NCBI RefSeq assembly: GCF_024171565.1
Contig: NZ_JALJZZ010000001.1
Coordinates: forward strand, 434,001 to 498,000
Reading direction: 5' to 3'
DNA: 64,000 nucleotides
Source: Okibacterium sp. HSC-33S16
Lineage (GTDB): Bacteria; Actinomycetota; Actinomycetes; Actinomycetales; Microbacteriaceae
Positions 1-64,000 of the stretch are shown in pieces. Position 1 is the stretch's first letter; each line of letters opens with the position of its first letter. The notes below the pieces were generated by a model. The model did not search any database. It saw only the letters and a program-made list of their open reading frames with translations, and was not told the DNA's origin. A program made the translations under genes and the position numbers.

Positions 1-98
1 GATGCCTCGTAGCAGCGGGAATCGAGCCCTCGGCGACGAGCAAAGAAATCGTTCAGCAGCTCAAGGACGCTGGCATCTACGACCTCTGTACCTCGTGA
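1..98 (+). CDS. C-terminal end of an unidentified protein (partial)
   Basis: The first 98 bases carry an open frame in phase with base 3 that ends at TGA 96-98 and encodes about 31 residues ending in DAGIYDLCTS. Codon use is like real coding sequence (GC-rich third positions), and the stop is followed by non-coding sequence up to the next gene. The start lies outside the window. The fragment is too short to assign a family, so no function is proposed. It might be spurious, but it is the only frame open from the window edge with protein-like composition. Confidence 0.5.
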   Translation, partial: CLVAAGIEPSATSKEIVQQLKDAGIYDLCTS

Positions 99-210
99 CG
101 TCTTCGGCGGCCTTCTTCCTTGGTCCAGCATTTCTGCGCTGCTGTGTGTAAAAGCTGGCGTTCCCGGACATGACATAGATAGGAGCTAGATTTCGAGTGA
201 GAGGTGCGAC

Positions 211-819
211 ATGTCAGATCGGTTCGATCGACTGCTTAATGCCAGCAAACCCGCGGATGTGACCGACCTCCCCGGAGTCACCGAAAGAGCACGTCAGGTC
301 GCCGAGCGCACTGCGAACGATCGTGACACTGTGACTTCGCGGCCCGAGCGTCGACGGTTGTGGGGCGTTCTTGCGTTTTCTGCAGTCGTGGTGGCGGTCT
401 CTGCCGCCGCCATTCCAACGATTATTTCGTGGGCGCCATGGGAGCCCGACGCTGTGATCAGTCGCGAGTTTCCGATCACAGATGGAGGCAAATCTACTGA
501 CTGTGTTGTCATCATCCGTGCAGTCCAAGCCGAAAACGCCACCGGTGCAGAGGCAGAAGCAGACCTAGAGAACGCAAGACGATTCCTGCAAGAGGAAGAC
601 TGGTCCGCGATTAGCGTCGATCTTGACGATCTCGACGCGTACCTCGACAGTATGCCGCCGGAGCAACGCGCGCTTCGGGAGGAAACCGGCATCAACCCGC
701 CAGCGCTTCTTTCCATGCTGACATCAAACGAAGTGTCGGCCGTGTTTGAACAAGCCGGCTATCTCACCTCCTCGGTGTTCCTGGAGTCCACAGGCCGCTG
801 CGGCGAGGTGACCAAATGA
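211..819 (+). CDS. Single-pass membrane protein, putative regulator of the adjacent ECF sigma factor
   Basis: This 202-residue protein has a charged, likely cytoplasmic N terminus (about residues 1-48), one hydrophobic membrane segment (about 50-74) and a roughly 125-residue acidic outer domain. GAGAGG at 199-204 lies 6 nt before the ATG. Its last codons overlap the sigma factor gene by 4 bp (ATGA), so the two are translationally coupled. Membrane topology and coupling to an ECF sigma factor suggest an anti-sigma role. No zinc-binding HxxxCxxC anti-sigma motif is visible, and the order (membrane protein first, sigma second) is the reverse of the usual one. The anti-sigma role is inferred from context. 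Confidence 0.7.
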   Translation: MSDRFDRLLNASKPADVTDLPGVTERARQVAERTANDRDTVTSRPERRRLWGVLAFSAVVVAVSAAAIPTIISWAPWEPDAVISREFPITDGGKSTDCVVIIRAVQAENATGAEAEADLENARRFLQEEDWSAISVDLDDLDAYLDSMPPEQRALREETGINPPALLSMLTSNEVSAVFEQAGYLTSSVFLESTGRCGEVTK

Positions 820-1367
820 CCACCACAAGTTCTAACAAGGAGCGAATCACTGCTCTGTACGTCAGCGTTTCCGGTCCGCTGTTGAACTATCTCGCCCGCC
901 GAGTCAGCCCGGTCGAAGACGCTGCGGACCTGCTCAGTGAAACATTCATCGTTGCACATCGACGGGCCACGAATCTTCCTGCCGATGATGAGGAAGCACG
1001 GATGTGGCTGTTCGGCGTCGCACGTCGAGTGCTCGCCAACCATCACCGCGGCTCAAACCGTCGCATCGCACTCGCCGACGTCCTCCGCGCGACAATCCGG
1101 CTCTCCTACGTGGACGATCACGAGCAACATTCCGATATTCGAGAAGCGATCACGTCCTTGCCCGCCAACCAACGAGAACTCATACAGCTCATCCATTGGG
1201 ACGGATTCTCAATCCGCGAAGCAGCCACACTCGTCAAAACAACGGAATCCACCGCGAGAGGACGATACGAACGAGCAAAGAAACGCCTACGCGAGCGCAT
1301 GACGATGTCCGACGCAACAACAACCGATCGAATCATCTCCGCTGTCAACGCATCAGGCGTTCAGTGA
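816..1367 (+). CDS. RNA polymerase sigma factor, ECF (sigma-70) family
   Basis: The 183-residue protein has the two-domain layout of ECF sigma factors. Region 2 spans about residues 17-75 (DAADLLSETF, then MWLFGVARRVLANHHR) and contacts the -10 element and core polymerase. Region 4 spans about 108-160 (LPANQRELIQL, GFSIREAATL, then a recognition helix with STARGRYERAKKRLRE) and contacts the -35 element. It should direct polymerase to a small regulon, possibly including its own operon. The start overlaps the upstream membrane protein by 4 bp. Family assignment is secure; the ECF subgroup and signal are unknown. Confidence 0.93.
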   Translation: MTTTSSNKERITALYVSVSGPLLNYLARRVSPVEDAADLLSETFIVAHRRATNLPADDEEARMWLFGVARRVLANHHRGSNRRIALADVLRATIRLSYVDDHEQHSDIREAITSLPANQRELIQLIHWDGFSIREAATLVKTTESTARGRYERAKKRLRERMTMSDATTTDRIISAVNASGVQ

Positions 1368-1426
1368 GGGCTTCGTGTCCCGTTGAGGGTCCGTCTTGCG
1401 GACGCATTCCCTGCGTTTGACGCGTT

Positions 1427-1441
1427 TAGAATCGCTAGATG
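1427..1441 (+). promoter_or_regulatory. -10 element TAGAAT placing the transcript start at the hydrolase ATG
   Basis: TAGAAT at 1427-1432 is followed by 6 nt and then the ATG at 1439. There is no Shine-Dalgarno sequence. The spacing predicts transcription starting at the A of the start codon (leaderless mRNA). No good -35 hexamer is visible at 16-18 bp. Confidence 0.6.
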
Positions 1442-2233
1442 ATCCCGAAACTCCACGAAGCACTCATGGGTGACGGGACGAAAATCTCGTACTCCGTCTT
1501 TGACGGTGCGGAGCCGGCGGTCGTTATCTTGCACGGACTCGGTGGCTCCCATCGAGAATTCATCGAGACAGCGCGGGCACTGCCGGGGCGCAAGGTCATC
1601 CCGATCGACCAGCGCGGCCACGGACGCAGTACGACGGTTCCGGCGGATACCTCTCGCGACGCTTTCGTGCGCGATGTGGTGAGCGTGATTGAGGCCGAGG
1701 CCCCCGGCCCTGTGGACATTGCCGGGCAATCGATGGGGGCACACACGGCAATGCTCGTCGCCGCTGACCGACCCGACCTGGTGCGACGGCTGGTGATGCT
1801 TGAAGGAAACCAAGGCGGCGGGACAGCTGAGGAACACGCCGCGTTGGGCGACTACTTTCGGTCGTGGGAGGTGCCTTTCGCCGACCGCGCGGCTGCGCTG
1901 GCAGCACTGGGTGACGGGCCGCTCGCCCACGCCCTGGTCAACGATCTCGAAGAACGCCCGGACGGTCTCTATCCGCGATTCGATGCCGAGGTGATGCAGC
2001 TCATTATCACGGGCGTGGCGCTACAACGCTGGGCCGAGTGGGAGGGCACCCACGTTCCCGCGCTCGTTATCTACGCAGACGGGGGAATTTTCTCGGAAGA
2101 ACAGAAGGCCGAGTTCATCCAACGGGGCCAGAACGTTCGGCGCTTCGACCTGGCGAACGCATCGCATGACGCCCACCTTGACGCCTTCGAGCAATGGATC
2201 GACGCGCTGACTCGCTTTATCGACGTCCCTTGA
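1439..2233 (+). CDS. Alpha/beta-fold hydrolase
   Basis: This 264-residue soluble protein has the alpha/beta hydrolase fold. The oxyanion HG pair is at residues 32-33, the nucleophile elbow GQSMG at 96-100 gives Ser98, an acid candidate lies in the VIYADGG strand, and the catalytic His is in NASHDAHLD near residue 243. DQRGHGRS at 57-64 is typical of the family. Substrate cannot be read from sequence; esterase, lactonase or epoxide-hydrolase-like activity are all possible. It stands alone behind its own leaderless promoter and converges with the recombinase gene. Confidence 0.9.
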   Translation: MIPKLHEALMGDGTKISYSVFDGAEPAVVILHGLGGSHREFIETARALPGRKVIPIDQRGHGRSTTVPADTSRDAFVRDVVSVIEAEAPGPVDIAGQSMGAHTAMLVAADRPDLVRRLVMLEGNQGGGTAEEHAALGDYFRSWEVPFADRAAALAALGDGPLAHALVNDLEERPDGLYPRFDAEVMQLIITGVALQRWAEWEGTHVPALVIYADGGIFSEEQKAEFIQRGQNVRRFDLANASHDAHLDAFEQWIDALTRFIDVP

Positions 2234-2242
2234 GGGTTCCCA

Positions 2243-2281
2243 GCTGACGCGGTCGATGCGTTAGCCATGGGCCGCGTCAGC
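2243..2281. terminator. Stem-loop between convergent genes
   Basis: A perfect 10-bp inverted repeat, GCTGACGCGG at 2243-2252 and its complement at 2272-2281, encloses a 19-nt loop between the hydrolase stop and the recombinase stop. There is no T run, so it may be a factor-assisted bidirectional terminator. Because it flanks a serine recombinase, a recombination-site role is an alternative. Confidence 0.45.
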
Positions 2282-2296
2282 CAACGGCAGTGGTTG

Positions 2297-2881
2297 TCAG
2301 TGGTCCGCTCGGAGTTGCCGTTCAATCGTTCGGTAGACGGTGGATCGGGCAACGTTGAAGAGCTCGGCTATCTCCGCCGTTGAGTGGGTGCCGGCATTGT
2401 GGACCTCCATGAGGTGCTTCTGCTGCGCATTCGAAAGCTTGGGCTGCTTCCCTCGAAGTCGCCCTTTTGCCTTGGCGACTTGCATCCCTTCGCGGGTTCG
2501 CGCTCGAATCAGGTCAGATTCGAACTCGGCAACCATCGCGAGAACGTTGAACAGTAAGCGCCCGACAGGGTCATTCGGGTCGTGCACGGAACCACCGATG
2601 CTGAGCTTGACATCTTTGGCAGTTAGCTCATCGATGATGTCTTTAGCATCTCGGAGGGAGCGGGCCAGTCGATCGAGCTTGGCGACGACCAGCGTGTCGC
2701 CGCTGCGGCAAGCCGCCAACGCCTCACGCAAGCCGGGTCCGGCGCGGTTGGTGCCGGTCAATCCGTGGTCGGTGTAGATCAGTGCCGCTCTCACGCCGAG
2801 GCGTTCCAGAGCGTTTGTTTGAGCAGTCAGATCCTGTTCGTTTGTGGATACGCGTGCGTAGCCAATCAGTAATTCAGTCAT
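2297..2881 (-). CDS. Serine recombinase (resolvase/invertase family)
   Basis: The 194-residue protein starts at ATG 2881 (MTELLIGYARVS), which puts the family's N-terminal beta strand and catalytic Ser12 in the right place; a longer in-frame start would add 12 atypical residues. Resolvase hallmarks include GYARVSTNEQDL, the KLDRLARS segment with catalytic arginines, and FNVLAMVAEFESDLIRARTREG (the long E helix). A C-terminal helix-turn-helix (about 150-190) resembles the Hin recognition domain. It would bind a symmetric crossover site and make 2-bp staggered double-strand cuts. No transposase, invertible gene or cargo lies beside it, so it is an orphan recombinase. Confidence 0.93.
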   Translation of the reverse strand: MTELLIGYARVSTNEQDLTAQTNALERLGVRAALIYTDHGLTGTNRAGPGLREALAACRSGDTLVVAKLDRLARSLRDAKDIIDELTAKDVKLSIGGSVHDPNDPVGRLLFNVLAMVAEFESDLIRARTREGMQVAKAKGRLRGKQPKLSNAQQKHLMEVHNAGTHSTAEIAELFNVARSTVYRTIERQLRADH

Positions 2882-2919
2882 GACGGGCAGACTGGCTCTT
2901 CGGCCAATCACGGTCAAGA

Positions 2920-2933
2920 CTCGACGCGTCGAG
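2920..2933. promoter_or_regulatory. 14-bp perfect palindrome upstream of the recombinase gene
   Basis: CTCGACGCGTCGAG at 2920-2933 is fully self-complementary and sits 39-52 bp before the recombinase start, between it and the divergent small membrane protein. It could be an operator or part of a resolvase binding site. No function is shown by sequence alone. Confidence 0.35.
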
Positions 2934-3007
2934 CTTTGGTGCAGCGGTGATGGTTCCCGCTGAGCGTCATCACTCGTAGTTCATTAGTGGGCGACTAGAT
3001 TGACGAC

Positions 3008-3169
3008 ATGGACATCACTTGGCTTTCCGTCGTGCTCGTGCTGGTCGTCATCTTCGCAAGCATCAGCGTCGCGGGTGCCTTGCGACGGATGGCGGATGCT
3101 GCGGAGAAGTCGGCGTCCGATCTAGCGAAGCTGGTGGCGGTACTCGACAAGTCCGATTCGCAACCCTAG
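3008..3169 (+). CDS. Small single-pass membrane protein (53 aa)
   Basis: The ATG at 3008 opens a 53-codon frame ending at TAG 3167-3169. Residues 5-24 form one hydrophobic helix (LSVVLVLVVIFAS core). Residues 26-48 are an amphipathic helix rich in Ala, Lys, Asp and Leu. There is no ribosome binding site, but TAGATT at 2996-3001 ends 6 nt before the ATG, the same leaderless arrangement seen for many genes here. It diverges from the recombinase gene. No family is recognised; a small membrane-anchored helical protein is as far as the sequence goes. Confidence 0.6.
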   Translation: MDITWLSVVLVLVVIFASISVAGALRRMADAAEKSASDLAKLVAVLDKSDSQP

Positions 3170-3578
3170 AAGGTTCCCGATGAGGACATTCAATGAACAG
3201 CCACAATAGTTCGCCCCGCTCAAGGCTCCTCCGAGTGTCACTACGATCCCCTCAGGCCGAGTCTCCTTGTTCCCAAGGTCTCGGCCAGTGACGGGCAGCG
3301 ACCCTAACCGCTATATGGTGGACGCCCCACCCGCTACTAGGTAGCCAACGTTCTCCGCTACCTCGAGCCGCCCTCATAAACGAGATCCCGTCACCGGATT
3401 CTCGCAAGCATACGTTGCCGAGCTGCAGGCCCACGCTCCGCGAACCGTCGACAGGGCAGGGTCATTTTCTATCTCTCTGTGTCAAAAGCAAGGGGCTATC
3501 TGGTCTGGCCGCAGCCTACTTACAGTGAGACTTACGTGCGCGCTCGCGTGCGGCCCCCACTCAAGATAAGGAGATGCC
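3170..3578. other. Intergenic stretch, about 410 bases, no convincing gene
   Basis: The only open frames are short and of non-coding composition. An AAGGAG at its right end (about 3568-3573) is the ribosome binding site of the following SRPBCC gene. No repeat or RNA gene was recognised. Confidence 0.5.
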
Positions 3579-4346
3579 ATGAGCACGAAGGTTGAAAAAA
3601 GCATCCTCGTAAACGTCCCGCTGAGCATCGCGTACAACCAGTGGACCCAGTTTGAAGAGTTCCCGCACTTCATGGGCGGAATCAAGTCGGTTACTCAACT
3701 CGATGATGAGAACCTGAAGTGGGTCGCAGAGATTGGCGGAGTTAAGCGCCAGTGGAACGCGAAAATTCTGGAGCAGGTTCCGGACAGGAAGGTTTCGTGG
3801 GCTGCAACCGAGGGCGCGACTAATGCAGGGTCGGTGATGTTTGAGGACGTCGGGGGAGGGCAGACGCAAGTTCACCTCGTACTCGAGTACGAGGCCGAGG
3901 GCTTGGTCGAGAAAGTTGGAGACAAACTCAACGTCGTGGAGAACCAAGCCGAGCGCGATCTCGACCGTTTCAAGGCCTTCATCGAGGACGAAGGATATGC
4001 GACTGGAGCTTGGCGTGGCTCGGTGGCTGGTGCCACTGCGGAGCCCGGAGTAGATGCCGCTTCAGGCTCTCGTGGCGACAGCGGAAAAGCGGGGATCTCA
4101 GGCAAGGTCGCCGCTGGTGTTGGAATCGCTGCGGCTGCCGCGGCAGCCGGCGTGGCAGCTAGCAAGAAGGGCGACAAGGACACAGCACGTGTCGATACTG
4201 ACGTCACGCTGGAGTCGCCAATCGTTGAAGCTCCGGTGCGCGATCTTGATCCGACGGTCGCCGAGACGACGACGGTGCAGTCGGAGATCGTTGCGGAGGA
4301 AGACCCACTTCTGAACGGGGAACGACGCGACGGTGGGGTTCTGTAG
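3579..4346 (+). CDS. SRPBCC (cyclase/START-like) family protein with hydrophobic and acidic tail
   Basis: Residues 1-145 match the SRPBCC/polyketide cyclase-COQ10 fold, which forms a hydrophobic ligand cavity. It begins with VEKSILVNVPLSIAYNQW, continues with the FEEFPHFMGGIKSV strand-helix, and closes with a long C-terminal helix (VEKVGDKLNVVENQAERDLDRFKAFIEDE). Residues 165-195 are Gly/Ala-rich and hydrophobic (GVGIAAAAAAAGVAAS), possibly a membrane or packing helix. The last 60 residues are acidic and probably disordered. AAGGAG sits 5 nt before the ATG. The ligand is unknown; many such actinobacterial proteins have been linked to stress or membrane lipids, which is only a guess here. Confidence 0.85.
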   Translation: MSTKVEKSILVNVPLSIAYNQWTQFEEFPHFMGGIKSVTQLDDENLKWVAEIGGVKRQWNAKILEQVPDRKVSWAATEGATNAGSVMFEDVGGGQTQVHLVLEYEAEGLVEKVGDKLNVVENQAERDLDRFKAFIEDEGYATGAWRGSVAGATAEPGVDAASGSRGDSGKAGISGKVAAGVGIAAAAAAAGVAASKKGDKDTARVDTDVTLESPIVEAPVRDLDPTVAETTTVQSEIVAEEDPLLNGERRDGGVL

Positions 4347-4431
4347 TCCCTCTGACTCCTATTCGACTACTCGCACCGCCGGCGGCTCACCATTCGGATG
4401 GGCCGCTGGCGTTGCCGTTGCGGAGATGTGG

Positions 4432-5004
4432 ATGATGGATCTCGACGACCTCCTGCGTTCGCTGAATGCCGGCCACACAATTACCGGGGACTCGCCACTG
4501 CACGAGGTCATGCATCGATGGAGCCAGGAAGCGCTTCGCATCACCGCGGAACTCAACAACGGGTACCGTGAACCCGCGATCGTTCGCAGATTGCTGGCTC
4601 AACTTACCGGGGCTCCAGTTGACGAATCCGTAACGGTGTTCCCGCCTTTTTATTCGGACTTCGGCAAGAACATCACTCTCGGAAAGCGGATCTTCATCAA
4701 CTCGGGATGCAAATTCCAAGACCAGGGCGGCATAGTCATAGGAGACGATTGTTTAATCGGGCACAACACGGTGATGGCCACACTCAATCATGACCTCTCA
4801 CCAGACCGGCGCGCGGACATGCACCCGGGCCGAATCACCGTCGGCAGAAATGTGTGGATCGGATCGAACGCGATCATTCTGCCTGGCGTGACGATTGGTG
4901 ACAACGCGGTCGTTGGTGCTGCAGCCGTGGTGACGAAGGATGTACCGGAGAATGCAGTTGTCGTGGGCTCTCCCGCTCGAGTGGTGCGATACGTTACACG
5001 CTGA
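4432..5004 (+). CDS. Sugar O-acetyltransferase-like left-handed beta-helix protein (LacA/NodL type)
   Basis: About 190 residues with a maltose/galactoside acetyltransferase layout: an N-terminal helical region (HRWSQEALRITAELN), then hexapeptide repeats building a left-handed beta-helix (ITLGKRIFINSGCKFQDQGGIVIGDDCLIGHN, NVWIGSNAIILPGVTIGDNAVVGAAAVVTKDV). The catalytic-type His is in ATLNHDL. It should move acetyl from acetyl-CoA to a hydroxyl of a sugar. Several in-frame ATGs exist (4333, 4426, 4432, 4435); GGAG at 4422-4425 fits 4432 or 4435 best. The longer frame would overlap the upstream gene by 14 bp and add non-family residues. Confidence 0.88.
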   Translation: MMDLDDLLRSLNAGHTITGDSPLHEVMHRWSQEALRITAELNNGYREPAIVRRLLAQLTGAPVDESVTVFPPFYSDFGKNITLGKRIFINSGCKFQDQGGIVIGDDCLIGHNTVMATLNHDLSPDRRADMHPGRITVGRNVWIGSNAIILPGVTIGDNAVVGAAAVVTKDVPENAVVVGSPARVVRYVTR

Positions 5005-5133
5005 ACCGCACGCCGATCCTGTGAGGCTTGCTTTGCAAGGTGGCGTGCTCCGGTTCAAGGGCGCCTTCACAGGTGCGATATGTATCTGTTAAGCGATCCC
5101 TTCAGGTTGCAGCCCGTCCACTAATCTGTGGGA

Positions 5134-5360
5134 ATGACAGGTTCTCCTCCGATCGACGACATCGCGATTGGCGGGGAGACCATCCGCCTCGGGCAGTTCC
5201 TGAAATTCGCTAATCTTTCGATTCCGATGGAGACGTGAAAGAGGCGATCGTCGACGGCCTTGTGGCCGTGAATGGTGCAGTCGAACTGCGACGGGGAAGG
5301 CAGCTACAGCTGGGCGACGTCGTTAACTTCAACGGGCGCAGGGTCCGCGTCTGCCCGTGA
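5134..5360 (+). pseudogene. RNA-binding S4-domain protein broken by a one-base frameshift
   Basis: From ATG 5134 the frame reads an S4-domain start (ETIRLGQFLKFANL) and then hits TGA at 5236-5238 after 34 codons. In the next frame from about 5218 the rest of the domain continues without a stop to TGA 5358-5360: GDVKEAIVDGLVAVNG, then VELRRGRQLQLGDVV. Adding one base after 5217 (CTT then NTC GAT TCC) restores a roughly 75-residue YbcJ-like S4 protein. TAATCT at 5122-5127 lies 6 nt before the ATG, so the promoter still looks intact. Recent inactivation or a sequencing error are both possible; no slippery heptamer suggests programmed frameshifting. Confidence 0.85.
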
Positions 5361-6152
5361 CCTCGAGCTAACAGCCCGAGCTGGGAGAGCCTGAGCGCCG
5401 GAAACCGGTGCATGTCCGTCGGCGCGCTTTCCGTAGGAAGGCCGATTTGGGGTCGAAATACTCGCGGGCAAGAAGTCGTACACGGGGTATGGGGATGACC
5501 GTCAAACTCCAATCTGTGACGTTCCGCCCCCTGAGCTCGCAGTTCGACTCAGAGTCGTTTGGGGGCGCGTTCTGCACCTGCCCAGGAACACGACGGCCGC
5601 AACAAATTGCTCGCCAGGGAACACAGCCGGATACGCCGGGAGATTGAGGCGACGAGAGTCAACAGCGAGCTTTGTGGGCTCATGGTGGAGGGGGCTCGTG
5701 AGGTGAGGTGGAAATAGCCACCAGCATTCCTTCCGACGACGCACGACTAGCCGAAATGTAGGCCTCACGTCCTTCCGGAGATGTAACGCTCTCGCACCGG
5801 GAGATGGCTCGATCCCAAGCCGTTTGTGTTGTGAGGAGTGCCGCTCTTGGCCGCAAAGCACGGGGAGGGAATCGGGCAAGCTGGCGAGTGAACCGCACAG
5901 AAGTGCTGCGCCGCAGGCGTACTGGAGTCAACCCCCAACGCGAAGTTTTTCCCACTTCTAGGTTATAGATGCCCTGTCCCCAGACGGGTTGCCTGGCCAG
6001 CAAGACGCTGTCGCCGGGAGCGATCACATCGAGACTTCAGCGATGGCCCTCCACATCCGGCCGTCAGGGTTGCAGAGAAGTCGCGCGATTGGGATGTTGA
6101 CGGAAGGCCTCACCTCTGCAGGGAGGCCTTGATTGAGTTGAGGAGAACGACC
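5361..6152. other. Gene-poor stretch, about 790 bases
   Basis: No recognisable gene on either strand. Minus-strand open frames of 125 and 115 codons overlap each other and have arbitrary, Arg/Ser/Pro-rich composition. One plus-strand frame around 5550-5718 has helical, charged composition (HDGRNKLLAREHSRIRREIE) and ends at TAG near 5718, but it has no good start or binding site. It may be the remains of a decayed gene. The right end (AGGAG at 6141-6145) serves the next gene. Confidence 0.5.
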
Positions 6153-6485
6153 TTGGGATTTTTGGTCCACGGAGCTGGTACACGATTCGAGTTCGACGAT
6201 CGATTACTGGCGCACCTCAAAATAGTGATTGGTTCGAAACTTCGCCGTCAAGAGTGCTTCTACCTCAGCTGGACTCAAACTGCAGAGCAAGGGTCCGGGC
6301 GTACGTCTTTGTGGATTTCTCCGTGGACCCCTTTGCAGTTTCAATTCCGTGGCAACCGACCACCCTCCTTGAACAAGGCCTGGTTGGAGTCGCTGGCGAG
6401 CGCGTCTTTCGGACCGAACGGGCTCGTCATTACGGATGAGATGGAGCTGCCACAAGCCCCAACTCCTGTGATGGCGGAACCATAG
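6153..6485 (+). CDS. DUF7882-type small protein of Microbacteriaceae
   Basis: Starting at TTG 6153, with AGGAG at 6141-6145 seven bases upstream, the protein is 110 residues. It begins MGFLVHGAGTRFEFDDRLLAHLK, the conserved opening of a small actinobacterial family, and continues with KLRRQECFYLSW, GSGRTSLWISPW, PLQFQFRGNRPPSLNKAWLE. An in-frame ATG at 6129 would add eight residues not typical of the family. Relatives are often mislabelled as DNA ligases because they lie near ligase genes; no ligase motif exists here, though a LigD polymerase gene does lie 4 kb away. Biochemical role unknown. Confidence 0.85.
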   Translation: MGFLVHGAGTRFEFDDRLLAHLKIVIGSKLRRQECFYLSWTQTAEQGSGRTSLWISPWTPLQFQFRGNRPPSLNKAWLESLASASFGPNGLVITDEMELPQAPTPVMAEP

Positions 6486-6564
6486 GTGGCCCTCGACGGT
6501 ACCGTCGGTATCCTCGAGCCAGAAGATGCGCAGCCAGCATGAATGCCCGCGCGGCAGGAGGGCG

Positions 6565-8412
6565 TCACGGCAAAGTAGGTTCAGACCCAGAAGAGATCGT
6601 CGTGTTGCCACGCGCGCGCTCTTCAATGTCGACATATGTCTGGAGGAGACGGCGCGCGCGATCGGCCTGCTCACCACCCTCCGCGGATTCCTTGATCAAT
6701 GCCGAACGCATCTGATCGACCTTCTCTGATGCTGCGGCCAGCGGCGGCAGCATCGGAGTGGCGGGGTCGGTTCGGATGGACAATACACAGGGACGGTCTG
6801 ACGACCATGCGCGTTGCCAGCCCGCGTTGAGCTCTTCTGTTCTCGACACACGTACTCCCTCAAGTCCGAGCAGACGCGCATATTCCTCATAAGGCACGGA
6901 AGGAAGAGTCTGACTGGCCTCGAATCGCGGGGCGCCCTCCATCTCACGCTGCTCCCAGCTCACCTCAGCGAGATCGCGATTATCGAAGACGGCGACGACA
7001 TACCGGGGGTCCGACCACTCCTGCCAGTGCGCTGCAACGGTAACCAGCTCTGCTAAGCCGGTCATCTGCATTCCCCCGTCGCCGGACAGAACAGCCACGG
7101 GTCGATCGGGTGCGGTGAACTTCGCCGCCAAGCCATACGGGATGCCACATCCCATACTTGCGAGAGTTCCTGAGACATGCGCCTGTATCCCCGGCGGGAG
7201 AATGAGCTGCCTTGCGTACCAGTAGACGACGCTGCCAACGTCCAGAGCCACCCGGGCGTTGGCGGGCAAGTGATCGTTGAGGGCCCGCATCGCTGCCTCA
7301 GGATTGACGTGGTCAGTGGCCACAGCAGCGCGTTCGCCGCTTATCTTGCGCCATCTCTCCACGACATCGCGGACGTACTCGGCCCAGACCTGGTTGGATG
7401 GCGCCGAAGTGGCATCACGAAGCGCACGCAGGGTTGCAGCCGCATCTCCGACGAGTCCGACGTCGACGCGGCTGCGGTTTCCTATGGCCCTCGGATCAAT
7501 GTCGATCTGCACGGTCTTCGCCTGTCCGGGAGCCGGGTAGAACTCGGTCCATGGATCGTTGGAACCGATGATGAGTAACGCGTCGCAGTCGGCGAACACT
7601 TGTGCGCTCGCGGTCGTGCCGAGGTGCCCCATGGTGCCAGCGGCATAGGGTAACCGCTCGTCAACGTAGGGTTTGCCGAGCAAGCTCGTCACTACGCCAG
7701 CACCCAAGTGCTCCGCGAAATCCTTCACTTCGTCCACCGCTTGGGCGGCACCCTTTCCGACCAGGAGTGCCGGTCGTTTCGCTGCGGCCAAAAGCGTCGC
7801 GGCTGCGGCGACGCGCTCGTCCGTCGCCCGAACAACTGGGTGGTCAAACACGGCCGTGCTCGGCACAATGCCGTGTTCATGCGGATGCTCCGGCGCAGGC
7901 TCAGTCTGTACGTCATGCGGAAGGATCACGACCGCCGGCGACCCGGAGCTGAGCGCAGCACGAAATGCACGGTCGATAACCATAGGCACTTGCTCTGCGC
8001 TCGTGACCTCTGCGATGTACTGCGCCGCAACATCAGAGAACAGAGTACGCAGATCGATTTCCTGCATATAGCCAGCACCGAGCACGCTGCGGTGCTGCTG
8101 TCCGACGAGAGCCACAACCGGAACACGGTCCAGTTTGGCGTCGTAGAGTCCGTTGAGCAGGTGCACCGCTCCAGGGCCCTGCGTAGAAATAACAACACCA
8201 ACGCCGCCGGCGTATTTGGCTTCGCCAACGGCCATGAAGGCCGCGTTCTCCTCATGCCGTGCTTGCACGAACACGATATCGCTGGTGGAGCGTCGCATCG
8301 CTTCTAAGACCCCGTTAATGCCGTCTCCGCTGTACCCGTACACGCGAGTGACGCCCCACTGACCGAGACTGTCGACGACGGCATCCGAAACGGTTCGCTG
8401 CTGTTCGGCCAC
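6565..8412 (-). CDS. Thiamine diphosphate-dependent enzyme, pyruvate oxidase/acetolactate synthase-like
   Basis: The start is GTG 8412 (VAEQQRTVSDAVV), behind AAGGAAGG; the frame stays open upstream but those residues do not fit the family. The 615-residue protein has three domains. The N-terminal PYR domain (about 5-175) carries the catalytic Glu in ARHEENAAFMAVGEAK. The central domain (about 190-330) contains a GKGAA loop. The C-terminal PP domain (about 360-540) carries the ThDP/Mg motif starting GDGGMQMTGL and ending DNRDL. The closest types are pyruvate dehydrogenase (quinone)/PoxB-like enzymes that oxidise pyruvate to acetate and CO2. The usual Asn-Asn at the end of the ThDP motif is Asn-Arg here. 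Substrate is not certain. Confidence 0.9.
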   Translation of the reverse strand: MAEQQRTVSDAVVDSLGQWGVTRVYGYSGDGINGVLEAMRRSTSDIVFVQARHEENAAFMAVGEAKYAGGVGVVISTQGPGAVHLLNGLYDAKLDRVPVVALVGQQHRSVLGAGYMQEIDLRTLFSDVAAQYIAEVTSAEQVPMVIDRAFRAALSSGSPAVVILPHDVQTEPAPEHPHEHGIVPSTAVFDHPVVRATDERVAAAATLLAAAKRPALLVGKGAAQAVDEVKDFAEHLGAGVVTSLLGKPYVDERLPYAAGTMGHLGTTASAQVFADCDALLIIGSNDPWTEFYPAPGQAKTVQIDIDPRAIGNRSRVDVGLVGDAAATLRALRDATSAPSNQVWAEYVRDVVERWRKISGERAAVATDHVNPEAAMRALNDHLPANARVALDVGSVVYWYARQLILPPGIQAHVSGTLASMGCGIPYGLAAKFTAPDRPVAVLSGDGGMQMTGLAELVTVAAHWQEWSDPRYVVAVFDNRDLAEVSWEQREMEGAPRFEASQTLPSVPYEEYARLLGLEGVRVSRTEELNAGWQRAWSSDRPCVLSIRTDPATPMLPPLAAASEKVDQMRSALIKESAEGGEQADRARRLLQTYVDIEERARGNTTISSGSEPTLP

Positions 8413-8661
8413 GACCCTTCCTTTCACATGTCCGGGGCGTTCCATCGTGATGCGGGGTGCCCCAGACGCCAGCGTGCGCCGAACATTACGCATGCGACAA
8501 GCCGTTGACGATCGAACTGGTTCCAGATAGTAGGGATCGGCGCGGCGCTGACCCGTCAATCCGGGGCAATCGACCATATGCGGACGGGGTGTGGAGAGCA
8601 CCATGATTGAAGGGGCTGGCAAGGAACTGTGGACCGTCAGGGGTGGAGCAAATGGAAGCCT

Positions 8662-10101
8662 TCAACGCGAGGACGGCGGCTCCGTGAATTGATCAGCCCT
8701 TTGTCGTATTCGAGGCCGCCTGGCCCACGCTCGGGAGGATCGACTGGAAAGCGCGAGCAGGACCAAGATGTCGCACGCCAGCGTAAGCAGGGTAGTGCGA
8801 ATCGTGATCTCTTGGCCGTCGAGGAAGTAGTCGAGGGCGGCGGTGGTGATGCTTCCCATCGCCACCACCATGACCGCGATTCTCGCCCAATTGCTGCCCT
8901 GAGAGACGAGCCACGCGAACACGAGTTCCGCTGCGAGCAGGAGGCTGCCAAGGACAAGCACCACCGTCAATACCGTTCCGGAAACCGCCGACCAGTCGCT
9001 ATCGCTCGGCGCGATGCCTAGATCGTTTTCGAGCACCGTATTCCAGTCCAATCCCAGAGCCAGCAACCAGACAGCACCGAGTAGAACCCTGACGACAATG
9101 AGTCCCGCTCCGAGCGTTGTCGGTACTGGCCTGGCTGCCGTTCGTGCAGCGCGTTCGTCCTCGGCCAGTACAACTGCGGACTCGAAAGCGGGCCGCTTCG
9201 CCACGGGCATTCGGGAACTGTCGGGGTGTGGCTTGGCATGCGTTGCCTCGGTTCGAGGAACCTCGACCATTTGTCTCGCATCAATGACCGGCAGATCTCC
9301 ATCGGTCCGGATCGTGTCACCACCGCCATTGCGCGAGTGATAGCCGGTGGAGAAATCCTCAATAACATCAATGCGAACATCAGCGTTACTATCCATCACC
9401 GTTCGTACGATGTGATCACGCTCAACATCGATGTCGGCGTCGATCTTATGGGTGATTTGAAGCGTGAAAAGTGAAAATCCCACCGCCCGGTCGAAGGTGC
9501 CCGCCGCAAGCCAGTCGACCCGCCTTCCCCCCGGGAGCAACCAGCCATCGGGAGTCCGCCAGAACCGGACATGGTGTCGCTTGGCCGGGTTTCCTGCCAC
9601 CTCCTGCTGATAGGCGAAGTCTTGTTTTCGTCCGAAGAGGAAGAGTGGACTCACCGGCGCTTCGTCGTAGCTCCGACGGTTGAGTGTCGACATCACGATG
9701 CGCCATCCGCTGGCCAGTGTCAGACCGTCGGCTCGCGTCCATCCCGCTGCGACCAGTGCTGCGTGCAGGTCGGCTTCATCACCGAGACATGCCAGGTTGA
9801 CCGGGTCTCCGAGCAAACCGTCACTCGTGCGGGCTCGGCCGATGAAGTAATTAGGGACGTAGATCGTGGTAAGTATGCGGTGAAGGCGGGGCAACACGAG
9901 ATACGCAACAACCAGCCAAAACGCCAGAAAGAACAGGATGCCGAACCAGCCGAATTCGAATGACTCGCTGAGCACTAGCCAAGCCAGCCACACCACCGCG
10001 AGTCCCGCGTAAACGAAAACAAATCCGTCGAGGAGCGCATTGCCGGACAATCGCGCCGCTCTCGGAGGCGCGCCAACAGTCGGTCGCTCGACGGCGCTCA
10101 T
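8662..10101 (-). CDS. LssY_C-domain membrane protein with C-terminal four-helix membrane region
   Basis: The 479-residue protein begins with two membrane helices (about 25-72). A soluble LssY_C domain follows (about 95-245: VNLACLGDEADLHAALVAAGWTRAD, then SPLFLFGR, FAYQQEV, RHHVRFWRTPDGWLLPGG, FTLQITHKIDADID). A linker and four further hydrophobic segments (about 325-450) follow, then a basic tail. LssY_C is found next to or fused with DedA/PAP2-type membrane enzymes; its own activity is not established. TAGTCT at 10108-10113 (minus strand) lies 6 nt before the ATG, so the mRNA is probably leaderless. Confidence 0.85.
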   Translation of the reverse strand: MSAVERPTVGAPPRAARLSGNALLDGFVFVYAGLAVVWLAWLVLSESFEFGWFGILFFLAFWLVVAYLVLPRLHRILTTIYVPNYFIGRARTSDGLLGDPVNLACLGDEADLHAALVAAGWTRADGLTLASGWRIVMSTLNRRSYDEAPVSPLFLFGRKQDFAYQQEVAGNPAKRHHVRFWRTPDGWLLPGGRRVDWLAAGTFDRAVGFSLFTLQITHKIDADIDVERDHIVRTVMDSNADVRIDVIEDFSTGYHSRNGGGDTIRTDGDLPVIDARQMVEVPRTEATHAKPHPDSSRMPVAKRPAFESAVVLAEDERAARTAARPVPTTLGAGLIVVRVLLGAVWLLALGLDWNTVLENDLGIAPSDSDWSAVSGTVLTVVLVLGSLLLAAELVFAWLVSQGSNWARIAVMVVAMGSITTAALDYFLDGQEITIRTTLLTLACDILVLLALSSRSSRAWARRPRIRQRADQFTEPPSSR

Positions 10102-10175
10102 GCGGGCAGACTACCGGCCGAGCGGCAGAGGAGTGAAGGCGCCGCTGCTTGTTCGAGTGTTGAGGACCCGACGCG

Positions 10176-10580
10176 CTATTCAGCGTTTCCTTCGTAGCCG
10201 ATGAGCCAGCAGAGACCGTATCGATCCACCACCTGGCCATCAGTCGCGCCCCACGGCCGTCGAGTCAGCGGGTCGACAACCGACCCGCCGTCAGCAAGCT
10301 TCTCGAACCATTGATGGAGGATCTGGGGCCCCGCCGTCCCGAGCAGGGCCAGTTTGATGCCTTCAACCGATACAGCCCTGTCGCCCTCGGTGATATCTGA
10401 TCCCGCCAGCGAGACGGGTCCGTCGAGAACACCGTGAGCGATCGCATCCGGGGGACCATCGGTCCGACCAAAGTCCTCGAACGTGTGGAGGTTCAGCTCT
10501 CCGCCGAAAACCTGAGCGTAGAAGGTCAACGCGTCATGAGCTGTATGGGGGAAACTCACGTAGATCAGAGGGGACGACAC
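10176..10580 (-). CDS. VOC-superfamily (glyoxalase-like/PhnB) protein
   Basis: The 134-residue protein shows paired beta-alpha-beta-beta-beta units of the vicinal oxygen chelate fold: DALTFYAQVFGGELNLHTFEDFG in the first half and the PhnB-type ending ADGGSVVDPLTRRPWGATDGQVVDRYGLCWLI in the second. Members act as metal-dependent enzymes or as antibiotic-binding proteins. The GTG start at 10580 follows TAGGCT (10587-10592, minus strand) by 6 nt, the leaderless layout. Substrate unknown. Confidence 0.9.
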   Translation of the reverse strand: MSSPLIYVSFPHTAHDALTFYAQVFGGELNLHTFEDFGRTDGPPDAIAHGVLDGPVSLAGSDITEGDRAVSVEGIKLALLGTAGPQILHQWFEKLADGGSVVDPLTRRPWGATDGQVVDRYGLCWLIGYEGNAE

Positions 10581-10694
10581 CTCGCAAGCCTAACCTCGGG
10601 CGAAGGCCTTGGGTAGAGTCAGCGTCCCCTGAAGGCCCGTGCCCCTTGCGAGTTGTGCGATGACAACACGTCGGCGAAGCTTCGGTCCCGTGAC

Positions 10695-11918
10695 TCAGGA
10701 CCTTCCCGCCCACGGGTCGTAGTCGATCTCGAGCTCCGCCTGCTCCGGCCGCTTCTCAATGGGAACATGCTGCAGATTGACTCGAATCCGATACCAGAGT
10801 GAGCTTGAGCCGCGCATCCCGTCGACGAGGACATCTGCGGGATCCAGGAAGTCGACCACGCTAGCGTGCTGTGACTTCCATCGTTCCAGTCCCTCCAGCG
10901 CCTCGGGCTTTGTCTTCGCTCGAGCGATCTCGATGAGCGGCATTGTGGACTGGCGTCGGCCGGACCCATCCGAGGCCTTCGGAGGCTTCTCCGCAGGTCC
11001 CAGCTCCGTCGCCAAGGCGAGGAGAGAATCGAGCTGGCCTGCCGCCTGGTCGATTCCAGCGAAGGGGTCGCCACGCTCAGCGAATCGTTGGATAACGGAC
11101 CGGACTGTGAAGGTTTCTGGCCGAGATATGGCGACCTCGTCCCAGTCGAGCGGTGTGGACACTCGGGCATCGGGCAACGCGCGCACCGAGTATGCCGATG
11201 CGACCGTGCGGTCCTTGGCGTTTTGATTGAAGTCGACGAATACGCTTTCGCCGCGTTCCTCTTTCCACCACCGTGCCGTTGCGAGTCCCGGAGCCCGTCG
11301 CTCCACCTCGCGTGCCAACGTCTCAGCGGCGAGACGAACGTCTCGGAATCCCCATCGCGGTTCGATGCGCGCGTAAACGTGGATGCCGCGCGACCCCGAC
11401 GTCTTGGGCCAACCGACCAATCCGTGGTCTGTCAGGACGTCCCTCGCGATCATGGCCACGTCGACAATCTGGCGCCACTCCACTCCGGGCATCGGATCGA
11501 GGTCGACACGGAGCTCGTCGGGATGCTCCAGATCCTCTGCGCGCACCGGGTGAGGGTTCAGATCGATACAGCCGAGGTTCACAACCCAAGCCAGGGCGGC
11601 GGCATCTCGCACCACCACCTCCTCCGCGGAATTACCGGACGCATAGTGCAGCGTTGCGGTGTCGATCCACTCGGGTCGTTTGTCGGGCGCGCGCTTCTGA
11701 AAGAACGCCTCCTGATCGATGCCCTTCACGAAACGCTTGAGGACCATGGGCCGCCCGGCAACACCGCGCAGGGCGCCCTCCGCGACGGCCAAATAATACT
11801 CGACCAACTCAATCTTCGTGATTCCGACCTCGGGGAAGATCACCTTCTCCGGATTCGAGATTCTCACCTCGCGCCCGTCGATCTCCAACACCTGTGCGGG
11901 ACTCGTCGTGGGGCTCAC
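10695..11918 (-). CDS. ligD: LigD-type NHEJ primase-polymerase domain protein
   Basis: Residues 1-300 match the archaeo-eukaryotic primase-polymerase domain of bacterial LigD: ISNPEKVIFPEVGITK, the first catalytic pair in RVDLDPMPG, SGSRGIHVYARI, and the third acid in VFVDFNQNAKDRTVA. This enzyme adds nucleotides at double-strand break ends during Ku-dependent end joining. Residues 300-407 are an extension ending in LEIDYDPWAG; no ligase or 3'-phosphoesterase domain is present, and no ku gene lies in the window. The GTG start follows TATGGT (11925-11930, minus strand) by 6 nt. It could serve NHEJ with a separately encoded ligase. The symbol refers only to the polymerase module. Confidence 0.88.
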   Translation of the reverse strand: MSPTTSPAQVLEIDGREVRISNPEKVIFPEVGITKIELVEYYLAVAEGALRGVAGRPMVLKRFVKGIDQEAFFQKRAPDKRPEWIDTATLHYASGNSAEEVVVRDAAALAWVVNLGCIDLNPHPVRAEDLEHPDELRVDLDPMPGVEWRQIVDVAMIARDVLTDHGLVGWPKTSGSRGIHVYARIEPRWGFRDVRLAAETLAREVERRAPGLATARWWKEERGESVFVDFNQNAKDRTVASAYSVRALPDARVSTPLDWDEVAISRPETFTVRSVIQRFAERGDPFAGIDQAAGQLDSLLALATELGPAEKPPKASDGSGRRQSTMPLIEIARAKTKPEALEGLERWKSQHASVVDFLDPADVLVDGMRGSSSLWYRIRVNLQHVPIEKRPEQAELEIDYDPWAGRS

Positions 11919-12009
11919 GTGTTCACCATAACTGTGCCGCCTCGTCGCAGGTAGCCCCTTCCATTACCGACGCCGTCCGGGTCAAAAGCGATGCGGTCGC
12001 ATTAATGGT

Positions 12010-12044
12010 ATTGGTTTTCGATATGTTCGTATTGATTAACGATA
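12010..12044 (+). promoter_or_regulatory. Two tandem 14-bp repeats before the DUF2975/XRE pair
   Basis: ATTGGTTTTCGATA at 12010-12023 recurs as ATTGATTAACGATA at 12031-12044 (11 of 14 matches), 21 bp apart, two turns of the helix. The stretch is far more AT-rich than its surroundings and ends just before the AAGAGG binding site of the DUF2975 gene. It looks like a promoter with a pair of operator sites on one face of the DNA, possibly for the XRE regulator encoded downstream. Confidence 0.5.
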
Positions 12045-12054
12045 AGAGGCTGTC

Positions 12055-12534
12055 ATGACCCGCACCGCGATCGTTTTGTCGAAGATCTTCATTCTGCTGA
12101 TGGTGGTCGCCGGACTCTTCGTGCAATTCGTGATGATTCCCATTCAAACGTCGGAGTCGGCGGCGGATAGCCCCGACCTGGCATTCCTGCGCCTGCCGCT
12201 CCTCATCGCTGGCATTCTCTTCGTGCTCTGCGGACAAGTTGTCCTCGCGTGCGTGTGGATGTTGCTGTCCCTCGTTCGCCGAGAGGCTATCTTCACCACA
12301 CGCGCATTCAGATTCGTCGACACCATGATCGGTGCGCTCCTCTTGGCGGCGGCGGTCATCGTCGCGGCACTTCTCACCATGGAACTCACGGCAGACGCGG
12401 GGGAGCCGGGATTCTTCGTTCTCGCGCTCGGCGTCGCCTTCGGCTGCGCGGCTCTCGCCCTCGTCGTCTTCGTCATGCGGGGTTTGCTTGTCAAAGCGTC
12501 CGAGCAGGCACGCTACCTCGACGAGGTGGTCTGA
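12055..12534 (+). CDS. DUF2975 four-helix membrane protein
   Basis: 159 residues with four hydrophobic helices (about 8-28, 46-70, 90-112, 122-145), separated by LVRREAIFTTRAFRFVDTM, the signature loop of DUF2975 proteins. These are nearly always encoded just before a small XRE regulator, as here: the TGA overlaps the next ATG by one base (TGATG). Function unknown; the pairing suggests a membrane-linked regulatory module. Confidence 0.88.
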   Translation: MTRTAIVLSKIFILLMVVAGLFVQFVMIPIQTSESAADSPDLAFLRLPLLIAGILFVLCGQVVLACVWMLLSLVRREAIFTTRAFRFVDTMIGALLLAAAVIVAALLTMELTADAGEPGFFVLALGVAFGCAALALVVFVMRGLLVKASEQARYLDEVV

Positions 12535-12743
12535 TGGCCATCGTGGTCAATCTCGACGTTGCGCTGGCACAACGCAAAATGAGCGTGACTGAATTAGCGG
12601 ATGCTGTTGGCATCACTGTCGCAAACATCTCCATTTTGAAAAACTCCCGAGCGAAGGCCGTCCGGTTCAGCACCCTCGACGCAATCTGTCGGGTGCTCGA
12701 CTGCCAACCGGGTGACATCCTCGAGTGGGCTCCCGACCGCTAA
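12534..12743 (+). CDS. XRE-family helix-turn-helix regulator (YozG-like)
   Basis: A 69-residue protein that is almost entirely an HTH domain: LAQRKMSVTELADAVGIT, VANISILKNSRAKAVRF as recognition helix, LDAICRVLDCQPGDILEW as the closing helices. It overlaps the DUF2975 stop by one base and is translated by coupling. It probably binds DNA as a dimer and may control its own operon through the tandem repeats at 12010-12044. Confidence 0.92.
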   Translation: MAIVVNLDVALAQRKMSVTELADAVGITVANISILKNSRAKAVRFSTLDAICRVLDCQPGDILEWAPDR

Positions 12744-12789
12744 GGCCTCATTTGGTGAAAAACATGGCGCCCGGAGATGGTTCCTCAAT

Positions 12790-13188
12790 ATGCTCTCGTC
12801 CATGCCCCTCGTGATCTCGGCCATCTCCCTCATCCTGGTGATCGGCGCCCTCGTCGACATCATCACGCGCCAAGACACGCAGGTGAAGCACATGCCGAAG
12901 ATCGTCTGGGTGCTGCTTGTCGTCTTCCTGCCGCTGATTGGAAGCGTGCTCTGGTTCAGTCTCGGTCGGGAGTACGAGCGGTCGAATGGCGACCGCCCGC
13001 GAATTCCCGTCCAGGTGTCGCGCCGGCCGCGCGACACTCCAGGTCGCCCTGTGGCGACGCCGACCGCTCGGGTTCGAAGCACCGAGGAACAACTTGCCGA
13101 CCTTGAACGAGAGATCGAGTTTCATGAGAAGCAGGCGCGGATCGAGCGACTGCAGCGTGACGTCGAGGAGCGCCGCAAGCCGGACTGA
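12790..13188 (+). CDS. PLDc_N-domain membrane protein with coiled-coil tail
   Basis: From ATG 12790 the protein has 132 residues. Two hydrophobic helices (about 6-25 and 40-60) carry the phospholipase D-nuclease N-terminal domain signature (KIVWVLLVVFLPLIGSVLWFSLGRE). A Pro/Arg-rich linker and a charged helical tail (EEQLADLEREIEFHEKQARIERLQRDVEE) likely form a coiled coil. The domain is a membrane anchor; no PLD catalytic motif is present. A longer in-frame start at 12712 would lie inside the regulator gene, so the internal ATG is preferred. Confidence 0.85.
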   Translation: MLSSMPLVISAISLILVIGALVDIITRQDTQVKHMPKIVWVLLVVFLPLIGSVLWFSLGREYERSNGDRPRIPVQVSRRPRDTPGRPVATPTARVRSTEEQLADLEREIEFHEKQARIERLQRDVEERRKPD

Positions 13189-13347
13189 GGCCCTTCGCGA
13201 AAGCGTGCGCACTCCTGCGCAGAAATCTGAGGGTTCACCCCGGAGGCGGCGACGTGCAGGGGCCACTACGGTGCGAGAGAACCGGGGCCGAAGGCGCACC
13301 GTGGTTTGCGCGTGCGTGGCACCCGTTCCTTGCGATGGGAGTCCGAA

Positions 13348-13497
13348 ATGGACCGTCGACTCAGGTGCCGTCTGAGATTTCACAAGTGGGTCATGAAACA
13401 AGATTCACCGGACGTGCACCGCTACTGGGGATGTCGGTACTGCAACGCCACCCGCGACCTTGAGAATCGCCCCACCCACATCACGTTCATGGGTTGA
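13348..13497 (+). CDS. Small Cys-containing protein (49 aa)
   Basis: ATG 13348, with GGGAG at 13337-13341 six bases upstream, starts a 49-residue protein with an N-terminal basic helix (MDRRLRCRLRFHKWVMK) and a CRYC pair near residue 31. The opening R-C-R-L-R-F-H-K-W resembles a group of short actinobacterial proteins that pair LxxHxW with a CxxC-like motif and may bind zinc. Function unknown. Confidence 0.65.
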   Translation: MDRRLRCRLRFHKWVMKQDSPDVHRYWGCRYCNATRDLENRPTHITFMG

Positions 13498-13657
13498 GGG
13501 CTCGGATCGAATTTGTTGCATAGAACAACTTGTGCCGATCGGCTGTCATCCGTACGCTCGAATCATTCCCACCTCCTTCGGCACCAGCGCCGAAGCTTGT
13601 CGAGAGGCGTTCGAAGATGAACAGTTCCCGTACCGCAGTCAGGCCTGCCCAGTGAGC

Positions 13658-14905
13658 ATGGACCACCGACGCGGATCAGCCGAGGTCACGGTCGTTGGGC
13701 CAGATGGAGCACCCCTCGCCAACGCCGACGTGACCGTCGAGCAGACCCGCCATGCATTCACCTTCGGCAACATCGGATTCGACTTCATTCCGCTGGCCAA
13801 CGCCGAGGCCGCAGCGAGCGCTCCTCCGTCAGCATTCGGCGCGGCGGCCGTCGAGGGACTGGCCGAACTCTCCGATCTCTGGCTTGACCTCTTCAACACG
13901 GCGACTCTCCCGTTCTACTGGCGTGGTTTCGAGCCGGAAGAGGGGGCACCCGACACCGAGCGTCTGCTTCGCACGGCACGGTGGTTCGCTGACCGCGGTG
14001 TCTCTGTGAAGGGACACCCGTTGACCTGGCACACACTGGCGCCCGAATGGCTCGTCGATCGTCCGATCGACGAGATTGAGCAGCTGCAACGGGGTCGAAT
14101 CCAGCGTGAGGTGTCGAACTTTGCGGGCGTTATCGATACCTGGGATGCCATCAACGAAGTGGTGATCATGCCGGTGTTCACGGCGGAGAAGAATGGCATC
14201 ACCCGGTTGGCGCACAGCATCGGACGCATTCCGATGGTGCGGTTGGCGTTCGAGGAAGCCCGCAACGCCAATCCCTCTGCGACCCTGATCCTCAACGATT
14301 TTGACCTGTCGAGCGCATACGAGTGCCTCATCGAAGGGGTGCTCGAGGCAGGCATCCAGATAGACGCAATCGGGCTGCAGACCCACATGCACCAAGGGTA
14401 CTGGGGCGAAGAGAAGATGCTCGCCATGGTGGATCGCTTCGCTCGCTACGGTCTGCCGTTACACCTGACCGAGACGACACTGTTGTCTGGCCACCTTATG
14501 CCGCCCGAAATCGTCGACCTCAACGACTATCAAATACCGGCCTGGCCATCGACTCCTGACGGCGAGGCACGGCAGGCCGACGAGATCGAGCGGCACTACC
14601 GGTCGCTCGTCGGGCACCCGGCCGTGCAGGCGATTACCTACTGGGGCCTCACCGATGACGGTGCCTGGCTGGGCGCACCCGGCGGACTAGTGCGCGCTGA
14701 TGGCTCTCCCAAACCGTCCTATGACGCGCTCAAGGCGCTGATCAAAGGGGAGTGGTGGCTGCCGCGCACCGCTTTGCGCACTGACGCGGACGGGAAGCTC
14801 GAGCTCTCAGGATTCTTCGGTGAGTACGCCGTGAGTGCACACGGGCACACCGCGAACGTGACGCTGACGGCTGCGTCCACGAACACGGAAGCCCGGCTGG
14901 TATGA
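13658..14905 (+). CDS. Glycoside hydrolase family 10 (endo-xylanase-like), no signal peptide
   Basis: Counting from ATG 13658 the protein is 415 residues. Residues 1-30 form a small beta domain (VTVVGPDGAPLANADVTVEQ). The GH10 TIM barrel follows: FGNIGFDF, LPFYWRGFEPEEG, VKGHPLTWH, the acid/base Glu167 in DAINEV, ILNDFD, IGLQTHMH, the nucleophile Glu272 in LHLTETT, and ITYWGLTDDGAWLG. A short beta domain ends the chain. GH10 enzymes cut beta-1,4-xylan with retention. No secretion signal is visible, so it probably acts on imported oligosaccharides. The exact start is uncertain (13652 GTG and the open frame from 13460 are alternatives), with no clear binding site. Confidence 0.9.
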   Translation: MDHRRGSAEVTVVGPDGAPLANADVTVEQTRHAFTFGNIGFDFIPLANAEAAASAPPSAFGAAAVEGLAELSDLWLDLFNTATLPFYWRGFEPEEGAPDTERLLRTARWFADRGVSVKGHPLTWHTLAPEWLVDRPIDEIEQLQRGRIQREVSNFAGVIDTWDAINEVVIMPVFTAEKNGITRLAHSIGRIPMVRLAFEEARNANPSATLILNDFDLSSAYECLIEGVLEAGIQIDAIGLQTHMHQGYWGEEKMLAMVDRFARYGLPLHLTETTLLSGHLMPPEIVDLNDYQIPAWPSTPDGEARQADEIERHYRSLVGHPAVQAITYWGLTDDGAWLGAPGGLVRADGSPKPSYDALKALIKGEWWLPRTALRTDADGKLELSGFFGEYAVSAHGHTANVTLTAASTNTEARLV

Positions 14906-14961
14906 CCAGCCGGGCGACCGTGCTTGCTTCGAGTTGTGCTCGACCGTTGCGCGCTGAGCGG

Positions 14962-15501
14962 TTAAGCTGCGGCGGTTGTGCCGGATGTGTTCTCCGTCAC
15001 AGCGGCACCCTCCGGCGAGGCCGGGTTGAGCGCGTTCTGCAGCGCCGCTTCGGCTTCGTCGTTGTCGATGCCGAGGGAGAGAGCGATCTCGGTGACGAGC
15101 GGTCCCTGCGCGTGGCGAAGGAGATCACGCTCGGCGAGTGACAGGCCCTTGTATTCGCTGCGTCGGGTGAGGTCGCGAACGACACCGGCGACCGTGAAGA
15201 TATCACCGACCTTGAGCTTCTCCTGGTTGTCCTTCATGCGACGAGACCATTTGTCTTCCTCGTCGATGGTCGGGGCACGGAGAACCTCAAACAGGGCCTT
15301 CATGTCTTCAGCGCCCAGGACGGCGCGAATGCCGACCTTCTCAGCGCTGGCGAGAGGAACGCTCACCTCGAGCTTGGAGTCGTGTACCTCGAGCTTGAGG
15401 TATTCAATCTCGTTTCCCTTGACGGTGCGCGAGAAGATCGACGTAATAGTGGCGGGACCGTGTACTGGGTAGACGACGGTTTGGCCTTCGGAAAACTGCA
15501 T
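14962..15501 (-). CDS. carD: CarD-family RNA polymerase-binding regulator
   Basis: 179 residues from ATG 15501 (MQFSEGQTVVYPVHGPATI), with GGAGG nine bases upstream. The N-terminal RNA polymerase interaction domain (about 1-65: YLKLEVHDSKLEVSVPLASAEKVGIR) binds the beta subunit. A helical C-terminal domain (about 70-160) has the region that contacts the upstream edge of the promoter bubble (RMKDNQEKLKVGDIFTVAGVVRDL). CarD stabilises open complexes, mainly at rRNA promoters. The last 25 residues are a Thr/Ala/Glu-rich tail beyond the usual roughly 160. Confidence 0.95.
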   Translation of the reverse strand: MQFSEGQTVVYPVHGPATITSIFSRTVKGNEIEYLKLEVHDSKLEVSVPLASAEKVGIRAVLGAEDMKALFEVLRAPTIDEEDKWSRRMKDNQEKLKVGDIFTVAGVVRDLTRRSEYKGLSLAERDLLRHAQGPLVTEIALSLGIDNDEAEAALQNALNPASPEGAAVTENTSGTTAAA

Positions 15502-15765
15502 GGAATGTACCTCCGGGTGCGCGTGAGCGCCACACTCAACCTCAGCGATCGACGAAACGAAAGTCTCTCCGACAGCTGACAGTCGTCCCAACTCCCGGCG
15601 GACAGGACAGCGGGTCCGACGGGGTGCATGGGCGCGCGGGCAGTTGAATTCACGTGGGTGAAAGCGACTGGAGTCGCGAGCTTGGCTGGTTCAATTCTCT
15701 CACATCAGGCCGACAGCTTCCTGAGCAGACTGCTGGTGCAGGCGGTGTGACCGAAACGAAAACCG

Positions 15766-16344
15766 TCAGGACAGCATCCGTCGCATGATCACGCGTGGGA
15801 ACCCGCCTGACACCGATTGGGTGTCGGCGACCTTGCGGAAACCGGCCCGCTCAAACATCACTCGGGTTCCGACAAACGCCATGGTGAGGTCGACGCGCTC
15901 GCCGTCGTTGTCGACCGGGTAGCTCTCGACGCCGGGCGCACCCATGCTTTTCGCGTAGTCGACGGCGCCAGTGATGAGTGCGTCGGAGACGCCCTGCTTG
16001 CGAAAGCCCGGCCGGACCCGAATGCACCACAGCGACCAGACCGGGAGGTCGTCAAGGTGCGGAATGCGGCGCGAATGTTCGATGGGGTGAAGCTCTGTGC
16101 GTGGGGCGATTCCCGCCCAGCCGACCACCTCGCTGTCGCGGTAGGCGAGGACGCCAGGGGCGTGGTCGCGGGCCACCAGCTCGCGGACCTTGTCAGCGCG
16201 ATCGGTGCCGGCGAGCGAGCGATTCTCGGCGGAGCTAAGTCGCCAGGAGAGGCACCAGCAGACCGAGGACTGAGGGTTCCTGGGCCCGAGCATCGTGGCC
16301 ACGTCGGTGAAGGAATCCGCAGGGCGGATCGTGAGCTGCTGCAT
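15766..16344 (-). CDS. GNAT-family N-acetyltransferase
   Basis: 192 residues. The GNAT core shows strand 4 ending [24 protein letters not shown], where RKQGVS is the acetyl-CoA pyrophosphate loop (R/QxxGxG/A variant), and the C-terminal [14 protein letters not shown] helix-strand. GGAGG lies upstream of ATG 16344. It transfers acetyl to an amine; substrate unknown. Confidence 0.9.
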
Positions 16345-16498
16345 CGCGCACCTCCAGGCGAACCAGTGTCGGTATATCGTGTCACGGGCGCCGGGGGAGT
16401 GGAAGAGAACCTGCAGGGTGCTCGGCTACCCTTGGGGAACACATGCGTTCAAAGCCGGGTGGGCCTTGTGCGATATCCCACCTGAGAGGACGACTGGC

Positions 16499-18088
16499 AT
16501 GAGCCTGATCCGACTGAATGACGTCACTGTTCGATTCGACTCGATGCAGGTGCTGCGCGAGGCCTCGTTTCGCCTGGAAACCGGGGACCGCGTTGGATTG
16601 ATCGGCCGAAACGGCTCGGGTAAGTCGACTCTTCTGAAATTGATCCTCGGTCAGGTCTCTCCGGATGCGGGGACGCTCACGCTGGATAACGGCATCCGCT
16701 TGGGATATTTTTCTCAATTCTCTGAGCTGGACGGAACGGCGACGATCACCGAGGTTTTGAACGACGTGTTCGCATCCATTCGAGAGGTGGAAGCTGAGCT
16801 CGCGTCGATCGACGCCCACATCGCTGCTGATCCTTCGGCGGACCTGACGTCGCTGATCACCCGCCAGGGTGAGCTGTTCGAGGAGATGGACCGGCTGGAC
16901 GGCTGGGACTACACCCGCCGAATCGACGAGGCGCTGACCCGGCTGGGCTTCAACGACGCACATCGTGTGTGCCCGATCGACCAGTTGTCAGGCGGATGGC
17001 GGAACCGGGCCGCGCTGGCCAAGCTGGTTCTCGAGCGACCGGATGTGCTGCTGCTCGACGAGCCCACCAACTTTCTCGACGTCGCCGGAGTCGAGTGGCT
17101 TGAAGCGTGGTTCCGTGACTTCCGTGGTGCCGCGATCATCGTGTCGCACGACCGGAAGTTTCTTGACACGGTGGTCACCCGCATCGTCGAACTCGAAAAC
17201 TTCCACCTCCACGAGTATCCGGGCAACTTTGGCGAGTACGTCGTGCAGAAGCAATTCAGGCTCAAGACGCTCGAGGCACAGTTTGTGCACGAGTCGGAGC
17301 TCCTCGCCTTCGAGGCCGAGGGCATCGCCGATCGACGGGAAGCGGCCAAGGCGGCAAGCCGTGGGCTCGACAAGAAGTTGTCTGGCATCAAGAAGTCACG
17401 CGCGCCACGACCGGTCGACCAGATCATCACCGAAATCTACGGCGGGCTGCACGTGAAGGATGTGCTGTGTCGGGTGACCGGACTAACGAAATCGTATGGC
17501 GAAAAGGTGCTGTTTAGAGACCTCACCTTTGAACTGCGCCGGGGGAACCGCATCGTTGTGCACGGTTCGAACGGAAGCGGAAAGTCAACGCTCCTGCGGG
17601 TGCTCACAGGTGAAGAATCGGCGGATTCCGGAGAGGCCGTGTGGGCCAAGGGGAGCGGCGTTGTCTCCTACAACCAGATGCTCGCCGATCTTGATCTGGA
17701 TGACACGATCACCCACGCCGTCAACGCGGCGCCGGGGAGCCTCGCCTTCGCGGCCACTCGCAAGTCGGTGGCACGGTTCCTTGCGATGTTCCAGTTCTCG
17801 GAAGACGATCTCAAGCAGCGCATCGGCAACCTGTCGGGTGGGCAGCGCGCTCGAGTGGCTATGGCGCAGTGCCTGTTGTCTGGTGCGTCCGTGCTCGTGC
17901 TCGATGAGCCCACGAACCACCTCGACCTGGCGAGCACCCAGGTGATGGAGCGGGCCCTCGTCCATTTCCCCGGCGCTGTCGTTGTGGTCAGTCACGATCG
18001 TTTCTTCAGTGACAAGGTCGCCAATCGCAAGATCGAGTTCGGCGTTGACGGTGCTGACGCCGGTGAACTGGTCGTCCGAGCCGCGTAG
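16499..18088 (+). CDS. ABC-F family ATP-binding protein
   Basis: 529 residues from ATG 16499, behind GAGAGGA at 16484-16490. Two ABC cassettes lie in tandem with no membrane segment. The first has Walker [10 protein letters not shown], signature [12 protein letters not shown] and Walker [13 protein letters not shown]. The second has [21 protein letters not shown] and [12 protein letters not shown]. The linker between them (about 235-320) is helical and charged, as in ABC-F factors that enter the ribosomal E site. Such proteins relieve ribosome stalling or protect against ribosome-targeting antibiotics; which applies here cannot be told. Confidence 0.95.
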
Positions 18089-18139
18089 CGCTGGTGCGAC
18101 CTCGACGCGACAGTCGGTGGTCGACGGTAGCGTGGCCGC

Positions 18140-18712
18140 ATGAGTTCGCCCGCTAAGACCTGTTCGATTGAGGACACCCGCGGCGGTCGTTGCGGGCTGC
18201 CGGCCGAGGCGCAGGCTCCGCTCAGTGTGTGCAGCCACCACCTTGCGCTCGCCTCCCAGTGGGCAGACCGAGAATACGGCGTAACCGACGCCCTCGAGTC
18301 GCCCTGCATTGCGTGCGGATCCCGGCTGGGCGTTCGATACCCCTCGGGATGGTTGTGCGCCGTGTGCGAATGGAAAGTCGGCGACTTCCCCGACGCCGAA
18401 GTGATCTCGGCACGGGTTGACGTGGTCTACTACCTCCGGTTCGACGACCGGATCAAGATCGGAACGTCGTCGAACCCCCGAAGCCGACTGGGCAACATCG
18501 TTCACGACGAGCTGCTCGGCTTCGAGCTGGGCGGCCGCCAACTCGAGCGCCGGCGTCATACCCAGTTCGCGAGCCATCGCCTGCACTCCAGCGAATGGTT
18601 CGCGGTACACGACGCGCTGCTCCGGCACATCGGAGTCGTGACCGCTGGCGTCGACGATCCGTGGCTGCTCTACAAACGCTGGGTCAGCGAGAAGATCGCG
18701 CTGCAGGGATAG
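18140..18712 (+). CDS. GIY-YIG/T5orf172-like nuclease-domain protein with N-terminal zinc-ribbon cysteines
   Basis: 190 residues. The first 85 contain paired cysteines (CSIEDTRGGRC; CIACG and CAVCEW about 20 residues apart), consistent with a zinc ribbon. Residues 95-165 match the Mug113/T5orf172 branch of the GIY-YIG fold: VVYYLRFDDRIKIGTSSNPRSRL, then the helix with ERRRHTQFASHRLHSSEWF, where the Arg and Glu of the active site are expected. Related proteins occur in phages and accessory regions and are predicted to cut DNA. TAGCGT at 18128-18133 lies 6 nt before the ATG, so it is probably leaderless. Confidence 0.85.
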   Translation: MSSPAKTCSIEDTRGGRCGLPAEAQAPLSVCSHHLALASQWADREYGVTDALESPCIACGSRLGVRYPSGWLCAVCEWKVGDFPDAEVISARVDVVYYLRFDDRIKIGTSSNPRSRLGNIVHDELLGFELGGRQLERRRHTQFASHRLHSSEWFAVHDALLRHIGVVTAGVDDPWLLYKRWVSEKIALQG

Positions 18713-18772
18713 CGAAGCTCTGGACAACCGCTCTGCTGGCCGGTAAGCACACCTGACTGCGAAGATGGAACC

Positions 18773-19348
18773 ATGACCGGCACCCTGAACATCACCGGCG
18801 ACGCGAATGCCGACGCCCTCCTCTCCACTGACCCACTCGCGCTTCTCGTCGGGATGCTCCTCGATCAGCAGGTACCGATGGAATCGGCATTCGGGGGTCC
18901 GCTGAAGATCAGCGACCGGCTCGGATCGTTTGACGCTCAGTCAATCGCTGGCGCAGACCCCGATGCGTTTGCCGACCTGTTCAAGACCCCTCCGGCGGTT
19001 CACCGCTATCCCGCCAGCATGGCAGGCCGTGTGCAGGCGCTCTGCCAGGCCATCGTTGACGAGTGGGACGGCGACGCTGAATCTCTCTGGACGAAAGACC
19101 TCCCGGACGGCGCGGAGGTCTTCCGTCGGCTGAAATCGCTTCCGGGCTTCGGCGATCAAAAGGCGAAGATTTTCGTGGCGCTCCTCGGCAAGCAGTACGG
19201 CTTCACGGGCGACAGCTGGCGTGAGGCTGCGGGGGCATACGGCGAACCGGGAAGCCACCGCTCTGTCGCCGACATCGTCGACCCTGATTCGCTCGCGAAA
19301 GTACGGGAGACGAAGAAGATCGCGAAGGCCGCCGCTAAACGCAAATAG
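18773..19348 (+). CDS. HhH-GPD-type base-excision repair protein
   Basis: 191 residues. It opens with PLALLVGMLLDQQVPMESAF, the helix of HhH-GPD glycosylases, and has the helix-hairpin-helix in FRRLKSLPGFGDQKAKIFVALLG followed by the conserved acidic region near VADIVDPDSLA. Members excise damaged bases. It lacks the C-terminal iron-sulphur cysteines of Nth/MutY. A basic tail (KKIAKAAAKRK) may help DNA binding. Its target lesion is not known. Confidence 0.9.
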   Translation: MTGTLNITGDANADALLSTDPLALLVGMLLDQQVPMESAFGGPLKISDRLGSFDAQSIAGADPDAFADLFKTPPAVHRYPASMAGRVQALCQAIVDEWDGDAESLWTKDLPDGAEVFRRLKSLPGFGDQKAKIFVALLGKQYGFTGDSWREAAGAYGEPGSHRSVADIVDPDSLAKVRETKKIAKAAAKRK

Positions 19349-19351
19349 GGC

Positions 19352-20011
19352 CTACCGGCGTGTTCTGAGAACGTGATTCAGGAAATCGGTGACGGATGCT
19401 GTCACGTGCGCAGCAACATCCGTCGCCTTAAGAGGCGATGACGCCAGGACCTTCATGCCGTGGTCAGCGCCCGCGACGGGAACCACGCGCACGGTCGATG
19501 TATCGGCGATCTCACGCTCCAGATCGATGGCCGTGCCAAACGTGTCGCGGTCGCCCTGCAGCACGAGGGTGGGAACGGTGGGGAGGAGCAGCTCGTCTCG
19601 CCGGGTCTTCTCCGGCTTGCCCGGAGGATGCAAGGGGAAGGCCAGACAGATCACTGCAGCGGCTTCGAGGTCATCAGCGGTACGGCAGGCGACTCGGGCA
19701 CCGGCGCTCCGGCCGCCCACAACCAGCGGCACGCCAGACGCAAGCTCGAACACAGCACCGGCTGTCTCACGCCACGCGATGTCGAGAGCGGCCGGCCGCG
19801 GTGCGATCTTCTTGCCGGCGACTCGCCAGGGTTGCTCATACCGGGCGACGGTGAATCCCTCGGCGGGCAGCTGCTCTGCGAGGGCGACCAAATCAAGAGC
19901 ACCGATTCCGCCGCCGGCGCCGTGGCCGAGCCACACCACAGCGCGGGGAAGGGCCGCCTCGCTGACGGTGAGCCGCCCGGGGCCGAGCGAGGTCGGCACG
20001 TCGATGATCAT
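19352..20011 (-). CDS. Alpha/beta hydrolase, KANL3/Tex30-like
   Basis: 219 residues. VVWLGHGAGGG (about 25-35) gives the oxyanion loop, GGRSAGARVACR (about 98-109) the nucleophile Ser, VLQGDRDTFG the acid, and GADHGMK the His. The LGHGAGG start and GRSAGA elbow are typical of the KANL3/Tex30-like branch. Its stop lies 3 bp from the stop of the convergent repair gene. TACCCT seven bases before the ATG (minus strand) again suggests a leaderless message. Natural substrate unknown. Confidence 0.88.
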   Translation of the reverse strand: MIIDVPTSLGPGRLTVSEAALPRAVVWLGHGAGGGIGALDLVALAEQLPAEGFTVARYEQPWRVAGKKIAPRPAALDIAWRETAGAVFELASGVPLVVGGRSAGARVACRTADDLEAAAVICLAFPLHPPGKPEKTRRDELLLPTVPTLVLQGDRDTFGTAIDLEREIADTSTVRVVPVAGADHGMKVLASSPLKATDVAAHVTASVTDFLNHVLRTRR

Positions 20012-20044
20012 GGACTCGAGGGTACCGAACGGGTTGCGTCGACG

Positions 20045-20512
20045 TCAGTGGGTATCGGCGTTGTGCCTGGTCGCGGCGCGGTGAGTGCGCCAGGCTCGCC
20101 ACGCACCGGTTGACCAGAGCGCCCAGAGAACGAGCAGCGGTTGGAACAGGAGCCGGATTCCTCGGCTCAGATCGTCGTTGAGGCCGAATGAGTCGGTACC
20201 GGTGGTGAACTGTGAGATGTTGCCAGGGAACACCGCCACGAAGAAGGCCACGACGATCCAGCCGACCGGAACTCGCCAGCGCCACAACACCAGAAGAGCG
20301 AGGCCAAGCAGGATTTCGACAATGCCGGAGGCGACGACCACAAAATCGGCCTCGAGCGGAAGCCACGTCGGCACTTGTGCCTGAAACGCATCTCGAGCGA
20401 CGGTCAAGTGGCTGACACCGGCGGTGAGGAGAAAGCCACCGAGGATGATCTGCCCGAGAGTCGCGGCTGGAGAATTGCGACGCACCGGCGGTGGAGTGGC
20501 AGCCGCTGTCAT
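20045..20512 (-). CDS. DoxX-family membrane protein
   Basis: 155 residues with four hydrophobic helices (about 18-40, 60-85, 88-108, 122-142) and the DoxX-type opening LGQIILGGFLLTAGVSHLT. The ATG overlaps the stop of the upstream regulator gene by one base (TGATG), so the pair is co-translated. DoxX-like proteins are membrane proteins linked in some bacteria to respiratory chain or redox functions; no cofactor ligand is evident here. Confidence 0.88.
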   Translation of the reverse strand: MTAAATPPPVRRNSPAATLGQIILGGFLLTAGVSHLTVARDAFQAQVPTWLPLEADFVVVASGIVEILLGLALLVLWRWRVPVGWIVVAFFVAVFPGNISQFTTGTDSFGLNDDLSRGIRLLFQPLLVLWALWSTGAWRAWRTHRAATRHNADTH

Positions 20513-20859
20513 CAGCGGGACTGACGTCGTTTGCCGGGCCGCGGCTGGCCCTTCACCGCCGGAGCCCTGCCCTTGCCTTTGTTCGCCTTCGCTTTGCCGC
20601 CGGCGGGCTGGGGCTTGTTCTGAACCGACGCTGCGGTCTCGGCGCGTTTACGCTGCTGGTCGGCCAGCAACGCTTCTCCGGCAGGCGTGAGCGTCGTGGT
20701 TGGTGCATCCATATCGAACAGGGGTGTACCGAGTTCGCTCTCAAGCTCGCGCACCGAGGCAATCAGCGTCGACCGCGGAATGTTGAGGTGTTTCGCCGCA
20801 TGCGCGAAGTGAAGTTCCTCGGCAGCAGCGACAAAACGCCGGAGCGCGATCGTGTCCAT
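20512..20859 (-). CDS. LysR-type DNA-binding domain with a basic tail, no effector domain
   Basis: 115 residues. Residues 1-62 are a LysR winged helix-turn-helix (LRRFVAAAEELHFAHAAKHLNIPRSTLIASVRELESELGTPLF). Instead of the usual roughly 200-residue effector domain, the rest is a Lys/Arg/Ala/Pro/Gly-rich tail (GGKAKANKGKGR region) resembling basic tails of histone-like proteins. It is coupled by one base to the DoxX gene. It may act as a repressor or nucleoid-associated protein that cannot sense a ligand by the LysR route. Confidence 0.85.
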   Translation of the reverse strand: MDTIALRRFVAAAEELHFAHAAKHLNIPRSTLIASVRELESELGTPLFDMDAPTTTLTPAGEALLADQQRKRAETAASVQNKPQPAGGKAKANKGKGRAPAVKGQPRPGKRRQSR

Positions 20860-20940
20860 GGTCTCGTTTCTGTGTGCCGAGAGAAACGCGGCACAGCCCA
20901 GCGTACGGGTACGCCTGCGATCGCGCCCGCAGCCCTGCCG

Positions 20941-21123
20941 TTACGGTGCCGGCGCGGTGCCGTCGGTCGGCTCCGGAGTGGGGAGGATTCCTTCGTCACC
21001 GGTCTCCGCGCTGCGCGACTCTTCGCCGGTCAGCGTCTCCGGAGTCTCGGGGTCGTGGGTGGTCTGCCCGGTCTCGGTGAGCGGGCTGGTGACGTCGTCG
21101 GTGAAGTTTTCGCTATCAGTCAT
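20941..21123 (-). CDS. Small acidic Thr/Pro/Glu-rich protein (60 aa)
   Basis: A 60-codon frame whose product is highly acidic and low in hydrophobics (TDDVTSPLTETGQTTHDPETPETLTGEES), probably disordered. There is no strong ribosome binding site, but the composition is consistent and short proteins of this type seem common in Microbacteriaceae. No function can be suggested. Confidence 0.55.
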   Translation of the reverse strand: MTDSENFTDDVTSPLTETGQTTHDPETPETLTGEESRSAETGDEGILPTPEPTDGTAPAP

Positions 21124-21194
21124 GACGTCACGCTACGGCCCTGGGTGAGAAGCGCTCAAGGGCTTGCGAGCGCGATCGTTTTCAGGCACTCACT

Positions 21195-21722
21195 CTAGAT
21201 CGACCGGCGTGAAGGTACGAGAAACTTGAAGCCGCGGTGCGATCCCACGAAGCCGAGTCGCTCGTAAAAACGGTGAGCATCGGCCCGTGCTTCGTCTGAG
21301 GTGAGCTGCACAAGGCCCGCGCCGAGCGTCGGTGCCGCGATTCCGGTCACCCACCGCATGATTGCGCTGCCGATACCGCTCGAACGCTGAGCGCTGGACA
21401 CCCGCACCGCTTCCACGAGCAGGCGGGTGGCGCCCTGCCGAGCCAGTCCCGGGATTCCGGTCAGTTGTACGGTGGCGACGACCGTGCCGTGCTCATCCTC
21501 CGCAACAAGCAACTCGTTCGCCGGATCGGCCAGCACATCCGAGAGCGCGGTCGCGTATGCCGGCGTGTCTGCGGCGTCGGCCCGATCACCTCGAGCCGCG
21601 CTGATCGGGTCATCCGACATCAACCTGATCAGCGCCGCCAGGTCGTCGCCAGTTGCGCGCCGGAGCGTCACCTCGCCAGAACGCGCGGTCAGGGCAGTGG
21701 GAAGGCTCAGCGCTGCAATCAC
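21195..21722 (-). CDS. GNAT-family N-acetyltransferase
   Basis: 175 residues with VTLRRATGDDLAALIRLMSDD at the front, the acetyl-CoA loop region VSSAQRSSGIGSAIMRW (RSSGIG) at about 112-128, and the closing DAHRFYERLGFVGSHRGFKF. Starts at GTG 21722; CAGACT lies 6 nt upstream on the minus strand. Substrate unknown. Confidence 0.9.
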   Translation of the reverse strand: MIAALSLPTALTARSGEVTLRRATGDDLAALIRLMSDDPISAARGDRADAADTPAYATALSDVLADPANELLVAEDEHGTVVATVQLTGIPGLARQGATRLLVEAVRVSSAQRSSGIGSAIMRWVTGIAAPTLGAGLVQLTSDEARADAHRFYERLGFVGSHRGFKFLVPSRRSI

Positions 21723-21749
21723 TCGCCCAGTCTGGCACCGGCTTCGAGG

Positions 21750-22001
21750 CTAGAAGTCACTTCCCCGTGAGTCGTACCCCTTCGGGTAAACGCGACCGGG
21801 TGGCTTCGCTGGAGTCGAGCGCTGCGCCCGCGTCGCGCGGTACGGCTGACCGTCCGTCGGGTTGGCTGCCGGTAGCCAGTTCGAGAGGATGCTCACCTCC
21901 GGAACCACGACCTTCTCGGCCTTGCGCATGTTGCTTTTCTCGTCCGCCGGACGAGCCTCATCTGTGCCGACTCTGCGAACCGGCCCCCATGCCTTGCTCA
22001 T
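21750..22001 (-). CDS. Small basic hypothetical protein (83 aa)
   Basis: 83 residues, Arg/Pro/Lys-rich, without membrane segment or known motif; ends in PPGRVYPKGYDSRGSDF. TACGGT at 22008-22013 (minus strand) is 6 nt before the ATG, matching the leaderless pattern of neighbouring real genes, which is the main support for calling it. No function proposed. Confidence 0.6.
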   Translation of the reverse strand: MSKAWGPVRRVGTDEARPADEKSNMRKAEKVVVPEVSILSNWLPAANPTDGQPYRATRAQRSTPAKPPGRVYPKGYDSRGSDF

Positions 22002-22073
22002 ACCCTCACCGTACGCCTCCGCCCGGGGTTGTCAAGCACTGCTGGTCGTGCGCCACCGCTGCGTCGGCGGGCG

Positions 22074-23216
22074 TCAGCGGCGAATATTCGAGAGCGAGAA
22101 AACGGATGCCGCGACGGCGTTCGCCACCGCCTCGAGCTCCTCCGCTGTAATGTCCGCCGAAAACGTGAATCGCACAGCCGTCTGCGCCAGCTCCGCCGGC
22201 AACCCCAGCGCGGTGAGTACGTGTGACGGCTCGCTGCGTCCGGCCGCGCACGCTGACCCGCTCGACGAAATGACTCCGCGCCGCTCGAGTTCGAGCAACA
22301 CAGCCTCGCCGCTCGTTCCGGGAAAGCAGAACGAGGCGTGACCGGGGAGACGGCGGGAGGGATGCCCGGTCACGATCGCGCCCGGTACGAGCGCAGACAC
22401 GCGCTCAAGGAACGACGTGCGAAGAATGGCGACGCGCGCCGTGGCATCCGCTCGCTCGCCTTCGGCCAGTTCAAGTGCCGTGGCGAACGCGACGGCGAAA
22501 GCGACGTTTTCGGTGCCGGAGCGGCGACCGCGTTCCTGCCCGCCGCCGTGGATCAGCGGCTCGATGGGGAGCCGTCCGCGGATGGCAGCGACGCCGATGC
22601 CCTTGGGTGCTCCAATCTTGTGGCCGGAAAGCGAGAGCGCATCGACGCCGAGCGTGGGAACCGAGAGGTCGAGCCAGCCCGCGGCCTGCACGGCATCACT
22701 GTGGAACGGGACACCGTGCTCCTGCGCGATCGCGGCGAGGGCCGGGATGTCCTGGATGGTGCCGATCTCGTTGTTGGCGTACATCACCGAGACGAGCGTG
22801 GTGTCGTCGCGGAGCACGCTCGCGAGCGCATCCGGCGTCACGGTGCCGTCGGCGGTCAGCGGAACGTACGACACCTCGAAGCCGTGCAGGCGGGTGAGGT
22901 ACTCGACCGACTGCAGCACGGCCTCGTGTTCGATCGCTGTGGTGACGAGGTGCCTGCCGCGCGGTGCGCCAAGCGCGATGCCCTTGATCGCGAAGTTGTC
23001 GGCTTCGGTGCCACCCGACGTGAAGACGACCTCACTGGCACGCACGCCGAGCACGGCTGCCACGCGGGCCCGGGCGTCGGCGAGGGCGGAGGCCGCGCGC
23101 TCGCCGACGGTGTGCACGCTCGACGGGTTGCCAAATTCACCGGTCAGGTACGGCCACATTGCCTCGAGTGCCTCACGGCGCACCGGAGTGGTTGCGGCGT
23201 TATCGAGATACAGCAT
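22074..23216 (-). CDS. Cysteine desulfurase (NifS/IscS family), last gene of the nad operon
   Basis: 380 residues from ATG 23216 ([12 protein letters not shown]). The pyridoxal-phosphate Lys200 is in SLSGHKIGAPKG, HEAV and the SDAVQAAG segment line the active site, and Cys323 in SSGSACAAGR accepts sulphur. It moves sulphur from cysteine for iron-sulphur clusters and thiolation. The start overlaps the end of nadC by 17 bp. NadA needs a [4Fe-4S] cluster, and NifS-like desulfurases sit with nad genes in other Gram-positive bacteria, so a role in maturing NadA is likely. Confidence 0.93.
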   Translation of the reverse strand: MLYLDNAATTPVRREALEAMWPYLTGEFGNPSSVHTVGERAASALADARARVAAVLGVRASEVVFTSGGTEADNFAIKGIALGAPRGRHLVTTAIEHEAVLQSVEYLTRLHGFEVSYVPLTADGTVTPDALASVLRDDTTLVSVMYANNEIGTIQDIPALAAIAQEHGVPFHSDAVQAAGWLDLSVPTLGVDALSLSGHKIGAPKGIGVAAIRGRLPIEPLIHGGGQERGRRSGTENVAFAVAFATALELAEGERADATARVAILRTSFLERVSALVPGAIVTGHPSRRLPGHASFCFPGTSGEAVLLELERRGVISSSGSACAAGRSEPSHVLTALGLPAELAQTAVRFTFSADITAEELEAVANAVAASVFSLSNIRR

Positions 23217-24075
23217 CGGGATCCGCCTCGAGCACGACATCGAGACCGAGGTCGAGTGAGCGCACGCTGTGGGTGAGCGCGCCCGAGGAGATCACGTCGA
23301 CGCCGGTGTGCGCGATCTCGCCGACCGTGTCGAGAGTGACGTTTCCGGAGGCCTCAACGAGCGCCCGGCCGGCGATGAGGGCGACCCCGGCGCGCAGCTC
23401 GTCCAGGGTGAAGTTGTCGAGCATGATCGTGTCGACACCCGCGGCGAGCACCGGCTCGATTTGGTCGATGCGGTCGACCTCCACCTCGAGGTGCGTGGTG
23501 TGCGACAGCCGGGCACGCACGCTACGGAGCGCATCGGTGACCGAGATACCGCCGGCCGTGAGTACGGCCAGGTGGTTGTCCTTCGCCATCACGGCGTCGG
23601 AGAGTGAGAACCGGTGATTGAACCCGCCGCCCGAGCGCACGGCGTGACGCTCGAAGGCGCGAAGGCCGGGCGTGGTCTTGCGGGTGTCCACGATGCGCGC
23701 CTTCGTGCCGGCGAGCCGGTCAACGTAGCGGGCGGTCTGGGTGGCGATGCCCGACATGCGCTGCACAAAGTTGAGGCCAATGCGTTCGGCCTGCAGGACG
23801 CCGCGGGCCGGTCCGGAAACGGATGCCAGTGCATCACCCGGGGCGAACGTTTCGCCATCCGCGATTCGCAGGGTGACCGTGATGCTCGGGTCGGTGAGCC
23901 GGAAGGCGGCGGCAAACACGTCACCGCCGCTGAACACGCCGGCTTCCCGCGCCGTGAGGGTCGCGGTCGCCACCGCGGTCGCGGGAATCAGGGTCTCGCT
24001 TGTGAGGTCACCCCAGGGGGCGTCTTCCTCGAGTGCAGCCGAGACGACGCGGTCGATGTGGTTCGAAGTCAGCAT
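23200..24075 (-). CDS. nadC: Nicotinate-nucleotide diphosphorylase (carboxylating)
   Basis: 291 residues. Converts quinolinate and PRPP to nicotinate mononucleotide, CO2 and pyrophosphate. Motifs: [61 protein letters not shown] (phosphate/quinolinate binding), [18 protein letters not shown] and [11 protein letters not shown]. The start overlaps the end of nadB by 7 bp (ATGCTGA), coupling the two. Confidence 0.96.
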
Positions 24076-25637
24076 GCGGGAGATACCTCTCGGGGACGGT
24101 GTACCGACGCGGGGTCGGTGAGATAGATCGGGCCGGCCAGTGTCGGCTCAGTGGCGGGGAAGTCAGTGCGGGTGTGTGCGCCACGCGATTCGGTGCGCGC
24201 GAGCGCGGCCGCGACGAGCGCGCAGCCGAGCGCGAGCAGGTTGCGGTCTTCAAGCTCTCGCTCGCTGGTGGCGGGCAGGTCGAAGGCGCTCCACGCCGCG
24301 AGAACGCCAGTCGCGTCGAGGAGCGCGTCGGCCGAGCGGTGCAGCCCGGCGCTCGACCACAGCAGGCGCTGAAGGGCGTCGCGGGAGAACGGTGGAATAT
24401 CGCTCGTGAATCCCCGCTCGATCGGACCGAGCGCCGACGCGGGGCGCACTCCGTCGAACCGGGCTGCGTGAGTGAGGTCGCCCGAGAGGGCCCGTGCGGC
24501 GCGATGCCCGAACACGGCGCCCTCGAGCAGTGAGTTTGAGGCGAGGCGATTGGCGCCGTGCACCCCGGTGCGAGCCACCTCGCCGAGGGCGAAGAGCCCG
24601 GCAATCGACGTGCGACCGTCGAGGTCGGTGGCGATCCCGCCCATCCAGTAGTGGGCGGCCGGTGCGACGGGAACTCCGACACGCGACCAGTCGATGCCTG
24701 CCGCACGGACGGCCGCGTCGATGCTCGGAAAGCGCGTGGCCAGGAACGAGGCGCCGAGGGCGGTGGCGTCGAGGGTGACCGGCCGCCCGCCTTGCGCGGC
24801 CATGGCTGCCGCGATGCCCCGGGCGACGACGTCGCGGGGTGCGAGTTCTGCGTCGGGGTGCACGTCGACCATGAACCGGTGCCCGGTTTCATCGCGCAGC
24901 ATGGCACCCTCACCGCGCACGGCCTCGGAGATGAGGAAGTTGCCGGCGGTAACCAGGGCGGTGGGGTGGAACTGGTAGAACTCGAGGTCTGCCATCACCG
25001 CACCGGCCCGCACTGCAGCAGCAGCCCCGTCGCCGGTGGCGGCCGGTGGGTTGGTGGTGAACGGGAAGAGTTGGCCGGCCCCGCCGGTCGCGAGGAGAAC
25101 GGCATCGGCGTCGAGTCGGAACGGCACGGCGTCCGGTCCCTGCAACTCGGCACCGGCTACCCGGCCGTCGGTGAGCACCAGGTCGCGGAGGAAGGTGCCC
25201 TCGAGCACCGTCACGTTGCTCGCGCGGAGGCGTTCGACGAGCGCAGCCTCGATCACGGCCCCCGTCGCGTCACCGCCGGCGTGCAGCACCCGGGGGTAGG
25301 AGTGCGCGGCCTCGCGTCCCCGGGAGAAGTCGGTGCCGTCGCGGTCGAAGGCGACGCCGAGCTCGACCAGTTCGCGAATCCGCAGCGGTCCTTCCGCACA
25401 GAGCACCCGAACGGCGTCGACGTCGCAGAGGCCAGCACCGGCCACGAGCGTGTCGGCGACGTGGGCGTCAACGCTGTCGTCGTCAAACATCACCCCGGCG
25501 ATACCGCCCTGGGCGAACCGGGTGTTGCTCATGCCGAGTGCACCCTTGGTGATCAACGTGACGGCGGAGCTGGCGCTCGCCGTGAGCGCTGCCGTGAGGC
25601 CGGCAATTCCCGACCCGACGACAAGAACCCGAGGCAT
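24069..25637 (-). CDS. nadB: L-aspartate oxidase
   Basis: 522 residues from ATG 25637. Oxidises aspartate to iminoaspartate with FAD. The FAD site GSGIAGLTAAL is at residues 8-18; the SxxAQGG-like segment NTRFAQGGIAG, the substrate loop FYQFHPTAL, GAMLRDETGHRF, the MGGIATDLDGRTSIAGLFALGEVA strand and ASNSLLEG at the FAD follow. A long C-terminal helical domain ends the chain. It starts 2 bp after the nadA stop. Confidence 0.96.
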   Translation of the reverse strand: MPRVLVVGSGIAGLTAALTASASSAVTLITKGALGMSNTRFAQGGIAGVMFDDDSVDAHVADTLVAGAGLCDVDAVRVLCAEGPLRIRELVELGVAFDRDGTDFSRGREAAHSYPRVLHAGGDATGAVIEAALVERLRASNVTVLEGTFLRDLVLTDGRVAGAELQGPDAVPFRLDADAVLLATGGAGQLFPFTTNPPAATGDGAAAAVRAGAVMADLEFYQFHPTALVTAGNFLISEAVRGEGAMLRDETGHRFMVDVHPDAELAPRDVVARGIAAAMAAQGGRPVTLDATALGASFLATRFPSIDAAVRAAGIDWSRVGVPVAPAAHYWMGGIATDLDGRTSIAGLFALGEVARTGVHGANRLASNSLLEGAVFGHRAARALSGDLTHAARFDGVRPASALGPIERGFTSDIPPFSRDALQRLLWSSAGLHRSADALLDATGVLAAWSAFDLPATSERELEDRNLLALGCALVAAALARTESRGAHTRTDFPATEPTLAGPIYLTDPASVHRPREVSPAC

Positions 25638-25639
25638 GG

Positions 25640-26938
25640 TCAGGCTCCGGTGGAAATTGGAGGCTTGGCCGCAAGCATCCGCTCCAGGGCAAGGCGCGCC
25701 GGTTCGGCCACGTCGTCCGAGACCGTGATTTGGTTGAGCACGACCCCGTCGAGGAGAGAGTCGAGCACCCAGGCCAGGTAGCCCGGGTGGATTCGGTACA
25801 TGGTCGAGCACGGGCAAATCACCGGGTCGAGGCAGAAGATGGTGTGCTCGGGGTGTTCGGCTGCGAGCCGCTGCACGAGGTTGATCTCGGTACCGATGGC
25901 GAAGGTGGTGCCGGCCGGCGCCGCCTCGATCGCCTTCCGGATGTAGTCGGTCGAGCCGTACTCGTCGGCCGCGTCGACGACGGGCATCGGGCACTCCGGG
26001 TGCACGATCACTCGAACACCGGGGTGCTCGACGCGGGCCTTCTCGATCTGGTCGACGGTGAACCTGCGGTGCACCGAGCAGAAGCCGTGCCAGAGGATGA
26101 CCTGTGACGACTCCAGCGCGAGCGCGTCGTTTCCGCCAAACGGCTTGTTCGGGTTCCACATCGGCATTTGCTCGAGCGGCACACCCATGGCTTTCGCGGT
26201 GTTCCGGCCGAGGTGCTGGTCAGGGAAGAACAGCACACGCTGCCCACGCTCGAATGCCCACGCCAATACGGTTTCCGCGTTCGATGATGTGCAGACGATG
26301 CCGCCGTTACGGCCGCAGAATCCCTTGAGCGCAGCCGAGGAGTTCATGTAGGTGACGGGAATCACCGGAACGCGCCCCGTGGCATCCGGTTCCGTTCCGA
26401 ACAGTTCGGTCAGTTGTTCCCAGCACTCCTCGACCTGGTCGATGTTGGCCATGTCGGCCATCGAGCATCCGGCCGCGAGGTTCGGCAGAATGACCGCCTG
26501 CTCGGGGGTCGAGAGCAGATCGGCGGTCTCAGCCATGAAGTGCACCCCGCAAAAGACGATGGCTTCGGCATCGGTTCGAGCTCTCGCGGCGGTGGCGAGC
26601 TGGAACGAGTCGCCCACATAGTCGGCATATGCGACAACTTCGTTGCGCTGGTAGAAGTGCCCGAGGATGACGAGTTTGTCGCCCAACGTTTTCTTTGCAG
26701 AGCGGATGCGACGGTCTAACTCGTCGCTCGACGCCTCGCGATAGAAGGCGGGCAGTTCCCCCTGGCGCGGGGAGCCGACCGGAATAAGATCACCCATCGA
26801 TGATCCGGGGCCGTAGCTCGGTGGGCGGGAGTCGAATACCCAGGGCTTGGCTACGAGGTCGGGGCTGCAAGCGGCGCCGGGGGCGGAGCCGGACGCGATC
26901 TCGATGAGAGTGGTGTCGACGGAGGCGGTGAGGGTCAT
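25640..26938 (-). CDS. nadA: Quinolinate synthase
   Basis: 432 residues, using ATG 26938 (AGGA five bases upstream); a second ATG at 26944 adds two residues. Condenses iminoaspartate with dihydroxyacetone phosphate to quinolinate. Seen: LVILGHFYQRNEVVAYADYVGDSF, VFCGVHFMAETA, GRNGGIVCTSSNA, FFPDQHLGRNTA, HPECP and DPVICPCSTMYRIHP. Cysteines in VFCGVHF, GGIVCTSS and ICPC are candidates for the [4Fe-4S] ligands. It lies 2 bp behind nrtR. Confidence 0.97.
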   Translation of the reverse strand: MTLTASVDTTLIEIASGSAPGAACSPDLVAKPWVFDSRPPSYGPGSSMGDLIPVGSPRQGELPAFYREASSDELDRRIRSAKKTLGDKLVILGHFYQRNEVVAYADYVGDSFQLATAARARTDAEAIVFCGVHFMAETADLLSTPEQAVILPNLAAGCSMADMANIDQVEECWEQLTELFGTEPDATGRVPVIPVTYMNSSAALKGFCGRNGGIVCTSSNAETVLAWAFERGQRVLFFPDQHLGRNTAKAMGVPLEQMPMWNPNKPFGGNDALALESSQVILWHGFCSVHRRFTVDQIEKARVEHPGVRVIVHPECPMPVVDAADEYGSTDYIRKAIEAAPAGTTFAIGTEINLVQRLAAEHPEHTIFCLDPVICPCSTMYRIHPGYLAWVLDSLLDGVVLNQITVSDDVAEPARLALERMLAAKPPISTGA

Positions 26939-26940
26939 GA

Positions 26941-27651
26941 TCATCCTTGAGTGCGGCCGGGGAGCGGGCGGGCGCCGAGGGGGCCGCTCGTCGTGTCGGG
27001 AGCCGCTGTGTTGTATCGATAGAGACGGGCGGGGCGATGACGTCCCCCGGTTCGCAGCTGTTCGGTTGGAACAACCTGGCCGGAGCTCTCGACCTGGCGC
27101 CGGAAGTTGGCGGGGTCGAGGGGTTTCTGCAGCACAGCCTCGTGGACTTCGCGCAGTTCGGAAAGGGTGAAGGTGTCGCCGAGGAAGGCGGAGGCGATGT
27201 GGCTGTACTCGAGCTTGTTGCGGAGCCGCCACAGGGCGTAGTCGACGATGACATTGTGGTCGAACGCCAGCTCAGGAACAGAGTCGGCCTCGAACCAGCG
27301 CACGTTCTCGGTCTCGACTGCGACGTCGGCCTCGTCAGACCGCACCAGTGCCCAGTAGACGATGGAGACGACGCGCTCGCCGGGGGAGCGGTCTGTGTTA
27401 CCGAACGCGTAGAGCTGCTCGAGGTACTGCGGGGTGAGGAGCGTGGTTTCGGCCAGGGTGCGCGCGGCCGATTCTGCCAGGTCTTCGTTCGGGCCGAGGG
27501 GCCCGCCGGGAAGCGCCCACCTGCCGTCGAACGGTTCACGGATGCGGCGGACGAGGGGGAGCCAGACGGTCATCCGGTCGTCGGCTGGTGACCGACGCAG
27601 CGCGAAGATCACCGTGGAGACGGCGACCTCGACGGCAGCGGCTGCGGTCAT
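26941..27651 (-). CDS. nrtR: NrtR-like Nudix-related transcriptional regulator of NAD synthesis
   Basis: 236 residues: a Nudix-like domain (about 1-145) followed by a winged-helix domain (about 150-215: FTLSELREVHEAVLQKPLDPANFRRQV). The Nudix box reads GPLGPNEDLAESAARTLAETTL; the catalytic REUxEE pattern is degraded to RTLAET, as expected for NrtR proteins that sense ADP-ribose rather than hydrolyse it. GGAGG lies 5 bases before the ATG. As first gene before nadA, nadB, nadC and the desulfurase, it very probably represses the operon when NAD metabolites are sufficient. Confidence 0.9.
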   Translation of the reverse strand: MTAAAAVEVAVSTVIFALRRSPADDRMTVWLPLVRRIREPFDGRWALPGGPLGPNEDLAESAARTLAETTLLTPQYLEQLYAFGNTDRSPGERVVSIVYWALVRSDEADVAVETENVRWFEADSVPELAFDHNVIVDYALWRLRNKLEYSHIASAFLGDTFTLSELREVHEAVLQKPLDPANFRRQVESSGQVVPTEQLRTGGRHRPARLYRYNTAAPDTTSGPLGARPLPGRTQG

Positions 27652-27678
27652 GTCGGCCTCCGTTCAGATCCAGTTAAA

Positions 27679-27722
27679 GTCACCGTGACCATAACTAATC
27701 TCATCTTAGTGTCAGAGTGACC
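27679..27722 (-). promoter_or_regulatory. nad operon promoter with two inverted-repeat operator candidates
   Basis: GTCACCGTGAC at 27679-27689 is a perfect 5-1-5 inverted repeat, and its flanks extend the symmetry (GTTA at the left, TAAC at the right). A second site, TGTCAGAGTGACC at 27710-27722, has the same half-sites with a 3-bp spacer. Centres are about 32 bp apart, three helical turns. On the minus strand CTGACA (-35) and TATGGT (-10) with a 16-bp spacer fit between them, so a dimeric repressor would cover the promoter. NrtR is the obvious candidate. Confidence 0.65.
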
Positions 27723-27820
27723 AGAACTGCGAGAAAAACTTTCCGCATGTCGCCGGCAGCCGAGCGCTGTCAGCGTCGCTCACTGTAGGCTGAAGCAAAA
27801 CCAAATATCGGGCCGCGCAC

Positions 27821-28010
27821 GCGATGCGGGAGAGCCGGGTTCGCCCCGGCACCGAAGGAGCAAGCCTCCCTGCCAATCTCTCAGGTTTATGTACCGCATC
27901 GAACTGGCCACTCTGGAAAGTGAACGTCCGCGTTCCGCCGACGGTGAAAGCCGCCTCCCGACATCGTCGGGTGGCGCGTGAAACTCTCAGGCTCATGACA
28001 GAGGGGGAGT
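27821..28010 (+). promoter_or_regulatory. Tandem glycine riboswitch
   Basis: Two glycine aptamers lie in series before gcvT. The first (about 27821-27901) has GCGGGAGAG, CACCGAAGGAGCAAG and CTCTCAGG. The second (about 27911-28006) has CTCTGGAAAGTG, CCGACGGTGAAAG and CTCTCAGGC followed by CATGACAGAGGGGG. These are the conserved cores of gcvT-type aptamers. Glycine binding should switch on expression of the cleavage operon about 70 nt downstream. No obvious T-rich terminator separates the second aptamer from gcvT, so control may be translational or by a less typical terminator. Confidence 0.95.
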
Positions 28011-28078
28011 TCCTCAGGCACCTCGAGTGCCGCGACCGCTTTTGCGACCGTCGCCGACGTGCGACACCTGGAGAACTC

Positions 28079-29200
28079 GTGTCAGATCCCGTACCAGAAC
28101 GCACCAGCCCGCTACACGCGGTGCACACCGAGCTTTCAGCGAGCTTCACCGACTTTGCCGGGTGGCAAATGCCGGTGCGCTACACGAGCGACCTCGCCGA
28201 ACACGCTGCCGTTCGTTCGGCTGCCGGTATTTTCGACCTGTCTCACATGGCGGAGATCCTCGTCTACGGAACACAGGCCGGGGAATTCCTCGATTTCGCG
28301 CTCGCCGGGCGACTCTCGGCGATCGATGTGCTGCAGGCGAAGTACAGCCTGCTGCTCACCGAGGGCGGCGGCATGCTCGACGACGTCGTGGTCTACCGGC
28401 TGGGCGAGACGACCTTCCTCGTGGTCGCCAACGCAGGCAACCGGGAGGCCGCGTGTGAGGCCCTGCAGAGCCGGGCGGCGACCTTCGACGTGACCGTCGA
28501 CGACCAGAGCGACGACTACGCGCTCATCGCCGTGCAGGGCCCGCGCTCCCGCGCCATCCTCGAAGCGACGACGGGCATCAGCGAGCTCAGCGTCCCGCTC
28601 GACGAACTCAAGTACTACCGTGCCGCCGATGCCTTCTTCAACGGTGTCCCCATGGTCGTCGCGCGCACCGGATACACCGGTGAAGACGGATTCGAGCTCT
28701 ACCTGCGCACCGACGCCGCCGTGCCACTGTGGCGCGCCCTGTCGGAAGCCGGAGAGGCGCACGGGCTCGTCCCCGCCGGGCTCGCCAGCCGCGATACCCT
28801 GCGCCTCGAAGCCGGCATGCCGCTCTACGGCCACGAGCTCAGCACCGAGACCTTCCCGGTTCAGGCAGGACTCGGCCGGGTCGTCGCGCTCACCAAGGAG
28901 GGCGACTTCGTCGGGCGTTCCGCCGTCGAAGCGGGGCCAGCCGCTGATGCCCGCGTTCTCGTTGGCCTGGTGTCAGAAGGCCGCCGTGCCGGCCGGGCCG
29001 GGTACGCGCTTGTCTCGGGCGACACCGAGGTTGGGATCGTGACGAGCGGTGCGCTGTCACCGACGCTCGGGCATCCGATCATGATGGCCTACGTCGACCC
29101 CGCCCTCTCAGAAGTCGGCACCGAACTCGCCGTCGATGTGCGAGGCACCAGAATTCCCGCAACCGTCACCACACTGCCGTTCTACCGGAGAGAGAAGTAA
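28079..29200 (+). CDS. gcvT: Glycine cleavage system T protein (aminomethyltransferase)
   Basis: 373 residues from GTG 28079, with GGAG at 28070-28073; the frame is open farther upstream but that part is the riboswitch. Transfers the methylene group from aminomethyl-lipoyl H protein to tetrahydrofolate, releasing ammonia. Motifs: FTDFAGWQMPVRY, IFDLSHMAEI, DDYALIAVQGP, ARTGYTGEDGFELY, LGARDTLRLEAGMPLYGHEL-like stretch (ASRDTLRLEAGMPLYGHEL) and PIMMAYVDP. First gene of gcvT-gcvH-gcvP. Confidence 0.97.
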   Translation: MSDPVPERTSPLHAVHTELSASFTDFAGWQMPVRYTSDLAEHAAVRSAAGIFDLSHMAEILVYGTQAGEFLDFALAGRLSAIDVLQAKYSLLLTEGGGMLDDVVVYRLGETTFLVVANAGNREAACEALQSRAATFDVTVDDQSDDYALIAVQGPRSRAILEATTGISELSVPLDELKYYRAADAFFNGVPMVVARTGYTGEDGFELYLRTDAAVPLWRALSEAGEAHGLVPAGLASRDTLRLEAGMPLYGHELSTETFPVQAGLGRVVALTKEGDFVGRSAVEAGPAADARVLVGLVSEGRRAGRAGYALVSGDTEVGIVTSGALSPTLGHPIMMAYVDPALSEVGTELAVDVRGTRIPATVTTLPFYRREK

Positions 29201-29203
29201 GCC

Positions 29204-29578
29204 ATGTCGGACAAGACCACCCTCAAGTACACCCCCGAGCACGAGTGGCTCGACATCGACGGTGACGTCGCGACCGTCGGTATCACCGACTATGCCGCTG
29301 AGAAGCTCGGCGACGTCGTCTTCGTTGAGCTCCCCGCCGTGGACAGCGACCTGGCGTCCGGAACTGTCGTCGGTGAGATCGAGTCGACGAAATCGGTCGG
29401 CGAGCTCTTCGCACCGGTCAACGGATCGGTGGCCGAGGCCAACTCCGCCGTGGTCGACGACCCCTCGCTCGTCAACAGTGACCCGTTCGGCGACGGCTGG
29501 CTCATCAAGGTGCGGTTCACCGAACTGCCCGAGAACCTGCTCAGCTGGGACGAGTACTCCGCACTGGTCGGCGAGTAA
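29204..29578 (+). CDS. gcvH: Glycine cleavage system H protein
   Basis: 124 residues, the usual length. The lipoyl domain carries Lys63 in [14 protein letters not shown], the site of lipoylation, after [19 protein letters not shown]. It shuttles the aminomethyl group among P, T and L proteins. The gene starts 3 bp after gcvT and its stop overlaps the gcvP start by one base (TAATG). Confidence 0.98.
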
Positions 29579-32439
29579 TGCCGGAGCTGTTTTCAGAACG
29601 CCACATCGGAACGGATGCCTCGGCGCACGCCAGCATGCTGGCTGCGGTCGGCTACGACTCGGTCGACGCGCTCGTTGAAGCCGCTGTCCCCGAGTCCATC
29701 CACGTCCAGGAACTGCTGAACTCCTCCATCCCGGCAGCGGCCAGCGAGCGGGAAGCCCTCGCCGAACTGCGCGAGCTCGCCAACCAGAACACCGTGCGCA
29801 CCTCAATGATCGGGCTCGGCTACTACGGCACCCTCACGCCAGCCGTGATCAAGCGCAACGTGCTCGAGAACCCGTCCTGGTACACCGCGTACACGCCGTA
29901 CCAGCCGGAAATCTCCCAGGGCCGGCTCGAAGCGCTGATCAACTTCCAAACCATGGTCACCGACCTCACCGGTCTCGACACCGCCAACGCGTCGATGCTC
30001 GACGAGGGCACGGCCGTCGTCGAGGGTATGCTGCTCGCCCGTCGGGCATCGAAGCTCACCACGAACGTTTTTGTGGTCGATGCTGATGCGTTCCCGCAGA
30101 CCAAGGCGCTGCTGGCGAGCCGGGCAGAAGCCGTTGGCATCGATCTCGTTGAGGTCGACCTCGCCGGTGGCGCCGCGCTGCCCGAGGACGCGTTTGGTGT
30201 CTTCGTGCAGTACCCGGGAGCGAGCGGACGAGTGTGGAATCCGGCATCCGTTCTCGCAGCGGTGAAAGACCAGGGCGGGCTCGCCGTTGTCGCGGCCGAC
30301 CTGCTCGCGCTCGCCCTGCTGACCTCGCCGGGTGAACTCGGTGCAGACATCGCGGTGGGCACGAGCCAGCGCCTCGGTGTTCCGATGGGCTTCGGCGGAC
30401 CGCACGCCGGCTACATGGCGGTGCGCAAGGGACTCGAGCGCCAGCTGCCTGGCCGACTCGTTGGAGTGAGCCAGGACGCCGCCGGGCACCCCGCCTACCG
30501 GCTCACCCTGCAGACCCGCGAACAGCACATTCGCCGTGAGAAAGCCACGTCAAACATCTGCACCGCCCAGGTGCTCCTCGCGGTGATGGCATCGATGTAC
30601 GCCGTGTACCACGGCCCTGCTGGCATCCGCCGGATCGCTGCCGAGACCGCGGCACGCGCGGACGCGCTCGCCGCTGTGCTCACTGGATACGGACTCACGC
30701 TCGTGAGCGAGTCGTTCTTCGACACGATCCGGGTCCACGTTCCTGGCGAAGCCTCGACCGTTGTGGAGCGCGCCCGCGAGCTCGGCATCAACCTGCACCT
30801 CGTCGACGACGCAACGGTCGGTATCTCCGTCGACGAGACCACCACCGAGGCCGAACTCCGCGCCGTCGTCGTGGCGTTCGGGTTCTCGGCCGACGAGTCC
30901 TTCGCCGGGCTCGGCTCCGAGTCGACGCGGCTGCCCGAGGACCTCGTTCGCTCGAGTGAGTACCTCACGCACCCGGTGTTCAACACCCACCACTCCGAGA
31001 CCGCCATGATGCGGTACCTCAAGCAGCTCGCCGATCGCGACTATGCGCTCGACCGCGGCATGATCCCGCTCGGCTCGTGCACGATGAAGCTCAACGCGGC
31101 CACCGAGATGGAAGCCATCACCTGGCCCGAGTTCGCGAGCCTGCACCCGTACGCTCCCGAAGCCGACGTGCTCGGCTACCTGGGACTGATCGAACAGCTC
31201 GAGAGCTGGCTCGCCGAGGTCACCGGATACGATTCCGTCTCGCTCCAGCCCAACGCCGGCAGCCAGGGCGAACTCGCGGGGCTCCTCGCGATTCGCGGCT
31301 ACCACCGGTCAAACGGCGATCTGAACCGCACCATCTGCCTCATTCCATCCAGCGCGCACGGCACCAACGCGGCATCCGCTGTGCTTGCCGGTATGAAGGT
31401 TGTCGTCGTCGCGTGCGATGACATGGGTAACGTCGACCTCGACGACCTGCGCGCGAAGATCGAGCAGCACGCCGAGAACCTGGCCGCGCTCATGATCACC
31501 TACCCGTCGACCCACGGCGTGTACGAGCACGAGGTGACCGCCATCACGCAGGCCGTTCACGACGCGGGCGGACAGGTCTACGTCGACGGAGCGAACCTCA
31601 ACGCGCTGCTCGGCTACGCCCGGTTCGGTGACTTCGGTGGCGACGTCTCGCACCTCAACCTGCACAAGACGTTCTGCATCCCACACGGTGGGGGAGGCCC
31701 CGGCGTCGGACCTGTTGCAGCAAAGGCGCACCTCGCGCCGTTCCTGCCCGGTCACCCGATGGCGCAGCGCGACGACCACGGCGCATTCACGCACGCCGGC
31801 GGCCCGGTTTCGGCGGCACCATACGGCAGCCCGAGCATCCTGCCGATTTCCTGGGCATACGTACGCATGATGGGTGCGGAAGGGCTCAAGCAGGCCACCG
31901 GCGCCGCGGTCCTCGCCGCGAACTACATCGCCGTTCGGCTGCGTGAGCACTTCCCGGTGCTCTACACCGGCGACAACGGACTGGTCGCACACGAGTGCAT
32001 CCTCGACCTGCGTCCGCTCAAGGAAGCAACCGGTGTCACTGTCGATGACGTCGCCAAGCGGCTCATCGACTACGGTTTCCACGCGCCGACGATGTCGTTC
32101 CCGGTCGCAGGCACCCTCATGGTCGAACCGACCGAGAGTGAAGACCTCACCGAGATCGATCGCTTCATTGATGCGATGATCGCGATTAAAGCCGAAGCGG
32201 ATGCCGTCGGTGCCGGCACGTGGCCAGCCAACGATAACCCGTTGGTGCACGCACCCCACACCGCACAGTCGGTCATTGAGGGCGACTGGGACCACGCGTA
32301 CACCCGTGCCGAGGCCGTCTACCCGGTGAGGTCGCTCATCCGCGGCAAGTACTGGCCGCCGGTGCGCCGTGTCGACAACGCGTTCGGTGACCGCAACCTG
32401 GTCTGCGCCTGCCCGCCGCCGGAGGCGTTCGCCGACTAG
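29578..32439 (+). CDS. gcvP: Glycine dehydrogenase (decarboxylating), P protein
   Basis: 953 residues, a full-length homodimer-type P protein with the N-terminal half ([26 protein letters not shown]) and the catalytic C-terminal half fused. The pyridoxal-phosphate Lys is in [28 protein letters not shown] and [12 protein letters not shown] are active-site loops. It decarboxylates glycine and passes the aminomethyl group to GcvH. The lipoamide dehydrogenase (L protein) is not in the window. Confidence 0.98.
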
Positions 32440-32462
32440 GCACCGCGCTGGCGCACGGATAA

Positions 32463-32511
32463 CGGCCCGAGGTAAGGACGAAGTTTGACACGTCATCCAT
32501 ACCTCGGGCCG
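32463..32511. terminator. Stem-loop between convergent gcvP and the symporter gene
   Basis: A perfect 12-bp inverted repeat, CGGCCCGAGGTA at 32463-32474 and TACCTCGGGCCG at 32500-32511, encloses 25 nt. No T run follows, so it is likely a bidirectional, factor-helped terminator or a 3'-end stabiliser. Confidence 0.55.
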
Positions 32512-32572
32512 ATTGCCGTATCTCGGGCGGTTTACTCTCTTCCACAGAGGCACCGGGGCGCGAGCGTGAGGC

Positions 32573-34153
32573 TTAGTGCGAGGAGGCTTTCTCCGCACCG
32601 TGACCGGTGAGGGAGCGCACCTCCATCTCGGCGGCGATACGCGGATCTTCCTTCACGCTTGAGGTGATCGTGCCGAGCCAGCCCAGCAGGAAGCCGAGCG
32701 GGATGGAGACGATGCCCGGGTTGTTGAGCGGGAACCAGGAGAAGTCCACGTCCTTGAACATTGACGTCTCCGCACCGGAAATGACCGGCGAGAAGATGAT
32801 CAGGATCAGCGCCGATGCCAGCCCACCGTACATGCTCCAGAGCGCACCACGGGTGGTGAACTTGCGCCAGAACAGCGAGTACAGGATGGTCGGCAGGTTG
32901 GCGCTGGCCGCAATGGCGAAGGCCAGTGCGACGAGGAAGGCAATGTTCTGCCCCTGCACGCCGATGCCGCCGATGATGGCGAGGAGTCCGATCACCACAA
33001 CGGTGATGCGGGCGACCTTGACCTCGCCGTTCGGCGGGACCGCACCCTTCTTGATCACGTTGGCGTAGACATCGTGAGCGAATGACGTCGCGGCTGTGAT
33101 GGTGAGCCCGGCGACGACCGCCAGGATCGTCGCGAACGCCACCGCCGAGATGATGCCGAGCAGGATGGAACCACCCAGCTCGAACGCCAGCAGCGGAGCG
33201 GCGGAGTTCACTCCACCCGGCGCGGCCAGGATGGTGTCCTTGCCGACCAGGTACGCCGCGCCGTAGCCGAGCACGAGTGTGAACAGGTAGAACAGGCCGA
33301 TCAGCCAGATCGCCCAGACCACGCTGCGACGTGCTTCCTTCGCGGTCGGCACCGTGTAGAAGCGCATGAGCACGTGGGGGAGACCCGCCGTCCCGAGAAC
33401 GAGCGCGAGTGCGAGCGAGATGAAGTCCAACCGTGACGTGCCCGTGACGCCATACTGCGCACCAGGGTTGAGGATGCCTTCACCGGCCACCGAGACGGCG
33501 TTACCGAGCAGCGCCGAGAGGTTGAAGCCGTTGAGCGCGAGAACCCAGACCGTCATTACTCCGGCGCCGGCGATCAGCAACACAGCCTTGATGATTTGCA
33601 CCCAGGTCGTGCCCTTCATGCCACCGATGAGGACGTAGGCGATCATGATCACGCCGACAACGGCGATGACGACCGACTGTCCAACCCGATCGTTGACCCC
33701 GAGGAGCAGTGACACCAGCCCACCGGCGCCGGCCATTTGGGCCAGCAGATAGAAGAAGCACACAGCGAGCGTCGCGGTCGCAGCCGCAAGGCGAACGGGG
33801 CGTTCCTTCAGGCGGAAGGAGAGAACATCCGCCATCGTGAATTTTCCGGTATTGCGAAGCAGTTCCGCGACCAGAAGGAGTGCGACGAGCCAGGCCACGA
33901 GGAAGCCGATGGAGTAGAGGAATCCGTCGTACCCATTGACCGCGATGGCGCCGCAAATGCCGAGGAACGATGCCGCCGAGAGGTAGTCACCCGCGATGGC
34001 TGTGCCGTTCTGGCCACCATTAAAGGATCGACCCGCCGCGTAGAAGTCGTTCGCTGTCTTGTTTGAGCGTGAGGCCCTCAACACGATGATGAGGGTCACG
34101 ACGACAAACGCCGCGAAGATGGAAATGTTCAGAATCGGGTCGCCAACAGTCAT
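32573..34153 (-). CDS. Cation/acetate symporter-like sodium:solute symporter
   Basis: 526 residues with about 13 membrane helices. SSS-family features: [27 protein letters not shown], the [13 protein letters not shown] loop, [24 protein letters not shown] and [21 protein letters not shown]. ActP-type members import acetate and related short monocarboxylates with Na+. The gene overlaps the upstream DUF485 gene by 4 bp (ATGA), the usual actP arrangement. Confidence 0.93.
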
Positions 34154-34500
34154 GCTCGCTCAGCCTCCTCGAGCTCGTTGCGGAACTTCTCGGCCGCCGG
34201 GTCAAGCTTCCGGTTGGCGAATGAGACGTACCAAGTGGTGATCGCGAAAGTTGTGACGAACTGGCTCAGGCCCAGGATCAGACCGATGTTGATGTTGCCG
34301 ATGACCTTGGTTGACATGAAGTCGTGCGCGTAGTCGGCGAGCAGCACGTATGCGAAGTACCAGAGCAGGAACGCAACGGCGAGCGGGAAGACGAAACTTC
34401 GGTGCCGACGTTTGTGGGCGATGAAGTCGGGGGATTGTTCGATGGCTATGTAATCGATCGCCGAGCCTGGGGTGTGGGTACCCGTGTCGTCGTGTGGCAT
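34150..34500 (-). CDS. DUF485 small membrane protein
   Basis: 116 residues from ATG 34500, behind GAGGAGG. Two membrane helices (about 37-58 and 72-95) with SPDFIAHKRRHRSFVFPLAVAFLLWYF and VTTFAITTWYVSFANRKLDPAAEK match DUF485. Members are almost always partners of ActP-type symporters, as here. Its exact task in transport is not established. Confidence 0.92.
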   Translation of the reverse strand: MPHDDTGTHTPGSAIDYIAIEQSPDFIAHKRRHRSFVFPLAVAFLLWYFAYVLLADYAHDFMSTKVIGNINIGLILGLSQFVTTFAITTWYVSFANRKLDPAAEKFRNELEEAERA

Positions 34501-34515
34501 GGTCCTCCTCAAGTT

Positions 34516-34586
34516 CGCGCAACGTTGCGCGGCGCACCACCCTGTGCGCTCCGGCAACCATAATCGTTTGTTGCTTCAGCAAACAA
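34516..34586 (-). promoter_or_regulatory. Promoter candidate and 16-bp palindrome before the DUF485/symporter operon
   Basis: CGCGCAACGTTGCGCG at 34516-34531 is a perfect 16-bp palindrome, 16-31 bp upstream of the DUF485 start. Farther upstream on the minus strand TTGTTT (34581-34586) and TATGGT (34557-34562) with an 18-bp spacer form a possible -35/-10 pair. The palindrome lies downstream of that promoter, a typical repressor position. Confidence 0.5.
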
Positions 34587-34599
34587 GGGCTTGTGCGTC

Positions 34600-35367
34600 T
34601 TACTGAGGCACCTTGAAAAAGTCGGGGAACAGGGCGACTGCGAGCGGATAGCCAACGAACGAGACCACGTCGAGCAGTAAGTGGGCGACAACGAGCGGCA
34701 TGACACGGCCCCATCGTCGGTAGCACCAGCCGAACACGATGCCCATCACGACGTTGCCCACGAACGGTCCAATGCCTTGGTACAGGTGATAACTGCCACG
34801 AAGAACCGCAGCCGAGAAGATGATCGTCCAGTCGGACCAGCCGCGCTCGCGCAAGCGGGTGAACAGGTAGCCGATGACGATGACCTCTTCGACGAGGGCA
34901 GCGCGGAGCGCCGAGAGAACCAAAATCGGGGCGGTCCACCAGTAGCCGTCGAGCGGTGAGACATCCAGCGGCACCGTAATGCCGAGTGCTTTGCCGACGA
35001 GGTACAGGGCGATGCCCGGAATGCCGATCGCGAGGAACAGGGCGGCCCCACGGCCCGCATCCCGACCGGGCTGCGCGAATGTGAGCCCGATACGCGCTGG
35101 TCCGCTCATCCGAGCGGTCCAGAGCAAGTAGAGCGCCAAGGCGACAACGAAAAGTTCAAAGAAGATGCCGAGAAATTGATACGTGAAGTCGAGCCATTCG
35201 CGCGTATTGCGAGACGGATTGAGACTCGCGCTCTGCTCCGAAAGGGGCACGCCCGCTGTGAGCCTGGCGATCAGTGACACGACGGAATAGACGGCGGAGG
35301 CGCCAACCGAGAGCCCGAGAACGATGGTGATCTCCCACCACGCGCGTGCCCGTGAATTGTGAATCAT
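34600..35367 (-). CDS. CPBP-family intramembrane protease (Abi/CAAX-like)
   Basis: 255 residues with about seven membrane helices. The CPBP motifs are present: EEVIVIGYLFTRLRERG (the Glu-Glu pair and following Arg), AAVLRGSYHLYQG (with the conserved His) and VVAHLLLD (third His). These residues form the intramembrane metal or glutamate site. Roles in the family range from membrane protein cleavage to bacteriocin immunity; the target here is unknown. Confidence 0.9.
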   Translation of the reverse strand: MIHNSRARAWWEITIVLGLSVGASAVYSVVSLIARLTAGVPLSEQSASLNPSRNTREWLDFTYQFLGIFFELFVVALALYLLWTARMSGPARIGLTFAQPGRDAGRGAALFLAIGIPGIALYLVGKALGITVPLDVSPLDGYWWTAPILVLSALRAALVEEVIVIGYLFTRLRERGWSDWTIIFSAAVLRGSYHLYQGIGPFVGNVVMGIVFGWCYRRWGRVMPLVVAHLLLDVVSFVGYPLAVALFPDFFKVPQ

Positions 35368-35501
35368 TGCGCCCCTTCGCTATCTCCGTGGTCATCCTCG
35401 CCCGAGATTTGCGTATGCACTCGATCATGTGCAGAAATCGTGCGAATTACACAAGAATCTGCAAGTTACGTTTCCAGTAAGTAACGATTCACCCGAGAAA
35501 T

Positions 35502-35530
35502 TTGCAGATGGGCCTAAGCCTACTTATGGT
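35502..35530 (+). promoter_or_regulatory. Promoter candidate for the oligopeptide transporter operon
   Basis: TTGCAG at 35502-35507 and TATGGT at 35525-35530 are separated by 17 bp, about 68 nt before the TTG start of the binding-protein gene. An inverted repeat GTTAC/GTAAC at 35465-35469 and 35481-35485 lies just upstream and could hold a regulator. Confidence 0.5.
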
Positions 35531-35597
35531 TCTTTGTATCCAGCACCGCAGTCGGGGCACAATTCTGTCTGCCGTGCGAACTTGCACAGGAGGAAAA

Positions 35598-37289
35598 TTG
35601 AAAAGATCACGCGTAGGCCTTGGGGCCGTCGCGCTGTTGTCTGCCGGCGCACTTGCGCTGACCGGCTGCAGCAACAGCGGTGGTTCCGGCGAGAAGTCGT
35701 CGGGTGCCAACACTGACGCCATCATCACAACCAACGGCAGCGAGCCGCAGATGTCTCTGCTTCCCGCGAACACCACCGAGACCGGTGGCGGAAAGATCAT
35801 GACGTCGATCTTCGCCGGACTTACTTCGTATGACGCTGACGGCGCCATTGAGAACGAAGTGGCCAAGTCGATCGAGTCTGATGACGCCACGAACTGGACC
35901 GTCACGCTCGAAGACGGCTGGAAGTTCACCAACGGTGAAGACGTCACGTCTGACTCGTTCGTCGACGCATGGAACTACGCCGCGCTGTACGACAACGCAC
36001 AGGGCGGATCGTACTTCTTCGACAACATCGTCGGATTCAGCGACCTGCAGAACGCGGTCGACGACCCCAGCGGCGCGGTTGACGAAGAAGGCAACCCGCT
36101 GAAGGTCGGCGCTCCGCTCGCCGAAGAGATGTCCGGCCTCAAGGTCGTCGACGACAAGACGTTCACCGTCGAGCTCGCCAACGCAGAGGCTGACTGGCCG
36201 CTCCGCCTCGGATACACGGCATTCATGCCGCTGCCGAGCGTTGCGTTCGAGGACATGGAAGCTTTCGGTGAAAGCCCGATCGGCAACGGCCCGTACATGC
36301 TCGATGGTAAGGACGCCTGGGTTCACGAGGAAAAGATCAACCTCGTCACTAACCCGGACTACGACGGCGTTCGCAAGCCCGTCAACGGCGGCCTCGAGAT
36401 CATCTTCTACGCAACGCAGGACGCCGCATACGCCGACGTTCTCGGTGGAAACCTCGACGTTCTCGACGCCATCCCGGACTCCGCATTTGAGACCTACGAG
36501 AGCGACTTCGGCGACCGTGCGGTCAACCAGCCGGCCGCGATCTTCCAGGGCTTCAACATGCCGTACTACCTCGAGCACTGGAGTGGCGAAGAGGGCAAGC
36601 TCCGTCGCGCGGCAATCTCCATGGCGATCAACCGTGAGGAGATCACTGACGTGATCTTCCAGGGCACTCGGACCCCGGCTACCGACTTCACCTCCCCGGT
36701 GATCGACGGCTGGACCGACAAGCTCGAAGGCGCAGAGGTTCTCGAGTACAACCCTGACGAAGCTAAGAAGCTGTGGGCTGAAGCAGACGCAATCGCCCCA
36801 TACGGCGACACCGTCTTCGACATCGCATACAACTCCGACGGCGGCCACCAGGGCTGGGTCGACGCTGTTACCAACAGCATCGCCAACACGCTCGGCATCA
36901 CCGCCCAGGGCAAGCCGTACCCGACGTTCGCTGCAGCGATCGACGACCGCGACAACGACAAGCTGACCGGTGGCACGCGCGCCGGATGGCAGGCCGACTA
37001 CCCGTCGCTGTACAACTTCCTCGCTCCGCTGTACCAGACCGGTGCCGGATCGAACTACGAGGACTACTCGAGCGAAGAGTTCGACAACCTCCTCAAGGAA
37101 GGTGGCCAGGCGGAGACCGTTGAAGACGCAACGGCGAAGTACCAGGAAGCTCAGGAAGTCCTCCTCAAGGACCTCCCGGCCATCCCGCTGTGGTACTCCA
37201 ACGTCACCGGCGTCTCGGCTGACACCGTTGACAACGTGGTGTTCGGTTGGGACTCGGTTCCGCTGTACTACCAGATCACCAAGGGCTAG
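35598..37289 (+). CDS. oppA: Oligopeptide ABC transporter substrate-binding lipoprotein
   Basis: 563 residues, read from TTG 35598 because AGGAGG (35588-35593) sits 4 nt upstream and the signal peptide then begins with KRSR. A lipobox LALTGC near residue 23 marks it as an outer-surface lipoprotein. The SBP_bac_5 fold follows: LPANTTETGGGKIM, AKSIESDDATNWTVTLEDGWKFTNGEDVTSDSF, IGNGPYML, RRAAISMAINREEITDVIF, AGWQADYPSLYNFL. Binds extracellular peptides for the permease. It uses more A/T-ending Asn and Asp codons than many neighbours, as highly expressed genes here do. Confidence 0.93.
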   Translation: MKRSRVGLGAVALLSAGALALTGCSNSGGSGEKSSGANTDAIITTNGSEPQMSLLPANTTETGGGKIMTSIFAGLTSYDADGAIENEVAKSIESDDATNWTVTLEDGWKFTNGEDVTSDSFVDAWNYAALYDNAQGGSYFFDNIVGFSDLQNAVDDPSGAVDEEGNPLKVGAPLAEEMSGLKVVDDKTFTVELANAEADWPLRLGYTAFMPLPSVAFEDMEAFGESPIGNGPYMLDGKDAWVHEEKINLVTNPDYDGVRKPVNGGLEIIFYATQDAAYADVLGGNLDVLDAIPDSAFETYESDFGDRAVNQPAAIFQGFNMPYYLEHWSGEEGKLRRAAISMAINREEITDVIFQGTRTPATDFTSPVIDGWTDKLEGAEVLEYNPDEAKKLWAEADAIAPYGDTVFDIAYNSDGGHQGWVDAVTNSIANTLGITAQGKPYPTFAAAIDDRDNDKLTGGTRAGWQADYPSLYNFLAPLYQTGAGSNYEDYSSEEFDNLLKEGGQAETVEDATAKYQEAQEVLLKDLPAIPLWYSNVTGVSADTVDNVVFGWDSVPLYYQITKG

Positions 37290-37315
37290 GCTTTCCAGCC
37301 CAGACCGACCGAAGT

Positions 37316-37349
37316 GAAATGTCCGGGGCGAATTCGCCCCGGACATTTC
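37316..37349 (+). terminator. 34-bp perfect palindrome between oppA and oppB
   Basis: A fully symmetric hairpin (GAAATGTCCGGGGCGAA and its complement, 17-bp arms, no loop bases) lies 27 bp after the oppA stop. No T run follows. Such hairpins between a binding protein and its permeases usually protect the 3' end of the abundant first cistron and lower expression of the following genes. Confidence 0.7.
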
Positions 37350-37411
37350 ATTGACTAGAATCAACCAGTGATTGTGACATTCATGTACGTTCGACCCGGC
37401 GAAATAACCTG

Positions 37412-38341
37412 ATGCTCTGGTACACAGGTAAACGCATCCTCCAGATGATCCCCGTCTTCTTCGGGGCCACATTTTTGATCTACTTCATGGTGTTCTCCCT
37501 ACCCGGAGATCCCATTGCTGCGCTGTTTGGTGATCGACCGCCAGCGCCGAGCGTGATCGCGCAAATCCGGGCTGAGTACAACCTCGACAAGCCATTCATC
37601 GTTCAGTACTTCCTGTACATCGGCGGGCTCTTCCAGGGCGACCTGGGGACTACTTACTCCGGCCGTCCCGTCGCTGATGTCATGGCATCCGCTTTCCCGA
37701 TCACGGCACGCCTCGCACTTCTCGCGCTGGTATTCGAAGCATTCGCTGGAGTCCTGGTTGGCCTCATCGCCGGACTTCGCAAGGGCAAGTGGTTCGACGC
37801 GACCGCCCTCGTCGTCAGCCTCCTCCTGATCTCAGTGCCAACCTTCGTAGTTGGTTTTGTTCTGCAGTATGTCTTCGGAATCCAACTGGGTTGGTTCCGG
37901 CCAACCGTGAGCGGCGACGCTCCCTGGGGCGAACTCGTTCTCCCGGCCATCGTCCTTGCGTCCGTCTCATTTGCCTACATCGTGCGTTTGACGCGCGCGA
38001 GCGTTGCCGACAATCTCAATGCTGACTTTGTTCGCACCGCAACGGCCAAGGGCCTTTCACGCCGTCGCGTTGTCACCGTCCACGTTCTGCGGAACTCGCT
38101 TGTTCCCGTCGTGACCTACCTCGGAGTTGACCTGGGTGCGCTCATGGTCGGCGCAATCGTCACAGAGGGCATCTTCAACATCAATGGCGTGGGTGGAACC
38201 GTCTACCGCGCGGTGACGCTCGGTGAAGGTCCAACCGTTGTGTCATTCATCGCGGTCATGGTGATCATCTTCGTGGTGGCCAACCTGCTCGTTGACTTGC
38301 TCTACGCTGCACTGGACCCAAGGATTCGTTATGCAAAATAA
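37412..38341 (+). CDS. oppB: Oligopeptide ABC transporter permease (OppB/DppB type)
   Basis: 309 residues, about six membrane helices. OppB features: MLWYTGKRILQMIPVFFGATFLIYF at the start, IRAEYNLDKPFIVQYFLYIGGLFQGDLG, and the EAA loop DFVRTATAKGLSRRRVVTVHVLRNSLVPVVT that contacts the ATPase. Its last 11 bp overlap the next permease gene. Confidence 0.95.
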   Translation: MLWYTGKRILQMIPVFFGATFLIYFMVFSLPGDPIAALFGDRPPAPSVIAQIRAEYNLDKPFIVQYFLYIGGLFQGDLGTTYSGRPVADVMASAFPITARLALLALVFEAFAGVLVGLIAGLRKGKWFDATALVVSLLLISVPTFVVGFVLQYVFGIQLGWFRPTVSGDAPWGELVLPAIVLASVSFAYIVRLTRASVADNLNADFVRTATAKGLSRRRVVTVHVLRNSLVPVVTYLGVDLGALMVGAIVTEGIFNINGVGGTVYRAVTLGEGPTVVSFIAVMVIIFVVANLLVDLLYAALDPRIRYAK

Positions 38342-39281
38342 GAACTACACTCCGCAGGGTCACTACGTTGCACCCCTCGAGGAGACGCCCGTTGCGGCCA
38401 TCGACAAACTCGATGAGTCGCAGAAGGCTCGAAGCACCTGGGCTGATGCCTGGGACGCCATGCGCCGTCGACCCACCTTCTGGATCTCGGCCGTTCTCAT
38501 TCTCCTGATTGTGGTCGTCGCGGTATTTCCTGCTTTGTTCACGTCGGTTTCGCCTGACAAGAACTGTCTCCTGGCGAACAGCAACGGCGGCTCAGAAGCG
38601 GGACACCCGCTCGGGTTCACGCGTCAGGGCTGTGACGTCTACGCTCGCCTGATCTTCGGAACGCAGGCGTCAGTGACGGTCGGTCTTCTCGCCACGCTGC
38701 TCGTGACGCTGGTCGGCATCGTCATTGGTGCGCTGGCGGGTTACTACGGTGGCATCCTCGACACGCTGGTCTCGCGACTTGGCGACATCTTCTTCGCGAT
38801 CCCGACCGTTCTCGGCGCTATCGTTCTCATGAGCGTGCTCCCGAACCGGACCCCGATCACGGTCGCACTCGTGCTGTCGATCTTTGCCTGGCCGCAGATT
38901 GCTCGCATCATGCGTGGTGCCGTGCTGAGTGCGAAGAACTCCGACTACGTCATGGCCTCGATCGCGCTGGGTGTGTCCCGGTTCAAGATCCTCGTTCGTC
39001 ACGTGGTGCCGAACGCGATCGCCCCGGTGATCGTGATTGCGACCGTCTCACTCGGAACATTCATCGTCGCGGAGTCGACACTGTCGTTCCTCGGCATCGG
39101 CCTTCCGCCGAGCGTCATGTCCTGGGGTAATGACATCGGTCAGGCGCGCACCTCGATCCGCACCAGCCCGCAGACGCTGCTTTACCCGGCAGCGGCCCTC
39201 TCAATTACTGTGCTCTCGTTCCTCATGCTCGGCGATGTCGTCCGTGATGCACTCGACCCGAAGGCGAGGGCACGTCGATGA
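38331..39281 (+). CDS. oppC: Oligopeptide ABC transporter permease (OppC/DppC type)
   Basis: 316 residues from ATG 38331, inside the end of oppB. OppC features: a cytoplasmic N-terminal extension, STWADAWDAMRRRPTFWIS, HPLGFTRQGCDVYARLIFGTQASVTVG, and the EAA loop SDYVMASIALGVSRFKILVRHVVPNAIAPVIV. It forms the pore with OppB. Its stop overlaps the ATPase start by 4 bp (ATGA). Confidence 0.95.
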   Translation: MQNKNYTPQGHYVAPLEETPVAAIDKLDESQKARSTWADAWDAMRRRPTFWISAVLILLIVVVAVFPALFTSVSPDKNCLLANSNGGSEAGHPLGFTRQGCDVYARLIFGTQASVTVGLLATLLVTLVGIVIGALAGYYGGILDTLVSRLGDIFFAIPTVLGAIVLMSVLPNRTPITVALVLSIFAWPQIARIMRGAVLSAKNSDYVMASIALGVSRFKILVRHVVPNAIAPVIVIATVSLGTFIVAESTLSFLGIGLPPSVMSWGNDIGQARTSIRTSPQTLLYPAAALSITVLSFLMLGDVVRDALDPKARARR

Positions 39282-41026
39282 GCCTGCCAGTAACGGATGC
39301 CGCGACCTCGCGGTATGACTCTTCTCACGAACCACTTCTCCAGATCCGCGATCTTGAAGTGGGCTTCCAGACTCAACGTGGCCTCGTTCCGGCCGTTCGT
39401 GGCGTCGACCTCACGCTGTACGCCGGCCAGACGCTCGCCATCGTGGGCGAATCCGGTTCAGGAAAGTCGACGACCGCACAGTCGATCATCGACTTGCTTC
39501 CCGGTACCGGGAAGGTCACAGCCGGACAGATCCTCTTTGAGGGTCGCGACCTGACGACCCTGTCTGCTCGCGAGATCCAGGAGGTGCGTGGAAACCTTAT
39601 TGGCTACGTGCCCCAGGACCCGATGTCGAACCTCAACCCGGTCTGGAGCATCGGTTTCCAGGTCGAAGAGGCCATCAAGGCGAACAACATCGCGCAGGGT
39701 AAAGAAGCACGCCTTCGCACCATCCAGGTGCTGCAGGAAGCGGGCCTGAGCGACGCGGGTGACCGTCTCAAGCAGTTCCCACACCAGTTCTCCGGCGGAA
39801 TGCGCCAGCGGGTTTTGATCGGTATCGGTCTTTCGAGCCGACCCAAGCTCCTGATCGCGGACGAGCCCACCAGTGCGCTGGACGTCACCGTGCAGCGGCA
39901 GATCCTCGACCACCTGGGTACGCTGACCCGCGACTACGGCACCAGCGTGCTATTCATCACCCACGACCTGGGCCTCGCGGCCGAACGCGCCGAGCAGCTC
40001 GTGGTGATGTACAAGGGCAAGGTCGTTGAGTCCGGCCCATCGCAGCAGATCCTCGCAAACCCGCAGCACCCGTACACCCAGCGGCTCGTCGCTGCGGCAC
40101 CGAGCCTCGCCTCGCGCCGTATTCAGGCCGTCAAGACGCATGATTCTGTCGAAGGCGAGATCTTCGCCCAGGGCGCCATCGACAACACGCTTCTCGAGCG
40201 TGCGGCCGAGCGTGAGAACGCGGCCCCGGCCAAAGATCTCATCTCGGTGCGCAACGTCTCCAAGGTCTACCGCATCCGCAAGCAGGGTTTCCGGACCGAC
40301 GAGCTCAAGGCTGTGAACGACGTTTCCTTCAGCGTTCAGAAGGGAACGACGACGGCTCTGGTCGGGGAGTCGGGCTCGGGCAAGTCCACCGTCGCCAAGC
40401 TCCTCCTGAAGCTTGAGTCGATCACCAGCGGTGACATCGAGTTCGACGGCCACGACGTCTCTGCGCTCAAGGGCGCGGAGCTGTTGAAGTTCCGTCGTCG
40501 CGTGCAGCCGGTGTTCCAGGACCCGTACGGTTCTCTCGACCCGCAGTACAGCGTTGGCAACACCATTGCCGAGCCGCTGCTGGCCCACAAGGTCGGCACG
40601 GCACGCGAACGCCAGATGCGCGTCCTCGAACTGCTCGACCAGGTATCGCTCCCGGCCTCAACCCGGTATCGCTACCCGAGTGAGCTGTCCGGTGGACAGC
40701 GGCAGCGTATCGCGATCGCTCGCGCCCTCGCGCTCAAGCCGGATGTCCTCGTTCTCGATGAGGCGGTGTCTGCTCTCGACGTTCTGGTTCAGGGGCAGAT
40801 CCTCAACCTCCTCACCGAGTTGCAGACCGAGCTTGGACTGACCTACCTCTTCATCACCCACGACCTCGCTGTCGTGCGGCTCGTCGCAGACAACGTCTGC
40901 GTGATGAGGAAGGGTCAGATCATCGAATCGGCCACCACCGATGAAGTGTTCGATAATCCGCGCGAGACATACACGCAGGACCTCCTCGCCGCCATCCCCG
41001 GAGGAAACTTCGAGTTCGGCCGCTAA
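39278..41026 (+). CDS. Fused OppD-OppF ATP-binding protein of the oligopeptide transporter
   Basis: 582 residues carrying two complete ABC ATPase domains in one chain, in place of separate OppD and OppF. Domain 1 (about 20-265): GESGSGKSTTAQ, signature FSGGMRQRVLIG, LIADEPTSALD. Domain 2 (about 310-575): GESGSGKSTVAK, LSGGQRQRIAIARA, LVLDEAVSALD (Glu kept, Pro-Thr replaced by Ala-Val). The oligopeptide-type C-terminal segments NPQHPYTQRLVAAAP and NPRETYTQDLLAAIPGG follow each domain. It powers import. Confidence 0.95.
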   Translation: MSLPVTDAATSRYDSSHEPLLQIRDLEVGFQTQRGLVPAVRGVDLTLYAGQTLAIVGESGSGKSTTAQSIIDLLPGTGKVTAGQILFEGRDLTTLSAREIQEVRGNLIGYVPQDPMSNLNPVWSIGFQVEEAIKANNIAQGKEARLRTIQVLQEAGLSDAGDRLKQFPHQFSGGMRQRVLIGIGLSSRPKLLIADEPTSALDVTVQRQILDHLGTLTRDYGTSVLFITHDLGLAAERAEQLVVMYKGKVVESGPSQQILANPQHPYTQRLVAAAPSLASRRIQAVKTHDSVEGEIFAQGAIDNTLLERAAERENAAPAKDLISVRNVSKVYRIRKQGFRTDELKAVNDVSFSVQKGTTTALVGESGSGKSTVAKLLLKLESITSGDIEFDGHDVSALKGAELLKFRRRVQPVFQDPYGSLDPQYSVGNTIAEPLLAHKVGTARERQMRVLELLDQVSLPASTRYRYPSELSGGQRQRIAIARALALKPDVLVLDEAVSALDVLVQGQILNLLTELQTELGLTYLFITHDLAVVRLVADNVCVMRKGQIIESATTDEVFDNPRETYTQDLLAAIPGGNFEFGR

Positions 41027-41037
41027 GAGCGCTTAGT

Positions 41038-41095
41038 GAGCACCGGCGCGACGCCTGGAGATCCCATCTCCGAGCGTCGGGCCGGTGCTCTTTTT
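41038..41095 (+). terminator. Rho-independent terminator of the opp operon
   Basis: GAGCACCGGC at 41038-41047 pairs with GCCGGTGCTC at 41081-41090; GCGACGC/GCGTCG and GGAGAT/ATCTCC extend the stem inward. TTTTT (41091-41095) follows directly. Confidence 0.9.
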
Positions 41096-41335
41096 CGTGG
41101 AATGACGAGTTGTCGGGGGAGCGTTCACTCCTGAGGGCGGATGCCACGCGGCACGCCAGCGCGGCGACCGCGCGAGACGCGAAGCGTTGCCATTGACCAA
41201 ACCTGTGGGCCGTCCCAGCGAACGAACGGCTCTGTGCGGTAAGATATTCTGTTGGGTCGAATTCTGTCCCGCATTTGTACATTTCTCGTCGCGCTCATCG
41301 TACTCGCGACATCTCTTCTTGTAAGGAATTTTTTC

Positions 41336-43243
41336 ATGGCGCTTGCTTCGCGCGACGACCTCCGAAACGTAGCTATTGTTGCTCACGTTGACCACGGCAA
41401 GACGACGCTGGTTGACGCCATGCTCCGTCAGACGGACTCGTTCGCCGAGCACTCACACCTTGAAGAACGCGCCATGGACTCGAACGAGCTCGAGCGCGAA
41501 AAGGGCATCACGATCCTCGCGAAGAACACCGCGGTGTCGTACAAGGGCAAGCACGCCACCAACGGCCCCATCACGGTCAACGTGATCGACACCCCGGGTC
41601 ACGCTGACTTCGGTGGCGAGGTCGAGCGCGGCCTGTCCATGGTTGACGGCGTCGTTCTGCTCGTTGACGCGAGTGAGGGCCCGCTGCCGCAGACCCGCTT
41701 CGTGCTCCGCAAGGCCCTCGAAGCCAAACTGCCCGTCATCCTCCTGGTCAACAAGACCGACCGCCCGGACGCTCGTATCGACGAGGTCGTTGCCGAGAGC
41801 CAGGACCTCCTGCTCGGCCTGGCCAGTGATATGGCTGACGATGTGCCCGACCTCGACCTCGACGCCGTCCTCGACGTCCCGGTTGTCTACGCATCCGGTC
41901 GTAATGGTGCTGCGAGCTGGAACAAGCCCGAGAACGGTGCTCTTCCCGACAACGATGACCTCGAGCCGCTGTTCGACGCCATCATCAAGCACATCCCGGC
42001 TCCCGTCTACGACGACGAGCACCCTTTCCAGGCTCACGTCACCAACCTCGACGCGTCGCCGTTCCTCGGCCGCCTCGCACTGCTGCGTGTCTTCCACGGC
42101 ACGATCAAGAAGGGCGAGACCGTTGCCTGGGTCAAGCACGATGGCTCGGTTCACAACGTGCGTGTGACCGAACTGTTCATCACCAAGGCTCTGGACCGTT
42201 ACCCCGCCGAAAGCGGTCGCCCCGGTGACATCGTCGTCGTGGCCGGTTTCCCGGACATCACAATCGGTGAGACGCTGGCTGACCCCAACGACGTGCGCCC
42301 GCTCCCGACGATCACCGTCGACGAGCCTGCAATCTCGATGACCATCGGAACCAACACTTCGCCGCTCGTCGGCAAGGTTAAGGGACACAAGCTCACGGCT
42401 CGGATGGTCAAGGACCGTCTCGACCGCGAGCTCGTCGGTAACGTCTCGCTGCGCGTCCTCGACATCGGCTCCCCGGACAAGTGGGAAGTACAGGGTCGAG
42501 GTGAACTCGCGCTGTCCATCCTCGTCGAGCAGATGCGTCGCGAAGGCTTCGAGCTCACCGTCGGTAAGCCGCAGGTGGTTACGAAGAAGGTTAACGGCAA
42601 GACCCACGAGCCGTTTGAGCACCTGACCATCGACGTCCCCGAGGAATACCTCGGAGCGATCACCCAGCTCCTCGCCGCTCGTAAGGGCCGCATGGACAAC
42701 ATGGCGAACCACGGCACCGGCTGGGTTCGTATGGAGTTCATCATCCCGTCGCGTGGACTCATCGGATTCCGTACCGAGTTCATGACCATCACCCGTGGTA
42801 CCGGGATCGCCAACGCCATCTCGCACGGCTACGACGAGTGGGCCGGACCCATCGTCACCCGTAACAACGGCTCGATCGTTGCCGACCGCGCCGGTGTCGT
42901 GACGCCGTTCGCAATCATTGCCCTGCAGGAGCGGATGACGTTCTTCGTCAACCCGACTGAAGAGGTCTACGAGGGAATGGTCATCGGTGAGAACTCGCGC
43001 GCCGACGACATGGACGTCAACATCACGAAGGAAAAGAAGCTGACCAACATGCGTCAGTCGACCTCAGACACCTTCGAGTCGATGACGCCGTCACGTCAGC
43101 TGTCGCTCGAGGAATGCCTTGAATTTGCTCGTGAAGACGAGTGCGTCGAAGTGACTCCGGGCATGGTTCGGATCCGCAAGGTCGAGCTCGACGCCAACGC
43201 GCGCGCCCGGGCAACCTCGCGACTCAAGAAGCAGAACGAGTAA
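41336..43243 (+). CDS. typA: Translational GTPase TypA/BipA
   Basis: 635 residues from ATG 41336 (AAGGA eight bases upstream). G domain: AHVDHGKTT (G1), GITI (G2), DTPGH (G3), NKTD (G4), and the switch region [16 protein letters not shown]. Domain II and two alpha/beta domains follow, and the C-terminal BipA-specific region ([67 protein letters not shown]) binds the ribosomal A site. It helps ribosome assembly and stress adaptation. The 90-nt stretch upstream is open in frame but hydrophobic and not part of the family. Confidence 0.97.
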
Positions 43244-43267
43244 TACTGACCACCGCGTGAGCGGGAG

Positions 43268-43298
43268 AGCGCCCGGGATCGACGATCCCGGGCGCTTT
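43268..43298 (+). terminator. Terminator after typA
   Basis: AGCGCCCGGGATC and its complement form a 13-bp stem with a 3-nt loop (43268-43296), followed by a short TTT. Strong hairpin, weak T tract. Confidence 0.75.
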
Positions 43299-43321
43299 GT
43301 CGTTGCGGATAATCTTGACTC

Positions 43322-43387
43322 ATGTCCTGCACGTGCCCCGACCCGGTCTTCGTCCCGACGGCTCGAGCAGGGGTGTCATGGGCCTGA
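43322..43387 (+). CDS. Possible leaderless leader peptide (21 aa) overlapping the azlC start
   Basis: TAATCT at 43310-43315 is followed by 6 nt and ATG 43322, the exact spacing of the leaderless genes in this window. The frame encodes 21 residues starting MSCTCPDPVF and ends at TGA 43385-43387, so the azlC ATG (43378) lies inside its last codons in another frame. Translation through the leader could control azlC by coupling or by stalling at its two Cys codons. It may instead be chance; the support is position only. Confidence 0.4.
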   Translation: MSCTCPDPVFVPTARAGVSWA

Positions 43388-44112
43388 GGAGCAGAACGTC
43401 TCGACCGGTCCCGCCGCTGACCGTCGCCACCCGCCAGGGCGTCGCGGTGGGTATCGCGACGGCGGCATACGGGGTGTCGTTTGGTGCGCTTGCCGTCGCA
43501 GCGGGCCTGGACGTCTGGCAAACGTGTGTGCTCAGCCTCCTCATGTTCACCGGGGGCTCGCAGTTCGCTCTCGTGGGCGTTCTGGCCTCCGGCGGGGTGA
43601 GCGCGGGGCCCGCTGCCATCGCGAGCGCCGTGCTTCTCGGGTCCCGAAACGCCGCATACGGCATGCGCATGAAGCCGGTGGTCGGCGGCAACGGCTGGCT
43701 GCGCGATGCCGCTGCTGCGTGGATCACCATCGATGAGTCGACCGCCGTCGCCCTCGCCCAGGACGACCCAGCCGCACGTCGACGTGGATTCTGGGTGACC
43801 GGAGCCGTCGTCTACATCGGCTGGAACCTCACGACACTGATCGGGGCACTCATCGGCGATTTGCTCGGGGACACGCGCGCCTACGGCCTCGATGCCGCAG
43901 CCGCGGCCGCGTTTCTCGGACTCCTGTGGCCCCGGTTAAAGAGCCACCAGACGATCGCGGTCGCCGGTGCGGCGGCAGTGCTGGCCGCTGCGCTCACCCC
44001 CGTTGTCGCGCCGGGGCTGCCCGTAATCGCGGCCGCCCTCGTTGCCGTTCTTGTCGGGACGACCAACTGGTTGGGGTCGCGCGATGAACCGCAGGCGGAG
44101 GCAGGGACATGA
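43378..44112 (+). CDS. AzlC-family branched-chain amino acid exporter subunit
   Basis: 244 residues from ATG 43378, with GGGG just upstream (GTG 43333 is another in-frame option). About seven membrane helices. AzlC features: ATRQGVAVGIATAAYGVSFGALAVAAGL, LMFTGGSQFALVGVLASGG, LGSRNAAYGMRM and TIDESTAVALAQ. With AzlD it exports branched-chain amino acids or their analogues. Overlaps azlD by 4 bp (ATGA). Confidence 0.92.
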   Translation: MGLRSRTSRPVPPLTVATRQGVAVGIATAAYGVSFGALAVAAGLDVWQTCVLSLLMFTGGSQFALVGVLASGGVSAGPAAIASAVLLGSRNAAYGMRMKPVVGGNGWLRDAAAAWITIDESTAVALAQDDPAARRRGFWVTGAVVYIGWNLTTLIGALIGDLLGDTRAYGLDAAAAAAFLGLLWPRLKSHQTIAVAGAAAVLAAALTPVVAPGLPVIAAALVAVLVGTTNWLGSRDEPQAEAGT

Positions 44113-44423
44113 CACTGTGGCACATCGTCCTCGTCGCCTCCATAGCGTGCGTCGTCATCAAGCTCGCCGGGTATGCCGTGCCGCCACACTGGCTCGAGAA
44201 GCCTGCGACGGCCCGGACCGCCGACTTGCTCACCGTTGCGCTGCTCGCTGCCCTCATCGCCGTCCAGACACTCGGCAGTGGCCAACAGCTCGTTCTTGAC
44301 GCGCGGGTTCCCGCGCTCGTTGTCGCTGCGGGGTTGTACTGGCTCAGGGTTCCGTTCCTCGTCGTGGTCATCGCCGCAGCGGCAGTTGCCGCCGTTCTTC
44401 GGGCTACAACGGGTATGGCCTAG
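44109..44423 (+). CDS. AzlD-family branched-chain amino acid exporter small subunit
   Basis: 104 residues with three to four membrane helices. ACVVIKLAGYAVPPHWLEKPATARTADLLTVALLAALIAVQTL matches the AzlD family. Translationally coupled to azlC, with which it should form the exporter. Confidence 0.92.
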   Translation: MTLWHIVLVASIACVVIKLAGYAVPPHWLEKPATARTADLLTVALLAALIAVQTLGSGQQLVLDARVPALVVAAGLYWLRVPFLVVVIAAAAVAAVLRATTGMA

Positions 44424-44480
44424 AGTCAAGCGGCTCCGCGCGTTCAGCTGGGGGCTGATCGCCGTCGATACACTGAGGTC

Positions 44481-44993
44481 GTGAGCGGATACAACGGCAG
44501 CCAGAACCAGTACGCTGAGCCGCATCGGCCGCTCGGGACGACGGACCCGTACGCAGCTCCGCTCGAGGCTCCGGCGTCATCCACACCGCCCGCATCGACA
44601 CCCGGCGGCAGGGTCGTCAGCTGTATCCTCGCCCTGGTCGTCGGTGCCGTGTTCGGCGCGGTCGGCACAGTTGCACACCAGTCGACACTGAACCTCGGGG
44701 ACACCCGGATCCCGCTCGGGCTTCCATTGGCGCTCGTGGGCGTCCTGGCCCTGCTTCTCGGTTTCCGCCTTCTCCTTCGCGACCGGCTCGTTGTGTTCTT
44801 GGCAGCGGTGGGGATCGTCGCGGTCATCGCTCTCTTCTCGGTGCCCAGTCCCGGTGGAGCGGTGCTCATTCCACAGGGTCTCGCGGGCATCATCTGGACC
44901 ATCGGCCCCGTGCTGATCGCCACCGTCGTCGTCGCGTGGCCACGGCTGCCGGAACGGATCACTCCGCCCGGCACCCCTCCCGCCGAGGCGTAG
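44481..44993 (+). CDS. DUF6113-like membrane protein
   Basis: 170 residues: a Pro/Ala/Ser-rich N terminus (1-42), then four hydrophobic segments (about 44-66, 78-96, 100-118, 130-150) and a Pro-rich end. TACACT at 44469-44474 lies 6 nt before the GTG start, so it is probably leaderless. The layout fits a family known in Microbacteriaceae. Function unknown. Confidence 0.78.
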   Translation: MSGYNGSQNQYAEPHRPLGTTDPYAAPLEAPASSTPPASTPGGRVVSCILALVVGAVFGAVGTVAHQSTLNLGDTRIPLGLPLALVGVLALLLGFRLLLRDRLVVFLAAVGIVAVIALFSVPSPGGAVLIPQGLAGIIWTIGPVLIATVVVAWPRLPERITPPGTPPAEA

Positions 44994-45032
44994 ACTGAAC
45001 GAAGCCGTCATTTCGGAAGGAACCGACCAACT

Positions 45033-45356
45033 GTGACCTATGTCATCGCCCTCCCTTGCGTGGATGTCAAAGACCGTGCGTGCATCGATGAATGCCCCGT
45101 CGACTGCATCTACGAGGGTGAACGCTCGCTCTACATTCACCCCGACGAGTGCGTTGACTGCGGTGCCTGCGAACCGGTCTGCCCGGTCGAGGCCATCTAC
45201 TACGAAGATGACCTCCCGGAAGAGTGGGCCGACTACTACAAGGCCAACGTTGAGTTCTTCACCGAGGTGGGTTCGCCCGGCGGCGCTGCCAAGGTCGGCG
45301 TGATCAAGTACGATCACCCCGTGATCGCGGCTCTTCCGCCCCAAGCCGGCGCCTAA
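45033..45356 (+). CDS. fdxA: Seven-iron ferredoxin
   Basis: 107 residues from GTG 45033, with GGAAGGA upstream. It has two cluster motifs: CVDVKDRACIDECPVDCI near the N terminus (3Fe-4S plus one 4Fe-4S ligand) and CVDCGACEPVCPVEAI (4Fe-4S). The C-terminal stretch (LPEEWADYYKANVEFF) is typical of mycobacterial FdxA-like proteins. It carries single electrons in the cytoplasm. The dapC gene starts 3 bp after it. Confidence 0.95.
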   Translation: MTYVIALPCVDVKDRACIDECPVDCIYEGERSLYIHPDECVDCGACEPVCPVEAIYYEDDLPEEWADYYKANVEFFTEVGSPGGAAKVGVIKYDHPVIAALPPQAGA

Positions 45357-45359
45357 GGC

Positions 45360-46478
45360 GTGGCTCTTCAGCCTTTACCGGACTATCCATGGGATGCCAT
45401 GGTGCCGTTTGCGAATCGTGCGCGGCAGCATCCGGATGGAATCGTTGACTTGTCGATTGGGTCGCCGGTCGACCCCACGCCCGACGTCATTCGAGCGGCA
45501 CTGGCCGGTGCGACTGATGCTCACGCCTACCCGACGACCGCCGGAAAGCCCGCACTCACCGAGGCGATCGCCGCATGGTTCGATCGGCGCAGGGGAGTCC
45601 CCGGCCTCACTTCGAAAAACGTGCTGCCGACAATCGGCTCCAAGGAGCTCGTCGCGCTTCTGCCGTTCATGCTCGGAATCGGCGAGGGTGACGTCATCGT
45701 TCACCCCCGCGCTGCTTACCCGACCTACGCCATCGGCGCCGCCATGTGCGGTGCAACGGCGGTGGCGTCAGATGACCCCGCCGAATGGCCCGTCGGCACG
45801 AAACTGATTTGGCTCAATTCGCCCGGCAACCCAGACGGAAACGTTCTCGACGTGGACGACCTGCGTCGCAGTGTAGCCCGGGCACGCGAACTCGGCGCAC
45901 TCATCGTCAACGATGAGTGTTATGCCGAACTGGGCTGGTCAGGCCCGTGGTCCGTGGATCCAATTCCGTCGATTCTTGATCCGCAGGTTACCGACGGAAA
46001 TGTCGTCGGCATCCTCGCGATCTACTCGCTGAGCAAGCAGTCCAACATGGCCGGGTACCGCGCCGCGTTCGCTGCGGGCTGTGCCGCAACCCTCGCCCGC
46101 CTCACCACGGTTCGGAAGCACGCCGGGCTTATGCTGCCCGCTCCGCTGCAGACGGCGATGATCGCGGCCCTCGCCGACGACGAACACGTTGCGGCCCAAA
46201 AGGCGCGGTACGCCGCTCGCCGAGCGTTGCTCCTGCCAGCGTTGGAGCGTTCCGGATTCCGACTCGACCGCTCTGAAGCGGGACTCTACCTCTGGGTCAC
46301 CGAGGGTCGAGACGCATGGGAGTCGATCGGCCGGCTCGCGGATCTCGGCATCCTCGCGGGGCCCGGTACGTTCTACGGGGACTTCTACCCGCAGCACATT
46401 CGGTTATCGCTGACAGCGACGGACGAGAGGATTTCCGCTGCCGCGGAACGCCTCGCCAGCGCCGCCGTTGGAGGATAA
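45360..46478 (+). CDS. dapC: Succinyldiaminopimelate transaminase
   Basis: 372 residues from GTG 45360. Fold-type I aminotransferase: LIWLNSPGNPDGNVL, IVNDECYAELGW and the PLP Lys in YSLSKQSNMAGYRAAFAAG, with the final Arg in PQHIRLSLTA binding the substrate carboxylate. The ferredoxin-dapC neighbour pair is a standard actinobacterial arrangement. It makes N-succinyl-LL-2,6-diaminopimelate from the keto precursor, a step in lysine and peptidoglycan synthesis, between dapD and dapE found 4-6 kb away. Confidence 0.93.
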   Translation: MALQPLPDYPWDAMVPFANRARQHPDGIVDLSIGSPVDPTPDVIRAALAGATDAHAYPTTAGKPALTEAIAAWFDRRRGVPGLTSKNVLPTIGSKELVALLPFMLGIGEGDVIVHPRAAYPTYAIGAAMCGATAVASDDPAEWPVGTKLIWLNSPGNPDGNVLDVDDLRRSVARARELGALIVNDECYAELGWSGPWSVDPIPSILDPQVTDGNVVGILAIYSLSKQSNMAGYRAAFAAGCAATLARLTTVRKHAGLMLPAPLQTAMIAALADDEHVAAQKARYAARRALLLPALERSGFRLDRSEAGLYLWVTEGRDAWESIGRLADLGILAGPGTFYGDFYPQHIRLSLTATDERISAAAERLASAAVGG

Positions 46479-46624
46479 CTCCAACAGAAAAGCCCAAGCG
46501 TTGGCCGATGCGGTAGTTGGTCGCTCAGCGGATTAGGCTGTATCCGGACCCGTCGCCGCGGCCACTCATTCGCGGGGCAGGAACGCCGCACAATTACCTG
46601 GAACAACCAGTACAAGGAGGCGCC

Positions 46625-47932
46625 GTGGGCGACGTCGAGCAGGAGTTCAGCGAAGTGACAGAAAAAGCCACCCTGACTTATCCAGGCGGAACCGCAGAGT
46701 TTCCGATCCTGAAGTCGAGCCAGGGCGCATCGAGCCTTGACGTTTCAACGCTGACACGCCAGTCGGGTCTCACCGCACTTGACTACGGGTTCGTGAACAC
46801 GGCCGCAACGAAGTCGTCGATCACGTACATCGACGGTGACGAGGGCATCCTGCGCTACCGCGGATATCCCATCGAGCAGCTCGCCGCGTCGTCGACATAC
46901 CTTGAAGTGGCGTGGTTGCTCATCTACGGCGAGATGCCGACCGCCGACCAGCTTGGCGAGTTCGACGAGAAGATTCGTCGCCACACTCTGCTGCACGAAG
47001 ACCTCAAGCACTTCTTCTCCGCCCTGCCGCACACGGCTCACCCGATGGCGGTGATTTCGAGCGCCCTCTCGGCACTGTCCACCTACTACGAGTCGGCCGC
47101 AGACCCGCGCGACCCCGAACAGGTCGAACTCACGACGATCCGCCTGCTGGCGAAGCTGCCGGTGATTGCGGGCTACGCACACAAGAAGGCCCTCGGCCAG
47201 GCGTTCCTCTACCCGGACAACAGCCTGAGCTTCGTCGACAACTTCCTGCGCCTCAACTTCGGCAACATGGCCGAGCCGTACGAGATCGACCCGGTGCTCT
47301 CCAAGGCCCTCGACCGACTGCTTATCCTGCACGCCGACCACGAGCAGAACGCGTCGACCTCGACCGTTCGACTCGTCGGCTCGACCGGTGCGAACCTCTA
47401 CGCCTCGGTCTCCGCAGGGATCAACGCTCTGTCGGGTCCGCTGCACGGCGGCGCCAACGAGGCCGTCCTCGAGATGCTCGGCCGTATTCGCGACTCAGGC
47501 GAAGGCGTCGCGAAGTTCGTCGAGCGTGTGAAGAACAAAGAAGACGGTGTCAAGCTCATGGGCTTCGGACACCGCGTCTACAAGAACTACGACCCGCGGG
47601 CGAAGATCGTCAAGGAGAGCGCAGACGAGGTGCTCGCCCAACTCGGCATCTCGGACCCGCTGCTCGACCTCGCTAAGGAGCTCGAGCAGATCGCCCTCGA
47701 GGACGACTACTTCAAGGAACGTCGCCTCTACCCGAACGTCGACTTCTACACCGGCGTCATCTACAAGGCCATGGGATTCCCGACACGCATGTTCACCGTG
47801 CTGTTCGCGATCGGCCGCCTGCCCGGCTGGGTGGCGCACTGGCGCGAGATGAACACAGACCCGCAGACCAAGATCGGTCGCCCGCAGCAGCTGTACACCG
47901 GCTCGGTCGCCCGGGACCTGCCCCAGCGCTAG
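46625..47932 (+). CDS. gltA: Citrate synthase
   Basis: 435 residues from GTG 46625; AGGAGG at 46615-46620 decides the start. Condenses acetyl-CoA and oxaloacetate to citrate. Active-site residues: His in LHADHEQNASTST, GPLHGGANEAVL and GFGHRVYKNYDPRA; Asp in PNVDFYTGVIYKAMG. Type II (hexameric) size, with an N-terminal beta domain (TLTYPGGTAEFPIL). A strong terminator follows. Confidence 0.97.
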   Translation: MGDVEQEFSEVTEKATLTYPGGTAEFPILKSSQGASSLDVSTLTRQSGLTALDYGFVNTAATKSSITYIDGDEGILRYRGYPIEQLAASSTYLEVAWLLIYGEMPTADQLGEFDEKIRRHTLLHEDLKHFFSALPHTAHPMAVISSALSALSTYYESAADPRDPEQVELTTIRLLAKLPVIAGYAHKKALGQAFLYPDNSLSFVDNFLRLNFGNMAEPYEIDPVLSKALDRLLILHADHEQNASTSTVRLVGSTGANLYASVSAGINALSGPLHGGANEAVLEMLGRIRDSGEGVAKFVERVKNKEDGVKLMGFGHRVYKNYDPRAKIVKESADEVLAQLGISDPLLDLAKELEQIALEDDYFKERRLYPNVDFYTGVIYKAMGFPTRMFTVLFAIGRLPGWVAHWREMNTDPQTKIGRPQQLYTGSVARDLPQR

Positions 47933-47945
47933 ACACGCACGATCG

Positions 47946-47981
47946 AACAGCCCCACCGACGTTTCGTCGGTGGGGCTGTTT
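47946..47981. terminator. Terminator shared by gltA and the convergent acylase gene
   Basis: AACAGCCCCACCGACG (47946-47961) pairs perfectly with 47965-47980 over 16 bp with a TTT loop. T residues on one side and A residues on the other allow termination in both directions. Confidence 0.9.
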
Positions 47982-47994
47982 CGTGCCAGGACGT

Positions 47995-50529
47995 TTAGGG
48001 GGAGAGCGTCAGGACGTCCGCTGCTGCCTGCCGAATGGCATCCGTTGTGAAATTCCATTGCCGCGTTCGATGCTCCTGCCACAGCGTCGTCTGGTCGGTG
48101 TATGTTGCCGCGAAAGCGTGACCGGATGCTCCGGCCAGGTTGATCCAGGTGGAGCTGTCGAAGTCGGCCACATCGATCACCTGGCGCATGGACGGCACCC
48201 AGTCGACGACGTAACCGTTTGGCGCGTACCACCCGGCCGCATCGACGACGGCGGAACCGCCGGCGAGCTCGTATGGTCCACGGTTGAACAGCCACTCGAT
48301 CGGGGCGATGCCGGACTCACCGAAGCTCGCGTTGCGGAGCGTGAGGGTGTGCAGTTCACCCCACGACCACGTGTCAGGATCGTCGCCCATGCGGTCGACG
48401 GCTTCGGTCCACGCGGCGCTCAGAGCAGCGGTGAGGGCATCGTCGCGGTTGCGGGTACCCGCTTTCTCGTTCGTCCACCACGGCGAGTTGGGCTGGGTGA
48501 GCAGCTCGCTCACCACCTGGAACCACTGTGACCCGCCGGCCGGTGGCAGGTCCTCTGGCAGCTGCGGTGCGAAGGTGTCCTCGAGCAGATTGCGCCAGAA
48601 GATGTTGAAGTATGCGCTCTGTGCGCTGTCGGCATCATCGGCGAAGTCCCATCCGTCGAGCAGCGATGTACCGTTTTTGGCGTTACCCGCCGGGGTCAGT
48701 TCGGCGAGGTACGGGGCGACGGTCTCGGCAAAGGCGTTGTGGTTATCGGCCTGGATGTCGCTCATGAGCTCGGGCGTGATCGGGGTCGCCGCGTCGATGA
48801 GGGCCCGAATCCGTTCGTCGATGCGCTCGGCGCGGTACCCGGCGTCCCAGTCGCGGGTGATCAGGTAGGGAAAGGTCGGCCCAACGACCGCGTTGTTGGC
48901 CGTGACGATGTAGCCCGATGGCGGGTTGAATTGCGTCGGCAGCGCCTCGAACGGGATGTAGCCCTGCCAGCCGGAGGCGCTGGTCCAGCCGGGCTGGGGA
49001 ACCGTTCCGTCACCTGAACTGCGGATCGGGATGAGTCCGGGTGCTTGATAGCCGATGTTGCCGTCAACGTCGGCGTAGACGAGGTTTTGCGACGGCACTT
49101 CGAAGAGCCTCGCCCCCTCGCGGAAACTGGCCCAGTCGGTCGCCGTGTTCACCGCGAAGATCGCCCCGGCGGTGCGCCCGGGCGTGAGCGCCGTCCACTG
49201 GAGGGAAAGCTCGTACGTACCCTCAGGCACGCCACTGACGGCCGGGTAGTCGGTCGCGATGTCCTCAAAGTCACCGGTCAGGCTGGTGACCAGTGGTCCG
49301 CGCCCGGTCGAGCGGATCTGGATCGGCACGTCCTCGCCCCCGGCCACCTTCACCACCTCCTCGCGCACGGTCAGGGGTCGAAGCGTTCCGTCGAGCTCGT
49401 AGTTGTCGTCGGCGACCTTCTCGAGGTAGAGGTCGGCGGTGTCCGGCCCGAGGTTGGTGAAGCCCCACGCCACCCGGGCGTTGTGACCGATGATGATGCC
49501 CGGCATGCCCGAGAAGCTGAACCCGGCCACGTCGAACGGGCATTCCGCCGACACTTTCGTGCAGCGCAGGCCCATTTGGTACCAGACCGAGGGGAGTGAC
49601 GGGCCGAGGTGCGGGTCGTTGGCGAGGAGCGGTTTGCCGCTCGCGGTGAGGTCGCCAGACACCACCCAGGAGTTCGACCCGATGTCGCTTCCGGCGCGGC
49701 CGAGCAGTGTCGGCATCGACGCCACGATTTTCTTGAGGGACAACAATGACGTGACGGATGCCTGTGCGCTTTTTTCACTGTCGCCGGTGGCGTTTCCGAA
49801 TGGCCGGGCGTCGTTCGACAGCACTGTCGGATTCTCCCCGTACGGGTAGGGCGGGTAGACATGCGCCACCTGCTCGGGGGTGAGGCTGGTGGCGAGGATC
49901 GTTCGGTCGATTTCGTCCTCGAGGTTGGAGCGAAGGTCCCAGGCCATGGCTTTGAGCCAGGCCACTGAGTCGGCCGGCGTCCACTTCTCTGGCTCATACC
50001 CGGGGTTCTGCAGGCCAAGCACCGCATACTCCAGCGACAACTCGGCACCCGACCGCGCATCAAGATAGGCGTTCACCCCGTCGGCGTACGCCTGGTACCA
50101 GCTCAGCGTGAGCGGGTCGAGCGCCTCCACCTCCTTCTCGGCGACCTTGCGCCAGCCGAGGGTGCGAACGAAGGTGTCGGTTCCCACCTGTGACTCGCCG
50201 AACAACTCGGCCAGTCGACCACTCGTCACGTGCCGACGGAAATCCATCTCCCAGAACCGGTCCTGGGCGTGCACAAAGCCCTGGGCCCGAAACAAATCGG
50301 TGGCCGAGTCCGCCTCGATCATCGGAATCCCGGCATCGTCGCGGGACACGGTCACCGAGTTGTCGAGGCCGGGCACAGTGAGCTCGCCGCTGACCTGCGG
50401 AAAAGAGCGCTGCACCGTGAACGCCACGAAGCCAGCGGCGACAAGCACCAGGACGACGAGAAGGCCCACAGTGCTGAGCAGTACGGTGAACCAGCGCGAT
50501 CGCGCCGTCCGGGGCGTCCTGGGAACCAC
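47995..50529 (-). CDS. Penicillin acylase-family N-terminal nucleophile hydrolase
   Basis: 844 residues from GTG 50529, behind AGGAG. One membrane helix (about 15-38) anchors an outer domain. The precursor has an alpha chain (DDAGIPMIEADSATDLFRAQGFVHAQDRFWEMDFRR), a spacer, and a beta chain that should start at Ser285 in DIG-SNSW, the self-processing site and nucleophile. PLLANDPHLGPSLPSVWYQ and the oxyanion Asn region follow. Such enzymes cut amide bonds (penicillins, acyl-homoserine lactones, other N-acyl compounds). The substrate is not known. Confidence 0.93.
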   Translation of the reverse strand: MVPRTPRTARSRWFTVLLSTVGLLVVLVLVAAGFVAFTVQRSFPQVSGELTVPGLDNSVTVSRDDAGIPMIEADSATDLFRAQGFVHAQDRFWEMDFRRHVTSGRLAELFGESQVGTDTFVRTLGWRKVAEKEVEALDPLTLSWYQAYADGVNAYLDARSGAELSLEYAVLGLQNPGYEPEKWTPADSVAWLKAMAWDLRSNLEDEIDRTILATSLTPEQVAHVYPPYPYGENPTVLSNDARPFGNATGDSEKSAQASVTSLLSLKKIVASMPTLLGRAGSDIGSNSWVVSGDLTASGKPLLANDPHLGPSLPSVWYQMGLRCTKVSAECPFDVAGFSFSGMPGIIIGHNARVAWGFTNLGPDTADLYLEKVADDNYELDGTLRPLTVREEVVKVAGGEDVPIQIRSTGRGPLVTSLTGDFEDIATDYPAVSGVPEGTYELSLQWTALTPGRTAGAIFAVNTATDWASFREGARLFEVPSQNLVYADVDGNIGYQAPGLIPIRSSGDGTVPQPGWTSASGWQGYIPFEALPTQFNPPSGYIVTANNAVVGPTFPYLITRDWDAGYRAERIDERIRALIDAATPITPELMSDIQADNHNAFAETVAPYLAELTPAGNAKNGTSLLDGWDFADDADSAQSAYFNIFWRNLLEDTFAPQLPEDLPPAGGSQWFQVVSELLTQPNSPWWTNEKAGTRNRDDALTAALSAAWTEAVDRMGDDPDTWSWGELHTLTLRNASFGESGIAPIEWLFNRGPYELAGGSAVVDAAGWYAPNGYVVDWVPSMRQVIDVADFDSSTWINLAGASGHAFAATYTDQTTLWQEHRTRQWNFTTDAIRQAAADVLTLSP

Positions 50530-50569
50530 ATCACTCCTTTGTGAACGGGCTAAGTCGTGCGGCCTGAGG

Positions 50570-51535
50570 TCAGGCGTGCAACGCTTCGTTGAGCTGGATT
50601 CCCGCTCCAGTGCGGTTCAACACTTCGACGGCGCCGGTGAGGGAGTTCCGTCTGAAGAGCAAGTTTGGCACGCCGGAGAGCTCAACGGCCTTCACCGTCT
50701 GCGGTGCGCCGTCGGCGGTTTTCGGTCCGCCGACGACGACGACCTTGGTTCCGGCCGTGACATAGAGCCCAGCCTCGACGACGGAGTCGTCTCCGATCGA
50801 GATGCCGATTCCGGAGTTCGCGCCGAGCAGCGCGCGCTGGCCAATAGTCACCCGTTGGGTTCCGCCTCCGGAGAGGGTTCCCATGATCGAGGCGCCACCA
50901 CCGATGTCGGAGCCGTCGCCGACGACGACACCCTGGGAGATTCGACCCTCGACCATCGAGGCGCCCAGCGTTCCGGCATTGAAGTTCACGAAGCCCTCGT
51001 GCATCACCGTTGTGCCCGGTGCCAGGTGTGCGCCGAGTCGCACGCGCGACGCATCGGCGATGCGCACCTTCGGCGGGGTCACGTAGTCGAGCATGCGCGG
51101 GAACTTGTCGATTCCGGTGGCCGAGATGCCGGCACGGGACAGGGCCGGTCGCAGTGTGTCGAAGTCGGCAGGGTGGACGGGCCCCGCGTTTGTCCAGACG
51201 ACGATCGGCAGGTGACCGAAGATGCCGTCGAGGTTGAGACTGTTGGGTGCGCTGAGCAAGTGTGACAGCAGGTGCAACCGAAGGTAGGCGTCTGGCGTGT
51301 CCTTCGGAGCCGCCTGCAGCTCGATCTCCACGGTGACGATGTCGATGCGCACGTTGCGCCGTGTATCTTCGCCGGCGAGTGCCTCAATCGCGGCCGGGGC
51401 AATCCACCGCTCACGACCGGCCGGAATCCTTCCCAGCTGCGGTTCCGGGTACCAGGTGTCGAGGACGGTGCCGTCGGCGGCGATGGTGGCGAGGCCATAG
51501 CCCCAGGCGTGCGTGGGAAGAGCGGAGTCGGTCAT
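50570..51535 (-). CDS. dapD: Tetrahydrodipicolinate N-succinyltransferase (actinobacterial type)
   Basis: 321 residues. N-terminal domain about 1-170, then left-handed beta-helix repeats ([38 protein letters not shown], then [36 protein letters not shown]). It adds succinate from succinyl-CoA to tetrahydrodipicolinate. Length and motifs match the actinobacterial DapD type, not the proteobacterial one. TAGCCT at 51542-51547 (minus strand) lies 6 nt before the ATG. Confidence 0.95.
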
Positions 51536-51541
51536 ACTCCA

Positions 51542-51592
51542 AGGCTAGCGAACGGGGATGACGTTCGGCGCGGCGGGCCGCGACCGTAGACT
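51542..51592. promoter_or_regulatory. Divergent leaderless promoters of dapD and dapE
   Basis: On the minus strand TAGCCT (51542-51547) ends 6 nt from the dapD ATG. On the plus strand TAGACT (51587-51592) ends 6 nt from the dapE ATG. The 63-bp intergenic region therefore holds two back-to-back -10 elements, with their -35 regions overlapping in the centre. Confidence 0.7.
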
Positions 51593-51598
51593 GATCGC

Positions 51599-52702
51599 AT
51601 GCCGGAATCGCCTGTGTCACCGTCCGTTTTGTCCCTCTCAGCCTCGAGCATCGACATCACCCAGGCGATTTGCGACATCGAGTCGGTCTCCGGAAACGAA
51701 GCGCCGCTCGCTGATGTGATCGAGCGCACACTCCTCGACTACCCGCACCTCGAGGTCATCCGCGTCGGCAACACCGTCGTGGCACGCACTTCCGGCGGCA
51801 AAGCACAGCGCGCGATCATCGCCGGGCACATCGACACGGTCCCCGTTCACGCTAATCTTCCTACCCGGTTTGAGACCGTCGACGGCCGGGAGTACCTGTG
51901 GGGCCGCGGCACCGCAGACATGAAGAGCGGAGTGGCGGTGCAGCTCAAGCTCGCGGCCGAGCTCACCGACCCGGCCATCGACGTGACCTGGATGTGGTAC
52001 GACGGCGAAGAAGTGGAGAGCGCCAAGAACGGGCTCGGTCTCCTCGCCGCCGCTCGACCGGACCTCTTCGTCGGGGATTTCGCGATTCTGGGTGAACCCA
52101 CCCGCGGCGACATCGAGGGCGGCTGCAATGGCACTGTCCGGATCGATGTGGTGACCCGCGGACTCCGAGCGCACTCAGCCCGCAGCTGGGTGGGCGAGAA
52201 CGCCATCCACAAGATCTCGCCCGTCCTAAACATCCTCGCCGCTTACCTGCCCTCATCCGTCGAGGTCGACGGGCTGGTCTACCGTGAGGGACTCAACGCC
52301 GTCGGCATCAGCGGTGGCATCGCGGGCAACGTCATTCCCGACGAGTGCCGGGTGCACGTGAACTACCGCTTCGCACCGAACCGCTCGGCCGCCGAGGCGA
52401 TCGAATACCTGCGCGAACTGTTCACCGGGTTCGAGGTGGAGGTGCGCGACGCCGCCGACGGCGCCCGACCAGGACTCGACGCTCCGCTCGCCCAGGAGTT
52501 CACCCGCGCCATTGGCGGACAGGCGTTGCCGAAGTACGGCTGGACCGATGTTGCACGGTTCTCGGCGCTCGGCATCCCGGCGGTCAACTACGGCCCCGGT
52601 GACCCGTTGACCGCGCACGCCGACGACGAGCGTGTCGCCCTCGACGAGATCGTGGCGGTCGAGAACGGATTGCGCACCTGGCTGACCGGTGCGCTCGCCT
52701 AA
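51599..52702 (+). CDS. dapE: Succinyl-diaminopimelate desuccinylase
   Basis: 367 residues, M20 metallopeptidase family. Zinc ligands and catalytic residues: His and Asp in AGHIDTVPVHA, Asp in GRGTADMKSG, Glu-Glu in YDGEEVESAKNG, and the C-terminal metal His in YGPGDPLTAHADDE. A dimerisation lid lies at about 180-290 (GLRAHSARSWVGENAIHK). Releases succinate to give LL-diaminopimelate. The end overlaps the next gene by 14 bp. Confidence 0.95.
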   Translation: MPESPVSPSVLSLSASSIDITQAICDIESVSGNEAPLADVIERTLLDYPHLEVIRVGNTVVARTSGGKAQRAIIAGHIDTVPVHANLPTRFETVDGREYLWGRGTADMKSGVAVQLKLAAELTDPAIDVTWMWYDGEEVESAKNGLGLLAAARPDLFVGDFAILGEPTRGDIEGGCNGTVRIDVVTRGLRAHSARSWVGENAIHKISPVLNILAAYLPSSVEVDGLVYREGLNAVGISGGIAGNVIPDECRVHVNYRFAPNRSAAEAIEYLRELFTGFEVEVRDAADGARPGLDAPLAQEFTRAIGGQALPKYGWTDVARFSALGIPAVNYGPGDPLTAHADDERVALDEIVAVENGLRTWLTGALA

Positions 52703-53894
52703 GCTCTGGCACTCGCTGCGCTGGCAGTGGCGCGTCCTCCTCATCGCGCTCGCCGGTCGGCTGATCAGCTCGGTCATCCTTCTGGCCTTCGCCCGGGTGC
52801 AGCCTGCCAACGCGTGGACCGGAGCCTCTCCGTCGTACCCCGACTTTGCGTCGATGTGGGACGGTCGCTGGTACGAGATCGTCGCGTTCTCCGGGTATCC
52901 AACCGACTTGCCCATGACCGCAGACGGCCACGTCGCCGAAAACGCCTGGGCGTTCATGCCGGTCTACCCGGCTGTCGTCCGCATCCTCATGGGGCTCACC
53001 GGCCTCGACTGGGCACCCGCCGCCGTGACGGTCTCCGTTCTCGCGGCGCTGGCGACCTCCCTCGTCTTCTATCGGTTGATGCGGCTCGTCCTCGGCGAGG
53101 GCACGGCGCTGTTCAGCGTCGTGGTGTTCTCGGTCGCCCCGCTGTCACCCATCCTGCAGGTGGCATACGCCGAGTCGCTGCACCTCCTCCTGCTCTCCAG
53201 CGCCCTCTACCTCGTGCTCACCCGGCGCTACCTCGTCGCGCTGCCGGTCGTCCTGGTGATGTGTCTCACTCGCCCCGCCGGCCTCGCATTCGCGTTGTTT
53301 CTCGTATTGCACGTCCTCGTGCGCTGGGTTCGCCGCCGATCCACCGGTGACACGGTTCACGACCTCGTGCCTCCGTTCCTGCTCGCGACGGCGAGCGGAG
53401 CCCTCGGACTTGCCTGGCCAGCCATCCCCTGGGCCGTCACCGGTTCGATCACCGCATACACCGACACCGAACTGGCTTGGCGCAGCGCCTACATCGGCCA
53501 CGGCCACCTTCTGCCGTTCGCCCCGTGGTTCCAGGGCGTCCAGTGGTGGGCGACCAACGGCCTCGGGCTGTCCGGCACCGTGTGGTGGGGCGGCATCGGC
53601 GTCGTTTTGTTCGTCACACTCGCGGTCATCGGGCTGCTCTCGCCGGCGGCCAAGCGGCTCGGCGTCGACCTTCGGCTCTGGCTCGCCAGCTACCTCATCT
53701 ACCTGTTCGCCGTCTTCTTCCCCCAGTCGAGCACGTTTCGCCTGCTCGTTCCGCTCTTCCCCGCGGCGGGCGCCCTCGCGGTTCCCCGATCACCGGTCTA
53801 TCGCGTGCTTCTGGTTCTGGTCTCCATCGCCGCCCAGATCGGCTGGGTCTCGATCGCCTGGCGGGTCGACGGCTACGACTGGACTCCGCCCTAA
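52689..53894 (+). CDS. GT-C-like multispanning membrane protein (PIG-V/mannosyltransferase type)
   Basis: 401 residues from GTG 52689, inside the end of dapE. About nine membrane helices. The first loop contains SYPDFASMWDGRWYEIVAFSGYP with an Asp-Gly-Arg-Trp-Tyr motif resembling the acidic catalytic loop of GT-C glycosyltransferases of the PIG-V group; NAWAFMPVYPAVVRILMGLTGL and the LTRPAGLAFALFLVLHVL helix fit too. It may transfer a sugar from a polyprenyl donor. The acceptor is unknown. Confidence 0.8.
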   Translation: MRSPKLWHSLRWQWRVLLIALAGRLISSVILLAFARVQPANAWTGASPSYPDFASMWDGRWYEIVAFSGYPTDLPMTADGHVAENAWAFMPVYPAVVRILMGLTGLDWAPAAVTVSVLAALATSLVFYRLMRLVLGEGTALFSVVVFSVAPLSPILQVAYAESLHLLLLSSALYLVLTRRYLVALPVVLVMCLTRPAGLAFALFLVLHVLVRWVRRRSTGDTVHDLVPPFLLATASGALGLAWPAIPWAVTGSITAYTDTELAWRSAYIGHGHLLPFAPWFQGVQWWATNGLGLSGTVWWGGIGVVLFVTLAVIGLLSPAAKRLGVDLRLWLASYLIYLFAVFFPQSSTFRLLVPLFPAAGALAVPRSPVYRVLLVLVSIAAQIGWVSIAWRVDGYDWTPP

Positions 53895-53987
53895 ACCGCC
53901 CCAATTCGGGTGAGTGTGACGGTCGATTTCGCTCGTTCCCCGTGGGTAGCGGATAATAGGAGGACAAAGCAACGAAAGGGGAGCCGA

Positions 53988-54164
53988 ATGGCAGCGATGA
54001 AGCCGAGGACTGGCGACGGGCCAATGGAGGCCGTGAAGGAGGGTCGGTTGATCATCGTGCGGGTTCCGCTCGAAGGTGGAGGCCGCCTGGTTGTGTCAGT
54101 CAACGACGCCGAGGCCCGAGAACTTCACGATGCGTTGGCTGGAGTCGTAGCAGCCGCCAGCTAA
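53988..54164 (+). CDS. DUF3117 protein (58 aa)
   Basis: 58 residues from ATG 53988 behind AAAGGGGAG: MAAMKPRTGDGPMEAVKEGRL, then IIVRVPLEGGGRLVVSVNDAEARELHDAL. This is the near-invariant small actinobacterial DUF3117 protein; its function is unknown. A strong terminator follows 16 bp after the stop. Confidence 0.93.
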   Translation: MAAMKPRTGDGPMEAVKEGRLIIVRVPLEGGGRLVVSVNDAEARELHDALAGVVAAAS

Positions 54165-54179
54165 CTGATTTTTTTACAT

Positions 54180-54227
54180 CAGCGGATGCCTGTGGTCGCC
54201 GACCACAGGCATCCGCTGTTTAATTTT
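54180..54227 (+). terminator. Rho-independent terminator after the DUF3117 gene
   Basis: CAGCGGATGCCTGTGGTC at 54180-54197 pairs over all 18 bp with 54201-54218, with a 3-nt loop, then TTTAATTTT. The stem is built from an inverted pair of the octamer CGGATGCC, which is over-represented in this window. Confidence 0.92.
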
Positions 54228-54234
54228 CGAAGCG

Positions 54235-54864
54235 TCAGGCGCGCTTGGTGATTTGCAACAGACCGTCGCCGACCGGGGAGAGGGCGCCGACGACGGCGCC
54301 AGACGACGCGATCTCCTGCACGAGGAGACGGAATGCGCTCGTGATGTCGTCGCGCTGGGCCGGGTCGGCCACGCGGCCCTTCCAGAGGGCGTGTGGCACG
54401 AGGACGGTGCCACCGATGCGGGCGAGACGCAGGCCGTGCTCGACGTTCTCGATCACCTGGCCGGGGTCAGCGTCGACGAAGACGATGTCGTAGGAGTTCT
54501 CGTTCATGCGGGTGAGCACGTCGAGCGAGCGGCCCGTGATCAGGCGCACCCGGTTCGGGGCGATGCGGGCGTCAGAGAACATCTGCCGGGCGTACCCCTG
54601 GTGTTCGGCCTCGGAGTCGATGGTGGTGAGCACTGACCGCTCAGAGGGTGACAGCAGCCAGAGTCCGGAGAGGCCGGCACCGGTTCCGATTTCGACAATG
54701 TTGACCGCTGCTGTGGTCGCCGCGATGACTGCGGCCTGTGCGCCCATGGCCGGTGAGATCGGTTCGATGCCGAGTTCGAGCGACTGGGCACGCGCCTTCT
54801 GGATCGAATCGGACTCGGTGACGATGTAGTCGGCGTATTTCCAGTTCGAATCTTGTTCAGACAC
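54235..54864 (-). CDS. O-methyltransferase (class I SAM-dependent)
   Basis: 209 residues from GTG 54864 (GGGAG five bases upstream); the frame extends to 54891 with less typical residues. The SAM site is IVEIGTGAGLSGLWLL, followed by LTTIDSEAEHQGYARQMF and DIVFVDADPGQVIENVEHGLRLARIGGTVLVPHALW, the pattern of catechol-type O-methyltransferases. The gene lies next to tatB, as it often does in actinobacteria. Natural substrate unknown. Confidence 0.9.
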   Translation of the reverse strand: MSEQDSNWKYADYIVTESDSIQKARAQSLELGIEPISPAMGAQAAVIAATTAAVNIVEIGTGAGLSGLWLLSPSERSVLTTIDSEAEHQGYARQMFSDARIAPNRVRLITGRSLDVLTRMNENSYDIVFVDADPGQVIENVEHGLRLARIGGTVLVPHALWKGRVADPAQRDDITSAFRLLVQEIASSGAVVGALSPVGDGLLQITKRA

Positions 54865-54945
54865 TTCAGCTCCCGTGTGGTTCGACCCCACAGTATCCCA
54901 GCGTCATCACGCCATTTGTCAGGCGCGGCGCGATAGTCTGAACTC

Positions 54946-55377
54946 GTGTTCTTCGGCCTCACTTTCGAGAAGCTCCTCATCATCGGGGTGATTGCTGTCT
55001 TCCTGCTTGGGCCGGAGCGGCTTCCCGGCTATGCAGCGCAGTTCGCCCGCCTCATCCGCTCGCTGCGCGACATGGCGCAGGGAGCCAAGGAACGCATGCG
55101 CGACGAGATGGGGCCGGAGTTCGACGAGGTCGACTGGAAGAAGCTCGACCCCCGCCAGTACGACCCGCGCCGCATCATTCGAGAGGCGCTGCTCGATGAC
55201 TCGCCGCCGGCGCCGGTGATCTCGCCGCCCAGTTTCGATAAGTCGGCGTCGACGGCCACGGCCGATGACGACGTCATCTGGCAGAAGCCGCGGCTGAGTA
55301 CGGCCGCTGACCGGCAGCGCAAGATCATCGAGGGCGAAACGGTCGCCGCACCGCCGTTTGACCTCGAAGCGACCTAA
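54946..55377 (+). CDS. tatB: Sec-independent protein translocase TatB
   Basis: 143 residues from GTG 54946, 6 nt after TAGTCT (54934-54939). One membrane helix (LTFEKLLIIGVIAVFLLGPERLPGYA) with the Glu and the GP hinge of TatA/B proteins, an amphipathic helix (ARLIRSLRDMAQGAKERMRDEMG), and a longer charged C terminus that favours TatB over TatA. It receives twin-arginine precursors with TatC, which is not in the window. Confidence 0.9.
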   Translation: MFFGLTFEKLLIIGVIAVFLLGPERLPGYAAQFARLIRSLRDMAQGAKERMRDEMGPEFDEVDWKKLDPRQYDPRRIIREALLDDSPPAPVISPPSFDKSASTATADDDVIWQKPRLSTAADRQRKIIEGETVAAPPFDLEAT

Positions 55378-55384
55378 CGATTTC

Positions 55385-56224
55385 TCACGGCATCCCGCAG
55401 ACGGACTTCACAAAGGCATAGAGCGCCTGGCGCGTGCTGTCATCGACGGGGAACCGCGAGACGCCGTCGATGCCGTCGATCCGCACACTGAGCACGAGCA
55501 CGGTGCCAATCTTGTCTTCGGCGAGAGCGTGGCTGTCGCAGCGCGCGGGTCGAATGCGCAGATCCACGGTCTGAACAGCGGATGTCGCCTCCACCGTCAG
55601 CGAGAGCGGCCACCTCTCGGCTCCGTCGGCGGGTGCGAGCAGGGGAGTGGAGCCGACTCCGGTGAGTTGCACGGTGCCGTCGGCGCCGGTCGGCGTGAGC
55701 CGGAGGGAGAGCACCGCCACCGCGTCGTCGCCGGAGCCCTCAAGGCCCAGCGGGCCGGCGAGGTCGATGGCGGCAATCCGGTTGAGGCGAACAGTCACGC
55801 AGCCGGTGTCGTGAAGGCGGGGGAGAGTCGCGAGCGGATCATCGGGCGTCACCGTGACGGCGCGACTGCTTCCCGATGTCCGGACGGAGAGAGTTGGCGC
55901 CGCTGTGGACGCCGCGTCGCAGTCGAGGGCAGGGACGTCGGTTCTGAGATCGACGGTGCGCCCAGCATCGAGAGTGGTCGCGGACCATTCTGCGGCGTCG
56001 CTGAAACCGGCCCAGGTCAGGTCGGAGCGCGTGAGCGTCACCGCCGACGGCCCCCCGTTGATGACGCGGAGCACGAGTGTGCCGCTGGTGTAATCGGTGC
56101 GACCCTGCATCACCTCAAACCGCACACCGTCGAGCGGGGCCGGAGATGGGGCCGCCGAGCACCCCGCCAGCGCGGGAAGAAGGGCAGCGGCGATGACTCC
56201 TACCCAGAGAAACCGCCGCCGCAT
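55385..56224 (-). CDS. Secreted lipoprotein of unknown function
   Basis: 279 residues from ATG 56224 (GTG 56236 would add four residues and directly touch the mrp stop). The signal peptide MRRRFLWVGVIAAALLPALAGC ends in a lipobox. The mature part is beta-rich with repeated Ig-like strand patterns (TLVLRVINGGPSAVTLTRSDLTW; WPLSLTVEATSAVQTVDLRI) and a few cysteines. No known family recognised. It is transcribed behind mrp, probably in one operon. Confidence 0.78.
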   Translation of the reverse strand: MRRRFLWVGVIAAALLPALAGCSAAPSPAPLDGVRFEVMQGRTDYTSGTLVLRVINGGPSAVTLTRSDLTWAGFSDAAEWSATTLDAGRTVDLRTDVPALDCDAASTAAPTLSVRTSGSSRAVTVTPDDPLATLPRLHDTGCVTVRLNRIAAIDLAGPLGLEGSGDDAVAVLSLRLTPTGADGTVQLTGVGSTPLLAPADGAERWPLSLTVEATSAVQTVDLRIRPARCDSHALAEDKIGTVLVLSVRIDGIDGVSRFPVDDSTRQALYAFVKSVCGMP

Positions 56225-56236
56225 GACTGCCGCCAC

Positions 56237-57409
56237 TCAGACCGGGGCGAGCCCCAGTGAGCGACCGACGAGGCCGCGACCGCGGGAGAGCAGTGCGTCG
56301 GCGACCGAACGGATCGCGACGCTCGCCGGGTCGTCCGGATGCTCGAGGACCACCGGCGCACCGGCGTCGCCACCGGCCCGCAACGGCACACTGAGCGGAA
56401 CGCTCGCGATGAGCGGCACCGCGTCGCTATCTGCGCTCAAGCGGCGCGCGACCTCCGCTCCGCCACCCTCACCGAAGAGGGAGAGCACCGAGCCATCGGG
56501 TTGGGCCAGCCCGGCCATGTTCTCGATCACGCCAATGACCTTCTGGCCGGTTTGCCGGGCAACGATGCCGCTTCGTTCGGCGACGTCGGCGGCGGCAGGC
56601 TGCGGTGTGGTGACAACGAGGACCTCGGCGTTCGGAAGCAACTGGCCCAGCGAGATCGCCACATCACCGGTGCCGGGCGGCAGGTCAAGGAGCAGCACGT
56701 CGAGGTCACCAAAATAAACATCGGTGAGGAACTGGTTGAGCGTGCGGTGAAGCATCGGTCCGCGCCAGGCGACGGCCTGCGGTTTGGTGTCATGTCCTGC
56801 GGCCTGACCGAGGAACATGCCGATCGAGATGACCTTCACGCCGTAGCCGATCGGAGGAAGGATCATGTCTCCCACCTGTGTGGGTGTGGTGATGGTGCCC
56901 GGCTGCGCCGTGGCATCCGTCAGTCCTAACAGGCCGGGGATAGAGAAACCGTGCACGTCAGCGTCGACGATGCCAACGGAGAGTCCCCGCGAGGCCAGTT
57001 CGGCCGCGAGGTTAGCGGTGAGTGTCGACTTGCCGACGCCGCCCTTGCCGCTCGTGATGGCGTACACCCGGGTAAGCGAGTCGGGGCCGAATGGCATGTG
57101 CCTGGCTCCGCGCGAGCCGCGAAGTGATTCGGTGAGGGCGCGGCGTTCGTCTGCGGTCATCACGCCCACCGAGATGTCGGCGCGGGTGACGCCGGGCACA
57201 CCAGCGACGGCGGCGGTGACGTTGCGTTCGATCGCCGTGGCGGCCGGGCAGCCGACGATGGTGAGTTTGATGGCGACCGAAGCCGTGCCGTCCTCGGTCA
57301 CTGAGACGTCGCCGACCATGCCCAGCTCGGTGATGGGACGCCGGATTTCCGGGTCGATCACGGAGCTCAGCGCCGTGCTGACGCGGGAGACCAGATCAGC
57401 GGGGAGCAT
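56237..57409 (-). CDS. mrp: Mrp/NBP35-family ATP-binding iron-sulphur cluster carrier
   Basis: 390 residues. N-terminal MIP18/DUF59 domain (about 1-85: VIDPEIRRPITELGMVGDVSV), then the P-loop ATPase with SGKGGVGKSTLTANLAA (deviant Walker A), GIVDADVHGFSIPGLLG and LLLDLPPGTGDVAISL. The CxxC typical of cluster binding in eukaryotic relatives is not obvious. It transfers Fe-S clusters to target proteins. The start overlaps the DUF1003 gene end by 14 bp. Confidence 0.93.
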   Translation of the reverse strand: MLPADLVSRVSTALSSVIDPEIRRPITELGMVGDVSVTEDGTASVAIKLTIVGCPAATAIERNVTAAVAGVPGVTRADISVGVMTADERRALTESLRGSRGARHMPFGPDSLTRVYAITSGKGGVGKSTLTANLAAELASRGLSVGIVDADVHGFSIPGLLGLTDATAQPGTITTPTQVGDMILPPIGYGVKVISIGMFLGQAAGHDTKPQAVAWRGPMLHRTLNQFLTDVYFGDLDVLLLDLPPGTGDVAISLGQLLPNAEVLVVTTPQPAAADVAERSGIVARQTGQKVIGVIENMAGLAQPDGSVLSLFGEGGGAEVARRLSADSDAVPLIASVPLSVPLRAGGDAGAPVVLEHPDDPASVAIRSVADALLSRGRGLVGRSLGLAPV

Positions 57410-57908
57410 CGTCCTTGTCTTTCTCGAGTTCGTCGAGGAGGCTGCGCAGTTCCTGCCGGATGAAATCCTTCGACGCCATATCCTTCATGGCGAGCCGCAG
57501 GGCGACGACCTCGCGGGCAAGGTACTCGGTGTCGTTGAGGTTGCGCTCGGAGCGCTGGCGGTCCTGCTCGATCTGCACGCGGTCACGGTCGTCCTGCCGG
57601 TTCTGCGCCAGGAGGATGAGGGGGGCCGCATACGACGCCTGCAACGAGAGAATCAGCGTCAGTGCCGTGAAACCCAGGGCCGCCGAGTCAAAGCGGAAAT
57701 TCTCGGGACCCCAGGTGTTGTAGGCGATCCACGCGAGGCAGAAGATCGTGAGCCCGGCCAGGAACCCCGGGGTTCCCATGGCACGAGCGACCCACTCGGT
57801 GAATCGACCGAACCTGTCGCGTGACTCACGTTTGCGCCCGGGAAGCATCGAGGTGCGAAGCCCCTTTGGAGCGTCGAGGCGCACGTCGTTCTTGCGGTTC
57901 CTAGCCAC
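57396..57908 (-). CDS. DUF1003 membrane protein
   Basis: 170 residues from ATG 57908. Basic N terminus, two membrane helices (about 44-66 and 73-95: GFTALTLILSLQASYAAPLILLAQNRQDDRDR is the DUF1003 signature), then a charged coiled-coil tail (EQDRQRSERNLNDTEYLAREVVALRLAM). Function unknown. Lies between the MgtE_N protein and mrp with overlaps on both sides, so it belongs to that operon. Confidence 0.92.
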   Translation of the reverse strand: MARNRKNDVRLDAPKGLRTSMLPGRKRESRDRFGRFTEWVARAMGTPGFLAGLTIFCLAWIAYNTWGPENFRFDSAALGFTALTLILSLQASYAAPLILLAQNRQDDRDRVQIEQDRQRSERNLNDTEYLAREVVALRLAMKDMASKDFIRQELRSLLDELEKDKDDAPR

Positions 57909-59187
57909 GAACTGCCCTCCTTCCCTGTGGTCTATGCGTCATCACTGGTTCATCGTCGTTCTGACTTCGCCAGTCTTCGGGCAACAGGTAGTCGAGGACA
58001 TCGTCAATTGTCACCACCCCGACGAGTCTGTGAGTGTCGTCGACGACAGGCACCGAAACGAGGTCGTAGCTCGCGAGGATCCGTGACACCTCCGCGGCCG
58101 ATGACTTGGCGGTCACCGGATCGAGGCTCTGGTCCATGATCGCGCCGAGCCGTTCGTGTGGCGGATAGCGCAGCATCCGCTGGAAGTGCACGATGCCGAG
58201 GTAGCGCCCCGTAGGCGGTTCATACGGCGGAAGCGTGACGCACACGGCGGCGCCAAGCGCCGGCGGCAGTTCCGGTCGCCGAATGAGTGCGAGCGCTTCG
58301 GCCACCGTGGAGTCGGCCGAGAGGATCACGGGCTCTGTCGTCATCAGGCCACCGGCGGTGTCCGGCGCGAAGGCGAGGAGCATGCGCACATCTTCGGCCT
58401 CTTCGGGCTCCATCAGTTCGAGCAGGTGTTCACCACGCTCAAGCGGAAGCTGCGCGATGAGGTCTGCCGCATCGTCTGGCTGCATCTGGTCGAGAACGTC
58501 TGCAGCACGCTCGTCGCCGAGTTCGGTGAGGATCGACACCTGATCGGACTCCGGCATCTCCTCGAGCGCGTCCGCCAGACGGTCGTCGGGAAGCTCTTCG
58601 ACGACCTCGATCATGCGGTCCTGCGGCAGGTCGAGCAGGGTGTTGGCGAGGTCGGCCGGTTTGAGGTCGGAGTAGGTTGCGATGAGTTGCTCAGCCGATT
58701 GGGCTTCAGACCCGGTCTGCTTCTCCCGAATCTCGCGCCAGGTGGCGAAAGTGGTGGTTCCCTTGGCAAACGGCGACGCCGACAGCTTCGGCCTGCGCAC
58801 AAAGTACTGGCTCACGGCCCACGCGCCCGGCCCGACTTCCTCAATGGCGACGTCTTCGATGGTGGCCTCGCCCGATCCGTCAACAAAGAGCACCTTGCGG
58901 CCGAGCAGTTCGGCGATCACTCGAACTTCACCGCCGCGCTGCTCAAAGCGGCGCACGTTGATGAGGCCCGTGGTGATGATCTGGCCGGAGGCGATCGACG
59001 TCACGCGCCCGATCGACACGAAGACGCGTCGTTTGCCGGGGATTTCGACGATCAGGCCGACCACGCGGGGCGGGTCGTTTTTTCGGTAGACCACGAGCAC
59101 GTCACGCACCTTGCCCACACGGTCACCCGCGGGGTCGAAGACTGTGCACCCGGCCAACCGGGCGACGAAAACTCTCGAGCCACTCAC
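57901..59187 (-). CDS. PRC-barrel/MgtE_N/CBS protein without a transport domain
   Basis: 428 residues from GTG 59187. An N-terminal PRC-barrel-like domain (about 1-60: LAGCTVFDPAGDRVGKVRDVLV), an MgtE N domain (about 160-285, with tandem LADALEEMPESDQVSILTEL and AADVLDQMQPDDAADLIAQL repeats), then two CBS motifs (about 285-415). The membrane pore of MgtE magnesium channels is missing, so it is a soluble sensor-like relative. It may respond to Mg2+ or nucleotides. TAAGTT lies 6 nt before the start (minus strand). Confidence 0.92.
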   Translation of the reverse strand: MSGSRVFVARLAGCTVFDPAGDRVGKVRDVLVVYRKNDPPRVVGLIVEIPGKRRVFVSIGRVTSIASGQIITTGLINVRRFEQRGGEVRVIAELLGRKVLFVDGSGEATIEDVAIEEVGPGAWAVSQYFVRRPKLSASPFAKGTTTFATWREIREKQTGSEAQSAEQLIATYSDLKPADLANTLLDLPQDRMIEVVEELPDDRLADALEEMPESDQVSILTELGDERAADVLDQMQPDDAADLIAQLPLERGEHLLELMEPEEAEDVRMLLAFAPDTAGGLMTTEPVILSADSTVAEALALIRRPELPPALGAAVCVTLPPYEPPTGRYLGIVHFQRMLRYPPHERLGAIMDQSLDPVTAKSSAAEVSRILASYDLVSVPVVDDTHRLVGVVTIDDVLDYLLPEDWRSQNDDEPVMTHRPQGRRAVRG

Positions 59188-59286
59188 CCCTCTAACTTAG
59201 TGCCGATTGCCGACAGAAGCTGGAGAGTCGGTGAAGCGGATGCCATGGGGCTGCGTTCAGCCCCATACCGGTGGGAGAATGGGAGA

Positions 59287-59796
59287 GTGAGCAATCCACA
59301 ACAGCGCCGCGGCGCCAACCAGTACCCCTTTGAGGCCATGATTCCGCGGGGGGAAACCGTCGCAAGCTTCGAGAGCTACAAGCAGGCGCAGAGTGCCGTT
59401 GACACGCTCGCGCAAGCCGACTTTCCGGTGAAGCAAATCTCCATCGTCGGTGACGGGCTCAAGAGCGTCGAACGGGTAACCGGTCGCCTGAGCTACGGAC
59501 GCACCGCCGGAGCCGGCGCGCTGAGCGGCGCCTGGCTTGGCCTCTTCTTCGGGCTGCTGCTCATCATCATCAACCCCGCAGCCAACTTCACGTTCGTCGG
59601 CGCAGCTGTGCTCATCGGTGCCGCATTCGGCATGATGTTCTCCGTCGTCTCCTACGCGCTCAATCGCCGCCGCAAGGACTTCACCTCGGTGATGCAGGTG
59701 ATCGCCACGAGTTATGCGGTCACGGTCGCCCCCGAGCTGGCCAACCGCGCCCGCAACCTCCTCGATGGATCGGCGCAGGAGCAGCAGCAGCCGTAA
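59287..59796 (+). CDS. General stress protein-like membrane protein (YflT-type domain)
   Basis: 169 residues from GTG 59287. A soluble domain at about 20-70 (ETVASFESYKQAQSAVDTLAQADFPVKQISIVGDGLKSVERVTG) matches the YflT/general stress protein domain. A Gly-rich link and two membrane helices (about 82-102 and 105-125) follow, with a helical C terminus. A longer frame upstream runs antisense to the MgtE_N gene and is not coding. Role unknown; the family name reflects stress induction in Bacillus. Confidence 0.85.
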   Translation: MSNPQQRRGANQYPFEAMIPRGETVASFESYKQAQSAVDTLAQADFPVKQISIVGDGLKSVERVTGRLSYGRTAGAGALSGAWLGLFFGLLLIIINPAANFTFVGAAVLIGAAFGMMFSVVSYALNRRRKDFTSVMQVIATSYAVTVAPELANRARNLLDGSAQEQQQP

Positions 59797-59807
59797 GACC
59801 GGTTCTT

Positions 59808-59850
59808 ACACGACACAGGCCGTGCCCGAGGGGCGCGGCCTGTGTCGTGT
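59808..59850. terminator. Stem-loop between convergent genes
   Basis: A 14-bp stem (ACACGACACAGGCC at 59808-59821 with its complement at 59837-59850) lies between the stress protein and aminopeptidase genes. There is no T run. Confidence 0.6.
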
Positions 59851-59863
59851 ATCGAGTGAGCGG

Positions 59864-61315
59864 TTAGCGCTGCGAGCCGGCGATCCAGGCCTCAACGTCG
59901 TCTGCCGTGCGCGGAATCGCGGCAGAGAGGTTCTCTGCGCCGTTCGCGGTGACGAGGATGTCGTCCTCAATGCGCACGCCGATTCCGCGGAACTCCTCCG
60001 GCACGCTGAGGTCATCGGGCTGGAAGTACAGGCCAGGCTCGATGGTGAAGACCATGCCCTCCTTCACTTCGCCGTCGTGGTACATCTCCCGGCGGGCGCG
60101 AGCGCAGTCGTGAACGTCGAGCCCGAGGTGGTGGCTCGTGCCGTGCACCATGTAGCGGCGGTGGAACTGTTTGGTGGGGTCAAGTGACTCCTCGGCGCTC
60201 ACCGGGAGCATTCCCCACGCAGCCGTGTGCTTCGCGATGACCTTCATGGCTTCGGCGTGCACGTCGCGGAAAATGATGCCGGGGCGAACAATCGCGAACG
60301 CAGCGTCTGCGGCTTCGCGCACCGCTTCGTAGACCGCGCGCTGCACGTCAGAGAACCGACCGTTGGCGGGGAGCGTCCGGGTGATGTCTGCGGTGTAGAG
60401 GCTGTCGACCTCGACGCCGGCGTCGAGGAGCATGAGGTCGCCCGGCACGACGGGGCCGTCGTTGCGGGTCCAGTGCAGGATGCAAGCGTGCGGCCCGGAC
60501 GCGGCAATGGTGTCGTAGCCGACGGCGTTGCCGTCGAGTCGCGCGCGGGTGTAAAACACGCCCTCCACCGCACGTTCGCCGCGCTCCTCGGCGGTGATGC
60601 GCGGGAAGTCGGCGATGACGTCGGTGAAGCCTCGGGCCGTTGCGTCGACGGCGAGGCGGATCTGCGCGATCTCGAACTCATCCTTAACGAGCCGCATCTC
60701 CGAAAGGAAGGTGGACAGTTCGTCGTCCTCATTAACCGTCAGATCGGCATCCGTCGTGTGAAAATCTTCGAGCGCAGCGGTACGGATGTCGAGGTCTGCG
60801 GCGACCTGCGCCAGCGAGGGACGCGGGCCGATCCAGAACTCACCGATGGCCGGGTTGGCATAGAACTCGCTCGAGCTGCGATCAGCGCGCTCCCGGAAGT
60901 AGAGCGTGGCGTCGTGGCCATCACCGGCGGGCTCCAGCACCAGCACCGAATCGGGTTCGCTGTCGGCGCCCCAGCCGGTCAGGTGGGCAAATGCCGAGTG
61001 CGCACGGAACGGGTAGTCGGTGTCGTTGGAGCGTTCCTTGAGCGAACCGGCTGGCACCACAATGCGCTTGCCGGTGAAGGCCGCGGAGACGAGCGCACGG
61101 CGCTTCGCAGCGAACGGGGCCTGCTCGCGTGCGGCGGGCAGTTCGTCAACCCGGTCGGCCCAGTTGGAGCCGATGTAGTCCTGAAACTCGGTTGACGCCG
61201 GGGTGGTGGAGCGGTTTGACGTGCCCCTGGGCTCTTCGCTCGTGGTTTCTTCGCTCGCCGGCGCGACGCCGGTGGTGGATTCGATGGTTTCGCTCTGCAT
61301 CCCTCCATTGTCCAC
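59864..61315 (-). CDS. Xaa-Pro aminopeptidase P family (M24B)
   Basis: 483 residues; ATG 61315 is used, ATG 61300 is an alternative. N-terminal domain (about 35-240) and pita-bread catalytic domain (about 245-480). Metal ligands: Asp in MLLDAGVEVDSLYTADITRT (two Asp), His in MVHGTSHHLGLDVHD, Glu in FTIEPGLY and Glu in GVRIEDDILVT. Cleaves X-Pro peptide bonds with two metal ions, probably Mn2+. The first 35 residues are Thr/Ser/Glu-rich and disordered. Confidence 0.94.
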   Translation of the reverse strand: MDNGGMQSETIESTTGVAPASEETTSEEPRGTSNRSTTPASTEFQDYIGSNWADRVDELPAAREQAPFAAKRRALVSAAFTGKRIVVPAGSLKERSNDTDYPFRAHSAFAHLTGWGADSEPDSVLVLEPAGDGHDATLYFRERADRSSSEFYANPAIGEFWIGPRPSLAQVAADLDIRTAALEDFHTTDADLTVNEDDELSTFLSEMRLVKDEFEIAQIRLAVDATARGFTDVIADFPRITAEERGERAVEGVFYTRARLDGNAVGYDTIAASGPHACILHWTRNDGPVVPGDLMLLDAGVEVDSLYTADITRTLPANGRFSDVQRAVYEAVREAADAAFAIVRPGIIFRDVHAEAMKVIAKHTAAWGMLPVSAEESLDPTKQFHRRYMVHGTSHHLGLDVHDCARARREMYHDGEVKEGMVFTIEPGLYFQPDDLSVPEEFRGIGVRIEDDILVTANGAENLSAAIPRTADDVEAWIAGSQR

Positions 61316-61346
61316 CCGACGGCGGGGCAGAGCGAGGCCCGCCTGG

Positions 61347-62375
61347 TTAGCCTTCGGCGGGTGTGCGGCTTAACTGCACGATGACCGGGCGGTGGTCGCT
61401 ACCGGTGCCGTCGACCTCGGTCGCTACCCGCATGCCCGTGACCGTCCAATCCGGCGTCGCCATGACATGGTCGATCGGAGCGCCGAGCAGTGCAGGAATT
61501 TTGCTTGGCCAGGTGCCGACCGCGCCGTTGCCCGACGCGCGGCCCGCGTCGACACACGCACCGAGGGTCGCCTCATCGGTCGAGCCGAGCCCGGCCATGT
61601 TGTCGACGGTGGCGTTGAAGTCTCCCGCCATGATGACGCTGCCTGCGACACACTGGTTGGAGAGCCAGTCGAGGTCGTCGCGCCAGTTCTCCATCTGGCC
61701 GTCGATGGGCGCAACGGCGTGGGCGGCCACGATGGTGGGGCCGTCGCCATTAATCGGCTTCACGATGACGGTCGGCAGAACCTTGGTGTTTTCGCTGCGC
61801 TCTTCGTTGCTCGTGACCTTCGTGTAGTCGCCAAGGTCGGGGCTCACCAGGACCGTGGTTGAGCGAGCAGGAGAGATCTGGTCGAACCATTCGGTGTGCA
61901 CCCACATGGGTCGACCGACGTCGCGCATCGCCTCGGCGATCTCGATCCCTGTCTCCTGGGTGGTCTCGGGCAGTGAAATCACATCGACGTCCGCCTCGAC
62001 GGCGAGCTTTGCTACAGCCGCAGACCCCGGTGCGTCACCGAGGGTGTTCCAACTCATTACGGTAATCGAATCCGGTGCCTTGTCGGCGAATTCAACAGTG
62101 CCGAAACCACGACCATTTAGAATCACGACGTTGACAATCGCGAACGCAACGAGCAGCACGACCATGGTTCCCGCGAAAGCACGAAGCGGGCGCGCCGCTG
62201 CCAGCAGGAGAAAAAGGACGGCGGCGAGAACGGCACCGGCGGTGACAAGTGAGCGCATGCTAATGACCTGGGCGAGGATCCATGTCGTGTGGAAGCCGAA
62301 CAGGCTGGGCCAGGTGATGATGAGAAGCAGTACAGCGACCGCGATGGTCACAACGGCGCCGAGGAACTTGAGCAT
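61347..62375 (-). CDS. Endonuclease/exonuclease/phosphatase-family membrane protein
   Basis: 342 residues from ATG 62375 (GTG 62408 is possible). Three to four membrane helices fill residues 1-95. The outer domain is the EEP fold: ITVMSWNTLG, VDVISLPETTQETG, VAAHAVAP, IMAGDFNATVDNMAG and GSDHRPVIVQL, giving metal and catalytic residues (Asn, Glu, Asp-Asn, Asp-His). Similar proteins act on phosphodiesters outside the cell; the substrate is unknown. Confidence 0.9.
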   Translation of the reverse strand: MLKFLGAVVTIAVAVLLLIITWPSLFGFHTTWILAQVISMRSLVTAGAVLAAVLFLLLAAARPLRAFAGTMVVLLVAFAIVNVVILNGRGFGTVEFADKAPDSITVMSWNTLGDAPGSAAVAKLAVEADVDVISLPETTQETGIEIAEAMRDVGRPMWVHTEWFDQISPARSTTVLVSPDLGDYTKVTSNEERSENTKVLPTVIVKPINGDGPTIVAAHAVAPIDGQMENWRDDLDWLSNQCVAGSVIMAGDFNATVDNMAGLGSTDEATLGACVDAGRASGNGAVGTWPSKIPALLGAPIDHVMATPDWTVTGMRVATEVDGTGSDHRPVIVQLSRTPAEG

Positions 62376-62465
62376 TGTGAGCCCCACACTATCGATACCA
62401 GCCGTCACCCGGCTGGGAACCGCGCCGGTGCCTGGAGCTGCCTCTGTGCCCCATACACTGGCTCT

Positions 62466-63344
62466 ATGTCAGGGGATATGTTGTTCCGCGGGCCCAGTGA
62501 CCTGCACACGCACTCGCGGGTATCGGATGGCACGGAATCACCGTCCCGGCTGGTCCGCGAGGCGGCGGCTGCAGGGCTTGGCGCAGTCGCACTGACCGAT
62601 CACGATTCGACGGCCGGCTGGCATGAAGCGTCCGGTGAAGCGCAGAAGCAAAACATCACGTTCATCCCGGGGATGGAATTCAGCACGCGCTACGGCTACA
62701 AGAGCGTCCATCTGCTTGCGTACCTCTTCGATCCGCTGTCCGCTGATCTCGTGGCCGAGACAGCGCGGATCCGCGAGTCACGTCTCAAGCGCGCGGAGTC
62801 CATCGTGCGGCGCATTGGCGTCGACTACGACCTTGACTGGGACGATGTGCTTGCCCAGACCACGCCAGGGGCGACAGTGGGACGTCCGCACATCGCCGAC
62901 GCTCTCGTCGCGCGGGGGCACGTGCCGACGCGAAGCGAAGCGTTCACCGGCATCCTGCATCCACGAAACGGCTATTACCTGCCGCACTATGCCCCCGACC
63001 CGCTTCTTGCGGTGACGCTGGTGCGTCGGGCCGGGGGAGTGCCCGTCATTGCTCACCCGGCGACGCGCGGGCGGGACGCCATGATCGACGAGCAACACCT
63101 GTCACAGCTCGTCGACGCCGGCCTGTTCGGTCTCGAGATCGATCATCGTGAGAACACGGACGACGGCAAGGTGCGGCTGCGGGAACTGGCGAAGAAATTT
63201 GGTCTCGTCCTGACCGGGTCAAGTGACTACCACGGTGCGGGCAAGCCCAACCGTCTCGGTGAGAACACCACGGCGGATGAGGTTCTCCAGGCGATCATCA
63301 ATGAGGGAACCGGTTCGAGCCCCGTCTACCCCGGCGCGCGGTAG
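62466..63344 (+). CDS. PHP-domain phosphoesterase
   Basis: 292 residues from ATG 62466, 5 nt after TACACT (62455-62460). The four PHP motifs are present: DLHTHSRVSDG, LTDHDSTAG, the HPATRG His and SSDYHG. These bind two or three metal ions. GMEFSTRYGYKSVHLLAYLFD places it with the 3',5'-nucleoside bisphosphate phosphatase/TrpH-like group. It probably hydrolyses small phosphorylated nucleotides. The repeat array begins 21 bp after its stop. Confidence 0.92.
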   Translation: MSGDMLFRGPSDLHTHSRVSDGTESPSRLVREAAAAGLGAVALTDHDSTAGWHEASGEAQKQNITFIPGMEFSTRYGYKSVHLLAYLFDPLSADLVAETARIRESRLKRAESIVRRIGVDYDLDWDDVLAQTTPGATVGRPHIADALVARGHVPTRSEAFTGILHPRNGYYLPHYAPDPLLAVTLVRRAGGVPVIAHPATRGRDAMIDEQHLSQLVDAGLFGLEIDHRENTDDGKVRLRELAKKFGLVLTGSSDYHGAGKPNRLGENTTADEVLQAIINEGTGSSPVYPGAR

Positions 63345-63364
63345 CGCAGGCGTTCTGCTGCGGC

Positions 63365-63674
63365 GTTGCTCCGTCAGTAGTGGCGATGCCGTTCGTTGCT
63401 CCGCCAGTTGTGGCGAGGAAAGTCAACCTTTTCTCGCACATAGTGACCGAGATTCTGGTGCGACGATCAGTAATGACCGAGCGCTAGCGCATGGGCATTG
63501 CCGCGGCGTTATTCGGTCAGTAGTGGCGGTGGGCGTTCGCTGCTCCGTCAGTTGTGGCGACAGTTGTGGCCGTGCTGATCGTTGCTCCGTCAATAGTGGC
63601 GACAGCTGTGGCGAGGTAACTCGTTGCTCCGTCGGTAGTGGCGACGCAGAGCGTTGCTCGGTCGATTGTGGTGA
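63365..63674 (+). repeat. Seven degenerate 22-bp repeat units (A units)
   Basis: Units close to GTTGCTCCGTCAGTAGTGGCGA start at 63365, 63395, 63508, 63539, 63581, 63623 and 63653, all in the same direction. Steps are 30, 113, 31, 42, 42 and 30 bp. The two 42-bp steps contain an extra half unit (CAGTTGTGGC at 63561, CAGCTGTGGCGA at 63603). Most units differ by several substitutions, with no indels inside them. No coding frame explains them. Confidence 0.85.
63395..63478 (+). repeat. 84-bp direct repeat, copy 1 (A unit plus B unit)
   Basis: This block aligns without gaps to 63653-63736, with 14 mismatches by eye (about 83% identity). It joins an A unit, GGAAAGTC, a T-rich TTTTCTCGC segment, ATAGTGACCGAGATT and a final GTAATGACC. 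The change pattern is mostly transitions. Confidence 0.85.
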
Positions 63675-63736
63675 GGAAAGTCGACTTTTTCTCGCGCATA
63701 GTGACCGAGATTCCGCTGGAACGACCAGTAGTGACC
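63653..63736 (+). repeat. 84-bp direct repeat, copy 2
   Basis: Second copy of the block at 63395-63478, 258 bp downstream. Further B-like half units (GTGAGTGACCG, TTTCTGACCGAG) trail off to about 63770. Confidence 0.85.
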
Positions 63737-63794
63737 TCGATTTCGCGTGAGTGACCGTTTCTGACCGAGCACCGCCGGTCAACCACCAACACAC

Positions 63795-63827
63795 AGGCCC
63801 GCCCGACACATGGTCGAACGGGCCTGC
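63795..63827 (-). terminator. Stem-loop after the minus-strand gene at the window end
   Basis: CAGGCCCG at 63795-63802 pairs with CGGGCCTG at 63820-63827, with an inner CGAC/GTCG pair. It sits 18 bp beyond the stop of the minus-strand gene, and the sequence beyond the hairpin on that strand is TG-rich (TGTGTTGG). A plausible terminator. Confidence 0.55.
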
Positions 63828-63844
63828 TTAAGGTGGACGAGTTG

Positions 63845-64000
63845 CTACTCGGGGCGGTTCGTGCGCCGACGAGTGCGGGTGCGACGGCGAGGACCGCTGT
63901 TGCCGTCGTGGTGCTCTGTACCCTGGCCGTCGTGAGTGCCGGCGGCGACGGGAGCCTCATCGCGAGTCGCTTCCGTGGAGGCCGGCGCGGTGCGAGTGCG
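63845..64000 (-). CDS. C-terminal end of a protein with a basic Arg/Thr tail, probably a DEAD-box helicase (partial)
   Basis: Read on the minus strand from the window edge, 51 codons end at TAG 63847-63845. The composition is a disordered acidic/Gly-rich stretch (EATRDEAPVAAGTHDGQG) followed by a basic end (GPRRRTRTRRRTNRPE). Basic RRRTRTRR-type tails close DEAD/DEAH-box RNA helicases in Microbacteriaceae, often encoded near a PHP gene. The helicase assignment is an inference from that; the catalytic part lies outside the window. Confidence 0.6.
   Translation of the reverse strand, partial: RTRTAPASTEATRDEAPVAAGTHDGQGTEHHDGNSGPRRRTRTRRRTNRPE

Follow-up and report, generated by a model that had tools for sequence, protein, structure and literature searches.

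The intergenic DNA at 63365-63773 of the window (the whole 64-kb stretch of DNA that was analysed) is one member of a dispersed family of intergenic inverted arrays, and most likely a cooperative binding array for a putative sequence-specific protein, a reading to which we give a probability of about 0.55. The nucleation dyad of each array would consist of a facing pair of 22-bp half-sites whose starts are 39 bp apart, and further half-sites usually follow outward at intervals of some 3 or 4 helical turns. We infer a protein as the recogniser, its cooperative binding and its action at gene ends: a putative double-strand DNA-binding protein would dock as a dimer at the centre and spread outward, and the arrays would mark or insulate convergent transcription, or organise the chromosome. 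Their purpose may lie in a chromosome role or a transcription-end role, or they may be passive mobile repeats. A protein-binding array and a new repeat family were both among the suggestions of the initial annotation, and both have held, the former as a putative one: copies are dispersed, intergenic and constantly spaced in five genomes.

The window array lies between a PHP-domain gene on the forward strand, which ends at 63344, and a DEAD-box helicase gene on the reverse strand. Three ORFs overlap it, none with a Pfam or PHROG match at E 0.01; when gene calls were compared with arrays (20 bp tolerance), this array alone overlapped a call, a weak one (score 6.8). Related arrays step by 29, 31 and 41 bp, so that a reading frame would break. 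This agrees with the early description of the array as noncoding, and no complete gene covers the region.

Units were scored with a matrix from 145 units of other arrays in the same genome, the window locus excluded. The seven same-direction 22-bp units noted at the outset, with steps of 30, 113, 31, 42, 42 and 30 bp, were all recovered on the forward strand at 16.9-27.4 bits: 63365-63386 (GTTGCTCCGTCAGTAGTGGCGA, 27.4 bits), 63395-63416 (22.6), 63508-63529 (16.9), 63539-63560 (23.9), 63581-63602 (27.4), 63623-63644 (25.1) and 63653-63674 (26.1). The rest of the 64-kb window has two places of at least 8 bits (8.0 and 10.9), and ten Markov controls of 64 kb each, both strands, gave a total of 30 matches of at least 8 bits and 11 of at least 11 bits.

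Two inverted arrays, A and B, lie side by side here, with the seven forward units as their left halves; no strand is assigned to either. Array A (63365-63485) reads > 30 > 39 < 30 <, with units at 63365+, 63395+, 63434- and 63464-; array B (63508-63773) reads > 31 > 42 > 42 > 30 > 39 < 30 (<) 30 <, with units at 63508+, 63539+, 63581+, 63623+, 63653+, 63692-, 63722- and 63752-. The "second unit" TAGTGACCGAGATT, at first taken as distinct, is the 22-bp unit in reverse orientation, and the 113-bp step, correct as a spacing, is no empty gap but holds the right half of array A. Right halves are poorly kept in the window: the units at 63434 (its register set by the genus-wide 39-bp rule), 63692 and 63722 score 5.2, 1.6 and -6.5 bits, the last without score support, so the positions of all three come from the spacing rule alone. 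The reverse unit at 63464-63485 is worn (9.1 bits) and that at 63752-63773 well kept (28.6 bits). The dyad centres, 61 bp each, begin with the forward units at 63395 and 63653 and span 63395-63455 in A and 63653-63713 in B, both with the worn right units just scored; model R1 matches them at 63395-63451 (14.0 bits, E 0.0037) and 63653-63709 (20.2 bits, E 4.3e-5). The internal duplication first described as 84-bp blocks extends to 115 bp at 83%, the forward-strand copies 63364-63478 and 63622-63736 standing 258 bp apart. In array B, two steps of 30 bp are each lengthened to 42 bp by 12 bp that partly copy the 3′ half of the preceding unit (63561-63572 after the unit at 63539, 63603-63614 after that at 63581).

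Six genomes made up the genus set, G000 (that of the window) to G005, from a genus that we take to be Mycetocola. The search for further copies proposed in the initial annotation finds them both in the same genome and in the genus. In G000 (3.23 Mb, 10 contigs) a DNA search gave 26 matches, and DNA and pattern searches combined gave at least 14 array loci, at which the unit matrix places units in both orientations, pointing inward to a common centre. Tandem unit pairs concentrate there, 66 of the 76 in this genome standing at these arrays and the other 10 being scattered. With the pattern TGCTCnGnC-N25..55-GnCnGAGCA the gap was exactly 39 in 14 of the 16 matches, and the reversed pattern gave 3. 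Across the genus, for gaps of 29-49, the gap was 39 in 63/70 matches, as against 11 matches in all for the reversed pattern; by genome the shares were 14/15, 17/19, 6/6, 0/1, 9/12 and 17/17 for G000 to G005. The strict pattern at gap 39 thus marks 6 to 17 centres in five of the six genomes and none in G003. When GG/CC was added and 2 mismatches allowed, the six genomes had 20, 29, 18, 2, 25 and 39 centres, against 0 to 3 for the reversed pattern; in G003 this control likewise gave 2. G003 has one worn array (on contig C23, > 30 > 39 <) and about five weak sites by profile. The array design is common to the window's genome and four others of the genus. Among 299 genomes of the family, 48 match the strict pattern, 43 of them outside the genus with 1 or 2 matches each, which is control level. 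One stretch of G005 (C1:2925381-2957036; L138, L139 and L210) holds eight centres (at most 2 mismatches) in 32 kb, about 0.2 Mb from dnaA, and two contigs of G004 (L160 and L161) carry an identical array with the same neighbour genes, a duplication or an assembly overlap.

The geometry of these arrays is fixed. At 52 loci in five genomes the matrix scan found 385 units, and one Markov control per genome gave 2. The innermost units stand 39 bp apart, start to start, in 79 of 80 convergent neighbours within 90 bp, a figure partly selected, as the loci were largely picked by the 39-bp pattern; the variable-gap counts above are the fairer test. GG and CC, absent from the search pattern, occupy the same place in 59/59 non-redundant centres. 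Same-direction steps of up to 90 bp (n=211) fall mainly at 29-32 bp (140) and 39-42 bp (50). The helical phasing stressed by the initial annotation is part of the design but incomplete as an account of it, with unit orientation and the 39-bp centre carrying most of the order; its expectation of constant spacing among copies elsewhere was borne out. Clusters hold 2 to 21 units and lack the fixed termini of a MITE, and whole arrays are tandemly repeated.

Arrays favour convergent gene pairs, which make up 24/60 gaps with an array and 66/435 without (p 2e-5). Divergent pairs account for 9/60 with and 94/435 without over all gaps (p 0.31); arrays are rarer in divergent gaps when gaps below 20 bp are excluded (p 0.018), and among gaps of at least 100 bp the divergent share is 9/59 with an array versus 77/182 without (p 0.00014). 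If it is true that a binder acts at convergent ends, this could be a new actinobacterial way of handling colliding transcription or chromosome folding. The 28 immediate array neighbours in G000, read by eye, are diverse; elsewhere in the genus, the genes beside most arrays went through a BLAST comparison of gene order alone. A binder encoded beside the arrays was considered and set aside, as no neighbour recurs among these 28 and those of two dense regions, L139 and L166 (by eye). Clustering near the origin is not claimed: in G005, with dnaA at base 82, KS p was 0.049 for loci merged at 5 kb (22 loci) and 0.48 at 50 kb (14 loci).

Positions are shared between species, eleven intergenic places carrying an array in two or more of them (orthologous places were grouped by hand from the BLAST gene-order comparison). 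At the window place, profile matches reveal an array in each of G000 and G001 and a worn centre in G004; the matching loci of G002, G003 and G005, and those of six further genera (G006, G008, G010, G011, G012 and G015), have no match at E 0.1. The idea that relatives might have ordinary unique sequence here is thus borne out in part, by the lack of an array in G002, G003 and G005, and fails for G001 and G004.

Unit sequences keep to the consensus of their own genome instead of tracking descent, though hardly so in G000. At variable unit positions, arrays of different genomes are 0.458 alike at the same place (22 pairs) and 0.449 at different places (1541 pairs), a difference of 0.016 (standard error 0.012) when matched by genome pair, while arrays within one genome are 0.548 alike (433 pairs). 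The exception is G000, with units 0.432 alike within the genome versus 0.418 between genomes. Genome-specific units at shared places would be expected from a trans-acting recogniser whose preference differs by genome, and they suggest a recogniser that differs from one species to the next. Spacer similarity lies somewhat above the prediction from composition (0.358 vs 0.304 in G000, 0.426 vs 0.333 in G005), yet far below that of the unit cores.

In the genus the dyad acts like a pair of double-strand sites turned towards each other. Arm complementarity at variable positions, in sets of 59 and of 94 centres, was no higher than after within-genome shuffling of right halves; single positions reached p 0.004 to 0.045, uncorrected, and these tests are weak for genomes with few sites. 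The 59 centres are 79 less near-identical ones, the window's own falling outside because their right units are below threshold. The 94 sites comprise 26/29 from G001 (3 unlike the family left out by eye), 18/18 from G002, 13/20 from G000 and 31/39 from G005 (tandem near-duplicates left out of both), and 6 from G004 (25 counted). Pooled over genomes, arm covariation is strongly positive, 0/500 shuffles reaching the observed score, which, given the negative within-genome tests, we put down to a consensus that differs by genome. An RNA or single-stranded DNA hairpin was accordingly rejected for the genus on the within-genome shuffles, the pooled count notwithstanding. The window array has no Rfam family at gathering score.

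A related palindrome occurs in other genera of the Microbacteriaceae. A sequence-only profile of the 59 centres matched 24 of the 299 family genomes, 18 of them outside the genus, and of one match per outside genome 10 were judged by eye to be a palindrome (L224, L225, L227-L231, L233, L235, L238; genomes G030, G040, G087, G102, G118, G126, G145, G157, G173 and G190) and 8 chance (L226, L232, L234, L236, L237, L239-L241). This palindrome is shorter and hairpin-like, mostly a single dyad, with the half-site core and GG-N23-CC centre of the genus arrays and without the TGCTC outer motif; at 2 of 21 sites (L251 and L256) no GG-N23-CC stands close to the profile match. In a model-free scan of 15 loci (30,962 bases) for GG-Nn-CC flanked by bases of which at least 12/16 are complementary, n=23 accounted for 16 places, of which 13 had been model-chosen and 3 had not, and the 11 other values of n for 0 to 3 places apiece. 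Here the hairpin does carry compensatory changes: arms are complementary at 0.92, 0.84 and 0.62 versus 0.66, 0.46 and 0.41 in shuffles across genomes (16 sites; 0/2000 reach the observed), and within G102 alone (5 sites) 3/120 permutations reach it. Fourteen of 15 sites are intergenic (L255 is inside a called gene), and those with both neighbours called (n=13) are 7 convergent, 4 tandem and 2 divergent. Eight other-genus loci have no Rfam match at gathering score; in the Rfam searches of these loci and of the window array, matches to ftsZ-DE and miRNA families lie far below it. Three listed copies in G157 (C69, C73 and C115; L227 and L249) lie about 100 bp or less from a contig end, the matches on C115 and C69 starting at bases 17 and 24; a sequence present in many copies would be expected to interrupt an assembly in this way. 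Given the common core and centre, the window array is probably an elaborated branch of a wider family element. A bolder extension, which we regard as tentative, is that a putative dimeric protein reads the GG-N23-CC dyad at convergent ends throughout the Microbacteriaceae, and that in Mycetocola such sites grew into phased arrays, spreading outward, which turn over in sequence with its specificity.

Intergenic palindromes scattered through bacterial genomes are commonly linked with RAYT transposases and hairpins. The present family is likewise dispersed, with a rigid dyad geometry and no RAYT, and in one genus it shows no within-genome sign of a hairpin constraint. Dispersed chromosomal sites for one DNA-binding protein are known in matS/MatP and parS/ParB, which a putative binder of the present sites would resemble, except that these are arrays on a dyad with weak origin clustering. 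Comparison with described repeats draws on passages of four papers (PMC3116915; PMC2817692; PMC3733652; PMC2516522). In such passages, REPINs, REP doublets and BIMEs are short extragenic units in inverted doublets at preferred distances, with clusters, tandem copies of whole doublets and a preference for convergent and unidirectional gaps (PMC3116915; PMC2817692; PMC3733652). The window's family shares the extragenic inverted doublet at a preferred distance, and its layout is most like REPIN/BIME, but the hallmarks tested fail: within-genome hairpin covariation, RAYT and end tag. The unit, moreover, is not itself palindromic and is repeated in the same direction at about 30 or 41 bp, and the genus genomes lack a Y1 (RAYT-type) transposase, as the arrays lack within-genome compensatory pairing. 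No GTAG or CGTC tag is seen by eye at the ends of the 59-centre consensus; a published list of phyla with GTAG and CGTC repeats does not include Actinobacteria, nor does the paper's text contain the word (PMC3733652). Among the papers listed, titles and abstract openings in the open-licence literature yielded no description of the repeat in Mycetocola or Microbacteriaceae.

The main rival, compatible with the protein-array reading, is a non-autonomous mobile family (MITE- or REPIN-like) whose half-site-reading transposase is lost, rare or of another type, which grows by tandem duplication, and which is intergenic because insertions in genes are purged. We consider it unlikely, though it would account for the differing presence at the window place between species, the tandem repetition of whole arrays, the G157 copies at contig ends and the rarity of arrays in long divergent gaps (if not over all gaps). 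Against it, the arrays have no constant outer boundary, and target duplications show no clear excess at 64 array clusters (k = 4, 5, 6 and 8; 17 offsets), each test giving at most 2 matches, against 0.05-0.6 by chance, with uncertain array boundaries. No transposase stands among the 28 immediate neighbours in G000 or in the dense regions L139 and L166 (by eye), and Y1 transposases (RAYT and relatives, PF01797) were found in 0/6 genus genomes, the control finding PF01797 in 5/14 named genomes. Viral contigs have no exact match to the centre pattern, and BLAST of the window array, which has little power on DNA this degenerate, gave no match in phages or plasmids; a phage or plasmid origin was set aside on these results. 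Nor do unit sequences track shared descent. It is very hard to credit the early suggestion of a solo transposon end (IS21-, Tn7- or Mu-like), which the direct repeats of about 22 bp resemble: the arrays are symmetric on a fixed dyad with variable outer limits, no transposase occurs among the 28 G000 neighbours, and most tandem unit pairs of that genome belong to such arrays, the remaining 10 being scattered. The companion suggestion of an iteron or partition site finds no support in a repeat with many copies, no replication gene among the neighbours read and weak clustering near the origin.

A bidirectional terminator or 3′-end hairpin acting as RNA, degenerate in Mycetocola, would explain the bias to convergent gene ends, as well as the long hairpins with complementary arms found at many of the mostly intergenic sites of other genera. 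Those arms suit an RNA or single-strand hairpin and so count against the protein-array reading, as do the pooled arm covariation, the scarcely genome-specific units of G000 and the worn right halves in the window. We still hold the RNA explanation to be distinctly unlikely, as genus arms lack covariation within genomes (the pooled count being positive), 9/60 occupied gaps are divergent, no Rfam family reaches gathering score, and a terminator-like inverted repeat stands apart from the array in the window, at 63794-63826. Less probable again is a repeat under no selection, multiplied by slippage and homogenised by gene conversion; the tandem duplications and 12-bp partial copies do look slippage-like, and spacer similarity in G000 and G005 somewhat exceeds that predicted from composition, but the centre keeps its 39 bp where other distances differ, and spacers resemble each other far less than unit cores do.

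Other repeats occur around the window place. The terminator-like inverted repeat, CAGGCCCGCCCGAC ... GTCGAACGGGCCTG, stands between the window array and the helicase gene, and G005 has a similar one after the PHP gene, where it lacks an array. Downstream of the PHP gene in G001 (L184) there is a second, unrelated-looking intergenic repeat (GTCGAATCGCCACACCTTGTC ... GGGCGACAAAGTGTGGT) with at least two copies by eye, and in G008 (L190) the corresponding DNA has a palindrome, CCGAATTCGAAGGAGATCC ... GGATCTCCTTCAAATTCGG, with CTTTCGCGAAA inside it.
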